From Spirochaetaceae bacterium (GTDB taxonomy: Bacteria > Spirochaetota > Spirochaetia > DSM-27196 > SLAA01): a DNA stretch of 41,729 bases. The stretch is taken from NCBI GenBank assembly GCA_003552985.1, contig PUPD01000159.1, positions 1-41,729 on the forward strand, written 5' to 3'. The translations under genes were made by a program, and so were the position numbers. The notes under the pieces were generated by a model that did no database searches, was not told the origin of the DNA, and was given only the letters and a program-made list of their open reading frames with translations. This document shows, piece by piece, positions 1 through 41,729 of the stretch. Every line of letters starts with the position of its first letter. Within the stretch, counting starts at the first letter, position 1.

Positions 1-485
1 ATGGGCGGCTCGATGTGTTGGTGAACAACGCCGGCATCGCCGAGTCCATCGCCCTGACCGAGACGAGCCTCGAGGCCTGGGACCGGCACATGGCGGTCAA
101 TGTGCGCGCGCCGTTCATGCTTAGCACGCGGCTCGTCGATCTCCTCGAGCGCTCAACCAATCCCGTTATCGTCAATATCGGCTCGGTTGTTTCGTATAAG
201 GGTTACCCGAATCAGGGAGCCTACACCGCCAGCAAGCACGCGGTGCTCGGCCTTTCGAAGGTGCTCGCCAAGGAGCTGCATTCACGCAACATCAGAGTCC
301 ACACGGTCTCCCCCGGTGGAGTGTCCACCGACATGATTCGCGAGGTGCGTCCGGACATCGACCCCTCCGACCTCATGGCTCCGGAGGAAATCGCCGAGAC
401 GATCCTGTTTCTAGTTCTGATGCGGGGGAATGCGGTGATAGACGAGGTTGTGTTGCGACGCAGAAAGAGCGAGCCCTGGAGGTAG
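1..485 (+). CDS. Short-chain dehydrogenase/reductase, 3' part
   Basis: NAD(P)-dependent oxidoreductase of the classical SDR family; substrate unknown. The reading frame is already open at the left edge: the codons before the GTG at 15 read GRLD and run straight into VLVNNAG, the usual strand-4 motif, so the N-terminal cofactor-binding half lies outside the window. Counting from 15, the catalytic Ser is about residue 57 (NIGS), the catalytic pair is Y70/K74 in YTASK, and the cofactor loop SPGG follows near residue 100. The tail (AVIDEVVLRR) resembles the YdfG-like group, which ends in an NIDEIVLRP-type motif. The stop is TAG at 483-485. It is convergent with the next gene, and 486-591 holds no clear terminator. 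Confidence 0.9.
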   Translation, partial: GRLDVLVNNAGIAESIALTETSLEAWDRHMAVNVRAPFMLSTRLVDLLERSTNPVIVNIGSVVSYKGYPNQGAYTASKHAVLGLSKVLAKELHSRNIRVHTVSPGGVSTDMIREVRPDIDPSDLMAPEEIAETILFLVLMRGNAVIDEVVLRRRKSEPWR

Positions 486-591
486 CGGGCAAGCCGCGCG
501 GTGCCGGCCGGCCGCGGCCCAGCGGTGCGGGCGGCCACTGACGGCCGACCACGAGCGTTGGGGCCCGGGCGATTAGGGCCGGAGCCGGCTG

Positions 592-1806
592 CTACAGGCG
601 CACCCGCGCCCCGAACATCGCGTTGAACACCGGCCGTAAGCCGGGCTCGCCTGAGAGCTCGGTTCCGAACACGGCGGTGTTGATCTCCACCGGGCCGGCG
701 TCAATACCGAAGCCCGCCGCCGGCAGCCCGCGGGCGAAACCGGCACGCAGCGAAAGCACTTTAAGAAGCCGCAACTCGGCGCCGATCGCGGGCTTGAGCG
801 CTATGTTGTCGGTTTCATCGGGGCGCACGAGAAAATCGATCGCATCGCGATAGTCGGCGTACAGCTGCAGGTACTCAACACCGGACCAGCGCTCAGGGGT
901 TTCGGGCCGATAGCGCACGCCGAGATTGAGCTCGGTTGGGGCCCAGAGCCGGTCTCGCTCTTCGAAATCCTCCCCGTCGAGGAAATCGTCGAGACTAGCG
1001 TAGCGCGTCTCAACCGCGGGGGCGAGCACATTGAAAGCGGTGACCGCATAGGTGAGCCGCTCGGTTCGTGCATAACGCAGACCAAGATCGAACCCCACGC
1101 CGGTGGTAAGCACGAACGGCTCATCGAGGAAGCGGCCGAAGTCCGCGTCATCGACCAGATCGGGGATCTCCAGCAGGTCTTCCTGAAAGCTGCTCTCTCC
1201 GTGCATGAAACCCTTCATGATGACCCCGCCGTAAAGGTCACCTCGGGTGTCAGCAGGCAGGGGGAGCCGGAATCCGACCCCGCCGACCGCCAGCAGGCGC
1301 TCTTCGGCGGCGAGCTCGAGCGTGCGCCCGCTTACGGTTTCTATTCGCAATCCGGTATCGGTGAACAGCCCGAACCCCACGCCTTCGCCGACGAACCCAA
1401 ACGCGATCGGGCCGGTGAGGCCCACGCGGGTATACAGATTGCGGGTGAGATCGGTGACCTCGGGCGTAGTGAGCACCTCCTCGGGGTCGTCGTCGATCGC
1501 CTCGGCAATGGCGCTTGAGAGCGAAAACACCGGTCCGCTCAGGCGAACCGTGAGCTCGGTAATCTGCAACTCCTGGTCGGCGGTTGCAAGCGCGGCCGGA
1601 TTAGCAAACAGGGTATCGACTCCGTTATCCCAGGCAGCGTACGGTCCCCCCATCGACGCGCTCCGCGGGTTCACAACCCTCGTCAACGCCGGATCGATGA
1701 AGTCCGAAGCTGTAGCCGTCGGAGCAGCCCCCAGGCACGCCGCCGCGGTAACGATCCAGACCACTGCACGCTTCGTTCTGCCGATTCTGCCGGGACTCGC
1801 AAACAC
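592..1806 (-). CDS. Outer-membrane beta-barrel protein, PorV/UPF0164-like
   Basis: Predicted exported outer-membrane barrel of 404 aa. A signal peptide of about 33 residues (basic GRTKR, hydrophobic VWIVTAAACLG, then ATA before SDF) is followed by the family's N-terminal signature: SMGG, then FANPAALA near residues 51-73. That signature is shared by PorV/PorQ, FadL-like and spirochaetal UPF0164 proteins. The rest alternates short aromatic and hydrophobic strands with acidic loops, as expected for a barrel. The start is GTG, preceded by GGAGGCGGTG. It is the last gene of the minus-strand cluster that begins at tyrA and is a diverged relative of the barrel at 2657-3898. No ligand or cargo can be inferred. 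The family call is good, the function is unknown. Confidence 0.72.
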   Translation of the reverse strand: MFASPGRIGRTKRAVVWIVTAAACLGAAPTATASDFIDPALTRVVNPRSASMGGPYAAWDNGVDTLFANPAALATADQELQITELTVRLSGPVFSLSSAIAEAIDDDPEEVLTTPEVTDLTRNLYTRVGLTGPIAFGFVGEGVGFGLFTDTGLRIETVSGRTLELAAEERLLAVGGVGFRLPLPADTRGDLYGGVIMKGFMHGESSFQEDLLEIPDLVDDADFGRFLDEPFVLTTGVGFDLGLRYARTERLTYAVTAFNVLAPAVETRYASLDDFLDGEDFEERDRLWAPTELNLGVRYRPETPERWSGVEYLQLYADYRDAIDFLVRPDETDNIALKPAIGAELRLLKVLSLRAGFARGLPAAGFGIDAGPVEINTAVFGTELSGEPGLRPVFNAMFGARVRL

Positions 1807-1886
1807 TATTTCACCGCCTCCGATCCATGCTTCACCGTTCTCGCCCTACCCCGGCGCGCCGCTATGATGCACGCCGGCACCATGAT

Positions 1887-2528
1887 CTAGAAGTAGTCCA
1901 GAAGATCGTCGATGTACTTGGGGTCAGTCAGTCTCACGTTGACCGCATCATCCACGAAAGCTTCCGCCTCAACCCACTCATCACCGCCGACTCCAGGATT
2001 GAAGTCCCCGTCGTTGGCGTGGGCCGCTCGCATGACCAAGGCAAGTCCGACCTCGAGGTACTGTTGCTCACTTGCCGTCGCCCCCTTGTCATGCACCGCC
2101 TCGATCTGCTTCAGCGCCTCTCCAACGTAGTGATAACTAAGATCGCCGAGCTTGTTCTCGAGCTGATTCTCCAGCTCGGTCTGATCACCGAGCTTTCCGT
2201 CGAAGGCAAGCTCGAGCAGGTCCGGAAGCGCGTCCGAGAACCCGGAAGCGTTCATCGCGAGGTCGGCGAGCAGCAGGTTCAGCTCGGCGTCGTCATCCGC
2301 GTCGACGTTCTTGGAAAGCGCGTCATAGGCCTTGCGCGCTGAGCTCCTGCTCCCCGAACGCAGAGCGTCCTCGGCGTAGCGAATCTGTTGCGCCTTGCTC
2401 ATGTTGTCGGGGTCCCGCTCCAACCACGACAGCGGGCTCGTGGTGAATGCCTGTTCGCATGCGACAAGCAGGCTCAGGGACACCAACAGGGCGGCGTACG
2501 CGCTGCGGCACAGTAATCGGGAGTTCAT
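1887..2528 (-). CDS. Predicted lipoprotein between two OM barrels
   Basis: A 213-aa protein with a lipoprotein signal peptide: N-terminal Arg residues, a hydrophobic stretch, and the lipobox LVAC with Cys24 as the lipidated residue. An upstream in-frame start exists, but the ATG at 2528 has a strong GGAGG Shine-Dalgarno 5 nt away and gives a proper signal peptide, so it was chosen. The mature part looks mostly helical (runs such as AEDALRSG and ARKAYDALS), consistent with TPR-like pairs. It is acidic and has no catalytic motif I recognise. Its position between two paralogous barrel genes suggests a periplasmic accessory lipoprotein for those barrels. That role is inferred from context only. 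Confidence 0.75.
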   Translation of the reverse strand: MNSRLLCRSAYAALLVSLSLLVACEQAFTTSPLSWLERDPDNMSKAQQIRYAEDALRSGSRSSARKAYDALSKNVDADDDAELNLLLADLAMNASGFSDALPDLLELAFDGKLGDQTELENQLENKLGDLSYHYVGEALKQIEAVHDKGATASEQQYLEVGLALVMRAAHANDGDFNPGVGGDEWVEAEAFVDDAVNVRLTDPKYIDDLLDYF

Positions 2529-2656
2529 GGTACCTCCAATATCGGCATAATCCCCGCAGGGCATTACCGTGCACGGCAGCCGGCGGCACCCCACGTAGGT
2601 ATCGCTGCTGATTCGGTCAGCTGGTCATGTTGTCGGCCGGCTAGCCCTTCACAGGC

Positions 2657-3898
2657 TCAGAACCGGATCGCGAACTCCAGCGCGGCGGTGCTGCTGCGCT
2701 CCTCGCGAAAACCGCTCCCCAGCTCGCGGCTAAACACCGCGGCGTTGATCTCGATTCCGGGAAGGTCGATTCCCGCTCCGGCGGTGAGATAGCCCTGATG
2801 CACCCCGCCGCGCAGGGCGACGCTCCGGAAGAACAACAGCTCGACGCCGAGGTTGATGCGCGATTCAGGAGGCAGACCGGGGTGAACCCGTTGGAACACG
2901 TCGTCGAGCTCCACCTGGAAGCGCGGATCAATTCGCCCCGCCCAGTCGCCGGTGTCCGGCGCGTACGCGATGCCCACTGTCCCGTGCATCGGCAGCTTCC
3001 GGACTCCCCTCTCCACATAGCCCTCTTCGTCTTCCTCGGCCTCCGGCGGAAGCGCCCCACGCTTGAGCTCTTCAAGCACCGTGCGCATATCGGTCCGTGA
3101 GTAGTTGAGCGCTGTGTCGCCGATGTCCCGCACCGCGGCCCCGACCGTCCAGTCATTCCAGAACAGCTGCAGCCCGGCATCAACCCCGACGCCGTAGCCG
3201 TAATACGTTTCGCGGAGCTCGGCGGCATAGTCATCGCCGTCGTACCCGGTCTCGAGCCCCAGGAAGTGTTGCACCAAAGCGCGCGATCCGGCGGCGGTGT
3301 CTTCGTCGTCGGCGTCTATAATCGAGTGCACCCGAATTAGCGGCCGCGCCGCGGCCCCGAGCTGCACTCGCACCGGCCCGATCTCGAACGGGAAGGCCAG
3401 CCCGCCGACGAGGCTCGTTTCGGTGCTGAGGGTGCCTGAACCGTCATCGAACGACTGCCCGTAGAGAAATCCGTCGGCTGTAGTGTGCAGCCCGATGCCG
3501 AGACCACGGCCCACGTAGGCGATACCGAGACTGGTCCCGGCTCCGAGCCCGTTGCGACGGAAGGCGCGTTCTAACCGGCGATAGGTGTCGCTGTCCTCCG
3601 GCACCGTGCGGTCCCGTACCAGCAACCGCGTGACCGTGAGCGCCTCCGAAGATCGGGCGTGCACCCAGCTGCGCCCGCTCAACACGGTAAACTCTCCGGA
3701 CGGTTGGGCGAACCCTGCAGGGTTGGCAAACAAAGCGGTATACCCTGTCGCCGTAGCCACCGCAGCTCCACCCTGCCCCATAACCGCGGGGTCGGGCGAG
3801 AATACTCGCTGTTCATACTCGGAAGCGCGGGCTACGGAGACGGGGGTTGAGATGAACATCAGGATCAGGGCGAGGATTAAGCTGCGCTGCGCCACCAT
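2657..3898 (-). CDS. Outer-membrane beta-barrel protein, PorV/UPF0164-like
   Basis: A 413-aa predicted OM barrel. The signal peptide (LILALILMFIS, then SVARA before SEYE) is followed by the signature VMGQGG and FANPAGFA near residues 37-60, as in the 592-1806 protein. The last residues, EFAIRF, end in Phe preceded by alternating hydrophobics, which matches the C-terminal signal recognised by the BAM complex. The ATG at 3898 was chosen because the in-frame extension upstream has no other ATG and would not be a signal peptide. No Shine-Dalgarno is visible, but a TATACT hexamer lies 10 nt upstream, so the message may be nearly leaderless. It sits 55 nt after the TPR gene. Function beyond 'OM barrel' is not known. 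Confidence 0.75.
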   Translation of the reverse strand: MVAQRSLILALILMFISTPVSVARASEYEQRVFSPDPAVMGQGGAAVATATGYTALFANPAGFAQPSGEFTVLSGRSWVHARSSEALTVTRLLVRDRTVPEDSDTYRRLERAFRRNGLGAGTSLGIAYVGRGLGIGLHTTADGFLYGQSFDDGSGTLSTETSLVGGLAFPFEIGPVRVQLGAAARPLIRVHSIIDADDEDTAAGSRALVQHFLGLETGYDGDDYAAELRETYYGYGVGVDAGLQLFWNDWTVGAAVRDIGDTALNYSRTDMRTVLEELKRGALPPEAEEDEEGYVERGVRKLPMHGTVGIAYAPDTGDWAGRIDPRFQVELDDVFQRVHPGLPPESRINLGVELLFFRSVALRGGVHQGYLTAGAGIDLPGIEINAAVFSRELGSGFREERSSTAALEFAIRF

Positions 3899-3908
3899 AC
3901 AGTGGTGG

Positions 3909-3914
3909 AGTATA
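3909..3914 (-). promoter_or_regulatory. Candidate -10 element for the 2657-3898 barrel
   Basis: On the minus strand TATACT ends 10 nt before the ATG at 3898 and no ribosome-binding site intervenes. No convincing -35 hexamer is visible at 16-18 nt. If used, transcription would begin about 4 nt before the start codon. Confidence 0.35.
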
Positions 3915-3953
3915 TCACAGACAGCGCGACCGGGACGAACGGGACCGCAGCTT

Positions 3954-4607
3954 TTAGGGAAGCCGCTCAAGCCCGCCGGCGGCTTCGGTGTTGGCGGAGT
4001 TCAACTCGAGCGCCCGCTCGTACGCACTTCGGGCCGACTCAAACTCTTCAGCCTGTTCGCGCGCATAGCCAAGGCGCGCCCACCAGCCGGCGTTGTTGCC
4101 GTTGTGGTGCACGGCGGTCGATAGCGCGATATCGGCGCGATTGTACTCCTCAAACCGGATGAGGATCTCCCCGATGTTGCGGTACACCTGAGGAACGAGG
4201 TTACCCTGGGGCGCTGCGGCGATATAACGCTGAAAGTACTCCAGAGCTTCGGGGTCGTCACCGAGCTGAAACCTCGCCTCACCAACGATATGCAGCACGC
4301 GCTGATCCGACGGCGCCACCTGCAGACCCTGTAGTCCGTACTCCACCGCCTCTTCATAGCGCCCGAGCGCAAGCAGGCTCCACCCGAGCACGCTGTAGGC
4401 GTTCATATTGCGGGGGTTATCGTCGAGCTCGCCGAGTGTAGTCTCAACCGCCTGATTGTAGCGACCTTCCCGGTACATCTGCAGCGCATCAGGCGGTTGC
4501 TGTCCGATAGCCACCGTCGCGACAACAGCCAGCGCTGCAAGCACAATCGCCGGCTTGTTTGCGGCACGGAATGTCAATGCTGCACGCAAGCCGGAGGAGA
4601 TGCTCAC
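3954..4607 (-). CDS. TPR-repeat protein with N-terminal membrane anchor or signal
   Basis: A 217-aa protein. Residues 19-36 are hydrophobic (AIVLAALAVVATVAIG), a signal peptide or single anchor. From about residue 40 to the end there are roughly five TPR units, with recognisable A-helix/B-helix patterns such as YSVLGWSLLALGRYEEAVEY and ARSAYERALELN. It should be a periplasmic protein-protein interaction scaffold. The GTG start overlaps the bactofilin stop (GTGA), so the two are translationally coupled. The partner is probably an envelope component of the same operon (bactofilin, OM barrels, lipoprotein). No enzymatic domain is present. Confidence 0.85.
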   Translation of the reverse strand: MSISSGLRAALTFRAANKPAIVLAALAVVATVAIGQQPPDALQMYREGRYNQAVETTLGELDDNPRNMNAYSVLGWSLLALGRYEEAVEYGLQGLQVAPSDQRVLHIVGEARFQLGDDPEALEYFQRYIAAAPQGNLVPQVYRNIGEILIRFEEYNRADIALSTAVHHNGNNAGWWARLGYAREQAEEFESARSAYERALELNSANTEAAGGLERLP

Positions 4608-5008
4608 CGATCCCCTCCTGTGCCGAGGGGCTGTCGGTCCACGCCGGCGCCGGAAAGCTCAGCCGGCATTGTACAGGTACCGTTGAATCGACATCCGCTC
4701 TGCACGATCAGATCAGGGGTTTCGACGCTGCCGGAAACAGCGGCGCTCTCAAACAGCTCCACGCGCTCGCTTGCAGTCAGCTCGCCGCTGAGCGCTCCGC
4801 GAACGGTAATTCGCTTGGCCCGAATGGTGGCATCTACGCGCGCAGCCTCGTTGACGAACAGATCGCCTGTCGAGGAGATTTTTCCGTTGAAGCGGCCTTT
4901 GATCAGGACTGTACTGTCGAACTCAAGCTCGCCTTCAAACTCAACATCGTCGGCCAATACCGTGTCGATATCTGATTCATCGATCGACTTCACTCGCCAT
5001 TCGGGCAT
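4604..5008 (-). CDS. Bactofilin (polymer-forming cytoskeletal protein)
   Basis: A 134-aa bactofilin (DUF583). The core, about residues 20-105, is a run of short beta turns typical of the right-handed beta-helix: VEFEGELEF, VLIKGRFNGKI, GDLFVNEAARV, RITVRGALSGEL and so on. The tails are short and non-repetitive. Bactofilins assemble into membrane-associated filaments without nucleotide and, in spirochaetes, help set helical cell shape and organise peptidoglycan synthesis. The ATG has a GAGGA site 4-8 nt upstream. It follows tyrA by 51 nt and is coupled to the TPR gene by a 4-nt overlap. The family assignment is firm; the role in shape is inferred from the family. Confidence 0.93.
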   Translation of the reverse strand: MPEWRVKSIDESDIDTVLADDVEFEGELEFDSTVLIKGRFNGKISSTGDLFVNEAARVDATIRAKRITVRGALSGELTASERVELFESAAVSGSVETPDLIVQSGCRFNGTCTMPAELSGAGVDRQPLGTGGDR

Positions 5009-5059
5009 GCAGATCCTCGCTTTGTGTGCGAATTATGGTAGCTACGCTCACGATCGCTG

Positions 5060-5785
5060 TCAATAATCAGACAGATCTCGTACTACTTTAGTTATACTGT
5101 GCATGAGTCTATCACGCATCTCAACGGTATACGGATTGTAGCGCTGCAGATCGAGAAAGAGCTGATACGGGTCATTGCAGGTCTGTTCGATGACTTCGAG
5201 AATCTTGCGGTAGCCCAGCGTGCCGATCAGACTTTCGTTCAGCTGCATCTCCTTGAGTACGCGCCCGATCACATGCGTCACACCCTGGGTATAAGCCGCT
5301 TCATGGTCGTGCTGATCGGCCGCCATCTCGACCACGCGCAGCCCAAGCGCCGTGAACTCCTGATGCCATCTACTATAGGTCTCACTTGAAGCGCGCGCTT
5401 CGGACAAAATCAGCGGCAGTCCCTGCATGCCGTCCCTCGCGGAGTCCGGGCCGAACATAGGGTGCGTCCCGACAAGCTCAATCGGTTCGGGAACAACACG
5501 TCGCATCACCTCGATGGGATACTTCTTGACCGAACAGGTATCCAACACCGTGGTCCCGTCATCCAGATGGGGCAGCAACTGTTCAAGGGCAGGCTCGAGT
5601 GCGGAAATGGCAACGCAGAGAAACACCGCATCGGCCCGGCCGAGCTCCGTAAGCTCAACGCGGCGAACGCCGGGGGGAGTTCTGCGTGCCGGATCTCGTG
5701 TGCCGGCCAGCACCTCAAACCGCGTACTCAGCTGCGACGCCCAAAAGCTTCCGAAACGGCCCAAGCCGTACACGCCAATCGTCAT
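5060..5785 (-). CDS. tyrA: Prephenate (or arogenate) dehydrogenase
   Basis: A 241-aa TyrA-family enzyme that oxidatively decarboxylates prephenate or arogenate in tyrosine synthesis. The Rossmann motif GLGRFG is at residues 7-12, the family motif GTHPMFGP with the substrate-binding His is at 106-113, and the helical C-terminal domain carries the conserved HDHEAAYTQGVTH segment (about 159-171). There is no chorismate mutase or ACT domain, so this is a minimal monofunctional form that may lack tyrosine feedback inhibition. The ATG has no Shine-Dalgarno. A clear promoter whose -10 lies 8 nt upstream predicts a leaderless transcript. Whether prephenate or arogenate is the substrate cannot be told from sequence. 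Confidence 0.9.
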   Translation of the reverse strand: MTIGVYGLGRFGSFWASQLSTRFEVLAGTRDPARRTPPGVRRVELTELGRADAVFLCVAISALEPALEQLLPHLDDGTTVLDTCSVKKYPIEVMRRVVPEPIELVGTHPMFGPDSARDGMQGLPLILSEARASSETYSRWHQEFTALGLRVVEMAADQHDHEAAYTQGVTHVIGRVLKEMQLNESLIGTLGYRKILEVIEQTCNDPYQLFLDLQRYNPYTVEMRDRLMHSITKVVRDLSDY

Positions 5786-5793
5786 TGGCGCGT

Positions 5794-5822
5794 ATCTTAG
5801 CCGAATCTCATTGCTATTTCAA
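5794..5822 (-). promoter_or_regulatory. tyrA promoter (leaderless type)
   Basis: Minus strand: -35 TTGAAA (complement of 5817-5822), 17-bp spacer, -10 TAAGAT (complement of 5794-5799), then 8 nt to the tyrA ATG. The expected transcription start is about 2 nt before the start codon. The -35 hexamer occupies the same six base pairs as the -35 proposed for pta on the other strand. Confidence 0.6.
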
Positions 5823-5845
5823 TTCCGTCCGGCCCGTGTTATCCT
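5817..5845 (+). promoter_or_regulatory. Candidate pta-dapB-dapA promoter
   Basis: A weak -35 (TTTCAA, 5817-5822), a 17-bp spacer and TATCCT at 5840-5845, which is preceded by TG one base away (extended -10). Transcription would start near 5852, leaving a leader of about 26 nt with the AAAAGGAGC ribosome-binding site. Confidence 0.4.
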
Positions 5846-5877
5846 TGCAGTAATCAATTGCACGAAAAGGAGCTATC

Positions 5878-6873
5878 ATGGCTTTCATTGAACAGATGTG
5901 GGCAAAGGCGAGAGAACTGCGCAAGAACCTGGTATTGCCGGAAGGAACCGACCCGCGGATGGTGCAAGCGGCTCGCCGCCTGGCGGACGAAGGGCTGGTA
6001 GGCCGGGTGACGCTGGTTGGAGCCCGGTCGGAGATCGACACGGCGGCAAAGAATGAAGGCGTTGACCTCAGCGGCGTACAGGTTGACGACCCGGCGGAAT
6101 CAGCCAAGGTGGAGGAATACGCACAGGACTATTGTGAGCTTCGCAAACACAAGGGAATGACTGCTGAACAGGCGCGCACCGAGATTCTCGACCCCTTGCG
6201 TTGGGCGTCGATGATGGTGCGCCGCGGCGACGCCGACGCCATGGTCGCCGGTGCAATGAACTCCACCGGAAACGTACTGCGCGCGGCGTTGTCGATCGTT
6301 AAGACCGCGCCCGGAACGAAGTACGCCTCGTCTTGTTTCGTGATGCGCGTGCCGGATTCCTCCTGGGGTGTGGACGGGCATATGATCTTCGCCGACTGTG
6401 CCACGATCCCGGACCCCGATCCTGAGCAGCTCGCCTCCATTGCGATCTCGGCTGCCGAGAGCTGCCGGACATATCTGCAGACCGAGCCGGTTGTAGCGCT
6501 GCTGTCGTTTTCGACTAAGGGCTCAGCCAGTCATCCGGCCGTCGACAAGGTGCTCGAAGCTCTGAAGATTGCGAAGGAACAGGCGCCACAGCTCCAGATC
6601 GATGGAGAGCTACAGGCCGACGCAGCGATCGTCCCCAAGGTGGGTGCCGGTAAAGCCCCGGACAGCCCGGTAGCAGGCAAAGCGAACGTGCTGGTGTTTC
6701 CCGACCTGAACTCCGGAAACATCGGGTACAAGCTTGTGCAACGACTCGCGGGCGCCGAAGCGTACGGGCCGTTTCTCCAGGGGTTCGCGAAGCCGGTGAG
6801 CGACCTTTCACGCGGATGCTCGGTTGACGATATCGTGAACACCTCAGCCGTTACCTTGTGCCAGGGAGGATGA
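5878..6873 (+). CDS. pta: Phosphate acetyltransferase
   Basis: A 331-aa phosphotransacetylase that interconverts acetyl-CoA and acetyl phosphate. It is the short, single-domain type without the N-terminal DRTGG/BioD-like extension. Family landmarks are [15 protein letters not shown] at the N-terminus, the STKGSASHP loop near residue 207, [10 protein letters not shown] near 275, and the C-terminal [11 protein letters not shown]. The ATG has an AAGGAG site. With an acetate kinase (not in this window) it would yield ATP during fermentation; pyruvate phosphate dikinase at the right end fits the same glycolytic/fermentative physiology. Its stop overlaps the dapB ribosome-binding site, so the two are probably co-transcribed. 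Confidence 0.96.
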
Positions 6874-6877
6874 TCTC

Positions 6878-7639
6878 GTGCACGTCGTAATCTGTGGATA
6901 CGGACGCATGGGCCAGGAAGTCGAGCAGGTGTTGCTCTCCCGGGGTCATAGCGTAGTTACGCGAATCGACCCCGCCCCTGACCGCGGCGACACCCGGGCG
7001 CTGAAGCCGGCAGACCTGAAGGGATGCAACGGGGTCATCGAGTTTTCGCTCGCTGATGCTGTGACCGCGAATGCGCGGACCTATATCGAGGCCGGGGTGC
7101 CGGCCGTCGTCGGGACCACCGGATGGGAAGACAAGCGAGCGGAAGTCGAGCAGGCGGTACAGGACTCAGACAGCGGCTATCTTGTGGGGTCTAACTTCTC
7201 GATTGGGGCCAACCTGATGTTTGCGCTCACCGCAAAGGCCGCAGCAATCATCAACTCGTTCCCCGAATACGACATCATGGTGCAGGAGTACCACCACACC
7301 CGGAAGAAGGACAGCCCTTCAGGGACCGCGCTGACGCTGGCTGAGAAGATTCTGAGTGTGAATCAAGCGAAGACCGAGATTGTCAGCGAGTGCCTGCACC
7401 GTCAGATCAAGCCGCACGAGTTGCACGTAGGAAGCGTGCGCGGCGGATCGATTCCCGGCATACACACCGTGACACTCGATTCGCCGGCTGATACTATTGC
7501 ATTGACGCATTCGGCGCGCAACCGTAGCGGCTTCGCGACGGGAGCGGTCATGGCGCTCGAATGGTTGCAGGGACGAAAGGGGTTTTTCACGGTGGATGAC
7601 TTCATCGAGGACCTGATCGCTCGCAGCCAGGAGCAATAG
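6878..7639 (+). CDS. dapB: 4-hydroxy-tetrahydrodipicolinate reductase
   Basis: A 253-aa DapB, the second committed step of the lysine/diaminopimelate pathway (cytosolic, NAD(P)H-dependent). The nucleotide-binding GYGRMG is at residues 7-12, GTTGW at 79-83, the catalytic His pair at 139-140 in EYHH, and the substrate-binding KKDSPSGTA at 143-151. The start is GTG at 6878, supported by AGGAGG just upstream overlapping the end of pta. The length is normal. It is followed after 47 nt by dapA, the preceding step of the pathway. Confidence 0.97.
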   Translation: MHVVICGYGRMGQEVEQVLLSRGHSVVTRIDPAPDRGDTRALKPADLKGCNGVIEFSLADAVTANARTYIEAGVPAVVGTTGWEDKRAEVEQAVQDSDSGYLVGSNFSIGANLMFALTAKAAAIINSFPEYDIMVQEYHHTRKKDSPSGTALTLAEKILSVNQAKTEIVSECLHRQIKPHELHVGSVRGGSIPGIHTVTLDSPADTIALTHSARNRSGFATGAVMALEWLQGRKGFFTVDDFIEDLIARSQEQ

Positions 7640-7686
7640 AACTAAGAACGTATCGAGTATCTGCGCGTACACCAGGAGGGAGTGAC

Positions 7687-8562
7687 ATGTATCAGGGAGC
7701 CTATACCGCGCTCATCACGCCGTTCAACACTGATGAGTCGGTCGACGAGGGTGCGTTGCGCGACCTCGTCGAGTTTCAGATCAGTGAAGGAGTTTCGGGC
7801 ATTGTGCCGGTGGGGACAACCGGGGAGAGTCCGACGGTCACACATAAAGAGAACGTCGAGGTCGTCCGCATCGTCGTCGAGCAGGCCGCAGGCCGCGTAC
7901 CCGTAATCGCAGGAACCGGCTCGAACAGCACGATGGAAGCAATTGAGATGACCCGTCAGGCGAAGGATATTGGCGCCAGCGCCAGCCTTCAGGTAGCGCC
8001 GTATTACAACAAGCCCAGTCAGGAGGGCTTCTACCGGCACTTCAGCACTATCGCCGACACCATCGATATGCCGCACGTGGTGTACAACATCCCCGGTCGC
8101 ACCGGAAAGAACATCGAAAACGACACTATGCTGCGCCTTGCTGCCCATCCGAACATCCCCGCGGTCAAGGAAGCGAGCGGCAGCATGCCGCAGGTCATGG
8201 ACCTGATCGCTCGCAAGCCGAAGGATTTCGTAGTGCTCTCGGGCGATGACAACCTGACGTTGCCGATTCTTGCACTCGGCGGCAGGGGCGTCATCTCGGT
8301 GGCAAGCAACCTCATCCCCGGCCGCATGCAGGCGCTGGTCGATAACTACCTCGCAGGCAAGGTGGAGGAGGCACAAACCGAGCATTACGCGCTCTTGCCG
8401 TTCTTCAAGGGGCTGTTCCTCGATACCAACCCGATCCCGATCAAGTACGCGGTCTCGCTGACCGGCCGGGTGAAGGAAGTGTACCGCTTGCCGCTGTGTC
8501 CGATGAGCGATGCCGAGAAGGCAACGATCAAGCAGATTTTGCAGGACTGTAAGCTGCTTTGA
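7687..8562 (+). CDS. dapA: 4-hydroxy-tetrahydrodipicolinate synthase
   Basis: A 291-aa class I aldolase-type enzyme condensing pyruvate with aspartate semialdehyde. GTTGE is at residues 43-47, YYNKP at 106-110, Tyr133 in VVYNIPGRTG, and the Schiff-base Lys161 in AVKEASG. All key residues are present and the length is standard. The ATG is preceded by a strong AGGAGGGAG site. It is the last gene of the pta-dapB-dapA operon and meets rsmA tail to tail. Confidence 0.97.
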   Translation: MYQGAYTALITPFNTDESVDEGALRDLVEFQISEGVSGIVPVGTTGESPTVTHKENVEVVRIVVEQAAGRVPVIAGTGSNSTMEAIEMTRQAKDIGASASLQVAPYYNKPSQEGFYRHFSTIADTIDMPHVVYNIPGRTGKNIENDTMLRLAAHPNIPAVKEASGSMPQVMDLIARKPKDFVVLSGDDNLTLPILALGGRGVISVASNLIPGRMQALVDNYLAGKVEEAQTEHYALLPFFKGLFLDTNPIPIKYAVSLTGRVKEVYRLPLCPMSDAEKATIKQILQDCKLL

Positions 8563-8569
8563 GTGCCGG

Positions 8570-8618
8570 CGTCGGTGCGGCGCCGGTGGGACCCCTCCGG
8601 TCCGCAGCTTCACCGACG
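8570..8618. other. Inverted repeat between dapA and rsmA stops
   Basis: CGTCGGTG at 8570-8577 pairs with CACCGACG at 8611-8618 across a GC-rich loop that itself contains short complementary runs. It lies in the 71-nt gap between two convergent genes and has no T tract on either strand. It may act as a weak or factor-dependent terminator. Confidence 0.3.
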
Positions 8619-8633
8619 GCGCCGGGACCGAGA

Positions 8634-9575
8634 TTATCGGCGGGCGCCGAGCTCCTCGTCGAGCAGATCCGCAAACAGGCGATAGACCTCAGGAGTCAGC
8701 TCCTGGGGTCTTTTTTCGGGCGTTGCGCCGGCAGCAGCAAGCAACTGCTCGAGCCGGGGACGCCCCAACATCTCGGCGAACCGGGTAGCCGAAAGCGAGT
8801 TTCGCAGCGTCTTGCGCCGCGCTCCAAAAGCGCCGCGCAGGAGCTCCTGCAGGAGTCCGATGTCACGGACCTGTTCCTCGTTCCGCCGCGGTATAATCTC
8901 CACCACGCTCGAGTTGACGCGTGGCGGCGGATAGAAGCAGCCTCCGGGAAGATTACGAACGCGCCGGATTTCGGCCCGAACCCGACACAGTATCGAGAAC
9001 GCCGAGTACTCGGGCGTGTTCGGTGGAGCGACCAGACGGTCGGTAAGCTCACGCTGCGTGGTGAACACCATCCTCCGGCACACCAGTCGGCGGTTTGTCC
9101 GGCGATCCGACCTTTCCGGCCGTCTGCGCTCATAACCGAGAAGATCTCCGATGATGCGGCCTGCCGAGCTGTACGGCAGGTTCCCAAGAATTGCAACCGG
9201 CACAGCGCTCGCAAGCTGATCGGTGAAGGTATCACAAACGTCGCCGGAGACGACCGTTAACCGGCTATTATGAACGAAACGCTCATGGAGAAACCGGACG
9301 AAGCCATGGTCGAGCTCAAACGCCACCACCGGGCGGGTGGAACGCTCGAGGAGCATTGCAGTCATCGCCCCTAGCCCCGGGCCGATCTCCCATATCGGGC
9401 CTTCGCCCTCCAGCCGGTCGGGCGCAACTGCCTCGATGATGAGATTACGCATGTTACGGTCGATCAGGAAGTTCTGGCCCCAGCGCTTTTTCAGACCGGC
9501 CCCTAGGCGGTTGAGGGTGCGCTGAATGTCGCGCGGCGAATCGTCGTTGAGCATCATGGAAACGGATTCCGGCAC
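8634..9575 (-). CDS. rsmA: 16S rRNA (adenine1518/1519-N6)-dimethyltransferase
   Basis: KsgA/RsmA dimethylates two adjacent adenines in the 3' hairpin of 16S rRNA during small-subunit assembly. Landmarks are KKRWGQNFL at residues 29-37, the SAM-binding EIGPGLGAMT at 63-72, the acidic ribose-binding FELD at 86-89, the catalytic NLPY at 132-135, and the C-terminal RRKTLRN helix. Possible starts are the GTG at 9575 or the ATG codons at 9557/9554; no strong ribosome-binding site decides between them. The first about 120 nt overlap the 3' end of comEC on the same strand in another frame, so translation of rsmA probably begins inside comEC. Confidence 0.94.
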   Translation of the reverse strand: MPESVSMMLNDDSPRDIQRTLNRLGAGLKKRWGQNFLIDRNMRNLIIEAVAPDRLEGEGPIWEIGPGLGAMTAMLLERSTRPVVAFELDHGFVRFLHERFVHNSRLTVVSGDVCDTFTDQLASAVPVAILGNLPYSSAGRIIGDLLGYERRRPERSDRRTNRRLVCRRMVFTTQRELTDRLVAPPNTPEYSAFSILCRVRAEIRRVRNLPGGCFYPPPRVNSSVVEIIPRRNEEQVRDIGLLQELLRGAFGARRKTLRNSLSATRFAEMLGRPRLEQLLAAAGATPEKRPQELTPEVYRLFADLLDEELGARR

Positions 9576-11142
9576 GGGTGACCTGATAGTAGCGCAAAAG
9601 CATAGCCGTTGTTAAGGCACCGAGGACCCAGGGCAGGTCTCGGGCCGCAACCGTCAGTTGCGGCGCCGAGGCGAAGAAGCCTGCGGACGCAGTTATGAGC
9701 CGGTATAACTGCTCGGGCACCCAGCGGATACCCGCGGCTACATAGGCAATCAAGGTTCCGTCGGGAGCACCTGACGATACCACTATCAAAGCCCACAGCA
9801 CCACCCACGCAGCGATCCCGACCCAGAGAAAGACGGTCACCAGCGGCACCAGCACGATGCTGCTGACCACGCCGACCGGATGCAGTACCTCGAAGCTGTA
9901 GGCCAGAAACGGGGCGGTTCCGAGCTGGGCTGCCGTTGCCGCAGCCAGGGGCGCGGCAATCACCGGCGGAAGCCGGCGCTGCAACCGGCGCGCGAGGGGC
10001 GGCGCGAGCACCGCAATCCCTGCCAGGGCCGCAAACGACAGTTGAAACGACAGCGAATCGAGACCCACCGGGTCGATCACCAGAACGCCGATAAACGACA
10101 GCGCGAGAACATCGAGCAACGGCGCGCGGCGGCCCTGAAGGTGCAGGTACGCGGCCGGGAGGTACATCAGTAACGCTCGCAGCAGCGATGGCCGCAGGCC
10201 GACCAGCAAAACATATACACACGCCCCGCCCGAGGCGGCGACGAGGGCGGCATTCCTGCCGAACAGCGGCCTGACCAAAAACACGCACAGCGCTGCGAGA
10301 ATCCCGAGGTGCATGCCCGACAGCGCAAGCACGTGCATCGCCCCGGCGCGACGGAAGCGCTCTACCTCGGCCGGGGCAAGGTCCTGCCGCAGACCGAATA
10401 CCAGCGCCGCAAACAGTCGGCCGCTCTCACGGCCGAGCACCTGTAGGCTGCGTTCTGCGCCGGCAAGCGCATGCGCCCGAAGCCGCAGTGCGGAGGTGCT
10501 GAACCCGAGCCGTGTGACGTCGCCCTCGCGCACGCGAAACCACAGCCCGCCCCGCGCGTCACGAAAGCCTTCGGCGCCCAACTCCACTCGAACCCGCTCC
10601 CCCTGGTAGAACGCTTTCCCCGCCCGCAGGGTGAGCATCACCGTCCCCGAAGCGTCCACGCGTAGCACCCCCAGGCGCGGGGCGGCGGCACTCTGCAGGC
10701 GCGCCTGCATGCGCAGCGCGCCGTCGAGCCCCGGGTGGGCGTCGGCGCCGACAGTTGCCTCGATCCGCCCCAGCTCTGAGAGCGGTACGCCGACCGCCGG
10801 TGGACGCTGCTCGACGGCGCGGCGGTAACCGGCCCCGGCGGCCAGAAGCAGCAATACGCCGCACAGGAGTGCCGACGCCGCAGCTCGCCCGGCTGCGCTC
10901 CACGGCGTCACAGCCGAGAGCGCGATACCAAAGGCGCAGAACGTGAGGCCGAGCGCACCCGCGGCGATCGTACCTGAAGGCGCGCTCCAGCCGCTCAGGA
11001 GAACGGCCGCCCCGAACAACAGCGCCACCGGCGGTGTTCCGAGCCTTCGGCGTCGTCCCTGTGCCGAAGCGCGCGGAGCTTGCGCCGCCGACACAGCCGG
11101 TTCAGCCGGCGACGGCGTGTCTGCCCGTAGTGTTGCTTTCAC
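9454..11142 (-). CDS. comEC: ComEC/Rec2-family membrane protein
   Basis: A 562-aa polytopic membrane protein of the ComEC/Rec2 family, the channel for single-stranded DNA uptake. It has three N-terminal hydrophobic segments (about 39-59, 61-79, 87-105), a soluble OB-like/DUF4131 region (about 120-215), then the competence domain with HVLALSGMHLG at 270-280 and about seven further helices to residue 515. The C-terminal metallo-beta-lactamase domain found in many ComEC proteins is absent; the protein ends in a basic tail read in a frame overlapping rsmA. The GTG start has no clear ribosome-binding site. DNA uptake is a family inference; no other competence genes are in view. Confidence 0.88.
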   Translation of the reverse strand: MKATLRADTPSPAEPAVSAAQAPRASAQGRRRRLGTPPVALLFGAAVLLSGWSAPSGTIAAGALGLTFCAFGIALSAVTPWSAAGRAAASALLCGVLLLLAAGAGYRRAVEQRPPAVGVPLSELGRIEATVGADAHPGLDGALRMQARLQSAAAPRLGVLRVDASGTVMLTLRAGKAFYQGERVRVELGAEGFRDARGGLWFRVREGDVTRLGFSTSALRLRAHALAGAERSLQVLGRESGRLFAALVFGLRQDLAPAEVERFRRAGAMHVLALSGMHLGILAALCVFLVRPLFGRNAALVAASGGACVYVLLVGLRPSLLRALLMYLPAAYLHLQGRRAPLLDVLALSFIGVLVIDPVGLDSLSFQLSFAALAGIAVLAPPLARRLQRRLPPVIAAPLAAATAAQLGTAPFLAYSFEVLHPVGVVSSIVLVPLVTVFLWVGIAAWVVLWALIVVSSGAPDGTLIAYVAAGIRWVPEQLYRLITASAGFFASAPQLTVAARDLPWVLGALTTAMLLRYYQVTRAGIRFHDAQRRFAARHSAHPQPPRGRSEKALGPELPDRP

Positions 11143-11195
11143 ACTAGAGTCTTACCGCATCCGCCGGCACGGCGCTTCGCTTTAGCCCGGAGATT

Positions 11196-11221
11196 GGGGC
11201 GTATTCATTGGGGGCGTATTC
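11196..11221. repeat. Two direct copies of GGGGCGTATTC
   Basis: GGGGCGTATTC occurs at 11196-11206 and 11211-11221, 15 bp apart, in the 116-nt gap between the PilZ gene and comEC, about 55-80 bp upstream of the comEC start. Spaced direct repeats upstream of a gene can be operator half-sites; nothing further supports that here. Confidence 0.4.
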
Positions 11222-11258
11222 GGAATTGAAAGCGGCGCACGGCGCGCAGTAGATTCCG

Positions 11259-12374
11259 CTACAGCTCTTCCGTCCCCTCCGCCCCTTCCGCCGTCTCGTC
11301 CGTCCTGACCGCGACGGCCGATGCCTCCTGCTCGGTACGCACCGCATCCGCTGTACCGCGTTGCAACGAGCTCGCGTCCGGGCGACCGATCCCGAAAACG
11401 TAAGCACGGATGCGGTTCTTCATGACGATGTCGGCGACCTCAGCCTGCAGGTGTAGAAGAGTCAGATGACGTTTCTCGTCGTAGGTGGCCTTTCGCACCG
11501 TCCCCGATAATACTACCGGATGCTCATCAATCTGCGTCTCGACTCTCAAATGGATGCCGGCCTTGGCTCGCCCACCTACTTTGAGCGCGGCGCCGTCCTC
11601 GGAAATATCTACCATTCGGCAGCGGTAACCGCCGGCTCCGGTAGGGGTGAAATCAACGTCCTCAGGGGCACGCACCGGGAGCACCCGCCCCGGTGCATTG
11701 AGTGGCCCTCGTACTGAGCGCCGCTTCTGCTCCCGCTCCATTCGTTCAGCGTGCTCGATATAGAGAACCGGCCGGGGCCGGTTGAGATAATTGCCGGTAA
11801 TCTTGCTGGTAAAGGTATAGGCCGCATCCCCGCGGCGCCGAAGGACCACCCGAACACCTTTGCCCCGCCAGGAGAACCCCCGTGGCAGCACCTTGCCGGC
11901 CGGATATGCGATAGAAAGATGCGTCCGCGTGTTCTCAGTGATCCTCGACCGGAACGTTCCGCCGCGTTCGATCACGATCGTCAACGGTTGACCAACATCC
12001 AGATTGCGGCTGCTCTGAATACCGAAACGCACATGCGGTTGGTTCAGGGCCACCGTTTTACGGTACGCAAACAACTGATCGAGAAACGCCGCGTTCCCCG
12101 GCACGTCCTCGAGCCCATCACGGTAGAACCGCATATAGATTTTCTCAATGCACCGGTCGAGCGACCGTTGGGACCAGAACAACGAGCTCGGGTTGAGGAG
12201 CCTGGTTTCCCGCGCAACGCGGTGCAGAAGTCTGATCTGCCGCAGACTGAACCCGGCATCTTTCCCCGCGGCATAGAACTCAGGCAGCGAAAATCCGACA
12301 CCTGAACGTGCTTGGACTACAAGGATTACACCGACGAGCATGAAAGCCAACACGACGATAGCGGCCACAGTCAC
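11259..12374 (-). CDS. Membrane-anchored PilZ-domain protein (c-di-GMP receptor)
   Basis: A 371-aa protein with an N-terminal transmembrane helix (VAAIVVLAFMLVGVILVV), a helical region, a beta-rich YcgR-N/PilZN-like segment (about residues 125-210) and a C-terminal PilZ domain. Both c-di-GMP-binding signatures are intact: RRSVR (RxxxR) near residue 220 and DISEDG (D/N-x-S-x-x-G) near 258. Such proteins relay c-di-GMP levels to motility or envelope functions. The GTG at 12374 is preferred over the ATG at 12446: it has AAGGGG upstream, gives a clean anchor at the N-terminus, and leaves room for the divergent promoter at 12416-12444. The acidic C-terminal tail (about 45 aa) looks disordered. The target is unknown. 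Confidence 0.85.
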   Translation of the reverse strand: MTVAAIVVLAFMLVGVILVVQARSGVGFSLPEFYAAGKDAGFSLRQIRLLHRVARETRLLNPSSLFWSQRSLDRCIEKIYMRFYRDGLEDVPGNAAFLDQLFAYRKTVALNQPHVRFGIQSSRNLDVGQPLTIVIERGGTFRSRITENTRTHLSIAYPAGKVLPRGFSWRGKGVRVVLRRRGDAAYTFTSKITGNYLNRPRPVLYIEHAERMEREQKRRSVRGPLNAPGRVLPVRAPEDVDFTPTGAGGYRCRMVDISEDGAALKVGGRAKAGIHLRVETQIDEHPVVLSGTVRKATYDEKRHLTLLHLQAEVADIVMKNRIRAYVFGIGRPDASSLQRGTADAVRTEQEASAVAVRTDETAEGAEGTEEL

Positions 12375-12415
12375 AACTTTTTCACCCCTTAACAGTGTGC
12401 GAGTTCGGCATGCAG

Positions 12416-12444
12416 TTGACAAGTACTTCGAAGCCCGGTATTTC
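12416..12444 (+). promoter_or_regulatory. Promoter of the CPBP protease gene
   Basis: A perfect -35 TTGACA (12416-12421), a 17-bp spacer and a weak -10 TATTTC (12439-12444). The ATG at 12456 lies 11 nt downstream with no Shine-Dalgarno, so the predicted 5' leader is about 5 nt. Confidence 0.5.
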
Positions 12445-12455
12445 ATGAAAGCAGC

Positions 12456-13205
12456 ATGAAGCCAACCCGAGCTGATAACCGGCGCGAGATCGCATACCGG
12501 GTATCTCCTTCCCGGCAGACCCGCCGCCGTGCCGTTTCCGAGATCCTACTGCTGTTCCTGGTGCTGTTCCTTCCCGGAATGCTGGTCACCGGTGAAGCGG
12601 TGGACGTACACCTTTTCGATCACGTTGAGTTCCACGTCACCTATGCGCTGGTAGCGCTGCCGCAGATCGCCCTAATCGTGTATTTGATCAAGATCGGGCG
12701 GGACATGTGGCCGCCGGAGTTCGGTTTGCGTCGTTTGCGGTTACGAGATCTGCTTTACGCTTTGGTGATTCTAATACTGCTGTATCTCACTTTGGCGGCC
12801 GTGATCGCAACTGCTACGGGTCTGCAGCGGCTCGGCATCGAAATAAGCGCACCCACTGGGGGCGGCTTCCGCCTGACGAGACCTGAGCTTTTGCCGTTGG
12901 TTGCGGTAACCTCGCTACTCACCGGCTACCGCGAAGAACTGTTCTTCCGTGCGTATATGCTAACGCGCTTGCGGCAGACGGGTGTAGCCTTCCCTGCCGC
13001 GGTGGCGGTGAGTACTGTGCTGTTCGCGGTCGGGCATCTCTACCAGGGCTTACTCGGGCTGGCGTTTGCCGCGGTGATCGGTGTGATCCTGGCGATAGCC
13101 TTCCGGCGCCGTCGCAGCGTACACCCCATCGGACTTGCGCACGCCGGATACAACTTCCTCACGCTGGTGTTCACGCTGGCAGTGGAGAACACGATTCCGT
13201 CGTGA
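12456..13205 (+). CDS. CPBP-family intramembrane glutamic endopeptidase
   Basis: A 249-aa integral membrane protein of the CPBP/Abi (Rce1-like) family. It has hydrophobic helices from about residue 28 onward. The three catalytic motifs are complete: EExxxR as E160-E161-R165 in YREELFFRAY, FxxxH as F190-H194 in LFAVGH, and HxxxN as H229-N233 in LAHAGYN. Family members cleave CaaX-like or other substrates within the membrane, and many bacterial ones have no known substrate. The gene diverges from the PilZ gene across an 81-nt gap and seems to be transcribed without a leader. It is not obviously linked in function to its neighbours. Confidence 0.88.
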   Translation: MKPTRADNRREIAYRVSPSRQTRRRAVSEILLLFLVLFLPGMLVTGEAVDVHLFDHVEFHVTYALVALPQIALIVYLIKIGRDMWPPEFGLRRLRLRDLLYALVILILLYLTLAAVIATATGLQRLGIEISAPTGGGFRLTRPELLPLVAVTSLLTGYREELFFRAYMLTRLRQTGVAFPAAVAVSTVLFAVGHLYQGLLGLAFAAVIGVILAIAFRRRRSVHPIGLAHAGYNFLTLVFTLAVENTIPS

Positions 13206-13260
13206 CGGCAACGTCCTACGCGACGGCAACGTTTGTTGGGGCGGCAGCGGGCGGCAGCGG
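13204..13260. repeat. Short direct repeats downstream of the protease gene
   Basis: GACGGCAACGT occurs at 13204-13214 (beginning inside the stop codon region) and 13222-13232, 18 bp apart. It is followed by two tandem copies of GCGGCAGCGG at 13241-13260. They fill most of the gap before the TlpA promoter. They look like slippage-prone GC-rich repeats; no function is evident. Confidence 0.45.
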
Positions 13261-13298
13261 GCCGCACCGCTTCGGACCTTTACACCGGTCCCTTCATG

Positions 13299-13328
13299 TT
13301 GTCAGCGCAGAAAGCGAGGTAGTATACT
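13299..13328 (+). promoter_or_regulatory. Promoter of the TlpA-like/ccdA operon (leaderless type)
   Basis: -35 TTGTCA (13299-13304), an 18-bp spacer and -10 TATACT (13323-13328), each matching the consensus at five of six positions. Only 7 nt separate the -10 from the ATG at 13336, so transcription should start at or next to the start codon. Confidence 0.65.
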
Positions 13329-13335
13329 CAACAAT

Positions 13336-13995
13336 ATGGGAAGGCGGATCAGCTCGGTAGTCGTGGTTCTGCTCGGCGCCCTAGCCGGGGTGGCGACCGT
13401 CGTGGTGGTTTCCATGGTTCTCTATCAGCATGTCGCAGAGCCGGCTGCAAAGAGAGTTGCTGCAGAGGGCGCCACTGTTGAGGGCGATGGGGCCCGAGCC
13501 CAGGAGCCGCCGGAATACGATTCGCTCGCAACCGCGGTCCAGGAGCTGGGCTTCCATGCCCTCCGTGACGAGGTGGTCGCCGAGGAGTTTGAGCTTGACA
13601 ACCTTGACGGCGAGCGTGAAGCCTTGAGCAGTTATTCCGGCCAACTCGTGTTGCTCAATTTCTGGGCAACCTGGTGCCCGCCTTGCGTCGAAGAGATGCC
13701 TTCACTACAGAACCTGCATGACGGCCTCAAGGACGTGGCGTTCTCGGTAGTGGCGGTGAATGTGCAGGAGGACCGCGAAACGGTCAACGAGTTTGTGGAG
13801 GATCTCGAGTTGAGTTTCCCGGTGCTGCTCGACCATGACGGCAGAACCACGCGCCGATACGCGGTTCGCGGTATGCCGACCAGCTACCTCATCGCTCCGG
13901 ACGGACGCGTGATCGGCGCTAAGATCGGCTTTCACATCTGGGACGCACCCGGGTACGCAGACGGATTCCGAACAGTGTTGGAGCTAAGCTCGTGA
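13336..13995 (+). CDS. TlpA/ResA-like membrane-anchored thioredoxin
   Basis: A 219-aa extracytoplasmic thiol-disulfide oxidoreductase. Residues 7-29 form a signal anchor, a linker of about 50 aa follows, and the AhpC/TSA-thioredoxin fold starts near 83. The redox motif is WCPPC with C114 and C117 (FWATWCPPCVEEMP), and the cis-proline loop is RGMPTSYLI. It should reduce disulfides in apocytochromes c or other exported proteins, using electrons passed by CcdA, whose gene overlaps it by 4 nt (GTGA). The start at 13336 is set by the signal anchor and by a promoter just upstream; longer in-frame starts would run through the promoter and the repeats. Confidence 0.9.
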   Translation: MGRRISSVVVVLLGALAGVATVVVVSMVLYQHVAEPAAKRVAAEGATVEGDGARAQEPPEYDSLATAVQELGFHALRDEVVAEEFELDNLDGEREALSSYSGQLVLLNFWATWCPPCVEEMPSLQNLHDGLKDVAFSVVAVNVQEDRETVNEFVEDLELSFPVLLDHDGRTTRRYAVRGMPTSYLIAPDGRVIGAKIGFHIWDAPGYADGFRTVLELSS

Positions 13996-14948
13996 GCCCC
14001 GACGTAAACATCCTGATAGCCTTCGCAGGCGGGTTGCTATCGTTCTTCTCTCCGTGCATCGTTCCGCTGGTTCCCTCCTACCTGTCCTACGTCGGCGGCG
14101 CCAGCTTGGACGAGCTGCGGGAGACTACGGTCGTCAAGCATCGCGTACTGTTACGCACCGTTTTCTTTGTCGTCGGTTTCTCCACGGTCTTCATGGTGCT
14201 CGGTGCGCTGTTTTCGGGCTCGGCGCTCCTGTTCACCGACGCCGGCATCCTGATCAATCTCGTTGCCGGTGCAATCGTAACCTTGCTCGGCATCCACATG
14301 ATCATGCCGTTTACGCGCTTCCTGCAGGTGGAGCATCGCGTGCGACTGCCGGGCAAACCGCATAGCTACGGCGGCTCGATGCTGGTCGGCATGGCGTTCG
14401 GGGCGGGCTGGACGCCGTGCATCGGGCCTGTTCTGGCCGGAATTCTGTTTCTCGCCGGCAGTAGTGCCGAGCCGGCGCGCGGCATTGCGTACCTAGGCGC
14501 CTACTCCATAGGCCTGGGGATTCCCTTCATCGGCGCTGCGGCCTTTTTCGAGCCGGTGCTTCGCAGGCTCCAGGGGCTGCGCCGGCACTTTGGTAAGCTC
14601 AAGCTTGTGAGCGGACTGTTTCTGATCACCATTGGTCTCCTGATCGCGTTCGGACGTTTCCAGTACCTCAACATTGTGCTCATGCGCGCCGGTGTCGCCC
14701 TCGGAGACTGGCATACCGCAAACCCGCTTGCCTCCCGAATCGGCCTCAGTGCGGCAGCTGTCCTGATAGCCGCGTTGCCCTTGGCCTTGCGCCTGCTTAA
14801 GAGAGACCGAAACCGGCAGCTTCCGCAACCCGGAACAGGGCGGTTGATTTGGACCGGGCTATGGGTGACGATCGCGGCGCTCCAGCTCACCGGGTTGATC
14901 GAGCTCGCCGAGCTGCTTCAGTCCTATCTCATGTTTCAGGGTGTCTGA
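13992..14948 (+). CDS. ccdA: Cytochrome c biogenesis / thiol transporter CcdA
   Basis: A 318-aa membrane protein of the DsbD-beta/CcdA family, which carries reducing equivalents from cytosolic thioredoxin across the membrane. The two redox cysteines sit in SFFSPCIVP (C22) and GWTPCIGP (C143), in TM1 and TM4 of the usual six-helix core. The core ends near residue 225. About 90 further residues add two hydrophobic segments (about 247-265 and 285-305), longer than a standard CcdA. It overlaps the TlpA-like gene at GTGA and is surely its redox partner. Confidence 0.92.
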   Translation: MSPDVNILIAFAGGLLSFFSPCIVPLVPSYLSYVGGASLDELRETTVVKHRVLLRTVFFVVGFSTVFMVLGALFSGSALLFTDAGILINLVAGAIVTLLGIHMIMPFTRFLQVEHRVRLPGKPHSYGGSMLVGMAFGAGWTPCIGPVLAGILFLAGSSAEPARGIAYLGAYSIGLGIPFIGAAAFFEPVLRRLQGLRRHFGKLKLVSGLFLITIGLLIAFGRFQYLNIVLMRAGVALGDWHTANPLASRIGLSAAAVLIAALPLALRLLKRDRNRQLPQPGTGRLIWTGLWVTIAALQLTGLIELAELLQSYLMFQGV

Positions 14949-14968
14949 CCTGCGAGCCGTTGTCCGGC

Positions 14969-14998
14969 TTGCACATCCGAAAGCCCCACCCCTATAAT
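14969..14998 (+). promoter_or_regulatory. fabZ promoter
   Basis: -35 TTGCAC (14969-14974), an 18-bp spacer and a perfect -10 TATAAT (14993-14998). Transcription would start near 15005, giving a leader of about 26 nt that carries the AAGGAAA ribosome-binding site of fabZ. Confidence 0.65.
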
Positions 14999-15030
14999 GC
15001 AACTCATACTCAAGCGATAAGGAAACACAG

Positions 15031-15453
15031 ATGCAAGACATTAAGCAGCTTATCCCCCACCGTGAGCCCTTTCTCTTTGTAGATAAACTGGAGAAGTGCG
15101 ATGAAGATCAGATCATCGGAACTCACACCTTCAGCGCGGATGAGTTCTTCTTTCCCGGGCATTTCCCTGAGTATCCGGTAGTTCCAGGGGTTATACTGGT
15201 CGAGACGATGGCTCAGTGTGGAGGCGCCGGAATTCGGCAACTCGGCAAGCTCGGCGATGATGCCCTGTTTTTCCTCGCCGCGGTCGACAAGGCGAAGTTC
15301 CGCCGCCAGGTTCGTCCCGAGGAGACGGTCCGACTGGAAATCAAGAACCTGCGAGTTACTCCCCGCATGATCAAACAGAGCGGCAAGGCGCTGGTGGGCG
15401 ACGAAGTCGCCGCCGAAGCTGAGTGGATGTGTGTGATAGGAAGCAAAACCTGA
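15031..15453 (+). CDS. fabZ: 3-hydroxyacyl-ACP dehydratase, FabZ type
   Basis: A 140-aa hotdog-fold dehydratase of fatty-acid elongation, cytosolic. The N-terminus has the FabZ motif LIPHREPFLFVD. The catalytic His44 is in FPGHFP and the catalytic Glu58 in PGVILVETMAQ. Length and motif spacing are standard. ATG with AAGGAAA upstream, under its own promoter. The other fatty-acid genes are not in this window. The next gene starts inside or just after its 3' end. Confidence 0.93.
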   Translation: MQDIKQLIPHREPFLFVDKLEKCDEDQIIGTHTFSADEFFFPGHFPEYPVVPGVILVETMAQCGGAGIRQLGKLGDDALFFLAAVDKAKFRRQVRPEETVRLEIKNLRVTPRMIKQSGKALVGDEVAAEAEWMCVIGSKT

Positions 15454-15800
15454 GCTCCAATCAACGCGCGCAACGGCCGGATCGGGCCCTGTTGGCGGCA
15501 CTCCAATCCGCCGACCGCGTACAAGCGCAAAACGCGCTCATGACCAGCAGCGATCGCGATCTCGCGCTTTCGATGATGTATCTCGAAGACCGCGAGCGTG
15601 CGGCGTTGTATGCGCGCGTCTCACCCGCGAAGGTGTCCCGGGTGCACAGTGAGTTGCTCCTGCAGCAGCGCTTGCGGATCGAATACCGTCAGTACCGGGA
15701 TGCCGTCGAGCGTGTCATCGGCCGGCTGCGCGGGGCCGGCCGCTTTTCCAGCACCGCGAGTTACCTAAGACCGCGGCGCGCCGGCCGGAACGTCTCCTAA
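15423..15800 (+). CDS. Small helical protein resembling one FliG-type repeat
   Basis: Up to 125 aa, entirely alpha-helical in appearance and rich in Arg. The central part (DRDLALSMMYLEDRERAALY, then SPAKVSRVHSELLLQQRLRI) follows the pattern of FliG/MgtE-N armadillo helices, in which 'L.yL...er..l...l...k...v..El' recurs. No signal peptide or membrane segment. The start is uncertain: GTG at 15423 or 15429 inside fabZ, or ATG at 15540. It is co-directional with and overlaps or abuts fabZ, so it is likely co-transcribed. Similarity to FliG repeats is by pattern only, and a motility link is speculative. Confidence 0.6.
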   Translation: MDVCDRKQNLSSNQRAQRPDRALLAALQSADRVQAQNALMTSSDRDLALSMMYLEDRERAALYARVSPAKVSRVHSELLLQQRLRIEYRQYRDAVERVIGRLRGAGRFSSTASYLRPRRAGRNVS

Positions 15801-15853
15801 TCTCAGCCTCATAGCCCCACAGTGACCGGGGGTGCGCTATCGGTGTCGGCCGT

Positions 15854-17050
15854 TCAGGGCCTGGTTACGAACGCGTCCCGATAGCCCCGGCGGCGCATCG
15901 TGTACAGCGCAGCTCCCACTTCGTCTTCCTCGAGCGGGCCGACATACACTCGATACAAGGGCTCTTCGTCTACCTGGGCCGCCACCACCGTAGACGGTAA
16001 GCGCTCATCGAGCCTCGCCACCAGCGCGCCGGCCCCTTCGCGACTCCGAAACGCTCCAAGCTGAACATAGAACTTGCCGGACTCGAGCTCGTCATGGATC
16101 CTGACGCGATCGATCTCCTCGGTCGGCTCCGGCGGAAACGCGTCCGGCGGAAGCGGCTCCGGTCGCTCCTCCGTCGGGGGTTCGGCGGGCTCCACCGGTT
16201 CCCACGGTTCCGCGATCTCGTCCGGAACGACTCGCGGAGAAACGGGCTGCGGCGGCCTGGTGGCGATCTCCGGCAGATCCTCGGCAAGCGGGTCTTCCGG
16301 TTCAATCGCTTCCGGATAAGGGAACTCATCCTCGTCAATCGTAATCTCAAAACGCGGTTGCACCCGCGGCTGGTGTTCGGGGGGCACAGGCTCAGGGTCC
16401 GGTTCACGGAGCGGTGCAAGCTCAACCTCAGGCACCGGTTCCAGCTCGGGTTCAGGCTCGGGCTCCGGTTCGGGATCCGGCTCCGGGATCAGCTCCACGA
16501 CTTTGCGGGGCTCTTCGATGCCAGGCTCGTCCTCGGGAACCGGTATGGCGGGTAACCGCTCGGGATCGGGCCGTTCGCGCTCTGCCGTTGGCGGTAGCGG
16601 CTCCTGCTCGGCGGGTGGGGGTGGCGGGGCTTCCTCGGTCGGCGAGTCCAGGGCAGCGAGTGGATTCCGATCGGGATCCCGCGAGAACGCAGCTTCGGGG
16701 TCCCGGAGACGCGGTGGGCGTATAAGTCGCTCGGCGCGACGCACCCGTACCTCGGTGGTGCCGTCATCACGCATCCCAAGCTCCCGGGCGGCATTCGGAG
16801 ACAATACCATCAGCAGCCCCGCTTCATCGAGCTCGCGGGTTATGAACACCGTGGTACGTTGCCCGGTCTCGGTGTTCTCAACCTCAACGCGAGACTCCAC
16901 CGGGAAGCTGTTGGACGCCGCAAAACGACCGGTGTCGGGGAAATCGCCGTAGCGACCGGAGGCGGCGGTACCCTGCCAGCGCCAGTCCTCAGCCGCCAGG
17001 CTCGCGGTCACCACCAAAGAGCACACGAATAGCAGTAGTCCACGTCTCAT
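15854..17050 (-). CDS. SPOR-domain protein with RlpA-like N-terminus and acidic Pro-rich linker
   Basis: A 398-aa exported protein. The signal peptide is residues 1-19 (LLLFVCSLVVTASLA, then AED). Residues about 30-110 resemble a degenerate double-psi beta-barrel of the RlpA type (ASGRYGDF, VEVENTETGQRTTVFITREL, LSPNAARELGM). A very long Pro/Glu linker (about 120-310) contains pure PE repeats. The C-terminal SPOR domain (about 322-398, KFYVQLGAFRSREGA and LYRVYVGPLEEDE) should bind denuded glycan strands at division sites. ATG with GGAGGA upstream. It is transcribed away from loaP together with the preceding small exported protein. Confidence 0.85.
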   Translation of the reverse strand: MRRGLLLFVCSLVVTASLAAEDWRWQGTAASGRYGDFPDTGRFAASNSFPVESRVEVENTETGQRTTVFITRELDEAGLLMVLSPNAARELGMRDDGTTEVRVRRAERLIRPPRLRDPEAAFSRDPDRNPLAALDSPTEEAPPPPPAEQEPLPPTAERERPDPERLPAIPVPEDEPGIEEPRKVVELIPEPDPEPEPEPEPELEPVPEVELAPLREPDPEPVPPEHQPRVQPRFEITIDEDEFPYPEAIEPEDPLAEDLPEIATRPPQPVSPRVVPDEIAEPWEPVEPAEPPTEERPEPLPPDAFPPEPTEEIDRVRIHDELESGKFYVQLGAFRSREGAGALVARLDERLPSTVVAAQVDEEPLYRVYVGPLEEDEVGAALYTMRRRGYRDAFVTRP

Positions 17051-17071
17051 ATCCGGTCTCCTCCGGACCGT

Positions 17072-17617
17072 TTACGAGTTCTCAAGCACCCGCTGCGCGA
17101 TCGCTGTCCCAATCTTGAACCCGACTTCACCGCTCAACTCGAGCGCTCCGTCGACAAGCTCAGCGAGCCGCACCTGATGACTGAGGATCTCTTCCTCCCC
17201 GGCCACCTGATAGACCGCGAGCTCACCGAGATTGGGTTCGGGCGCACCACCCCCCTCGGTGTCGAACCGGACGGCCAGGCGAATCAGGAGATCGGCCCCA
17301 CCCTGCTGCGCAACGGTCAACACATGCGCCTCCGAGCGTCGCCCGCTTTCATCAGCGCCACTCACGGGCCCGGCATTGAACACCACGTAATCGGCCTCAA
17401 AAAAAGCATCCATGATGCCGGCCTCGATAGCCGAGAGAAAATAATCAACTTTGAGCTGCTTCTCCTCATCATCGAGCCGTTCGAGCTGATTCGGATCTCT
17501 AGCTTCAATATACACCATGAGATTCTCTGCGTTCAGCCCCGTAGTGACACTCATCAGCAGTGCCGAAGCCACCACGGTGGCGATTGCGGCGTGTTTTCGT
17601 CGTGCGAGTTTATCCAT
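17072..17617 (-). CDS. Small exported protein of unknown function
   Basis: A 181-aa protein with a signal peptide (KLARRKHAAIATVVASALLMSVTTGLNA split as a basic start plus hydrophobic core, cleavage before ENL). I do not recognise the family. The mature part has a mixed alpha/beta pattern (FFEADYVVFNAGPV, GGADLLIRLAVRF, LAVYQVAGEEEILSHQV) reminiscent of small periplasmic proteins that assemble on the envelope. The ATG at 17617 is chosen over longer in-frame starts because AGGAGGGG lies just upstream and the signal peptide begins there. It precedes the SPOR gene by 21 nt, so the two likely form an operon. Confidence 0.75.
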   Translation of the reverse strand: MDKLARRKHAAIATVVASALLMSVTTGLNAENLMVYIEARDPNQLERLDDEEKQLKVDYFLSAIEAGIMDAFFEADYVVFNAGPVSGADESGRRSEAHVLTVAQQGGADLLIRLAVRFDTEGGGAPEPNLGELAVYQVAGEEEILSHQVRLAELVDGALELSGEVGFKIGTAIAQRVLENS

Positions 17618-17731
17618 CACACCCCTCCTGCTGTATTCATCGGCACGATTCGCTCTACGCCAAAGCATGTTGTATTGCCTCGGGCGCAGCTTACATGGTA
17701 GCTTATCGCAGCAATTTCGCGCCGCTGCCAC

Positions 17732-18253
17732 ATGAATTACTTCGTTGTTCAGGTCAAAACTAGCGAGGAAGAAAAGTATCGCACTATTGCGAGACAAGCG
17801 CTCGCCGACAGCCATGTGCGGCTTGTCTATCCCCAGCGTCGCCTGCGCCAGCTGCGCCGCGGGCGCTGGAAGGACGTACTCAAGCCGCTGTATCCCGGGT
17901 ATGTATTCCTTGAGGGCGAGGAGATCGCAACCGAAGACTACTGGTCCTTACGCCGTGTTCCGGGTTTTCTCCGCTTTCTGGAGACCAATACCAATATTCG
18001 TCCCGTCGAGGGTAGCGACCGTGAGCTCCTGCTTCATTTCCTGCGGTTCGGCGAGATTGTCGAGAAGTCAAAGGTACAGTTCGGCGCCGACTCTCGAATC
18101 AGAGTGCTCGAAGGACCGTTAGCCGGTCTCGAAGGCCGCATCGTCAAGGTTGATAAACGGAAAGGCCGTGCCAAGGTCCGGCTGGATCTTTACAAGAGCA
18201 GCTTCCCGGTCGATCTAGGTTTTGAAATTATCGAGAGCGCGGTAAGCAAATGA
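17732..18253 (+). CDS. loaP: LoaP/NusG-type transcription antiterminator
   Basis: A 173-aa NusG paralogue. The NGN domain (residues 1 to about 105) starts with the typical MNYFVVQVKTSEEEKY and includes YPGYVFLEG and VPGFLRFL. The KOW domain (about 121-155) has RVLEGPLAGLEGRIVKV. NusG paralogues of the LoaP/UpxY/RfaH kind bind RNA polymerase and promote read-through of long operons, often polysaccharide or secondary-metabolite clusters. Here it heads, with a 4-nt overlap (ATGA), a nucleotide-sugar dehydratase, an aminotransferase and an Xdh-like enzyme, so it probably controls these. It differs from housekeeping NusG by context (no secE or rplK nearby). No ribosome-binding site is obvious. The specific symbol is less sure than the family. 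Confidence 0.82.
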   Translation: MNYFVVQVKTSEEEKYRTIARQALADSHVRLVYPQRRLRQLRRGRWKDVLKPLYPGYVFLEGEEIATEDYWSLRRVPGFLRFLETNTNIRPVEGSDRELLLHFLRFGEIVEKSKVQFGADSRIRVLEGPLAGLEGRIVKVDKRKGRAKVRLDLYKSSFPVDLGFEIIESAVSK

Positions 18254-19728
18254 GCAACGAGCCACGCGCGCGCATATACATCCTGGGTGCCGGACTCGCC
18301 GGACGGTCGATCGCCGCTGAGCTTAGACGCAAGCGTAATCCGAGCGTAGTAGCCGCCTTTCTCGATGACGACCCGGCCAAAATCGGTTCCCGCATTGAAG
18401 GCGTTCCGGTCCTCGGGCCGATCGGCGATGTGATCGCGTTGCTGGATAAAGGCCCCCGTGACGAGGCGTTGATCGCCATTCCGGAAGCTCCGCGGGAGCA
18501 CCTGAAGCACTGGTATGACCTGCTCAAGCGCGCAGGCTTCGTGCGGATCAGAATCCTCCCGAGCTTATCGCAGATCATCGACGGTGAGGCACATCTGATA
18601 CAGGCACGTGAGATCGATCCGCTCGACCTGCTGGGAAGAACACCGATCAAGATCGATCTGCGCGAGAGTCTGGCTTACCTGCGTGGTAAGCGGGTGCTCA
18701 TTACCGGAGCCGGGGGCAGCATCGGGAGCGAGTTGGCTCGCCAACTGCTCGCCGGCGGGGCCGAGCGGTTGTATCTGCTCGGGCACGGCGAGAACAGCAT
18801 CTACGAGATCGATCGCGAGCTACGCATGCTGCAGGAGGAAGGCGTCGGCGAGCGCGCGACAATCGTGCCGGTGATCGGTGAGCTGCAGGATCCCGGCTAC
18901 ACTCGCTTCATCCTCGCGAGGATGCGGGTGAACGCGGTATTTCATACAGCCGCGTATAAGCATGTGCCGATGCTGGAAGCCAATCCGGTGGAAGCGGTCA
19001 AGAACAACGTCTTCGTCACCCATCACCTGGTGGAAGCGGCGAAACAAACCGGTTGCCGGCGCTTCGTGTTGGTCTCCTCCGACAAGGTAGTGGAACCGAC
19101 GAGCGTCTACGGCGCAACCAAACAGATTGCCGAAGAGATCGTACTCAACGCCAACGGCAGCTCCCTGCAGTTCATGGTGGTGCGATTCGGCAATGTACTC
19201 GGTTCGCGCGGCAGCATCGTCCCCCTATTGCGCCAACAGATTCTCAAAGGCGGGCCGATCACGATCACCGATCCACGCACCTCCCGGTACTTCATGACGA
19301 TTCCGGAAGCGGTATCGCTGGTTCTAAAGACCGGGGGTGTCGGCGCCGGGGGCGAGTTGTACCTGCTCGATATGGGCGACCCCCTGCCCATCCGCGAGAT
19401 TGCCGAGCAGATGATCCGCTTCTACGGCTACGAACCTGAGTCGGATATTCCGATTACCTATATTGGCTTGCGGCCGGGCGAGAAACTCACTGAATCGCTC
19501 TACGGAGCAAACGAACGGCCGCAGCCGAGCGGCAGCGAACGTATTCTGCGCGTGGAACGCTCCAACTGGCCCCCGGCGAAGCTTGCAGGGCTGCTGGACG
19601 AGCTCGGCGCGATCTGCTTCAGCAACGACAGCTCAGCCGACTATTATCGCAATCGCCGCCGGCTGCGCGACGCGCTCACCCGCCATATCCCCAGCCTACC
19701 GGTGCATTGCGATGAGCCTGCATACTGA
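18250..19728 (+). CDS. Nucleotide-sugar 4,6-dehydratase (CapD/FlaA1 family), soluble form
   Basis: A 492-aa polysaccharide-biosynthesis SDR, likely a UDP-N-acetylhexosamine 4,6-dehydratase. The first about 130 residues form a CoA-binding-like Rossmann domain (ILGAGLAGRS). The catalytic SDR domain has TGAGGSIGS at 152-160, HTAAYKHVPMLE at 232-243, SSDK at 276-279 and Y287/K291 in VYGATK. Two points stand out: the four N-terminal membrane helices of WbpM/PglF/CapD are missing, so the enzyme should be cytosolic, and the catalytic site has the canonical Tyr where the large family members carry Met. Its 3' end overlaps the aminotransferase by 17 nt; together they would make a 4-amino-sugar nucleotide. 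Confidence 0.88.
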   Translation: MSNEPRARIYILGAGLAGRSIAAELRRKRNPSVVAAFLDDDPAKIGSRIEGVPVLGPIGDVIALLDKGPRDEALIAIPEAPREHLKHWYDLLKRAGFVRIRILPSLSQIIDGEAHLIQAREIDPLDLLGRTPIKIDLRESLAYLRGKRVLITGAGGSIGSELARQLLAGGAERLYLLGHGENSIYEIDRELRMLQEEGVGERATIVPVIGELQDPGYTRFILARMRVNAVFHTAAYKHVPMLEANPVEAVKNNVFVTHHLVEAAKQTGCRRFVLVSSDKVVEPTSVYGATKQIAEEIVLNANGSSLQFMVVRFGNVLGSRGSIVPLLRQQILKGGPITITDPRTSRYFMTIPEAVSLVLKTGGVGAGGELYLLDMGDPLPIREIAEQMIRFYGYEPESDIPITYIGLRPGEKLTESLYGANERPQPSGSERILRVERSNWPPAKLAGLLDELGAICFSNDSSADYYRNRRRLRDALTRHIPSLPVHCDEPAY

Positions 19729-20887
19729 TTACGTCCCGTTCGCCCGTCCGGAGCTCGGCAGCGAGGAAGAAGCGGCCGTGCTGCGCGTGCTGCGCAGTGG
19801 GTGGCTCACTACGGGACAAGAGGCGCAGCTTTTCGAGCAGGAGTTCCGGGAGTGTTGCGGCGTCGCCCACAGCCTGGCGGTGAGCTCGGCCACCGGCGGG
19901 CTGCATTTGGCTCTCGAGGCGCTGGGCGTACGGTCCGGTGACCGCGTAGCCCTCAGTCCCTACACGTTCGCCGCCAGCGCCGAGGTGATCCGGTACCTCG
20001 ACGCCGATCCGGTGTTCGTCGATATTGAGCCGCAGAGTTTTAACATCGACCCGCTCGCCCTCGAGCAGGTACTTGCGGGCGGTACGGTCCGCGCTGTGAT
20101 GCCGGTGCATATCGGCGGCTATCCATGCGATACGGCGAAGATTCGGCGGCTGGCGGCTGAGCACGGGGCTGCGGTCGTGGAGGATGCGGCGCACACCTTT
20201 CCGGCGCGCGAACGGCCGGAAGGTCCGGTCGCCGGAACGGGTTCCGATGCCGGAGTGTTTTCGTTTTACGCGACTAAGACGATCACAACCGGTGAAGGCG
20301 GAATGCTGGTCTGCCGGGATCCACAGGTGGCCGAGCGCGCAGAGATCATGCGCCTCCACGGCATCGACCGTCCGGTCTGGGACCGCTATCGTGCCCGGAA
20401 GCGCCCGCACGAGTACGAGGTGGTGGCGCCCGGCTACAAGTACAATCTCCCTGACCTGCTCGCCGCAATCGGCCGCGTGCAGTTACGCCGTGCGGGCGAG
20501 TTTCAGGCGCGCCGCGAGGCGATTGCGGCGCATTACCTGGAGGCCTTGCGCGGTTGCGCGGAGATCATGCTACCCCCGAGTGATCGCCCTCAGTCCTGGC
20601 ATCTCTTCCTCCTGCGGCTGAGACTGGAACGCCTTGCAATCGGTCGCGACGCCTTTATCTCTGAGCTCGACGAGGCCGGAGTCGGCAGTTCGGTTCACTA
20701 TCGCCCGCTGCATCTAATGCCGTACTATCGTGACCGCTACGGTTTGAGTCCGTCCGATTTTCCAGTATCATTGGACACCTATGAGCGCTGCCTGAGTCTG
20801 CCGATCTATCCGGGACTTCGAGACGAGGAGCTCGAGCGGGTCGTGACCGCGGTGCGCTCAATCTGCCGAAAACACGCACGGAGGTAA
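19712..20887 (+). CDS. DegT/DnrJ/EryC1-type sugar aminotransferase
   Basis: A 391-aa PLP-dependent aminotransferase that converts the 4-keto-sugar nucleotide made by the dehydratase into a 4-amino sugar (PglE-like step). Landmarks are SGWLTTG at residues 29-35, SSATGGLHLAL at 58-68, EDAAH at 157-161, and the PLP Lys189 in SFYATKTITTGEGG. The ATG at 19712 lies inside the end of the previous gene; it gives the normal family N-terminus (VPFARPELGSEEEAAVL). The exact sugar and the later steps (acetyltransferase, glycosyltransferase) are not visible in the window. Confidence 0.9.
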   Translation: MSLHTDYVPFARPELGSEEEAAVLRVLRSGWLTTGQEAQLFEQEFRECCGVAHSLAVSSATGGLHLALEALGVRSGDRVALSPYTFAASAEVIRYLDADPVFVDIEPQSFNIDPLALEQVLAGGTVRAVMPVHIGGYPCDTAKIRRLAAEHGAAVVEDAAHTFPARERPEGPVAGTGSDAGVFSFYATKTITTGEGGMLVCRDPQVAERAEIMRLHGIDRPVWDRYRARKRPHEYEVVAPGYKYNLPDLLAAIGRVQLRRAGEFQARREAIAAHYLEALRGCAEIMLPPSDRPQSWHLFLLRLRLERLAIGRDAFISELDEAGVGSSVHYRPLHLMPYYRDRYGLSPSDFPVSLDTYERCLSLPIYPGLRDEELERVVTAVRSICRKHARR

Positions 20888-20939
20888 CCTGCGGCCGGCC
20901 TGCCCGGTGGTTCCGGCCGAAGGAGCGCGCGAGGAACGC

Positions 20940-23048
20940 ATGCGATCGATTGAGAAGATGCTCGCCCACGATTCTCACTTCATCAGCGACATGTACGCGT
21001 CGGACATGCTGTACTGCTATACGGTGCGCTCGCAGTATCCGAATGCCTCTATCTCCTCGGTTGAGCCGCCGTCCGGTTTGCCGGAGTACGTACGCTTTCT
21101 GACCGCGGCCGATATTCCGGGCCGTAACCGGATCACCGTGCTCGGCGAGTCTGTACCGGTACTCGCCGAGCAGCAGACCTACTACGTGGGCGAACCGCTT
21201 GCCCTCCTCGTCGGCCCCAGTCTGCATGAGCTGATGGAGCTTGCCCAACGGGCCAAGGTAGGATACGAACCACTTGCGACGGTTACACGCGAGTTTCTGC
21301 CGGAGGACGCCGAACACCTGCAGAGCGATTTCGTCAAAACAATCGGCAATCCAGAAGAGGCGATGCGAAAGGCCTTTCAGGTCGTCGAAGGTGAGTACCA
21401 AACCGAAGCGCAGGAGCATCTATACAGCGAACCCCAGGCGGCATTCGTCTCCGGCGACAAGAATCGAACGGTGATCTACAGCTCCACCCAATGGCCGTTT
21501 CACGTACGCAACTCGGTTTGCAGGGTGCTACGGGTCCCGCAGAAGCAGTGCGTGGTGCGTGCCACCGACGCGGGCGTCACGCTCGACGGGAAACTGTGGT
21601 ATCCGTCGCTGGTAGCGGCCCACGCCGCGCTCGCGCACCGTGTCACCGGGCGGCCGGTCAAGCTTGTATACACTCGTGAGGAGGACTTCCTCAACACCAC
21701 CAAACGGGCTCCCAGCCATATTAAGCACGTTACCGGCCTGGACCGCGACGGAAACCTCGTCGCGATGCAGGTCACGATAACGCTCAACGTAGGGGCCTAC
21801 CCGCTGCTCAGCGAGGAGATGCTGCGACGCATGATGGTCGTCGCCTGCGGCTATTACAACTGCCGCAATATCCGCATCCGAGCGCGGACGGTCCGCACCC
21901 ACCTGCCCCCGATGAACGCATTTGCCGGCTTCGGCTCGGCGCAAGCCTTTTTTGCGGCTGAGGCGCACGCGGCGCGCATAAGCGAGGTGGCGCAGGTGCC
22001 ACCGCATACCTGGAAAGCCGCGAACCTCCTGAAGCGCGGGCAAACTACGCTCACCGGCGACCCCGCCCGCCACGACGTGTTCGCCTCCGGAGCGTGGGAC
22101 TGGGCGCTTTCGCATTCAGACTTCGCCCGCAAGCATGCGGCTTTTGAGCTGCAGAAGAAGCGGCGCGCAATGGAGACGGATTTACGCATCCCGGCGCGTG
22201 GAATCGGCATAGCGGTAGCCGGGCAAGGGTCCGGCTTCATCGGGCGCGGGGAGGAGATTCTGGGAGCCTCGGTCGCTGTTCGACTCGAGGAGTCCGACAA
22301 AGCGGTGATTCGCACCTCCGGCGTTCCCGAGGACCGCGGGATGCAGCGTATCTGGGTTGAAACCGTCGCCCGCATCCTGACCGTCGCTGAGAACAACGTT
22401 GCGCTGGAGGTCGTCGATACCGAGCTGGTACCCGACAGCGGCCCGTCGACACTGTCACGGAATTTGACGGTAATAACGCCACTGCTCGAAAGCTGCTGCA
22501 GCGCGATCAAACGACAGCGCTTCCGTTCACCGCTGCCGATCGAAATCCGTCGCACCTCAAAAGTGCCGCGCAAGACGACCTGGAGCAACGAGCGCATGGA
22601 GGGCGTCCCGTTTGCCGGCGAGTCTCGCGCCGTTGCCGTGATCGAGGTGGAGAGCGACGCAGCTACCTTCGAGACGAGCATCCGCGGCATCTGGCTGGCG
22701 ATTGACGCGGGCCGCGTTCTCAACCAGCTGCAGGCGCGGAAGACGATCGAGATGGGCGTCTTCCAGGGTCTCGGCTGGGCGGCGTTTGAGACGATCGCCC
22801 ACCTTGCTTCCGGCAGCACCTGGATCGATTACAAGAGCTACCATCCGGGGCGCCTGATGAGACACCCCCGCATAGAAATTGAGTTCTTCAGCGATCACAC
22901 TAAGAGCCCCGCTCAGGGAATCACCGAGCTGGCGCTTTCGGCGGTACCGGCCGCCTACGTGAACGCGGTCACGCAGGCTACCGGCCGCTACCTGGATCGT
23001 ATCCCAGCGACACCTGAGCTTGTCTACCAGTACCTGGAGGACGAATGA
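20940..23048 (+). CDS. Xanthine-dehydrogenase-like molybdopterin subunit with altered motifs
   Basis: A 702-aa large subunit of the xanthine oxidase family. The fold markers are clear: GEPLALLVG (about 87), QEHLYSEPQAAFV (about 158), STQWPFHVRNSV, GRPVKLVYTREEDF and the C-terminal QGITELALSAVPAAYVNAV, with Glu where the catalytic Glu sits in GxGE. Two cofactor loops deviate: the usual GGgFGGKe stretch is replaced by AGVTLDGKLW, and the usual AFRGFGxPQ is NAFAGFGSAQ, with Ala instead of Arg. Activity or substrate may therefore be unusual. The ATG at 20940 has a GAGGAA site; a GTG at 20907 is less likely. It overlaps the Fe-S subunit by 4 nt. Confidence 0.85.
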   Translation: MRSIEKMLAHDSHFISDMYASDMLYCYTVRSQYPNASISSVEPPSGLPEYVRFLTAADIPGRNRITVLGESVPVLAEQQTYYVGEPLALLVGPSLHELMELAQRAKVGYEPLATVTREFLPEDAEHLQSDFVKTIGNPEEAMRKAFQVVEGEYQTEAQEHLYSEPQAAFVSGDKNRTVIYSSTQWPFHVRNSVCRVLRVPQKQCVVRATDAGVTLDGKLWYPSLVAAHAALAHRVTGRPVKLVYTREEDFLNTTKRAPSHIKHVTGLDRDGNLVAMQVTITLNVGAYPLLSEEMLRRMMVVACGYYNCRNIRIRARTVRTHLPPMNAFAGFGSAQAFFAAEAHAARISEVAQVPPHTWKAANLLKRGQTTLTGDPARHDVFASGAWDWALSHSDFARKHAAFELQKKRRAMETDLRIPARGIGIAVAGQGSGFIGRGEEILGASVAVRLEESDKAVIRTSGVPEDRGMQRIWVETVARILTVAENNVALEVVDTELVPDSGPSTLSRNLTVITPLLESCCSAIKRQRFRSPLPIEIRRTSKVPRKTTWSNERMEGVPFAGESRAVAVIEVESDAATFETSIRGIWLAIDAGRVLNQLQARKTIEMGVFQGLGWAAFETIAHLASGSTWIDYKSYHPGRLMRHPRIEIEFFSDHTKSPAQGITELALSAVPAAYVNAVTQATGRYLDRIPATPELVYQYLEDE

Positions 23049-23530
23049 GGATTGAGTTCACCCTCAACGGAGAGAGCGCCCGGATCGAGTCATCGGCCGA
23101 GACGCTGCTTGTCGACCTGTTGCGGCGCGAGTTCGGCCTCTCAGGCGCGCGGCCGGGGTGTATGCGCGGGCAGTGCGGTAACTGCGCGGTGCTGTTCAAC
23201 GGCGCGCTTACCCGGGCATGCCTCCTGCCGGTGTTTCGCCTCGAAGGCTGTGAGGTCATGACGATTGAGGGGTTCCTGCGGACAAAGGAGTTTGCCGATA
23301 TCGAGTACGGATTCGAACGCGCCGGCATGGACCCCTGCCGGTTCTGTATCTCGAGCAAGGTACTCGTTGCCCATTCAGTGCTATTGACCGAGCTGGAGCC
23401 GAGCGACCTGGAGATTGAACGCGCAACCTCGGGAGTATGGTGCCGCTGCACCAGCTACTCGAGCTTCGTGAACGGCATTCGCTACGCTGCGCACGCTCGC
23501 AAGAGACGGTACAATGAGCGCAACTTCTGA
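23045..23530 (+). CDS. [2Fe-2S] subunit of the Xdh-like enzyme
   Basis: A 161-aa small subunit of xanthine-dehydrogenase type with two [2Fe-2S] clusters that pass electrons from the molybdenum site to FAD. All eight ligand cysteines are present. The plant-ferredoxin-type cluster has GCMRGQCGNC plus a fourth Cys in TRACL (residues about 38-60). The second cluster has CRFC (about 99-102) and CRC in GVWCRCTSY (about 136-138). The standard GFCTPG and GNLCRCTGY wording is altered around the ligands (RFCISS and GVWCRCTSY), which parallels the divergence of the large subunit. It overlaps the large subunit by 4 nt and the FAD subunit by 17 nt. Confidence 0.9.
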   Translation: MRIEFTLNGESARIESSAETLLVDLLRREFGLSGARPGCMRGQCGNCAVLFNGALTRACLLPVFRLEGCEVMTIEGFLRTKEFADIEYGFERAGMDPCRFCISSKVLVAHSVLLTELEPSDLEIERATSGVWCRCTSYSSFVNGIRYAAHARKRRYNERNF

Positions 23531-24368
23531 ACGCATCCTGGTGTTGGCACCTACCAATCTCAGCGAGCTGCTGCAAGCACTGAAGACGCATCCCGATGCC
23601 GAACTGTACGCAGGCGGCACCCATATCCTCACAACGCGCGGCACCGCATACCAGCAACTCCCGGAGAAGGTCGTTACGCTTCACAAAGTCGAGGAGCTGA
23701 AGCGCGTTACCCGGACCGAGAAGTACATCGAGTTCGGCGCCGGTGTAACGCTCAGGAGGATAGTAGAGCTCGGGCCCAAAGCGTTTCCCGAGGCGTTGTA
23801 CACCGCTATCCGCAGCCTCGGGCCACCGGGAATCGAGAACCTTGCAACCATCGGGGGAAACGTTTGCGTGTCGGGCCGGCTGATGACTCTGGTACCGATT
23901 CTCTATCTGCTTGAGTGCCGCCTTGAGCTGCGCAGCGCCTCCGGCAGCCGTTGGGTTCGCATCGGGCAGTTTCACGACGCCGAGGGCAACACGCGGTTGC
24001 AGCCCGGAGAGGTGCTGACCCGGTTGCGCATCAGCCCCGGCAATTGGAACAGACAAGCCTTCAAGAGTTTTGGTACCATATACTTACCGGAGACGAATCC
24101 ACTCGTATTCTGTGGCCTGGCGCAGCTGGACAACAACGTCTTAGCCGACTTCCGCTTCGCGATAACGACTCACCGACCGCGCATTGTACGCGACCGAGCG
24201 CTGGAAGCCGAGCTCGTGGGGCGTCGGGTCCCACTTGCCAAACGTGACCACGAAGTGATAGAAGCCGGCATCGCAGGGGTCATGCAGGAGCAAGAGGTCC
24301 CACGCGGATCGATACAGCACCGCAGGGCAATCAGACTGAGCGAGTGGTTCGCCCAGCAGCTACGCTAA
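23514..24368 (+). CDS. FAD-binding subunit of the Xdh-like enzyme
   Basis: A 284-aa FAD subunit (CO dehydrogenase flavoprotein/XdhB type). The first FAD loop is YAGGTHIL (about residues 31-38), and the second is IENLATIGGNVC (about 106-117). The C-terminal domain is of normal size. It completes a three-subunit molybdenum-hydroxylase-like complex with the two preceding genes, all tightly overlapped. The order Mo subunit, Fe-S subunit, FAD subunit, and co-direction with loaP, suggest one transcript. The physiological electron acceptor is unknown. Confidence 0.9.
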   Translation: MSATSERILVLAPTNLSELLQALKTHPDAELYAGGTHILTTRGTAYQQLPEKVVTLHKVEELKRVTRTEKYIEFGAGVTLRRIVELGPKAFPEALYTAIRSLGPPGIENLATIGGNVCVSGRLMTLVPILYLLECRLELRSASGSRWVRIGQFHDAEGNTRLQPGEVLTRLRISPGNWNRQAFKSFGTIYLPETNPLVFCGLAQLDNNVLADFRFAITTHRPRIVRDRALEAELVGRRVPLAKRDHEVIEAGIAGVMQEQEVPRGSIQHRRAIRLSEWFAQQLR

Positions 24369-24384
24369 CACAGGGAGGCACGCA

Positions 24385-27300
24385 GTGGCGCAGTTTGCCC
24401 ATTTGCATGTTCATTCGGACTACAGCCTACTTCGCAGCACCGCTTCCATCCCTTCGCTCGTCAACCGCGCGGTCGAGCTCGGCTTCTCCCACCTGGCGCT
24501 TACCGATGACGGCAACATGTTCGGCGCGCTGGAATTCTATAAGGCCTGCCGCAACGCCGGCATCACTCCTATCATCGGCTGCGACTTCTATCTGGTCGAG
24601 AATGCGGATCCGGAAGTGGGCGCTACCGAGACCGGCAAGCGCTTTTTCCGGTTGGTGTTGTTGGCCAAAGACGCCGAGGGGTACAAGACTCTGATGCGCC
24701 TCTCGTCGCGAGCCTATACCGAAGGTTTCTACTACCGGCCCCGTATAGACTGGTCGATGCTGGAAGCCGACCACGGTGGCGTGATCGGCCTGAGCGGCTC
24801 GCTGTCGGGTGAGATTCCGAGCCTGCTGTTGCGTAACCGGCGCGAGGAGGCCGGCCGCCGGGCGGCCTGGTACCGCGATCTCCTGGGAGCGGATGGATTC
24901 TACCTCGAGCTGCAGAACCAGGGCATACCCGAGCAGTCCAGCCTGAATCCGCAGTTAGTGGAGCTCAGCGAAGAACTAGGCATTCCGCTGGTGACCACCA
25001 ACGAGTGCTATTACGTTCACAAGGAGGACGCCAACGCGCAGGACATCCTGATGTGCATCGGCTCGGGCCGCAAGAAGCAGGAGACCAACCGGTTCCGTTT
25101 TTCGTCGGAGGAGTTCTATCTCAAGTCGGAAGCGGAGATGCAGCAGCTGTTTGCCGATCAGCCTGAGGCGCTCGAAAATAGCCTCCGGATTGCAGAGCGC
25201 TGCAGCCTCGAAATCGAGCTCCCGGGCCCAATCTTCCCCGATTACCACATACCCGGGGGCTTCGATAGCAACGATGCGTATCTGCGCCACCTCACCTACG
25301 AAGGGCTGCACAACCGCTACACCGTGCTCACCGAAGAGATCAGAAACCGTGCCGACTACGAGCTCGACACCATCATCGGCATGGGCTTCACCGGCTACTT
25401 TCTGATCGTTTGGGACTTCATTGCATTTGCCCGTGGACACGATATTCCGGTCGGGCCCGGACGGGGCTCCGGCGCCGGATCTATCGTCGCTTACGGTTTG
25501 CAGATCACCGATATCGATCCGCTGAAGTACGGACTCCTGTTCGAGCGTTTTCTCAATCCCGACCGTGTATCGATGCCCGACTTCGACATCGATTTCTGTT
25601 ATGAGCGCCGGGGTGAGGTCATCCGTTACGTCACCGAGAAGTACGGAGCCGACAAAGTTGGACAGATTATCACGTTCGGCACACTCAAAGCGCGAGCGGT
25701 GATCCGGGATGTAGCACGAGCGCTGGACCTGCCGTTCTCCGAATCCGATATGATCGCCAAGCTGGTTCCGGCGCGCCTGGACATCACCCTCGCCAAGGCG
25801 CTGGACGAGGAAGCCCGGCTGAGGGAGCTCCGTGATCAGGGCGGCGTGCACCGCGAGCTCATCGAGGTAGCGTTGAAACTCGAAGGGCTGCACCGCCATC
25901 CTTCAACTCACGCGGCAGGGATCGTGATCGGACAGAAGTCGCTGACCGAGTACGTTCCGCTCTATCGCGATCCGAAGACGAAATCAATCTCGACACAATA
26001 CACCATGGACCAGCTCGAGGACTGCGGACTGGTGAAGATGGATTTTCTCGGGCTCAAGACACTGACGCTCATCCGTAACACCGAAAACCTGATACGCCGG
26101 CGCGGAATCGAGTTTGATATCGAGGGGATCTCGGAACAGGACGCGGCCACATTCAGCATGCTCGGTGACGGCAAGAGCGCCTGCGTGTTCCAGTTCGAGA
26201 GTGCGGGCATGCAAAAGATTCTGATGCGGGCCAAGCCGGAGCGCATCGAAGACCTGATCGCCTTGAATGCGCTCTACCGGCCGGGGCCGATGGAGAACAT
26301 CGATCAGTTTGTCGACTCAAAGAACGGGAGGATCCCGATATCCTATCCGCTGCCTGAGCTCGAGGAGGTGCTCAAGGAGACCTACGGGGTCATCGTGTAT
26401 CAGGAGCAGGTGATCGAGATCGTCCGCATAGTGGGCGGTTTCTCGTTGGGCCAGGCCGATATCCTGCGTCGTGCGATGGGCAAAAAGAAGGTCAAGGAAA
26501 TGAACCGCATGAAGAAGGATTTCCTTGACGGAGCACGGACGCGCGGATTCAGTGAGCGGCAGGCCGAAGCAATTTTTGAGCTGCTCCAGCCGTTTGCCGG
26601 CTACGGGTTCAACAAGTCTCACGCCGCTGCGTACTCGGTGCTGGCTTACAAGACCGCATATCTGAAGGCAAACTACCCGGTTGAGTTCATGGCGGCCAAC
26701 CTCTCGAACGAGATCTCCTCACCGGACAAGTTCGCATACTATATCGAGGAGACGCGCGGGATGGGCATCGAGATCGACCCGCCCGATGTCAATCGCAGCA
26801 GCCGTTACTTCACGGTCGAGAATGGGCACATCGTCTACGGCCTGCTCGGGATCAAGAACCTCGGCACCGCTGCCGTCGAAGAGATAATCCGTGAACGCGA
26901 GCAGCACGGCGCGTACCAATCATTCATCGAGTTTCTCGAGCGCGTTAGCCTCACCGCTATGAATCGCAAGATGGTTGAGGTCTGTATTCAAACCGGGGTG
27001 TTTGACTCACTGGGGCTGAACCGCGCCACCCTGCTTCACAACCTCGGTACGGCGCTTGAGTTTGCGGCCGCGACGCGCGAAAACCGCAGGCTCGGACAGG
27101 CGTCGCTATTCGACGAACGGGACGGCGAGCATTTCGCGGGGCCCCAGCTCGAGCACCGTGAGGAATACCCGCAGGCGGACCGCCTGCAGTGGGAGCGCGA
27201 GCATCTGGGCATGTACTTGTCGGGACACCCGCTGGATGACTACCGTAGACGATGGAAGGAAACCACCACGCTGAATCTCAGCCGCCCCGGCGGACCGAGC

Positions 27301-27801
27301 GGTGAACGGGTTCATGCGGTGCTCGGAATGGTGAAATCGAGCATGGTGATTCACACGAAGAACGGCCGTCCGATGATGTTCATGGTGCTTGAGGACTTCA
27401 ACGGCAGCATCGAGTGTGTCCTGTTCGAGGACACCTGCGAGCAACACCGTGACCGGCTCTACGCCGGAGCGATCCTCGGCGTGCTCGGCAAGCTGGAGCT
27501 TCGCAACGACAAACTACAACTGGTAGTATCTGAGATTCGGGAGCCTGAGGAAATGGAAGAACGCGATACCGGAGAAGTACACATTCGCATCGCCGACGAG
27601 GTCGAGGAAGAGGAAGATCTCTATCAGCTGCGCGCCTTTTTGTTCGAGCACACCGGCAATTGCCCGGTGTTCCTCCATGTGCGCTGCGGCGGAGACGAGG
27701 CAGTTGTGCGTGCCTCCTCACAGCTTACGATCTCGGGAAAATCGAGTATACTAGAGGATATCCGCGAATATCCGCGGGTATTGGACGTGTGGAAGCAATG
27801 A
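24385..27801 (+). CDS. dnaE: DNA polymerase III alpha subunit
   Basis: The 1138-aa replicative polymerase DnaE. The N-terminal PHP domain (FAHLHVHSDYSLL, residues 3-15) keeps the HxH motif. The polymerase active site GPGRGSGAGS is near 357 and PDFDIDF near 397 supplies catalytic Asp residues. A helix-hairpin-helix and beta-clamp-binding region follows, and the C-terminal OB fold starts near residue 975. Length is normal for DnaE1-type enzymes. GTG start with GGGAGG 8-12 nt upstream. It follows the Xdh-like FAD gene after 16 nt, so it may be reached by the same transcript, which would be odd for a replication gene; a promoter inside the upstream gene is likely but not seen. Confidence 0.98.
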   Translation: MAQFAHLHVHSDYSLLRSTASIPSLVNRAVELGFSHLALTDDGNMFGALEFYKACRNAGITPIIGCDFYLVENADPEVGATETGKRFFRLVLLAKDAEGYKTLMRLSSRAYTEGFYYRPRIDWSMLEADHGGVIGLSGSLSGEIPSLLLRNRREEAGRRAAWYRDLLGADGFYLELQNQGIPEQSSLNPQLVELSEELGIPLVTTNECYYVHKEDANAQDILMCIGSGRKKQETNRFRFSSEEFYLKSEAEMQQLFADQPEALENSLRIAERCSLEIELPGPIFPDYHIPGGFDSNDAYLRHLTYEGLHNRYTVLTEEIRNRADYELDTIIGMGFTGYFLIVWDFIAFARGHDIPVGPGRGSGAGSIVAYGLQITDIDPLKYGLLFERFLNPDRVSMPDFDIDFCYERRGEVIRYVTEKYGADKVGQIITFGTLKARAVIRDVARALDLPFSESDMIAKLVPARLDITLAKALDEEARLRELRDQGGVHRELIEVALKLEGLHRHPSTHAAGIVIGQKSLTEYVPLYRDPKTKSISTQYTMDQLEDCGLVKMDFLGLKTLTLIRNTENLIRRRGIEFDIEGISEQDAATFSMLGDGKSACVFQFESAGMQKILMRAKPERIEDLIALNALYRPGPMENIDQFVDSKNGRIPISYPLPELEEVLKETYGVIVYQEQVIEIVRIVGGFSLGQADILRRAMGKKKVKEMNRMKKDFLDGARTRGFSERQAEAIFELLQPFAGYGFNKSHAAAYSVLAYKTAYLKANYPVEFMAANLSNEISSPDKFAYYIEETRGMGIEIDPPDVNRSSRYFTVENGHIVYGLLGIKNLGTAAVEEIIREREQHGAYQSFIEFLERVSLTAMNRKMVEVCIQTGVFDSLGLNRATLLHNLGTALEFAAATRENRRLGQASLFDERDGEHFAGPQLEHREEYPQADRLQWEREHLGMYLSGHPLDDYRRRWKETTTLNLSRPGGPSGERVHAVLGMVKSSMVIHTKNGRPMMFMVLEDFNGSIECVLFEDTCEQHRDRLYAGAILGVLGKLELRNDKLQLVVSEIREPEEMEERDTGEVHIRIADEVEEEEDLYQLRAFLFEHTGNCPVFLHVRCGGDEAVVRASSQLTISGKSSILEDIREYPRVLDVWKQ

Positions 27802-27853
27802 ACTGCCGTATAGGGAAACAACACGGGCAACGATACTTCGGTGGAGGTAATCT

Positions 27854-28444
27854 ATGATTCAAACGGTATTACGGGGAGTGAGCACCGTAATCTCGCTCTA
27901 CATGCTGCTCATATTCTTCCGGATCATTCTGACCTGGTTCGGACAAGCGCCGGCCGGCCGGTTGGTCTACTACATTTCGAGTCTGACCGACCCGTATCTC
28001 AATCTGTTCCGCGGGCTCGGCGCCTTTCGCAACGTTCAGGTGGATTTCTCCCCGGTCCTGGCGCTGATCACGCTTTCGATTCTCAACAACATCATCACGC
28101 GCATAGCGTTTGCAGCCCAGATCACGCTCGGCATCGTGCTGGCTGAGATTGTCGGAGCGCTCTGGTCGGCGGCATCGTTTATCCTGTTTCTCTTCCTCGT
28201 CTTCGGCGTGATCAGGCTGATCGGCTTCATGCTTAATGTGAACACCGCCGGTCGATTTTGGATTACGCTGGACCGCATACTGCAGCCGATCGCCCATTGG
28301 TTGGTCCGCAAAGTTGCGCGCGGGCGGGTCGTCAACTACCAAAACGCACTGATGCTGTACGCCGCGATGCTGCTGCTGGTGCTGTTGGTCGGCAGCTTCG
28401 TCATCGGGTCGCTGGTTTCGTTGCTCGCTCAGCTACCGGTGTGA
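27854..28444 (+). CDS. YggT-family membrane protein
   Basis: A 196-aa integral membrane protein with two YggT-like repeats, each with paired helices and a conserved loop. Repeat 1 is residues 1 to about 90 (SLYMLLIFFRIILTWF, SLTDPYLNLFRGL). Repeat 2 follows to the end (GVIRLIGFMLNVN, ITLDRILQPIAHWLVRKV). YggT proteins are thought to act in membrane or cell-division organisation, but their function is not settled. ATG with GGAGGT. It lies between dnaE and recG on the same strand. Confidence 0.88.
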   Translation: MIQTVLRGVSTVISLYMLLIFFRIILTWFGQAPAGRLVYYISSLTDPYLNLFRGLGAFRNVQVDFSPVLALITLSILNNIITRIAFAAQITLGIVLAEIVGALWSAASFILFLFLVFGVIRLIGFMLNVNTAGRFWITLDRILQPIAHWLVRKVARGRVVNYQNALMLYAAMLLLVLLVGSFVIGSLVSLLAQLPV

Positions 28445-28524
28445 TCCGGAGGCTCGCCGTAGCGTTATCACCGGCCCTACCGCGATAGCACACGGCCGCC
28501 TTCGTCGCAGCTACAGGTGCAGGC

Positions 28525-30594
28525 GTGTATCTTCACGAGTTGACTGCGAGCGTCCGCAAGCTCGACGGAATTGGGCCTCGCAGGCTGAAGGCTTTTGCCG
28601 AGCGCGGAGTGCTCACAATCGCCGATCTGCTGCTCTATCTTCCGCGCCGCTATGAGGATCGCAGCACGCCGCGCGCGCTGGCGGACGCGGCCACGGAGCC
28701 GGCGAATACTGTCGCGCAGATCATACGGCACGAGTATTTCGGCAGCGGTAGGAACCGTACCCTGAAGCTGATCATCTCGGACGGTACGCAGCGGGCGGCG
28801 CTAGTGTGTTTCAACCGTTCCTTCCTGGCGGATGCGTACCCACCCGGTACTGTAGTCCGGCTTTCGGCAACGTTCGAGTACCGCTATCGCGAGCTGCAGA
28901 CCGCGTCGTTCGAGATGGAGCGCGCTCCCGATGAGCCGCTCGGCCCCCCATACGAGCCGCGATCCCCGCAGACTGAGGCCTTCTTCCGCATTCTCCCGGT
29001 CTACCCCCTTACCGCCGGCCTCTCGCAGCAGCACGTGCGCAGCGCGGTAGACCAGGCTCTCATGCGCTGGGGAGCACGAATCCAAGACCCCGGCCCGGTG
29101 GAACTGTGTCATACACTAGGCTTGCCGCAGTTCACGGATGCGTTGCACGCGGTCCACCACCCGCCGAGCTTCAGCGAAGCGGAACGGAGCCGGCGCCGTT
29201 TTGCTCTGCACGAACTGCTCGGGTTACAGGTCGCGCAGCGGCGGCTCGTCGACCGCTTGCACGGTGAGCAACGTGCCGCGGTTGCACCGCCGCGGCGCCT
29301 GCTCGCGGCGGTACAGCGGAGCCTCCCATTTAGCCTTAGCGCAGAGCAACAGCGGGTTCTCGATCAGATCATCACGGACCTCGGATCGTCGCGGCCAATG
29401 GCCCGGCTGCTCCATGGCGAGGTGGGTTCGGGTAAGACGGTCGTGTCTCTGCTCTCGATGCTCCCTCGTCTCGAGCAAGGGCACCAGACCGCCGTGCTTG
29501 TGCCTACCGAGCTCCTGGCACGCCAACAGCACGCCACGCTGCAGCAGCACCTGGCGCCGCACGGCATCACGGTGGAGCTCGCGGTAGGAAACCTCCGCCC
29601 GGCGGAGCGCAAAACCCTGTACGCCCGTATCGCCGACGGCACTGCGCAGTGCATCGTCGGGACACACGCGCTGATATCGCCCCAGGTCACCTTCAGGTCG
29701 CTTTCCTACGTCGTGATCGACGAGCAGCACCGCTTCGGCGTGGCACAGCGTGCTGCGCTGCGCGACAAGGGCGCCTCACCCGACCTGCTCCTCATGACCG
29801 CGACGCCGATTCCGAGGACGCTTGCGCTCACGCTCTACAACGGGCTGCGGATCTCACAGCTGCGCCACCGCCCGCCGGGGCGCGCAACCGTCACTACCCA
29901 CCTCGCGCGCCGCTCGCGGAGAGCCGAAGTCTATACCAATGTGGCAACCCGCCTGAAACAGGGCGGGCAGGCGTTTGTCGTTTGCCCGCGGATTGATCCC
30001 GACGAAAACACCGAACAGGCCTCGGCCGAGAGCACCGCCGCCGAGCTCGCCGACAGCTTTCTTTCCGGGTTTTCGATCGGCCTGATTCACGGTCGCCTTC
30101 CGGAGGAGCGTAAACGTGAAACGATGCTGGCGTTTACCGAAGGCCGCCTGCAGGTGCTCGTCTCGACCACGGTGCTTGAGGTCGGCGTCGACGTGGAGAA
30201 TGCCGTCGCGATCGTGATCGAGCACGCCGAGTTGTTCGGTCTCTCGGCCCTGCACCAGTTGCGTGGCCGCGTTGGCCGTGGGTTGAAACCCGGGGTGGCA
30301 TTTCTAGTGTACGACGAGGACCTGACCGAAGAGGCGAAACAGCGTCTGCGCGTGCTTCATCGCGAGCACGACGGATTCAAAATCGCGGAGCACGACCTCA
30401 AGATACGCGGACCGGGAGAACTGGGCGGAGTCCGGCAGGCGGGTATTCTACGACTGCGGTTTACGGTGTTGGAGCGTGACCTGGATCTGTTGGAGGCCGG
30501 GTCCCCTGCCGTGGAGCAGGTAACCGCCGGCTCAAAGCTCGACCAGAGTCTGGTGCCGTTTCTGCCGTTTGACAAGGAGGATGCATGCGTATAA
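28525..30594 (+). CDS. recG: ATP-dependent DNA helicase RecG
   Basis: The 689-aa RecG, a branch-migrating helicase that rescues stalled forks. The N-terminal wedge/OB domain (about 1-230) begins with LDGIGPRRLKAFAERGV. The helicase core has Walker A GEVGSGKT (about 295), the DEQH box in VVIDEQHRFGV (about 395), motif III TATPIPRTL, and the C-terminal TRG region near LRGRVGRG. The start is GTG with AGGTG upstream. Its stop overlaps rsmD by 10 nt. Confidence 0.97.
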   Translation: MYLHELTASVRKLDGIGPRRLKAFAERGVLTIADLLLYLPRRYEDRSTPRALADAATEPANTVAQIIRHEYFGSGRNRTLKLIISDGTQRAALVCFNRSFLADAYPPGTVVRLSATFEYRYRELQTASFEMERAPDEPLGPPYEPRSPQTEAFFRILPVYPLTAGLSQQHVRSAVDQALMRWGARIQDPGPVELCHTLGLPQFTDALHAVHHPPSFSEAERSRRRFALHELLGLQVAQRRLVDRLHGEQRAAVAPPRRLLAAVQRSLPFSLSAEQQRVLDQIITDLGSSRPMARLLHGEVGSGKTVVSLLSMLPRLEQGHQTAVLVPTELLARQQHATLQQHLAPHGITVELAVGNLRPAERKTLYARIADGTAQCIVGTHALISPQVTFRSLSYVVIDEQHRFGVAQRAALRDKGASPDLLLMTATPIPRTLALTLYNGLRISQLRHRPPGRATVTTHLARRSRRAEVYTNVATRLKQGGQAFVVCPRIDPDENTEQASAESTAAELADSFLSGFSIGLIHGRLPEERKRETMLAFTEGRLQVLVSTTVLEVGVDVENAVAIVIEHAELFGLSALHQLRGRVGRGLKPGVAFLVYDEDLTEEAKQRLRVLHREHDGFKIAEHDLKIRGPGELGGVRQAGILRLRFTVLERDLDLLEAGSPAVEQVTAGSKLDQSLVPFLPFDKEDACV

Positions 30595-31115
30595 CCGGCG
30601 GCTATCTGCGCGGCCGTTCCGTACAGTGTCCGCCGGGAGAGATTCGCCCGGCGATGGATCGTATGCGCGAATCACTTTTCGCCATTTTGGGCGATATCAC
30701 CGGTGCCACCTTTCTCGACCTTTTTTCCGGGTCGGGTGTTGTGGCACTCGAAGCGTGCTCACGCGGCGCCCAGGCGGTTACCGCGGTGGAACGCGACGGC
30801 GGTAAACGCAGGATCCTGCAGGCGAATCTGCAGCTGTGCGGAGCCGAAACACAGATCGTGATCGCTCCGGTTGAACGCTTTCTGCTCCGCAACCGACACA
30901 GCTTCGAGTATATCTTTTGCGACCCGCCGTTCCGCTACCAGCACAAGGCGGACCTGCTGGAAAAGATCAGCCGCTCGCGCGCGTGCGGTGAGAATACCAC
31001 CGTCCTGATGCACCATCCGCGCCCTGAAACCCTCCCGGCTCGCGCAGGTACGCTCCTCCGCGAACGGGAACAGACTTATGGCGGCTCCCTCGTCTCGTTT
31101 TACCGGCCGCACTGA
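30585..31115 (+). CDS. rsmD: 16S rRNA (guanine966-N2)-methyltransferase
   Basis: A 176-aa RsmD that methylates G966 of 16S rRNA. Landmarks are MRITGGYLRGR at the start, RPAMDRMRESLFAIL (about 22-36), the SAM motif FLDLFSGSGVVALEA (about 43-57) and the catalytic DPPF (about 109-112). Length is normal. The ATG has AAGGAGG in the end of recG; the genes overlap, which implies coupling. Confidence 0.95.
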   Translation: MRITGGYLRGRSVQCPPGEIRPAMDRMRESLFAILGDITGATFLDLFSGSGVVALEACSRGAQAVTAVERDGGKRRILQANLQLCGAETQIVIAPVERFLLRNRHSFEYIFCDPPFRYQHKADLLEKISRSRACGENTTVLMHHPRPETLPARAGTLLREREQTYGGSLVSFYRPH

Positions 31116-31119
31116 CCGG

Positions 31120-31148
31120 TTCCAACATCAGAAGCAATCTGCTATAGT
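31120..31148 (+). promoter_or_regulatory. Candidate hisZGB promoter
   Basis: A weak -35 TTCCAA (31120-31125), a 17-bp spacer and -10 TATAGT (31143-31148). The start would be near 31155, about 50 nt before the hisZ GTG. Confidence 0.45.
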
Positions 31149-31149
31149 T

Positions 31150-31178
31150 GCTCCGGAGCCGACCCCCACGGCGCCGTG
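31150..31178. other. Two palindromes in the hisZ leader
   Basis: GCTCCGGAGC at 31150-31159 and CACGGCGCCGTG at 31167-31178 are perfect palindromes in the region just after the proposed promoter. They could form a hairpin pair in the leader or bind a dimeric regulator. No His codon run or attenuator T tract is seen. Confidence 0.35.
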
Positions 31179-31204
31179 AAATCCTACGCACGGAGACTGG
31201 TACG

Positions 31205-32314
31205 GTGACCAACCGGAAACGAGCACTATTGCAACTACCCCAGGGCGCTGAAAGCTTCTATCTCGAGGACGCCTTTCGGCACCGCCGCCTTATAGAGCGA
31301 ATCGAGCAGGTGGTAGACACATGGGGATACCTGCCGGTCCAAACCCCGGTCTTTGATTTCTTCGGTGTGTACGAGGATCTCATTCCCAGCCGGGAAGCTC
31401 GCAGCATCTATCGCCTGATCGATCGCGAGGGCGATGTGCTGATGCTGCGTTATGACAACACGTTGTTTCTGGCGAAACAGATGGGTCTCATGCTGAGCGA
31501 CGATGACCTGCCGGTGCGGGTGTGGTACGGCGACACGATTTTGAGGCATCAGGAGGCGGAAGACATCTCCAATGACGAGTTCTTCCAGACCGGCGTGGAG
31601 CTGATCGGTAAGCGCGGCCGCGATGCGGACCTCGAAGTCCTGGTGCTCCTCGACCGGGTGTTCAGTGCCCTGGGCGCACCCAGCCGCGTCGTGCATCTGG
31701 GCTCACGCGCATTGCTGCAGACAATCGCTCCCGGCGACGCTCCTGAGGCCGCTCGCGCGTTTCGGCGTGCAATTGCGCTGCGCCGGCATGATGATGTCCG
31801 TGCGTTATGCCGCGAGAACGGCTGTCCGCCCGACCGCTCGCGCTTCCTCGCCGAGCTGTTCGCCTTCATCGGAACCCGTGATGAGCTCGAACAACTGATT
31901 CGCCGCGCCGAGCACTCACGACTCCTGACCACCGCGGAAACCGGCGAGCTGCGTTACATCGAGCTGCTCAGCAAAGAGTATGAAGAGCTTGACCTGAACG
32001 CTGAGCTGCGCATCGACCTTTCGGAAGTCGGCTCGCAGCCATATCACACCGGAATCGTTTTCAACGTGTACATGGAAGGAATCGGTGCGGCAATCGCTTC
32101 CGGGGGGCGCTACGATAACCTAATCAGCCATTTCGGGATGGATGCCCCGGCGGTCGGATTCTCGATTCTGCTGCGCAAGGTGCAGGAACATCTCACCACC
32201 AATATCAGCGTGCAGGACGCACGCCGCCAGGTGCAGGTTGGCGGTGAATCATTTCGCGAGCGACTGGAACAAGCGGAACGCATTCGCGCGAGGGGCGAGG
32301 TAGTGCTGCTATGA
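31205..32314 (+). CDS. hisZ: ATP phosphoribosyltransferase regulatory subunit
   Basis: A 369-aa paralogue of histidyl-tRNA synthetase's catalytic core that is required by short-form HisG. Class II synthetase-like segments are visible: GYLPVQTPVFDFFGVY, MLRYDNTLFLAKQMG and the C-terminal GGRYDNLISHFG. The C-terminal anticodon-binding domain of HisRS is absent, which supports HisZ rather than HisS. The GTG at 31205 has GGAG upstream and was chosen over an upstream in-frame start that would lie in the promoter. It overlaps hisG by 4 nt. Confidence 0.9.
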   Translation: MTNRKRALLQLPQGAESFYLEDAFRHRRLIERIEQVVDTWGYLPVQTPVFDFFGVYEDLIPSREARSIYRLIDREGDVLMLRYDNTLFLAKQMGLMLSDDDLPVRVWYGDTILRHQEAEDISNDEFFQTGVELIGKRGRDADLEVLVLLDRVFSALGAPSRVVHLGSRALLQTIAPGDAPEAARAFRRAIALRRHDDVRALCRENGCPPDRSRFLAELFAFIGTRDELEQLIRRAEHSRLLTTAETGELRYIELLSKEYEELDLNAELRIDLSEVGSQPYHTGIVFNVYMEGIGAAIASGGRYDNLISHFGMDAPAVGFSILLRKVQEHLTTNISVQDARRQVQVGGESFRERLEQAERIRARGEVVLL

Positions 32315-32949
32315 GCGACCTCTCATCGGCACCGTTGACGCTTGCCCTGCCGAAAGGTCGTCTGATGGAGCAGGTGCTCGAGCACCTGCGGCGCTGCGGC
32401 TTCCGGTTTGATATCTCACAACGAAATCTTACGGCCACCGACGCGGAAGGCCGTTTGAAGCTCATCCTGGTGAAGAACAACGATCTGCCGGTGTACGTCG
32501 CTCACGGCATCGCCGGATTGGGTGTCTGTGGAACAGATCTGGTCTATGAGTCCGGCGCCGAGTTCTTCGAGCTGCACACCTTCGGTTTCGGCCGCACGCG
32601 CATGTGCCTGGCGTCACGGGCCGATCACGACCCGGCCGACGATCACACACAGATTACGATCGCCACCAAGTTCAGCCGCTTCACGCACGATTTCTTCCAT
32701 GCCCGTGGGTTGCCGGTGCAGGTAATACGCCTGAACGGTTCGGTCGAACTCGCTCCGGTGCTCGGGCTGGCACCATATATCGTCGATCTCGTGGAGACAG
32801 GATCAACCCTAAAGGCGAATAACCTGAAGGTCACGCAGGAACTAGCTGAGATCGAGGTCAAGCTGGTGTGCAACCGGGCGTATTACAAGCTCCAGTTCCG
32901 TCGCATCGAGGAGCTCGTGGAGACGATCAAAGGAGTGAGCGAAACATGA
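32311..32949 (+). CDS. hisG: ATP phosphoribosyltransferase, short form
   Basis: A 212-aa catalytic subunit of the first step of histidine synthesis (ATP + PRPP). LALPKGRLMEQVLEHL is the N-terminal signature, GLGVCGTDLVYE lies near residue 69, and the PRPP-binding stretch DLVETGSTLKANNL is near 156. The length is that of HisG-S, which lacks the C-terminal regulatory domain and needs HisZ; the gene for HisZ is directly upstream and overlaps it (ATGA). Confidence 0.97.
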   Translation: MSDLSSAPLTLALPKGRLMEQVLEHLRRCGFRFDISQRNLTATDAEGRLKLILVKNNDLPVYVAHGIAGLGVCGTDLVYESGAEFFELHTFGFGRTRMCLASRADHDPADDHTQITIATKFSRFTHDFFHARGLPVQVIRLNGSVELAPVLGLAPYIVDLVETGSTLKANNLKVTQELAEIEVKLVCNRAYYKLQFRRIEELVETIKGVSET

Positions 32950-33527
32950 GTGAGCGAAAAACAACGGTCGAACGCAAGACTAAGGAGACCGCGATCTCCC
33001 TAAGCTTCGCCCCGGACCGCACCGAACCGGTCGCAATCACGTCCGGGCTGCCGTTTTTCGATCATATGTTGAACGCCATGGCGTTTCACGGGGGGTTTTC
33101 GTTCGAGCTTACCGCCGGCGGTGATATCGAGGTTGACCCGCACCATCTGGTGGAGGACGTCGGCATCGTGTTCGGACAGGGCCTCACGCGCGTGGTAGAG
33201 CAGTACGGTCCGGTGGCCCGTTACGGCCACTCGGTCATCCCGATGGACGACGCGCTGGCTGAGGTTACGATCGACGCCGGCAATCGGCCGTACTTGGTCT
33301 ATGCGGCCGGGTATCCGCAAGCGTACTGTGGTACGTTCGCGGTAGAGCTGTTGCGGGAGTTCTTTCACGGTCTCGCCACCAACGCGGCCATGAACCTACA
33401 CCTGCAGGTGCGCTACGGCGAGAATACCCATCATATGTGCGAGGCGTTGATGAAGGCGTTGGGGCGCGCCGTATGGCAGGCGTATCGGCCGCACGAGACG
33501 GTTCGCTCCACAAAAGGGATGCTCTGA
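32946..33527 (+). CDS. hisB: Imidazoleglycerol-phosphate dehydratase
   Basis: A 193-aa monofunctional IGPD. Metal-binding His motifs are intact: PFFDHML (about 37), HHLVEDVGI (about 65), and GENTHHMCEALMKALGRA (about 157). The phosphatase domain of bifunctional HisB is absent. The ATG at 32946 overlaps the hisG stop by 4 nt and starts the typical RKTTVERKTKET N-terminus. It closes the hisZ-hisG-hisB unit; the remaining his genes are elsewhere. Confidence 0.96.
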   Translation: MSERKTTVERKTKETAISLSFAPDRTEPVAITSGLPFFDHMLNAMAFHGGFSFELTAGGDIEVDPHHLVEDVGIVFGQGLTRVVEQYGPVARYGHSVIPMDDALAEVTIDAGNRPYLVYAAGYPQAYCGTFAVELLREFFHGLATNAAMNLHLQVRYGENTHHMCEALMKALGRAVWQAYRPHETVRSTKGML

Positions 33528-33543
33528 CAGCTGTGCGGCACGA

Positions 33544-33569
33544 AGATCGGCGCGGCGCCGCGCCGATCT
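33544..33569 (+). terminator. Perfect 26-nt palindrome after hisB
   Basis: A 13 + 13 perfect inverted repeat starting AGATCGGCGCGG, 17 nt after the hisB stop. A very stable hairpin is expected, but no T tract follows. It probably protects the 3' end or terminates with help from a factor. Confidence 0.5.
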
Positions 33570-33614
33570 GCAACCTTTGAACGGTATGATTTTGTCGGTA
33601 GGCGCCTTTGCAGT

Positions 33615-33644
33615 TTGATTTTTTGCCGCTGGGCGGCATATACT
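33615..33644 (+). promoter_or_regulatory. Promoter of the TPR gene pair
   Basis: -35 TTGATT (33615-33620), an 18-bp spacer and -10 TATACT (33639-33644). The expected start is near 33651, with a leader of about 24 nt carrying AAAAGG before the ATG at 33675. Confidence 0.6.
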
Positions 33645-33674
33645 TGATTTCGATAACAAAAGGCTCGGCGGTCC

Positions 33675-34043
33675 ATGAGCACACAGAGGCAGATAAGCAA
33701 CAATAACGCCGGATTCGTTAAGACGGGGGTAACTACGCCCGCCGACCGCCCTCAGCTCTCGAGTGAACAGAAGACAACCCTCATCCGTAAGGGCAACGAG
33801 CTGTTCAATGAGGGGCAGGTCGACACCGCCAAACGGATCTTCATCACTGTGGGCTATACCGACGGACTGATCCGTTTGGGTGACCACTACTATACGCAAA
33901 ACCGGCCGTTGGAAGCATTCAAGATGTACCGATTGGCCCCGGATAATGGGCGGAGCGAGCGTATGATCGAGCGTATGGCACTCGTATTGCGAACCTGGTT
34001 ACTGGAAGACCAAGCCCAAGAACAGCGAGCACGAACACAATGA
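33675..34043 (+). CDS. Small TPR-like cytosolic protein
   Basis: A 122-aa protein without signal or membrane segment. The N-terminal 30 residues are polar and probably disordered. The rest has TPR-like helix pairs (LIRKGNELFNEGQVDTAKRI, then LGDHYYTQNRPLEAFKMYRL). It is coupled by a 4-nt ATGA overlap to a larger TPR protein and has its own promoter. The pair probably forms a cytosolic scaffold. The partner and process are unknown. Confidence 0.82.
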   Translation: MSTQRQISNNNAGFVKTGVTTPADRPQLSSEQKTTLIRKGNELFNEGQVDTAKRIFITVGYTDGLIRLGDHYYTQNRPLEAFKMYRLAPDNGRSERMIERMALVLRTWLLEDQAQEQRARTQ

Positions 34044-35218
34044 TGAATAACGGGATTGAGCCGAACGGCGCACACAATGCGGATGAAACATTCAAGCAGC
34101 ACCTCGAGGATGAGGAGCGCATGCAGAAGGAGCGCGCTCATCAGCTCGCCGAGCTTTCGCAGAAGGCGTACCAACTGCTGAAGGAAGACTATCTTGCTGA
34201 AGCAGAAGATCTCTTCAAAGAAATGCTCGCGCTTGAATCGCACAACAACTATGCCCTGGTCGGGCTCGGCGACGCGGCGCGCAAGCGCAAGGCATTCCAC
34301 GAGGCGGTCGAGTACTACCAGCGCTGTTTGGAACACTTTCCGCAGAACAACTATGCACTCTTTGGGCTCGCGGACTGTTACAAGTCGCTGCGTCATTATC
34401 ACAAGGCGATCGACGTCTGGGAGCGATACTTAGAGCACGATGACCGCAACGTCACGGTGCTGACCCGGGTTGCGGACGCATATCGGAAAGTCCGCAATCT
34501 ACAGCGCTCACAGGAGCTTTATCTCAAGGTGCTGCAGATAGAGCCCGACAACGCCTACGCACTGATCGGGCTGGGACATCTGCACTATGACTTCAAGGAT
34601 TTCGAGAAGGCGAAGTCGTACTGGGAACGCATCCACCAGCTCCACGGTGAGAGCGTCGACATACGCGTGCTCACCTCATTGGGAAACTGCCATCGCAAAC
34701 TCAAGACCTATGCCGACGGGCTGCGCTACTTCGAAGCTGCGCTTGAACGCGAGCCGTACAACTTCTATGCCCTGTTCGGAATGGCCGACTGTTACCGGGG
34801 GATGAACCAACAGACCCAATCATTGCAGTACTGGAACAGAATCCTTGAACGCGACCCCGACAACAAAGTCATCCTTACCCGAGCGGGCGATGCGTATCGG
34901 AACATGCAGGACTACGATAGGGCTGCTATGTACTACAAGAAGGCGCTCAATATCGAGTTCGACGTGTACGCCGTACTCGGTCTGGCGCTGATCAACAAGG
35001 CCCAAGGCAAGCTCCACGACGCGATCGAGTCGCTCGAAGGGCTCGTGAAGTCAGATCCCAAGAACCACCGACTCTCCACCGAGATCGCCGACTGCTACGT
35101 GAAGCTCGGCCAACCACAGAAAGCCCTCGAAGTCCTCAGCCGGTTTCAGAAACTTGGGATTCGCAATCGGCATGTCTACGACATGTACGAGCGGCTGCGA
35201 AACCGTGCCGCCGAATGA
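34040..35218 (+). CDS. TPR-repeat protein, cytosolic
   Basis: A 392-aa protein built almost wholly of TPR units. After a charged N-terminal helix (residues 15-45), about ten repeats of 34 aa follow, e.g. NNYALVGLGDAARKRKAFHE, NNYALFGLADCYKSLRHYHK, NAYALIGLGHLHYDFKDFEK. The near-identical repeat wording (NxYALxGLxD) shows recent internal duplication or strong selection. No signal peptide or membrane helix. It is coupled to the 122-aa protein upstream. Such proteins are common in spirochaete genomes and act as interaction platforms; nothing here names the client. Confidence 0.9.
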   Translation: MMNNGIEPNGAHNADETFKQHLEDEERMQKERAHQLAELSQKAYQLLKEDYLAEAEDLFKEMLALESHNNYALVGLGDAARKRKAFHEAVEYYQRCLEHFPQNNYALFGLADCYKSLRHYHKAIDVWERYLEHDDRNVTVLTRVADAYRKVRNLQRSQELYLKVLQIEPDNAYALIGLGHLHYDFKDFEKAKSYWERIHQLHGESVDIRVLTSLGNCHRKLKTYADGLRYFEAALEREPYNFYALFGMADCYRGMNQQTQSLQYWNRILERDPDNKVILTRAGDAYRNMQDYDRAAMYYKKALNIEFDVYAVLGLALINKAQGKLHDAIESLEGLVKSDPKNHRLSTEIADCYVKLGQPQKALEVLSRFQKLGIRNRHVYDMYERLRNRAAE

Positions 35219-35228
35219 GCCCGGTCGC

Positions 35229-35242
35229 CCGCCGGCCGGCGG
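35229..35242. other. Palindrome between convergent stops
   Basis: CCGCCGGCCGGCGG, a perfect 14-nt palindrome, fills the 25-nt gap between the TPR gene stop and the alaS stop. It may terminate both transcripts weakly; there is no T tract. Confidence 0.35.
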
Positions 35243-35243
35243 T

Positions 35244-37028
35244 CTATTGCACTACAGCTCTGATCCGCCGCACACCCTGCGACGACGACTGCTCCTTGGT
35301 GATCTTGAACTCCCCGATCTCACAGGTGCTCGAAACATGCGGTCCGCCGCACACCTCCCGTGAGTAATCCCCAATGGAGTACACTGTAACGACCTCATCA
35401 TAGCGATCACCGAACAGCGCAATTGCGCCGCTGTCACGCGCTTCGCCCAGGGTCATGGTATCGACCGTTACCGGGAGGTCTCGTTGGATCTGCTCGTTCA
35501 CTATCTTTTCCACATCCTCGATCTGCTCGGGTGTCATCTTGTCCGAATGCACGAAGTCGAATCGCAGTCGTTGCGGCGTGATATTGCTCCCCTTCTGCGC
35601 CACGTGGTCGCCGAGGACATCGCGCAGGGCCTGATGCAGCAGATGAGTGGCGGTATGCAACCGGGTGGTAAGCTCAGTGTGATCAGCCAGACCGCCTTTA
35701 AAACTGCTGGTCTCGTCCATTTTGGAGCGTCGCTGATGCTCCTCAAAAGCCTTGTCGAACCCTTCACGGTCCACGATCAACCCATGTTCGCGTGCTAACT
35801 CTTCGGTGATCTCCACCGGAAACCCGTAGGTATCGTAGAGTCGGAACGCAACCTCACCGGGAATGGTGCGGTCTTTCTGCTCAAGCAGCTCCGGCAGCTT
35901 CTTCGCAAACTCCTGCTCGCCTTTCTGCAACGTTCGCAGAAAACGCTCTTCTTCGGCGTGTAGCTCATCGATAATGACGTTGTATTTCTCCACCAAAACC
36001 GGATACGGGTCGCAGTAAATATCGACCACGACCGAAGCGAGATGCCCCAGGAACGGGTCCGAAAGCCCGAGTTTGCGTCCGTGCCGTACAGCTCGGCGGA
36101 TAAGGCGCCGCAGAATATAGCCCTGTTGTACGTTCGACGGCTTAACCCCCTTTTCGTCACCAAGGATGAAGGTTGCCGTGCGCACATGATCGGAGACAAT
36201 GCGTATCGACCGGTCACAGTCTTCGTCCTCGCCGTAGCGCTTTGCGATCAACTCCTCGAGTTTGGCGATGATCGGGGTGAAGACCTCGGTCTCGTATACC
36301 GAGTTCTTCCCTTGCAGGATAGCGATCGTTCGCTCGATCCCCATCCCGGTATCCACACACTTGCGTTGCAGCTGTACGTAGGTGCCGTCCGCCTTCTTGT
36401 TGTACTCCATGAAGACGTCATTCCAGACTTCCATATACTTGCCGTCAGATATACCCGGACGGCTCTCCGGCGTCCCGGGAACGCCGGTGTCGATGAACAT
36501 CTCGGTATCCGGCCCACAGGGGCCGGTTGCGCCCGCCGGGCCCCACCAGTTGTCCGAGCGCGGAAGATAATGGATGCGCTCGCGTGGGATACCGAGCGAT
36601 TCCCAGACGGCCGCAGATTCACGATCGGGCGGTACTTCCTCGTCGCCCTCGAACACCGTAATCGATATCTTCTCAGGGCCGATTCCAAGCCACTGCGGTG
36701 AGGTGAGGAACTCGTAGCTCATCTTGATCGCCTCTTCCTTGAAGTAATCACCGAGCGACCAGTTTCCAAGCATCTCAAAAAACGTCAGGTGACTAAAATC
36801 ACCGACGTCGTCGATATCGCCGGTGCGGATGCACTTCTGATAGTCAACAAGGCGGTTACCGGCCGGATGCTCCTGCCCCAGCAGGTACGGTACCAGCGGA
36901 TGCATTCCGGCGGTGGTGAACAACACCGTCGGATCGTTCTCCGGAATCAATGAAGCGCCGGAGATCTGCACGTGGTCGTGCTCTTCGAAAAACTGAATAT
37001 ACTTCCTGCGGAGTTCATCTGCTGTCAT
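35244..37028 (-). CDS. alaS: Alanyl-tRNA synthetase, short spirochaetal form
   Basis: A 594-aa AlaRS. The class II catalytic domain (1 to about 240) has GASLIPENDPTVLFTTAGM, WNDVFMEYN and GMGIERT. The tRNA-recognition domain follows, then the editing domain with HTATHLLH (about 470) and the zinc-binding CGGPHV near the end. The C-terminal oligomerisation/C-Ala domain (about 250-280 aa in most bacteria) is absent. This is known for spirochaetes, so it is a lineage trait rather than a truncation. The ATG has no Shine-Dalgarno. A promoter with its -10 only 9 nt upstream suggests a leaderless message. Confidence 0.97.
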   Translation of the reverse strand: MTADELRRKYIQFFEEHDHVQISGASLIPENDPTVLFTTAGMHPLVPYLLGQEHPAGNRLVDYQKCIRTGDIDDVGDFSHLTFFEMLGNWSLGDYFKEEAIKMSYEFLTSPQWLGIGPEKISITVFEGDEEVPPDRESAAVWESLGIPRERIHYLPRSDNWWGPAGATGPCGPDTEMFIDTGVPGTPESRPGISDGKYMEVWNDVFMEYNKKADGTYVQLQRKCVDTGMGIERTIAILQGKNSVYETEVFTPIIAKLEELIAKRYGEDEDCDRSIRIVSDHVRTATFILGDEKGVKPSNVQQGYILRRLIRRAVRHGRKLGLSDPFLGHLASVVVDIYCDPYPVLVEKYNVIIDELHAEEERFLRTLQKGEQEFAKKLPELLEQKDRTIPGEVAFRLYDTYGFPVEITEELAREHGLIVDREGFDKAFEEHQRRSKMDETSSFKGGLADHTELTTRLHTATHLLHQALRDVLGDHVAQKGSNITPQRLRFDFVHSDKMTPEQIEDVEKIVNEQIQRDLPVTVDTMTLGEARDSGAIALFGDRYDEVVTVYSIGDYSREVCGGPHVSSTCEIGEFKITKEQSSSQGVRRIRAVVQ

Positions 37029-37037
37029 GGTAACAAG

Positions 37038-37066
37038 ATATTACGAATCGTGGTTGCACGTGTCAA
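37038..37066 (-). promoter_or_regulatory. alaS promoter (leaderless type)
   Basis: Minus strand: perfect -35 TTGACA (complement of 37061-37066), 17-bp spacer, -10 TAATAT (complement of 37038-37043), then 9 nt to the alaS ATG. The predicted leader is about 3 nt. Confidence 0.6.
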
Positions 37067-37144
37067 TCGCACTGCCAAATCGGCCGCCGAGTGAAGGTCA
37101 ACGGAGTCGTCCTGCCGCCATGTGCGGCGGGTGGCCCCGCACGC

Positions 37145-37672
37145 TCATATTTCCTCAAACTCGTCGTCGTTGTCCGAGCCGCGCAGGTCCGGGAAGACGT
37201 ACACGATGCTGCCGCTCTTGCGCACGCGCAACTCACAGAAACCGCGCTCAGCGAGGCGTTCTAGATGGGCCTTGGCCTGATCGGTCGTGACGTTGCCTTC
37301 GAGCGCAACCGTCGCGGGCGTGGCGATACCGTCGTTTCGTTTGGCGGTGCGGAGGATAACCTGTTCAATAGTCGGCGGTTGATTGCTCGGCCGTCCCGCC
37401 GCGCGCCCCAGTCGTTCCTGACGCAAGGCTTCAAAGACCGCGGCGTCCGGGTCGGCCCCACCGAAGCCGTAGCCTAAGCGCTGTCTGATCTGTGCTTCCC
37501 GCACTTGCTCCGGCAGCGTAAGCGCATCATACAGGGTCCCGAAGCCGAACAATCCCCAGGTGAAGAAGTACACCAGCCCGCTACCAAACTTTCCGAGATA
37601 AAACCGATGCAACCCTGCCATTCCAAAGAACGAGGCTGCCCAAAACAAGTACGCCATACCGAGTGACGGCAA
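37145..37672 (-). CDS. TM2-domain protein with C-terminal winged-helix-like domain
   Basis: A 175-aa protein. Residues 1-50 form a TM2 domain, two helices with the characteristic GLHRFYLGKFGSGLVYFF and GFGTLYDAL. After a linker (about 50-95), residues 100-160 read like a winged helix (IEQVILRTAKRNDGIATPATV, AKAHLERLAERGFCELRV). The tail is acidic. TM2 proteins sit in the cytoplasmic membrane; the fused domain would face the cytosol and could bind protein or nucleic acid. The start is TTG at 37672 with GGAGGAG upstream; an ATG five codons later is possible. It follows fliG by 30 nt. Confidence 0.8.
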   Translation of the reverse strand: MPSLGMAYLFWAASFFGMAGLHRFYLGKFGSGLVYFFTWGLFGFGTLYDALTLPEQVREAQIRQRLGYGFGGADPDAAVFEALRQERLGRAAGRPSNQPPTIEQVILRTAKRNDGIATPATVALEGNVTTDQAKAHLERLAERGFCELRVRKSGSIVYVFPDLRGSDNDDEFEEI

Positions 37673-37702
37673 TCCAATCTCCTCCCTCGTCGTCCGGCCG
37701 GC

Positions 37703-39382
37703 CTAATCGACCAGGTCGTCCTGATCGATAAAGCGAAGCTTACCCTCCGCTTCAAGCTCCCGCAGTCGCGACACAAACTTGTCGACCGCCTCATCCACGT
37801 CACGTCGCGGAACCGGGCCGAGTCGCTCGTATTCTTCGGCAACCATGCGGCGTCGCCGCACCGACAGGTTGTTCAACAGCGTTGTACGGATCTCTTCACG
37901 CTTGCCCTTCAGTATCAAGGCCAACTCGGTATCGGACAGCTCACGCAACACCCGTTGCAGATCCGCATCTTCAATATACATCACCGACTCTATGGTGAAC
38001 AACTGCTGCTCTATCGCCTCGGCAAGCTCAGGATCATCGCTGCGGAAGCGCTCGATTATCTCTTCCCCGGAGGCGACATCCATGTGTCGCAGGATCGCAG
38101 CAATTGTGCCCTGGCCGTCCACGTCCTGCGAAACCACCCGGCCCTGGCGCCGAATCTTCTCCTTGATCGCCTCTTCGATCTGCTGTAAAACCGTAGTATC
38201 AATCTTTTGCATCCGCGAGAGGCGCTTGACCACCTCACGTTGCCCCTCCAACGGCATTGCCTGCAGCACCTTAGATGCGGTAGGCGGCGACAGCCAGGAA
38301 AGCACGATGCTGGTAACCGCCGGAGCCTCGTTCTTGAACAGTGCGATCAGTTGCGTTGGCTCAAGTTCTTCGAGAAAGTCGAAGTAATTCCGTGCCGGTC
38401 TGCCGACCGCGCGGGCAAAGATCTTCTGCGCCTGCTCCTCACCGAAGGCGCTGCGTAGGAACTGAACGGCAGTTTCGTTGCCTCCCTGTGGCTCGAGACG
38501 CGTGCGCCTGATCAATGCACCGAACTCGCCCGCAAGTTCCTGTGCTTCCTCGCGCCGCACCGTCTTGATACGGGAGATCTCGCCGGTTACGCGCTCGATC
38601 TCGTCGCTCGAGAGGTGGCGGAGAATCTCAGCCGCCTGCTCCTTGCCGAGCACCAGGAGCATCTTGGCAACCCGGCGCGCGATCGGCTCCTTCTCAACCA
38701 GGTCGGTTTTGCCCGCCTCCCTCGAGGTGGACCTTCCGGTTGTCAGCTTCCCGCTCGCAAGAGGTTTCGCATCAGGGGGAACCGTGGTCTTGGCAAGCCC
38801 GCCCGGTGTTGAGCCGGATACGCCCTGTTCTGCAGCCCCCTTCACAGGGCTCCCCTGTTGTGCACGACCGCTACGTTCGCCACCACCGGGCTCGGAGCTA
38901 TTTCCTTCGCGGCCTTCGTGCGCCGGGCCGCCTGCCGTGCCAGGCTCGGCGTATCGGCTCGGCGCCATATCACCCGCAACCGGCTCACTCGGACGCCGCA
39001 GGCGCCGGGCCACAAGCTCAGCGAGGCGCCCAAACCGGTGTTTCTTTCCCGGAGCATGATGCTCATGCTCCGCCTGGCCCTGTTCCCACACAACACGGCC
39101 GCGAGCCTCGGGCTGCTCGGCAGCAAGTTCACCGGCAGCGGGGGCGCCGTCCCCCGAAGCCTGCTGCCGCTTGCGCGGCTCCGTGTTTTGGCCCTGGGCC
39201 GAGTTGTCTGGCGAGCTCCCACCGGCTGCAGCGCGCCGATCGGCCGCTTCATCGTCACCTTCGCCCTCGCGGTCCGCATCGGCGTCGTCGGGTTGCCTGC
39301 GCTGACCCTGCACGCTTCGGTACGCATGCAATCGCCGTTTATTCAGGTCCATGAAACGAGAATAACTTCCCTCGGTAACCAT
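37703..39382 (-). CDS. fliG: Flagellar motor switch protein FliG, FliG1-type with long N-terminal extension
   Basis: A 559-aa FliG-family protein. The FliG core begins near residue 231 (ARRVAKMLLVLGKEQAAEIL) and runs to the end with FliG-N, middle and C-terminal domains. The C-terminal motor helix keeps LKG, SVR, an acidic EE pair and LGPV. The FliM-binding EHPQ motif of the middle domain is replaced by EAPA. The first about 230 residues are low-complexity, Gly/Ala/Glu/Arg-rich and predicted disordered, with one basic amphipathic stretch (RLAELVARRLRR, about 119-130). Spirochaetes usually have two FliG proteins; the divergent, extended copy is FliG1. Start options are TTG 39388, ATG 39382 and ATG 39352; none has a good ribosome-binding site. 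Confidence 0.9.
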   Translation of the reverse strand: MVTEGSYSRFMDLNKRRLHAYRSVQGQRRQPDDADADREGEGDDEAADRRAAAGGSSPDNSAQGQNTEPRKRQQASGDGAPAAGELAAEQPEARGRVVWEQGQAEHEHHAPGKKHRFGRLAELVARRLRRPSEPVAGDMAPSRYAEPGTAGGPAHEGREGNSSEPGGGERSGRAQQGSPVKGAAEQGVSGSTPGGLAKTTVPPDAKPLASGKLTTGRSTSREAGKTDLVEKEPIARRVAKMLLVLGKEQAAEILRHLSSDEIERVTGEISRIKTVRREEAQELAGEFGALIRRTRLEPQGGNETAVQFLRSAFGEEQAQKIFARAVGRPARNYFDFLEELEPTQLIALFKNEAPAVTSIVLSWLSPPTASKVLQAMPLEGQREVVKRLSRMQKIDTTVLQQIEEAIKEKIRRQGRVVSQDVDGQGTIAAILRHMDVASGEEIIERFRSDDPELAEAIEQQLFTIESVMYIEDADLQRVLRELSDTELALILKGKREEIRTTLLNNLSVRRRRMVAEEYERLGPVPRRDVDEAVDKFVSRLRELEAEGKLRFIDQDDLVD

Positions 39383-39398
39383 GGTCAACTGCGGTCAC

Positions 39399-39427
39399 TT
39401 GACAGGTTCGTACAGATAGGTTATAAG
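39399..39427 (+). promoter_or_regulatory. tRNA-Phe promoter
   Basis: A perfect -35 TTGACA (39399-39404), a 17-bp spacer and -10 TATAAG (39422-39427). The predicted start is near 39434, about 19 nt before the mature tRNA. The -10 overlaps that of the divergent fliG promoter. Confidence 0.75.
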
Positions 39428-39447
39428 TGGCACAACCATCGCAGCAA
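39420..39447 (-). promoter_or_regulatory. Candidate fliG promoter overlapping the tRNA promoter
   Basis: Minus strand: -35 TTGCTG (complement of 39442-39447), 16-bp spacer, -10 TATAAC (complement of 39420-39425). The start would be near 39413, about 31 nt before the ATG at 39382. Four base pairs are shared with the tRNA -10 hexamer. Confidence 0.45.
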
Positions 39448-39452
39448 CACGC

Positions 39453-39528
39453 GCCGCTGTAGCTCAGTCGGTAGAGCAGGGGACTGAAAATCCCCGTGTC
39501 AACGGTTCGATTCCGTTCGGCGGCACCA
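39453..39528 (+). tRNA. tRNA-Phe (GAA)
   Basis: A 76-nt cloverleaf with encoded CCA. The acceptor stem GCCGCTG pairs with CGGCGGC (one T-G wobble), the D arm contains AGCTCAGTCGGTAGAGC, the anticodon stem GGGGA/TCCCC closes the loop CTGAAAA with anticodon GAA, and the T arm has GGTTCGATTCC. Discriminator A, then CCA at 39526-39528. It has its own promoter and terminator, so it is a single-gene unit. Confidence 0.98.
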
Positions 39529-39534
39529 TTGTTC

Positions 39535-39569
39535 GAGCCCTATACCGCTTCGGTATAGGGCTCTTTTTT
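39535..39569 (+). terminator. Intrinsic terminator of tRNA-Phe
   Basis: A 13-bp perfect stem GAGCCCTATACCG/CGGTATAGGGCTC with a 3-nt loop (CTT), followed by six T residues at 39564-39569. It begins 7 nt after the tRNA CCA end. Confidence 0.95.
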
Positions 39570-39839
39570 CGTGCGCGCTGTTCCGCAGCAGGCACTTGGA
39601 CGTGAGCACTTTCTACGGAAACCACTGGACTAACCGCCGGCGACCGGCAAGGACATCCACCTCGAGACAGGATCTGAGGGGAAGCGGAGATCATGGATAC
39701 TTATTCAACACAAAAACGATTTTGATTGGTCGTGCCTCAGGGCGGCGTGGTACGATCCATGGTCGACCCGGGCGAGGTGTGACAAGCAGTCACCTTCATC
39801 GGATGTTGATGGAAGAAAGCCGCCGAGCCGGTTTGGCTG
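39570..39839. other. Non-coding or decayed stretch downstream of tRNA-Phe
   Basis: I see no convincing gene here. The composition is more A/T-rich in places (around 39694-39730) than the flanks. A short frame at 39694 with GGAG upstream ends after ten codons. A possible weak promoter is TTGGTC at 39726-39731 with TACGAT at 39751-39756 (19-bp spacer, extended TGG before the -10). No copy of the tRNA 3' end and no integrase remnant was recognised. Confidence 0.5.
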
Positions 39840-40049
39840 GTGGTTGTTCTCCTGCAGGAGTGTTTGGATGACGTGGACGTGCCGAGAATCTATGCGCCGG
39901 TCAACACGTTTGCGGCGATGCAAAGCATCAGCAACCATACGGCGAGAATCCGTATTGAGGACCGTAAAAGGGTCACCCGCGCGATCGAGCTCATGGAGGA
40001 CGGGATTGATTTTGTTCGACTGTTGGATTCATTGACGGCGCTATCGTGA
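39840..40049 (+). CDS. Possible small protein upstream of the putAbiC gene
   Basis: A frame of up to 69 aa whose stop lies 8 nt before the putAbiC ATG. Starts could be GTG 39840, TTG 39864 (AGGAG three nt upstream) or GTG 39873. The C-terminal part (IEDRKRVTRAIELMEDGIDF) reads like a charged amphipathic helix and is not Arg-biased noise like the other short frames nearby. No family is recognised. It could be a small partner of the putAbiC protein, or the 3' remnant of a deleted gene, since an in-frame stop occurs at 39807. Confidence 0.35.
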   Translation: MVVLLQECLDDVDVPRIYAPVNTFAAMQSISNHTARIRIEDRKRVTRAIELMEDGIDFVRLLDSLTALS

Positions 40050-40057
40050 GGTAAATC

Positions 40058-41008
40058 ATGCAGAGAGCTCTGTATTACGCCGCTGTGATAATCGGGGGCG
40101 CCTTTTCCAGCGTCGGAATCAGCCTATTCCTCGCATTTGCCCTCTCTACGCAGGGGCGGGCCCTAACCGACATTTCCGGTCTGCAAAGTGGTGCCGATTA
40201 CGGGCAGTTCATTGGGGGGTTTCTCGGGACGATCATCAGCGTAGTGGTCTCCTTTTTCCTGCTTGCCACACTCTTGAATCAGAGTCTGACCAACGCGAAA
40301 GTAGCATTCGAGAGCAATTTCTATAAGATGCTTGACTATCACTTCCAGCACATAGCGTCTCTCACAGTCAAGCACGTCCGGGCCAGCGCCCCTGCTTCTT
40401 TCGAAGCGGTCACGGGAAAGCGCGTCTTTACCGTGTTCAAACTTCATCTGGAGCGACTGCTCAAGATCGTGCGGGATCTCAGTGCGTCTCTGCAGGTCGG
40501 ACTCCACGACGACCAGATCATCGATATCGCCTGCATAGCGTTCTACTATGGATTGGACGAGGAGAACCGCGGCTTTCTACAGGATAAGCTACGCCGATAC
40601 CCCCGCAGCCAAGAACTGGTAGACCTGTTGATAAACGCCAAGAATTCCCGCCTGCAACACGATCATGAACATGTCGGCCGGGCGAATCAGACCAACTTGA
40701 GCAGTTATTTCAGTAACATGTACCATCTCATCAAGTATGTGGATACCCGCACAATTCTCACCAGCCGGGAAAAGATTCGCTATATGAATATCTTGCGCGC
40801 GCAGCTTTCGAATGCGGAGCTATGGTTGCTCTACTTCAATGTAGTATCCCGGTTCGGTCGGAAGTGGTTGCAGAACAACTACATAATCAAATACCAGTTG
40901 ATCAGGAACATGCCCTACGGATTCTGCAACCCTTTCGATCATACGAGCAAGTTCCCCATGCAGTACGACGACGATGAGGAGAACTTGCCTGTAGCGCACC
41001 ATGTCTGA
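40058..41008 (+). CDS. Putative phage abortive-infection protein (putAbiC-like)
   Basis: A 316-aa protein. Two N-terminal transmembrane helices (about residues 7-28 and 50-73) are followed by a cytosolic helical domain. The region 213-285 carries the pattern I associate with the putAbiC family: SSYFSNMYHLIKYVD, then YMNILRAQLSNAELWLLYFN, then IIKYQLIRNMP. This architecture and motif set are those of the 'putative phage abortive infection protein' family related to lactococcal AbiC. Defence by cell shutdown is a family inference. ATG with GAGGT upstream. It lies just after tRNA-Phe in a visibly more A/T-rich patch, between conserved chromosomal genes, which suggests acquisition by transfer. 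Confidence 0.78.
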   Translation: MQRALYYAAVIIGGAFSSVGISLFLAFALSTQGRALTDISGLQSGADYGQFIGGFLGTIISVVVSFFLLATLLNQSLTNAKVAFESNFYKMLDYHFQHIASLTVKHVRASAPASFEAVTGKRVFTVFKLHLERLLKIVRDLSASLQVGLHDDQIIDIACIAFYYGLDEENRGFLQDKLRRYPRSQELVDLLINAKNSRLQHDHEHVGRANQTNLSSYFSNMYHLIKYVDTRTILTSREKIRYMNILRAQLSNAELWLLYFNVVSRFGRKWLQNNYIIKYQLIRNMPYGFCNPFDHTSKFPMQYDDDEENLPVAHHV

Positions 41009-41077
41009 ATGGCACTTAGCATGTAGATTAGAGCTTGAACGCTCCGGAGGTTCCCGGAGAGTCTGAGTATGAGTATT

Positions 41078-41102
41078 CCCCAAGTTCGCCCAGCTCTTGG
41101 GG
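41078..41102 (+). terminator. Possible weak terminator after the putAbiC gene
   Basis: CCCCAAG (41078-41084) pairs with CTTGGGG (41096-41102) around an 11-nt loop, and a second small hairpin (CTCCGG/CCGGAG) lies at 41042-41059. No T tract follows either. Confidence 0.3.
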
Positions 41103-41133
41103 CGGAAACGTGTTGCGCCCTGCCGGGCGCACC

Positions 41134-41164
41134 AAAAAAGGGCCGGCCCTTCAGGAGAGCCGGC
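41134..41164 (-). terminator. Intrinsic terminator of ppdK
   Basis: Minus strand: a 9-bp stem GCCGGCTCT/AGGGCCGGC (with T-G and C-G closing pairs) around loop CCTGA, followed by six T residues (complement of 41134-41139). It lies about 90 nt past the ppdK stop. Confidence 0.85.
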
Positions 41165-41254
41165 TCTGCTTTCGTTGTATAGCTTCTCTAGGCTGCGTCA
41201 CAAGGGCTTGCGCAGGCAGACCTACGGCCCCGCCCGGCCCTTTTGCCCGAGACC

Positions 41255-41729
41255 CTACTTGACGCGGTTGCGCACCACAGCCTGAGCAGCAGCCAGACGT
41301 GCGATCGGGACCCGGAACGGCGAACACGAAACGTAGTTCATTCCCACCCGATAGCAGAACTCTACCGAGGAGGGTTCACCACCGTGCTCACCGCAGATAC
41401 CGACCTTCAGGTCGGGGTTTCCCGAACGACCACGCTCAGTACCGATCTTGACGAGCTGGCCGACGCCGTCCCGGTCCAGGACTGCGAACGGATCCTGCGG
41501 GAGAATCCCGTGATCAACATAGTAAGGTAGGAAGGACCCGACGTCGTCACGCGAAAACCCGTAGGTCAGCTGCGTAAGATCATTGGTGCCGAATGAGAAG
41601 AAGTCAGCGTGCTCAGCGATCTGATCTGCAAGCAGTGACGCGCGCGGGATCTCGATCATCGTCCCGATGAGGTACTTGACCTTCATCTTCTTCTTCTCCA
41701 GCACCTCCTGGCACACCGCTTCGGTGCGC
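41255..41729 (-). CDS. ppdK: Pyruvate, phosphate dikinase, C-terminal part
   Basis: The C-terminal about 157 residues of PPDK, which interconverts pyruvate/ATP/Pi and PEP/AMP/PPi; the frame is open through the right edge, so the rest lies outside. The PEP-binding TIM-barrel signatures are present: [29 protein letters not shown] (the conserved metal/substrate loop) and the catalytic Cys in GICGEHGG. The stop is TAG at 41255-41257, with a strong terminator downstream. PPDK fits a fermentative, PPi-using glycolysis, in line with pta in the same window. Confidence 0.97.

Follow-up and report, generated by a model that had tools for sequence, protein, structure and literature searches.

The window, i.e. 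the whole stretch of 41,729 nucleotides analysed here, carries a putAbiC-family gene between fliG (37703-39388) and ppdK, downstream of a tRNA-Phe gene and its terminator. The features of the locus are as follows (window coordinates, strand, description):

39453-39528, plus strand: tRNA-Phe (GAA), called with ARAGORN and Rfam (RF00005)
39535-39569, plus strand: strong intrinsic terminator of tRNA-Phe, 13-bp stem and T run
39572-39576, no strand: TGCGC, left copy of the 5-bp direct repeat that bounds the insert (single copy at the empty site of G003)
39577-41113, no strand: 1,537-bp insert, which four relatives lack at the fliG/ppdK junction
39861-40049, plus strand: remnant of an AAA_26-DRTGG gene, comprising its final ~60 codons; the frame is open from 39840
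40048-40051, plus strand: GAGG Shine-Dalgarno sequence, overlapping the TGA stop of the remnant (40047-40049)
40058-41008, plus strand: putAbiC protein with two transmembrane (TM) segments, 316 aa
40082-40138, plus strand: TM1 core, residues 9-27 (hydrophobicity; model helix 2-29)
40220-40276, plus strand: TM2 core, residues 55-73 (hydrophobicity; model helix 44-101)
40685-40921, plus strand: putAbiC domain PF16872, residues 210-288 (Pfam match)
40712-40714, plus strand: codon 219, AGT (Ser); Arg in 43 of 44 homologues
41114-41118, no strand: TGCGC, right copy, which opens the split palindrome (T)GCGCCCTGCCGGGCGCACC
41142-41164, minus strand: terminator stem of ppdK
41255-41728, minus strand: C-terminus of ppdK (pyruvate, phosphate dikinase), a core gene (PF02896; 72-91% identity in four relatives)

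Limits and origin of the insert

The initial annotation had described an accessory patch between conserved core genes, directly after tRNA-Phe and its terminator, and had proposed that its presence be compared across relatives. The tRNA gene and the terminator were both located directly before the patch, and fliG was matched in 8 of the 9 genomes of the window's family (no match in G002). The fliG-ppdK junction was examined in G001, G003, G004, G006 and G008, leaving out G005 and G007 (best fliG match only 32%); the G004 contig stops before the junction, and this genome was therefore not counted. At all four readable junctions (G001, G003, G006 and G008), fliG and ppdK adjoin without a putAbiC gene, and tRNA-Phe was called between them in G001, G003 and G006. 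The insertion is thus well established, and the gene is real and accessory, as first described. FliG itself varies in length among the relatives (561 aa in the window, 418 aa in G001) and, as called from a TTG start, has a ~237-residue N-terminal extension before FliG_N in the window.

The limits of the insert, slightly wider than those annotated initially, were read off against G003, whose empty site has the spacer T8-G-TGCGC-CCTGCCGGGCGCACC-A8 with one TGCGC copy. In the window the same TGCGC stands at both ends of the insert, with the remainder of the palindrome after the second copy, and the left junction falls within a small palindrome ~45 bp past tRNA-Phe. The G006 spacer carries a variant of the palindrome; the G001 spacer differs, so that the limits are not fixed by this genome. 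The 5-bp repeat could stem from target duplication or from joining at microhomology. The palindrome (window 41112-41133) has 4 copies in the genome at up to 1 mismatch (G000:C18, C6 and C121) and occurs at the same junction in G003; it may be a small repeat or a terminator-like element, and an abundant repeat was rejected on this copy number.

Insertion at the tRNA 3' end, as initially suggested, did not hold up. A search at the locus for a copy of the tRNA end, at least 12 nt long and in direct orientation, found none, the insert encodes no integrase or recombinase, and the junction lies downstream of the tRNA, so classic tRNA integration is unsupported. A transposon was also rejected: apart from the putAbiC gene, the ORF listing gave no insert ORF longer than 114 aa, and no terminal inverted repeats link the insert ends. 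A 13-nt inverted repeat (12/13) between the right end of the insert (41103-41115) and positions 39902-39914, within the partner remnant, is perhaps due to chance. The outer parts of the insert (39577-39862 and 41009-41113) gave no match among the loci compared.

Elsewhere in the window, a strong AT skew (0.47) with GC up to 0.73 was noted at 9751-11000, over a 562-aa minus-strand ORF. A PADLOC scan of the nine window ORFs at 28525-41728 gave no convincing match, the hits resembling generic helicase, methyltransferase and TPR similarity.

The putAbiC protein and its homologues

Membership in the putAbiC family was confirmed by the profile search that the initial annotation had proposed: PF16872 matched with an E value of 9.4e-22 and 77.8 bits (curated cut-off 22), over profile positions 2-78 of 80. 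The model phrog_8999 matched residues 51-281 (E 1.7e-10), and the best NCBIfam match reached only E 0.2. The PADLOC models AbiC (3.9e-5, profile 177-232 of 306) and AbiP (0.0021, 105-159 of 223) gave weak matches that are not full-length and align ~55 residues. A HEPN match (PF05168, E 0.041) fell under the cut-off, and fold searches gave no relative.

The two TM segments and the gene's own Shine-Dalgarno sequence, both described initially, were recovered at the positions listed above. An AlphaFold2 model built from 30 sequences (A4) reached a pLDDT of 81.9 (60.3 for an earlier model from 3 sequences) and placed the two TM cores in its first helix and in a second, long helix, followed by a small strand pair and by helices on to residue 278. 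The part after the hydrophobic cores, which holds the putAbiC domain, is probably cytosolic, and the topology beyond the cores is likewise predicted. Searches of the PDB by sequence and by fold, and of BFVD by fold, returned nothing at E 0.001; over residues 1-81, the VIA-align rows show mainly helices (Z at most 7.3). The two-TM N-terminal part alone (query residues ~11-116) resembles many plasmid proteins of Escherichia and Salmonella, and Leptospira phage proteins.

The patch had also been described as A/T-richer, and GC is indeed 0.50-0.56 across the locus and 0.520 in the coding sequence, versus 0.607 ± 0.029 in 38 other window ORFs (chosen by a length of at least 150 aa, not all of them proven genes). 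A foreign composition was rejected, however, since GC3 is host-like (0.687 versus 0.714 ± 0.055 in the same 38 ORFs). With GC3 ordinary, the low G+C stems from amino-acid content. The putAbiC gene is also lower in G+C than the surrounding locus in G385, G429, G411 and G401, so composition gives no evidence for a recent arrival.

The distribution of the gene in the order is patchy, with close matches in 8 of 46 genomes (G000, which is the window genome, and G003, G385, G401, G403, G409, G411 and G429; in G409 the gene begins at a contig edge). Across the phylum (392 genomes), strong matches were obtained only in G000 and G385, with 3 weak ones; PF16872 exceeded its cut-off in 4 of these 392 genomes and in none of 14 control genomes. 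Identity to the window protein is 55-65% in four intact Spirochaetaceae relatives, and the best identity found outside them was 38% (a B. fragilis plasmid). In the gene tree, the window and family f4 group together (support 0.91) and one inner branch has a support of 0.07, and the alaS tree joins f1 with f61; this conflict led us to reject strict vertical descent and makes transfer somewhere likely.

Homologues also occur among viral and mobile DNA. IMG/VR viral contigs carry 26 of them, and one lies on a Bacteroides plasmid (PLSDB type non-mobilizable) beside mobilization, integrase and transfer genes. Another belongs to an array of small genes with DUF3265 in Vibrio alginolyticus, which we take to be integron-cassette-like, and a further one adjoins DUF3375, DUF4194 and SbcC genes, presumably a Wadjet-like set. 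PADLOC AbiC or AbiP models matched 8 of the 9 homologues scanned (best 2.1e-12; none for L007). The window protein gave no useful match against phage records, nor did alignment A1, L007 and L011 against IMG/VR.

The AAA_26-DRTGG partner and its surroundings

A possible small partner had been suspected next to the putAbiC gene. The 69-aa frame at 39840-40049 does relate to a partner gene, but it is the truncated tail of an AAA_26-DRTGG gene and not a small gene of its own. It shares 50-59% identity with the C-terminal end of the gene directly before putAbiC in L003, L004 and L005 (loci of G429, G385 and G403, respectively; L062 is that of G411), and 63% with a tail left in the genus-mate G003. 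There, the tail accompanies a broken putAbiC copy, at a different place from the fliG-ppdK junction. Homology to the L003 protein starts at residue 341 for the G003 tail and at 344 for the window, i.e. nearly the same piece has been kept. The putAbiC ATG lies 8 bp after the stop of the remnant. A VapC/PIN remnant was rejected for this frame, since Pfam gave nothing and L003-L005 show the DRTGG tail.

Full-length partners are ~373-402 aa long (the L004 frame is open further upstream). Pfam found AAA_26 and DRTGG domains in all three that were scanned and listed no phosphotransacetylase catalytic domain; the class II phosphotransacetylase type, compared below, presumably corresponds to COG0857. 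Against PDB sequences, the partner matched dethiobiotin synthetase (4.5e-9) and phosphotransacetylase (Pta, 1.1e-4). No partner was found in viral contigs, and phage records gave only Pta-like matches of 22-26%.

Partner matches above 600 bits were obtained in 4 of the 46 genomes of the order (G385, G403, G411 and G429), which represent four families, and each full-length partner lies directly upstream of the putAbiC gene or, in G403, of what is left of it, with stop-to-start gaps of 7, 24, 5 and 4 bp, respectively. Both genes are full-length and adjacent in G385, G411 and G429, an arrangement that the window lacks; tails occur in G000 and G003, and weaker partner-profile matches in G211, in G428 and at a second place in G403. 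The G403 locus is the reverse case: its partner is intact and its putAbiC gene is internally deleted, with 140 aa left (L005:7941-8363), which could be due to assembly.

In G401, an intact putAbiC gene that has the core Arg is preceded by 195 bp, up to the contig end, without a partner tail, and a partner is likewise missing from the DNA examined around all 40 putAbiC loci outside the order. The partner is therefore not obligatory, and the pairing looks order-specific. Together with the purifying selection on the window ORF (see below), these loci argue for a stand-alone abortive-infection gene, with the AAA_26-DRTGG neighbour incidental and the window copy functioning alone in the usual putAbiC way. 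The position of the four full-length partners, in four families, argues against this, and we consider it possible although unlikely.

The surroundings of the pair in relatives do not form a defence island, the neighbours being TctA, adenylate kinase (adk), FtsH and a transglutaminase-like gene. Immediately after the pair, G385 (L004:8983-9558) and G429 (L003:3364-3951) carry an adk of distinct type. G385 has a second, separate adk elsewhere, with 49% identity; the G429 genome is 57% complete, and its pair-adjacent gene, confirmed as ADK by Pfam, is 83% identical to that of G385 and is the only adk found. Of the 22 further genomes searched, 20 gave a match, at 48-54% identity. TctA is located before the pair in G429 and G411 and close to it in G385; it is 86-91% identical among these three families, while alaS (taken from the genus-mate G368, as it was not found in G429) is ~73-75% identical. 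Only in G411 did Pfam confirm TctB and TctC; there, tctC-tctB-tctA-AAA_26/DRTGG-putAbiC lie on a single strand (L062:1799-7282). According to Pfam, FtsH adjoins putAbiC in G401 and the transglutaminase-like gene lies beside the pair in G403.

This setting could suggest a metabolic module, in which the membrane protein, an ATPase resembling the Pta N-terminus, the extra adk and the tricarboxylate transporter couple carbon uptake to the adenylate or acetyl-phosphate state. The conserved TctA, the adk next to two of the pairs, and the likeness of the partner to Pta and BioD all agree with such a module. We nevertheless regard it as quite improbable, because TctA and the pair-type adk are absent from the window and from the 10 kb around the G403 pair, FtsH adjoins the gene in G401, and homologues elsewhere are found in viral contigs and in the company of mobile genes.

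The pair, with the accessory adk in some genomes, might otherwise constitute a module in which an effector that permeabilises the membrane is gated by the DRTGG ATPase, acting as a sensor of the adenine-nucleotide state through AMP or Ap4A. The window would then show this module in decay, with the partner lost and the effector kept, the replaced Arg (see below) possibly being a detoxification after loss of the regulator. A pyrophosphatase CBS/DRTGG region has reportedly been crystallised with AMP and Ap4A, and an accessory adk would fit an adenine-nucleotide signal, but this is conjecture and we give the module a low probability.

State of the window copy and comparison with known systems

A near-invariant motif, YFR...Y....R-AQLS..E (YFR + Yx4R.QLSxxE), was derived from 44 homologues, near-duplicates included. 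L128 (on the contig of L123), L013, L002, L006 (no motif region) and repeated loci of genes already included were dropped before this count. The window protein keeps Y242, R247, Q249 and E254, and R219 is replaced by Ser (YFR to YFS). Arg occupies this position in 18 of 18 homologues of the first set and in 25 of the 26 from viral contigs (the exception, L124, has Gly), other residues being under-sampled in the latter because the scan pattern admitted Arg or Ser at 219 for 22 of the 26 loci. Ser at this position could have arisen recently, could be tolerated or could be an artefact: the genome assembly is a draft in 305 contigs, and the residue might reflect the assembly or the strain. This and the Gly of L124 count against the reading preferred below.

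A codon model gave an omega of 0.01 overall and 0.04 on the window branch (2 delta lnL 1.3, not significant; synonymous sites saturated). Its topology was fixed and, unlike the FastTree tree, joined L003 with L004; some foreground branch lengths hit their bound. The window gene is thus under purifying selection and has been conserved through most of its history, given the low omega and the absence of a significant rise on the window branch. The Ser at 219, the truncated partner and the clearly broken copies in G003 and G403 would nonetheless agree with a dead relic awaiting decay. We find this improbable in view of the full-length ORF with no internal stop, of the omega values and of the 13 unique departures at otherwise invariant sites (the four intact homologues have 4, 6, 16 and 24).

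A match to PF16872 is taken as grounds for annotating a gene as one of phage abortive infection, and we know of no mechanism for the family. The reading that we prefer, and to which we give about an even chance, is a membrane-anchored effector of abortive-infection type that is partner-regulated in relatives. Since the partner is reduced to its last ~60 codons and the core Arg is Ser, the window copy would be an orphan, probably weakened or altered. The antiphage function is suggested by analogy, from the PF16872 and PADLOC matches and from the homologues on viral contigs, on a plasmid, in the Vibrio array and near the Wadjet-like genes. An accessory gene missing from the readable junctions, an ORF maintained by selection, and partners placed directly upstream (in the three intact pairs with gaps of 4, 5 and 7 bp) agree with this reading. 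On the other side, no solved structure or fold match gave a mechanism, the three intact pairs adjoin TctA and, in two cases, adk rather than defence genes, and the partner is not obligatory, given G401 and the loci outside the order.

The effector may act as follows. An N-terminal two-helix hairpin would sit in the inner membrane, and the cytosolic, mainly helical domain that carries the motif would sense a product of phage replication. The membrane hairpin would then halt phage DNA synthesis and depolarise or permeabilise the cell, so that action would come after phage DNA entry, by analogy with AbiP and PdpSau. In related Spirochaetaceae, the BioD-like DRTGG ATPase encoded 4-7 bp upstream probably tunes or restrains the effector; in the window, the remaining end of the partner gene provides the Shine-Dalgarno sequence of the putAbiC gene.

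A literature search found no paper naming putAbiC or PF16872, no description of the AAA_26-DRTGG and putAbiC two-gene variant or of the adk module, and no phage assay of the window's putAbiC subfamily. What is new here is the conserved AAA_26-DRTGG pairing, its truncation in the window and the loss of the Arg. The Pta/BioD-like partner, the accessory adk and the near-invariant Arg offer handles on an essential residue and on possible nucleotide-sensor gating. The locus itself, an Abi-type gene retained after truncation of its partner, is a natural test of how far an effector depends on its regulator.

With the PF16872 family, the window protein shares the C-terminal domain ('putative phage abortive infection protein', NCBI) and differs in the Ser at the core Arg. 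The lactococcal AbiC and AbiP and the staphylococcal PdpSau resemble it in having an N-terminal membrane anchor and a cytosolic domain, and the AbiC and AbiP models match the same motif region, although only ~55 residues align and the AAA_26-DRTGG partner is a difference here. AbiP is said to be membrane-anchored and to bind nucleic acid. PdpSau, an AbiP-like prophage protein, reportedly halts phage DNA replication and alters membrane polarity and permeability, and has one TM helix where the window protein has two (PMC10127798). The partner has AAA_26 and DRTGG in the same order as the N-terminal P-loop and DRTGG part of class II phosphotransacetylase (PMC12724200). It differs from that enzyme in having no catalytic domain listed and in lying directly upstream of putAbiC, and the window keeps its tail alone.
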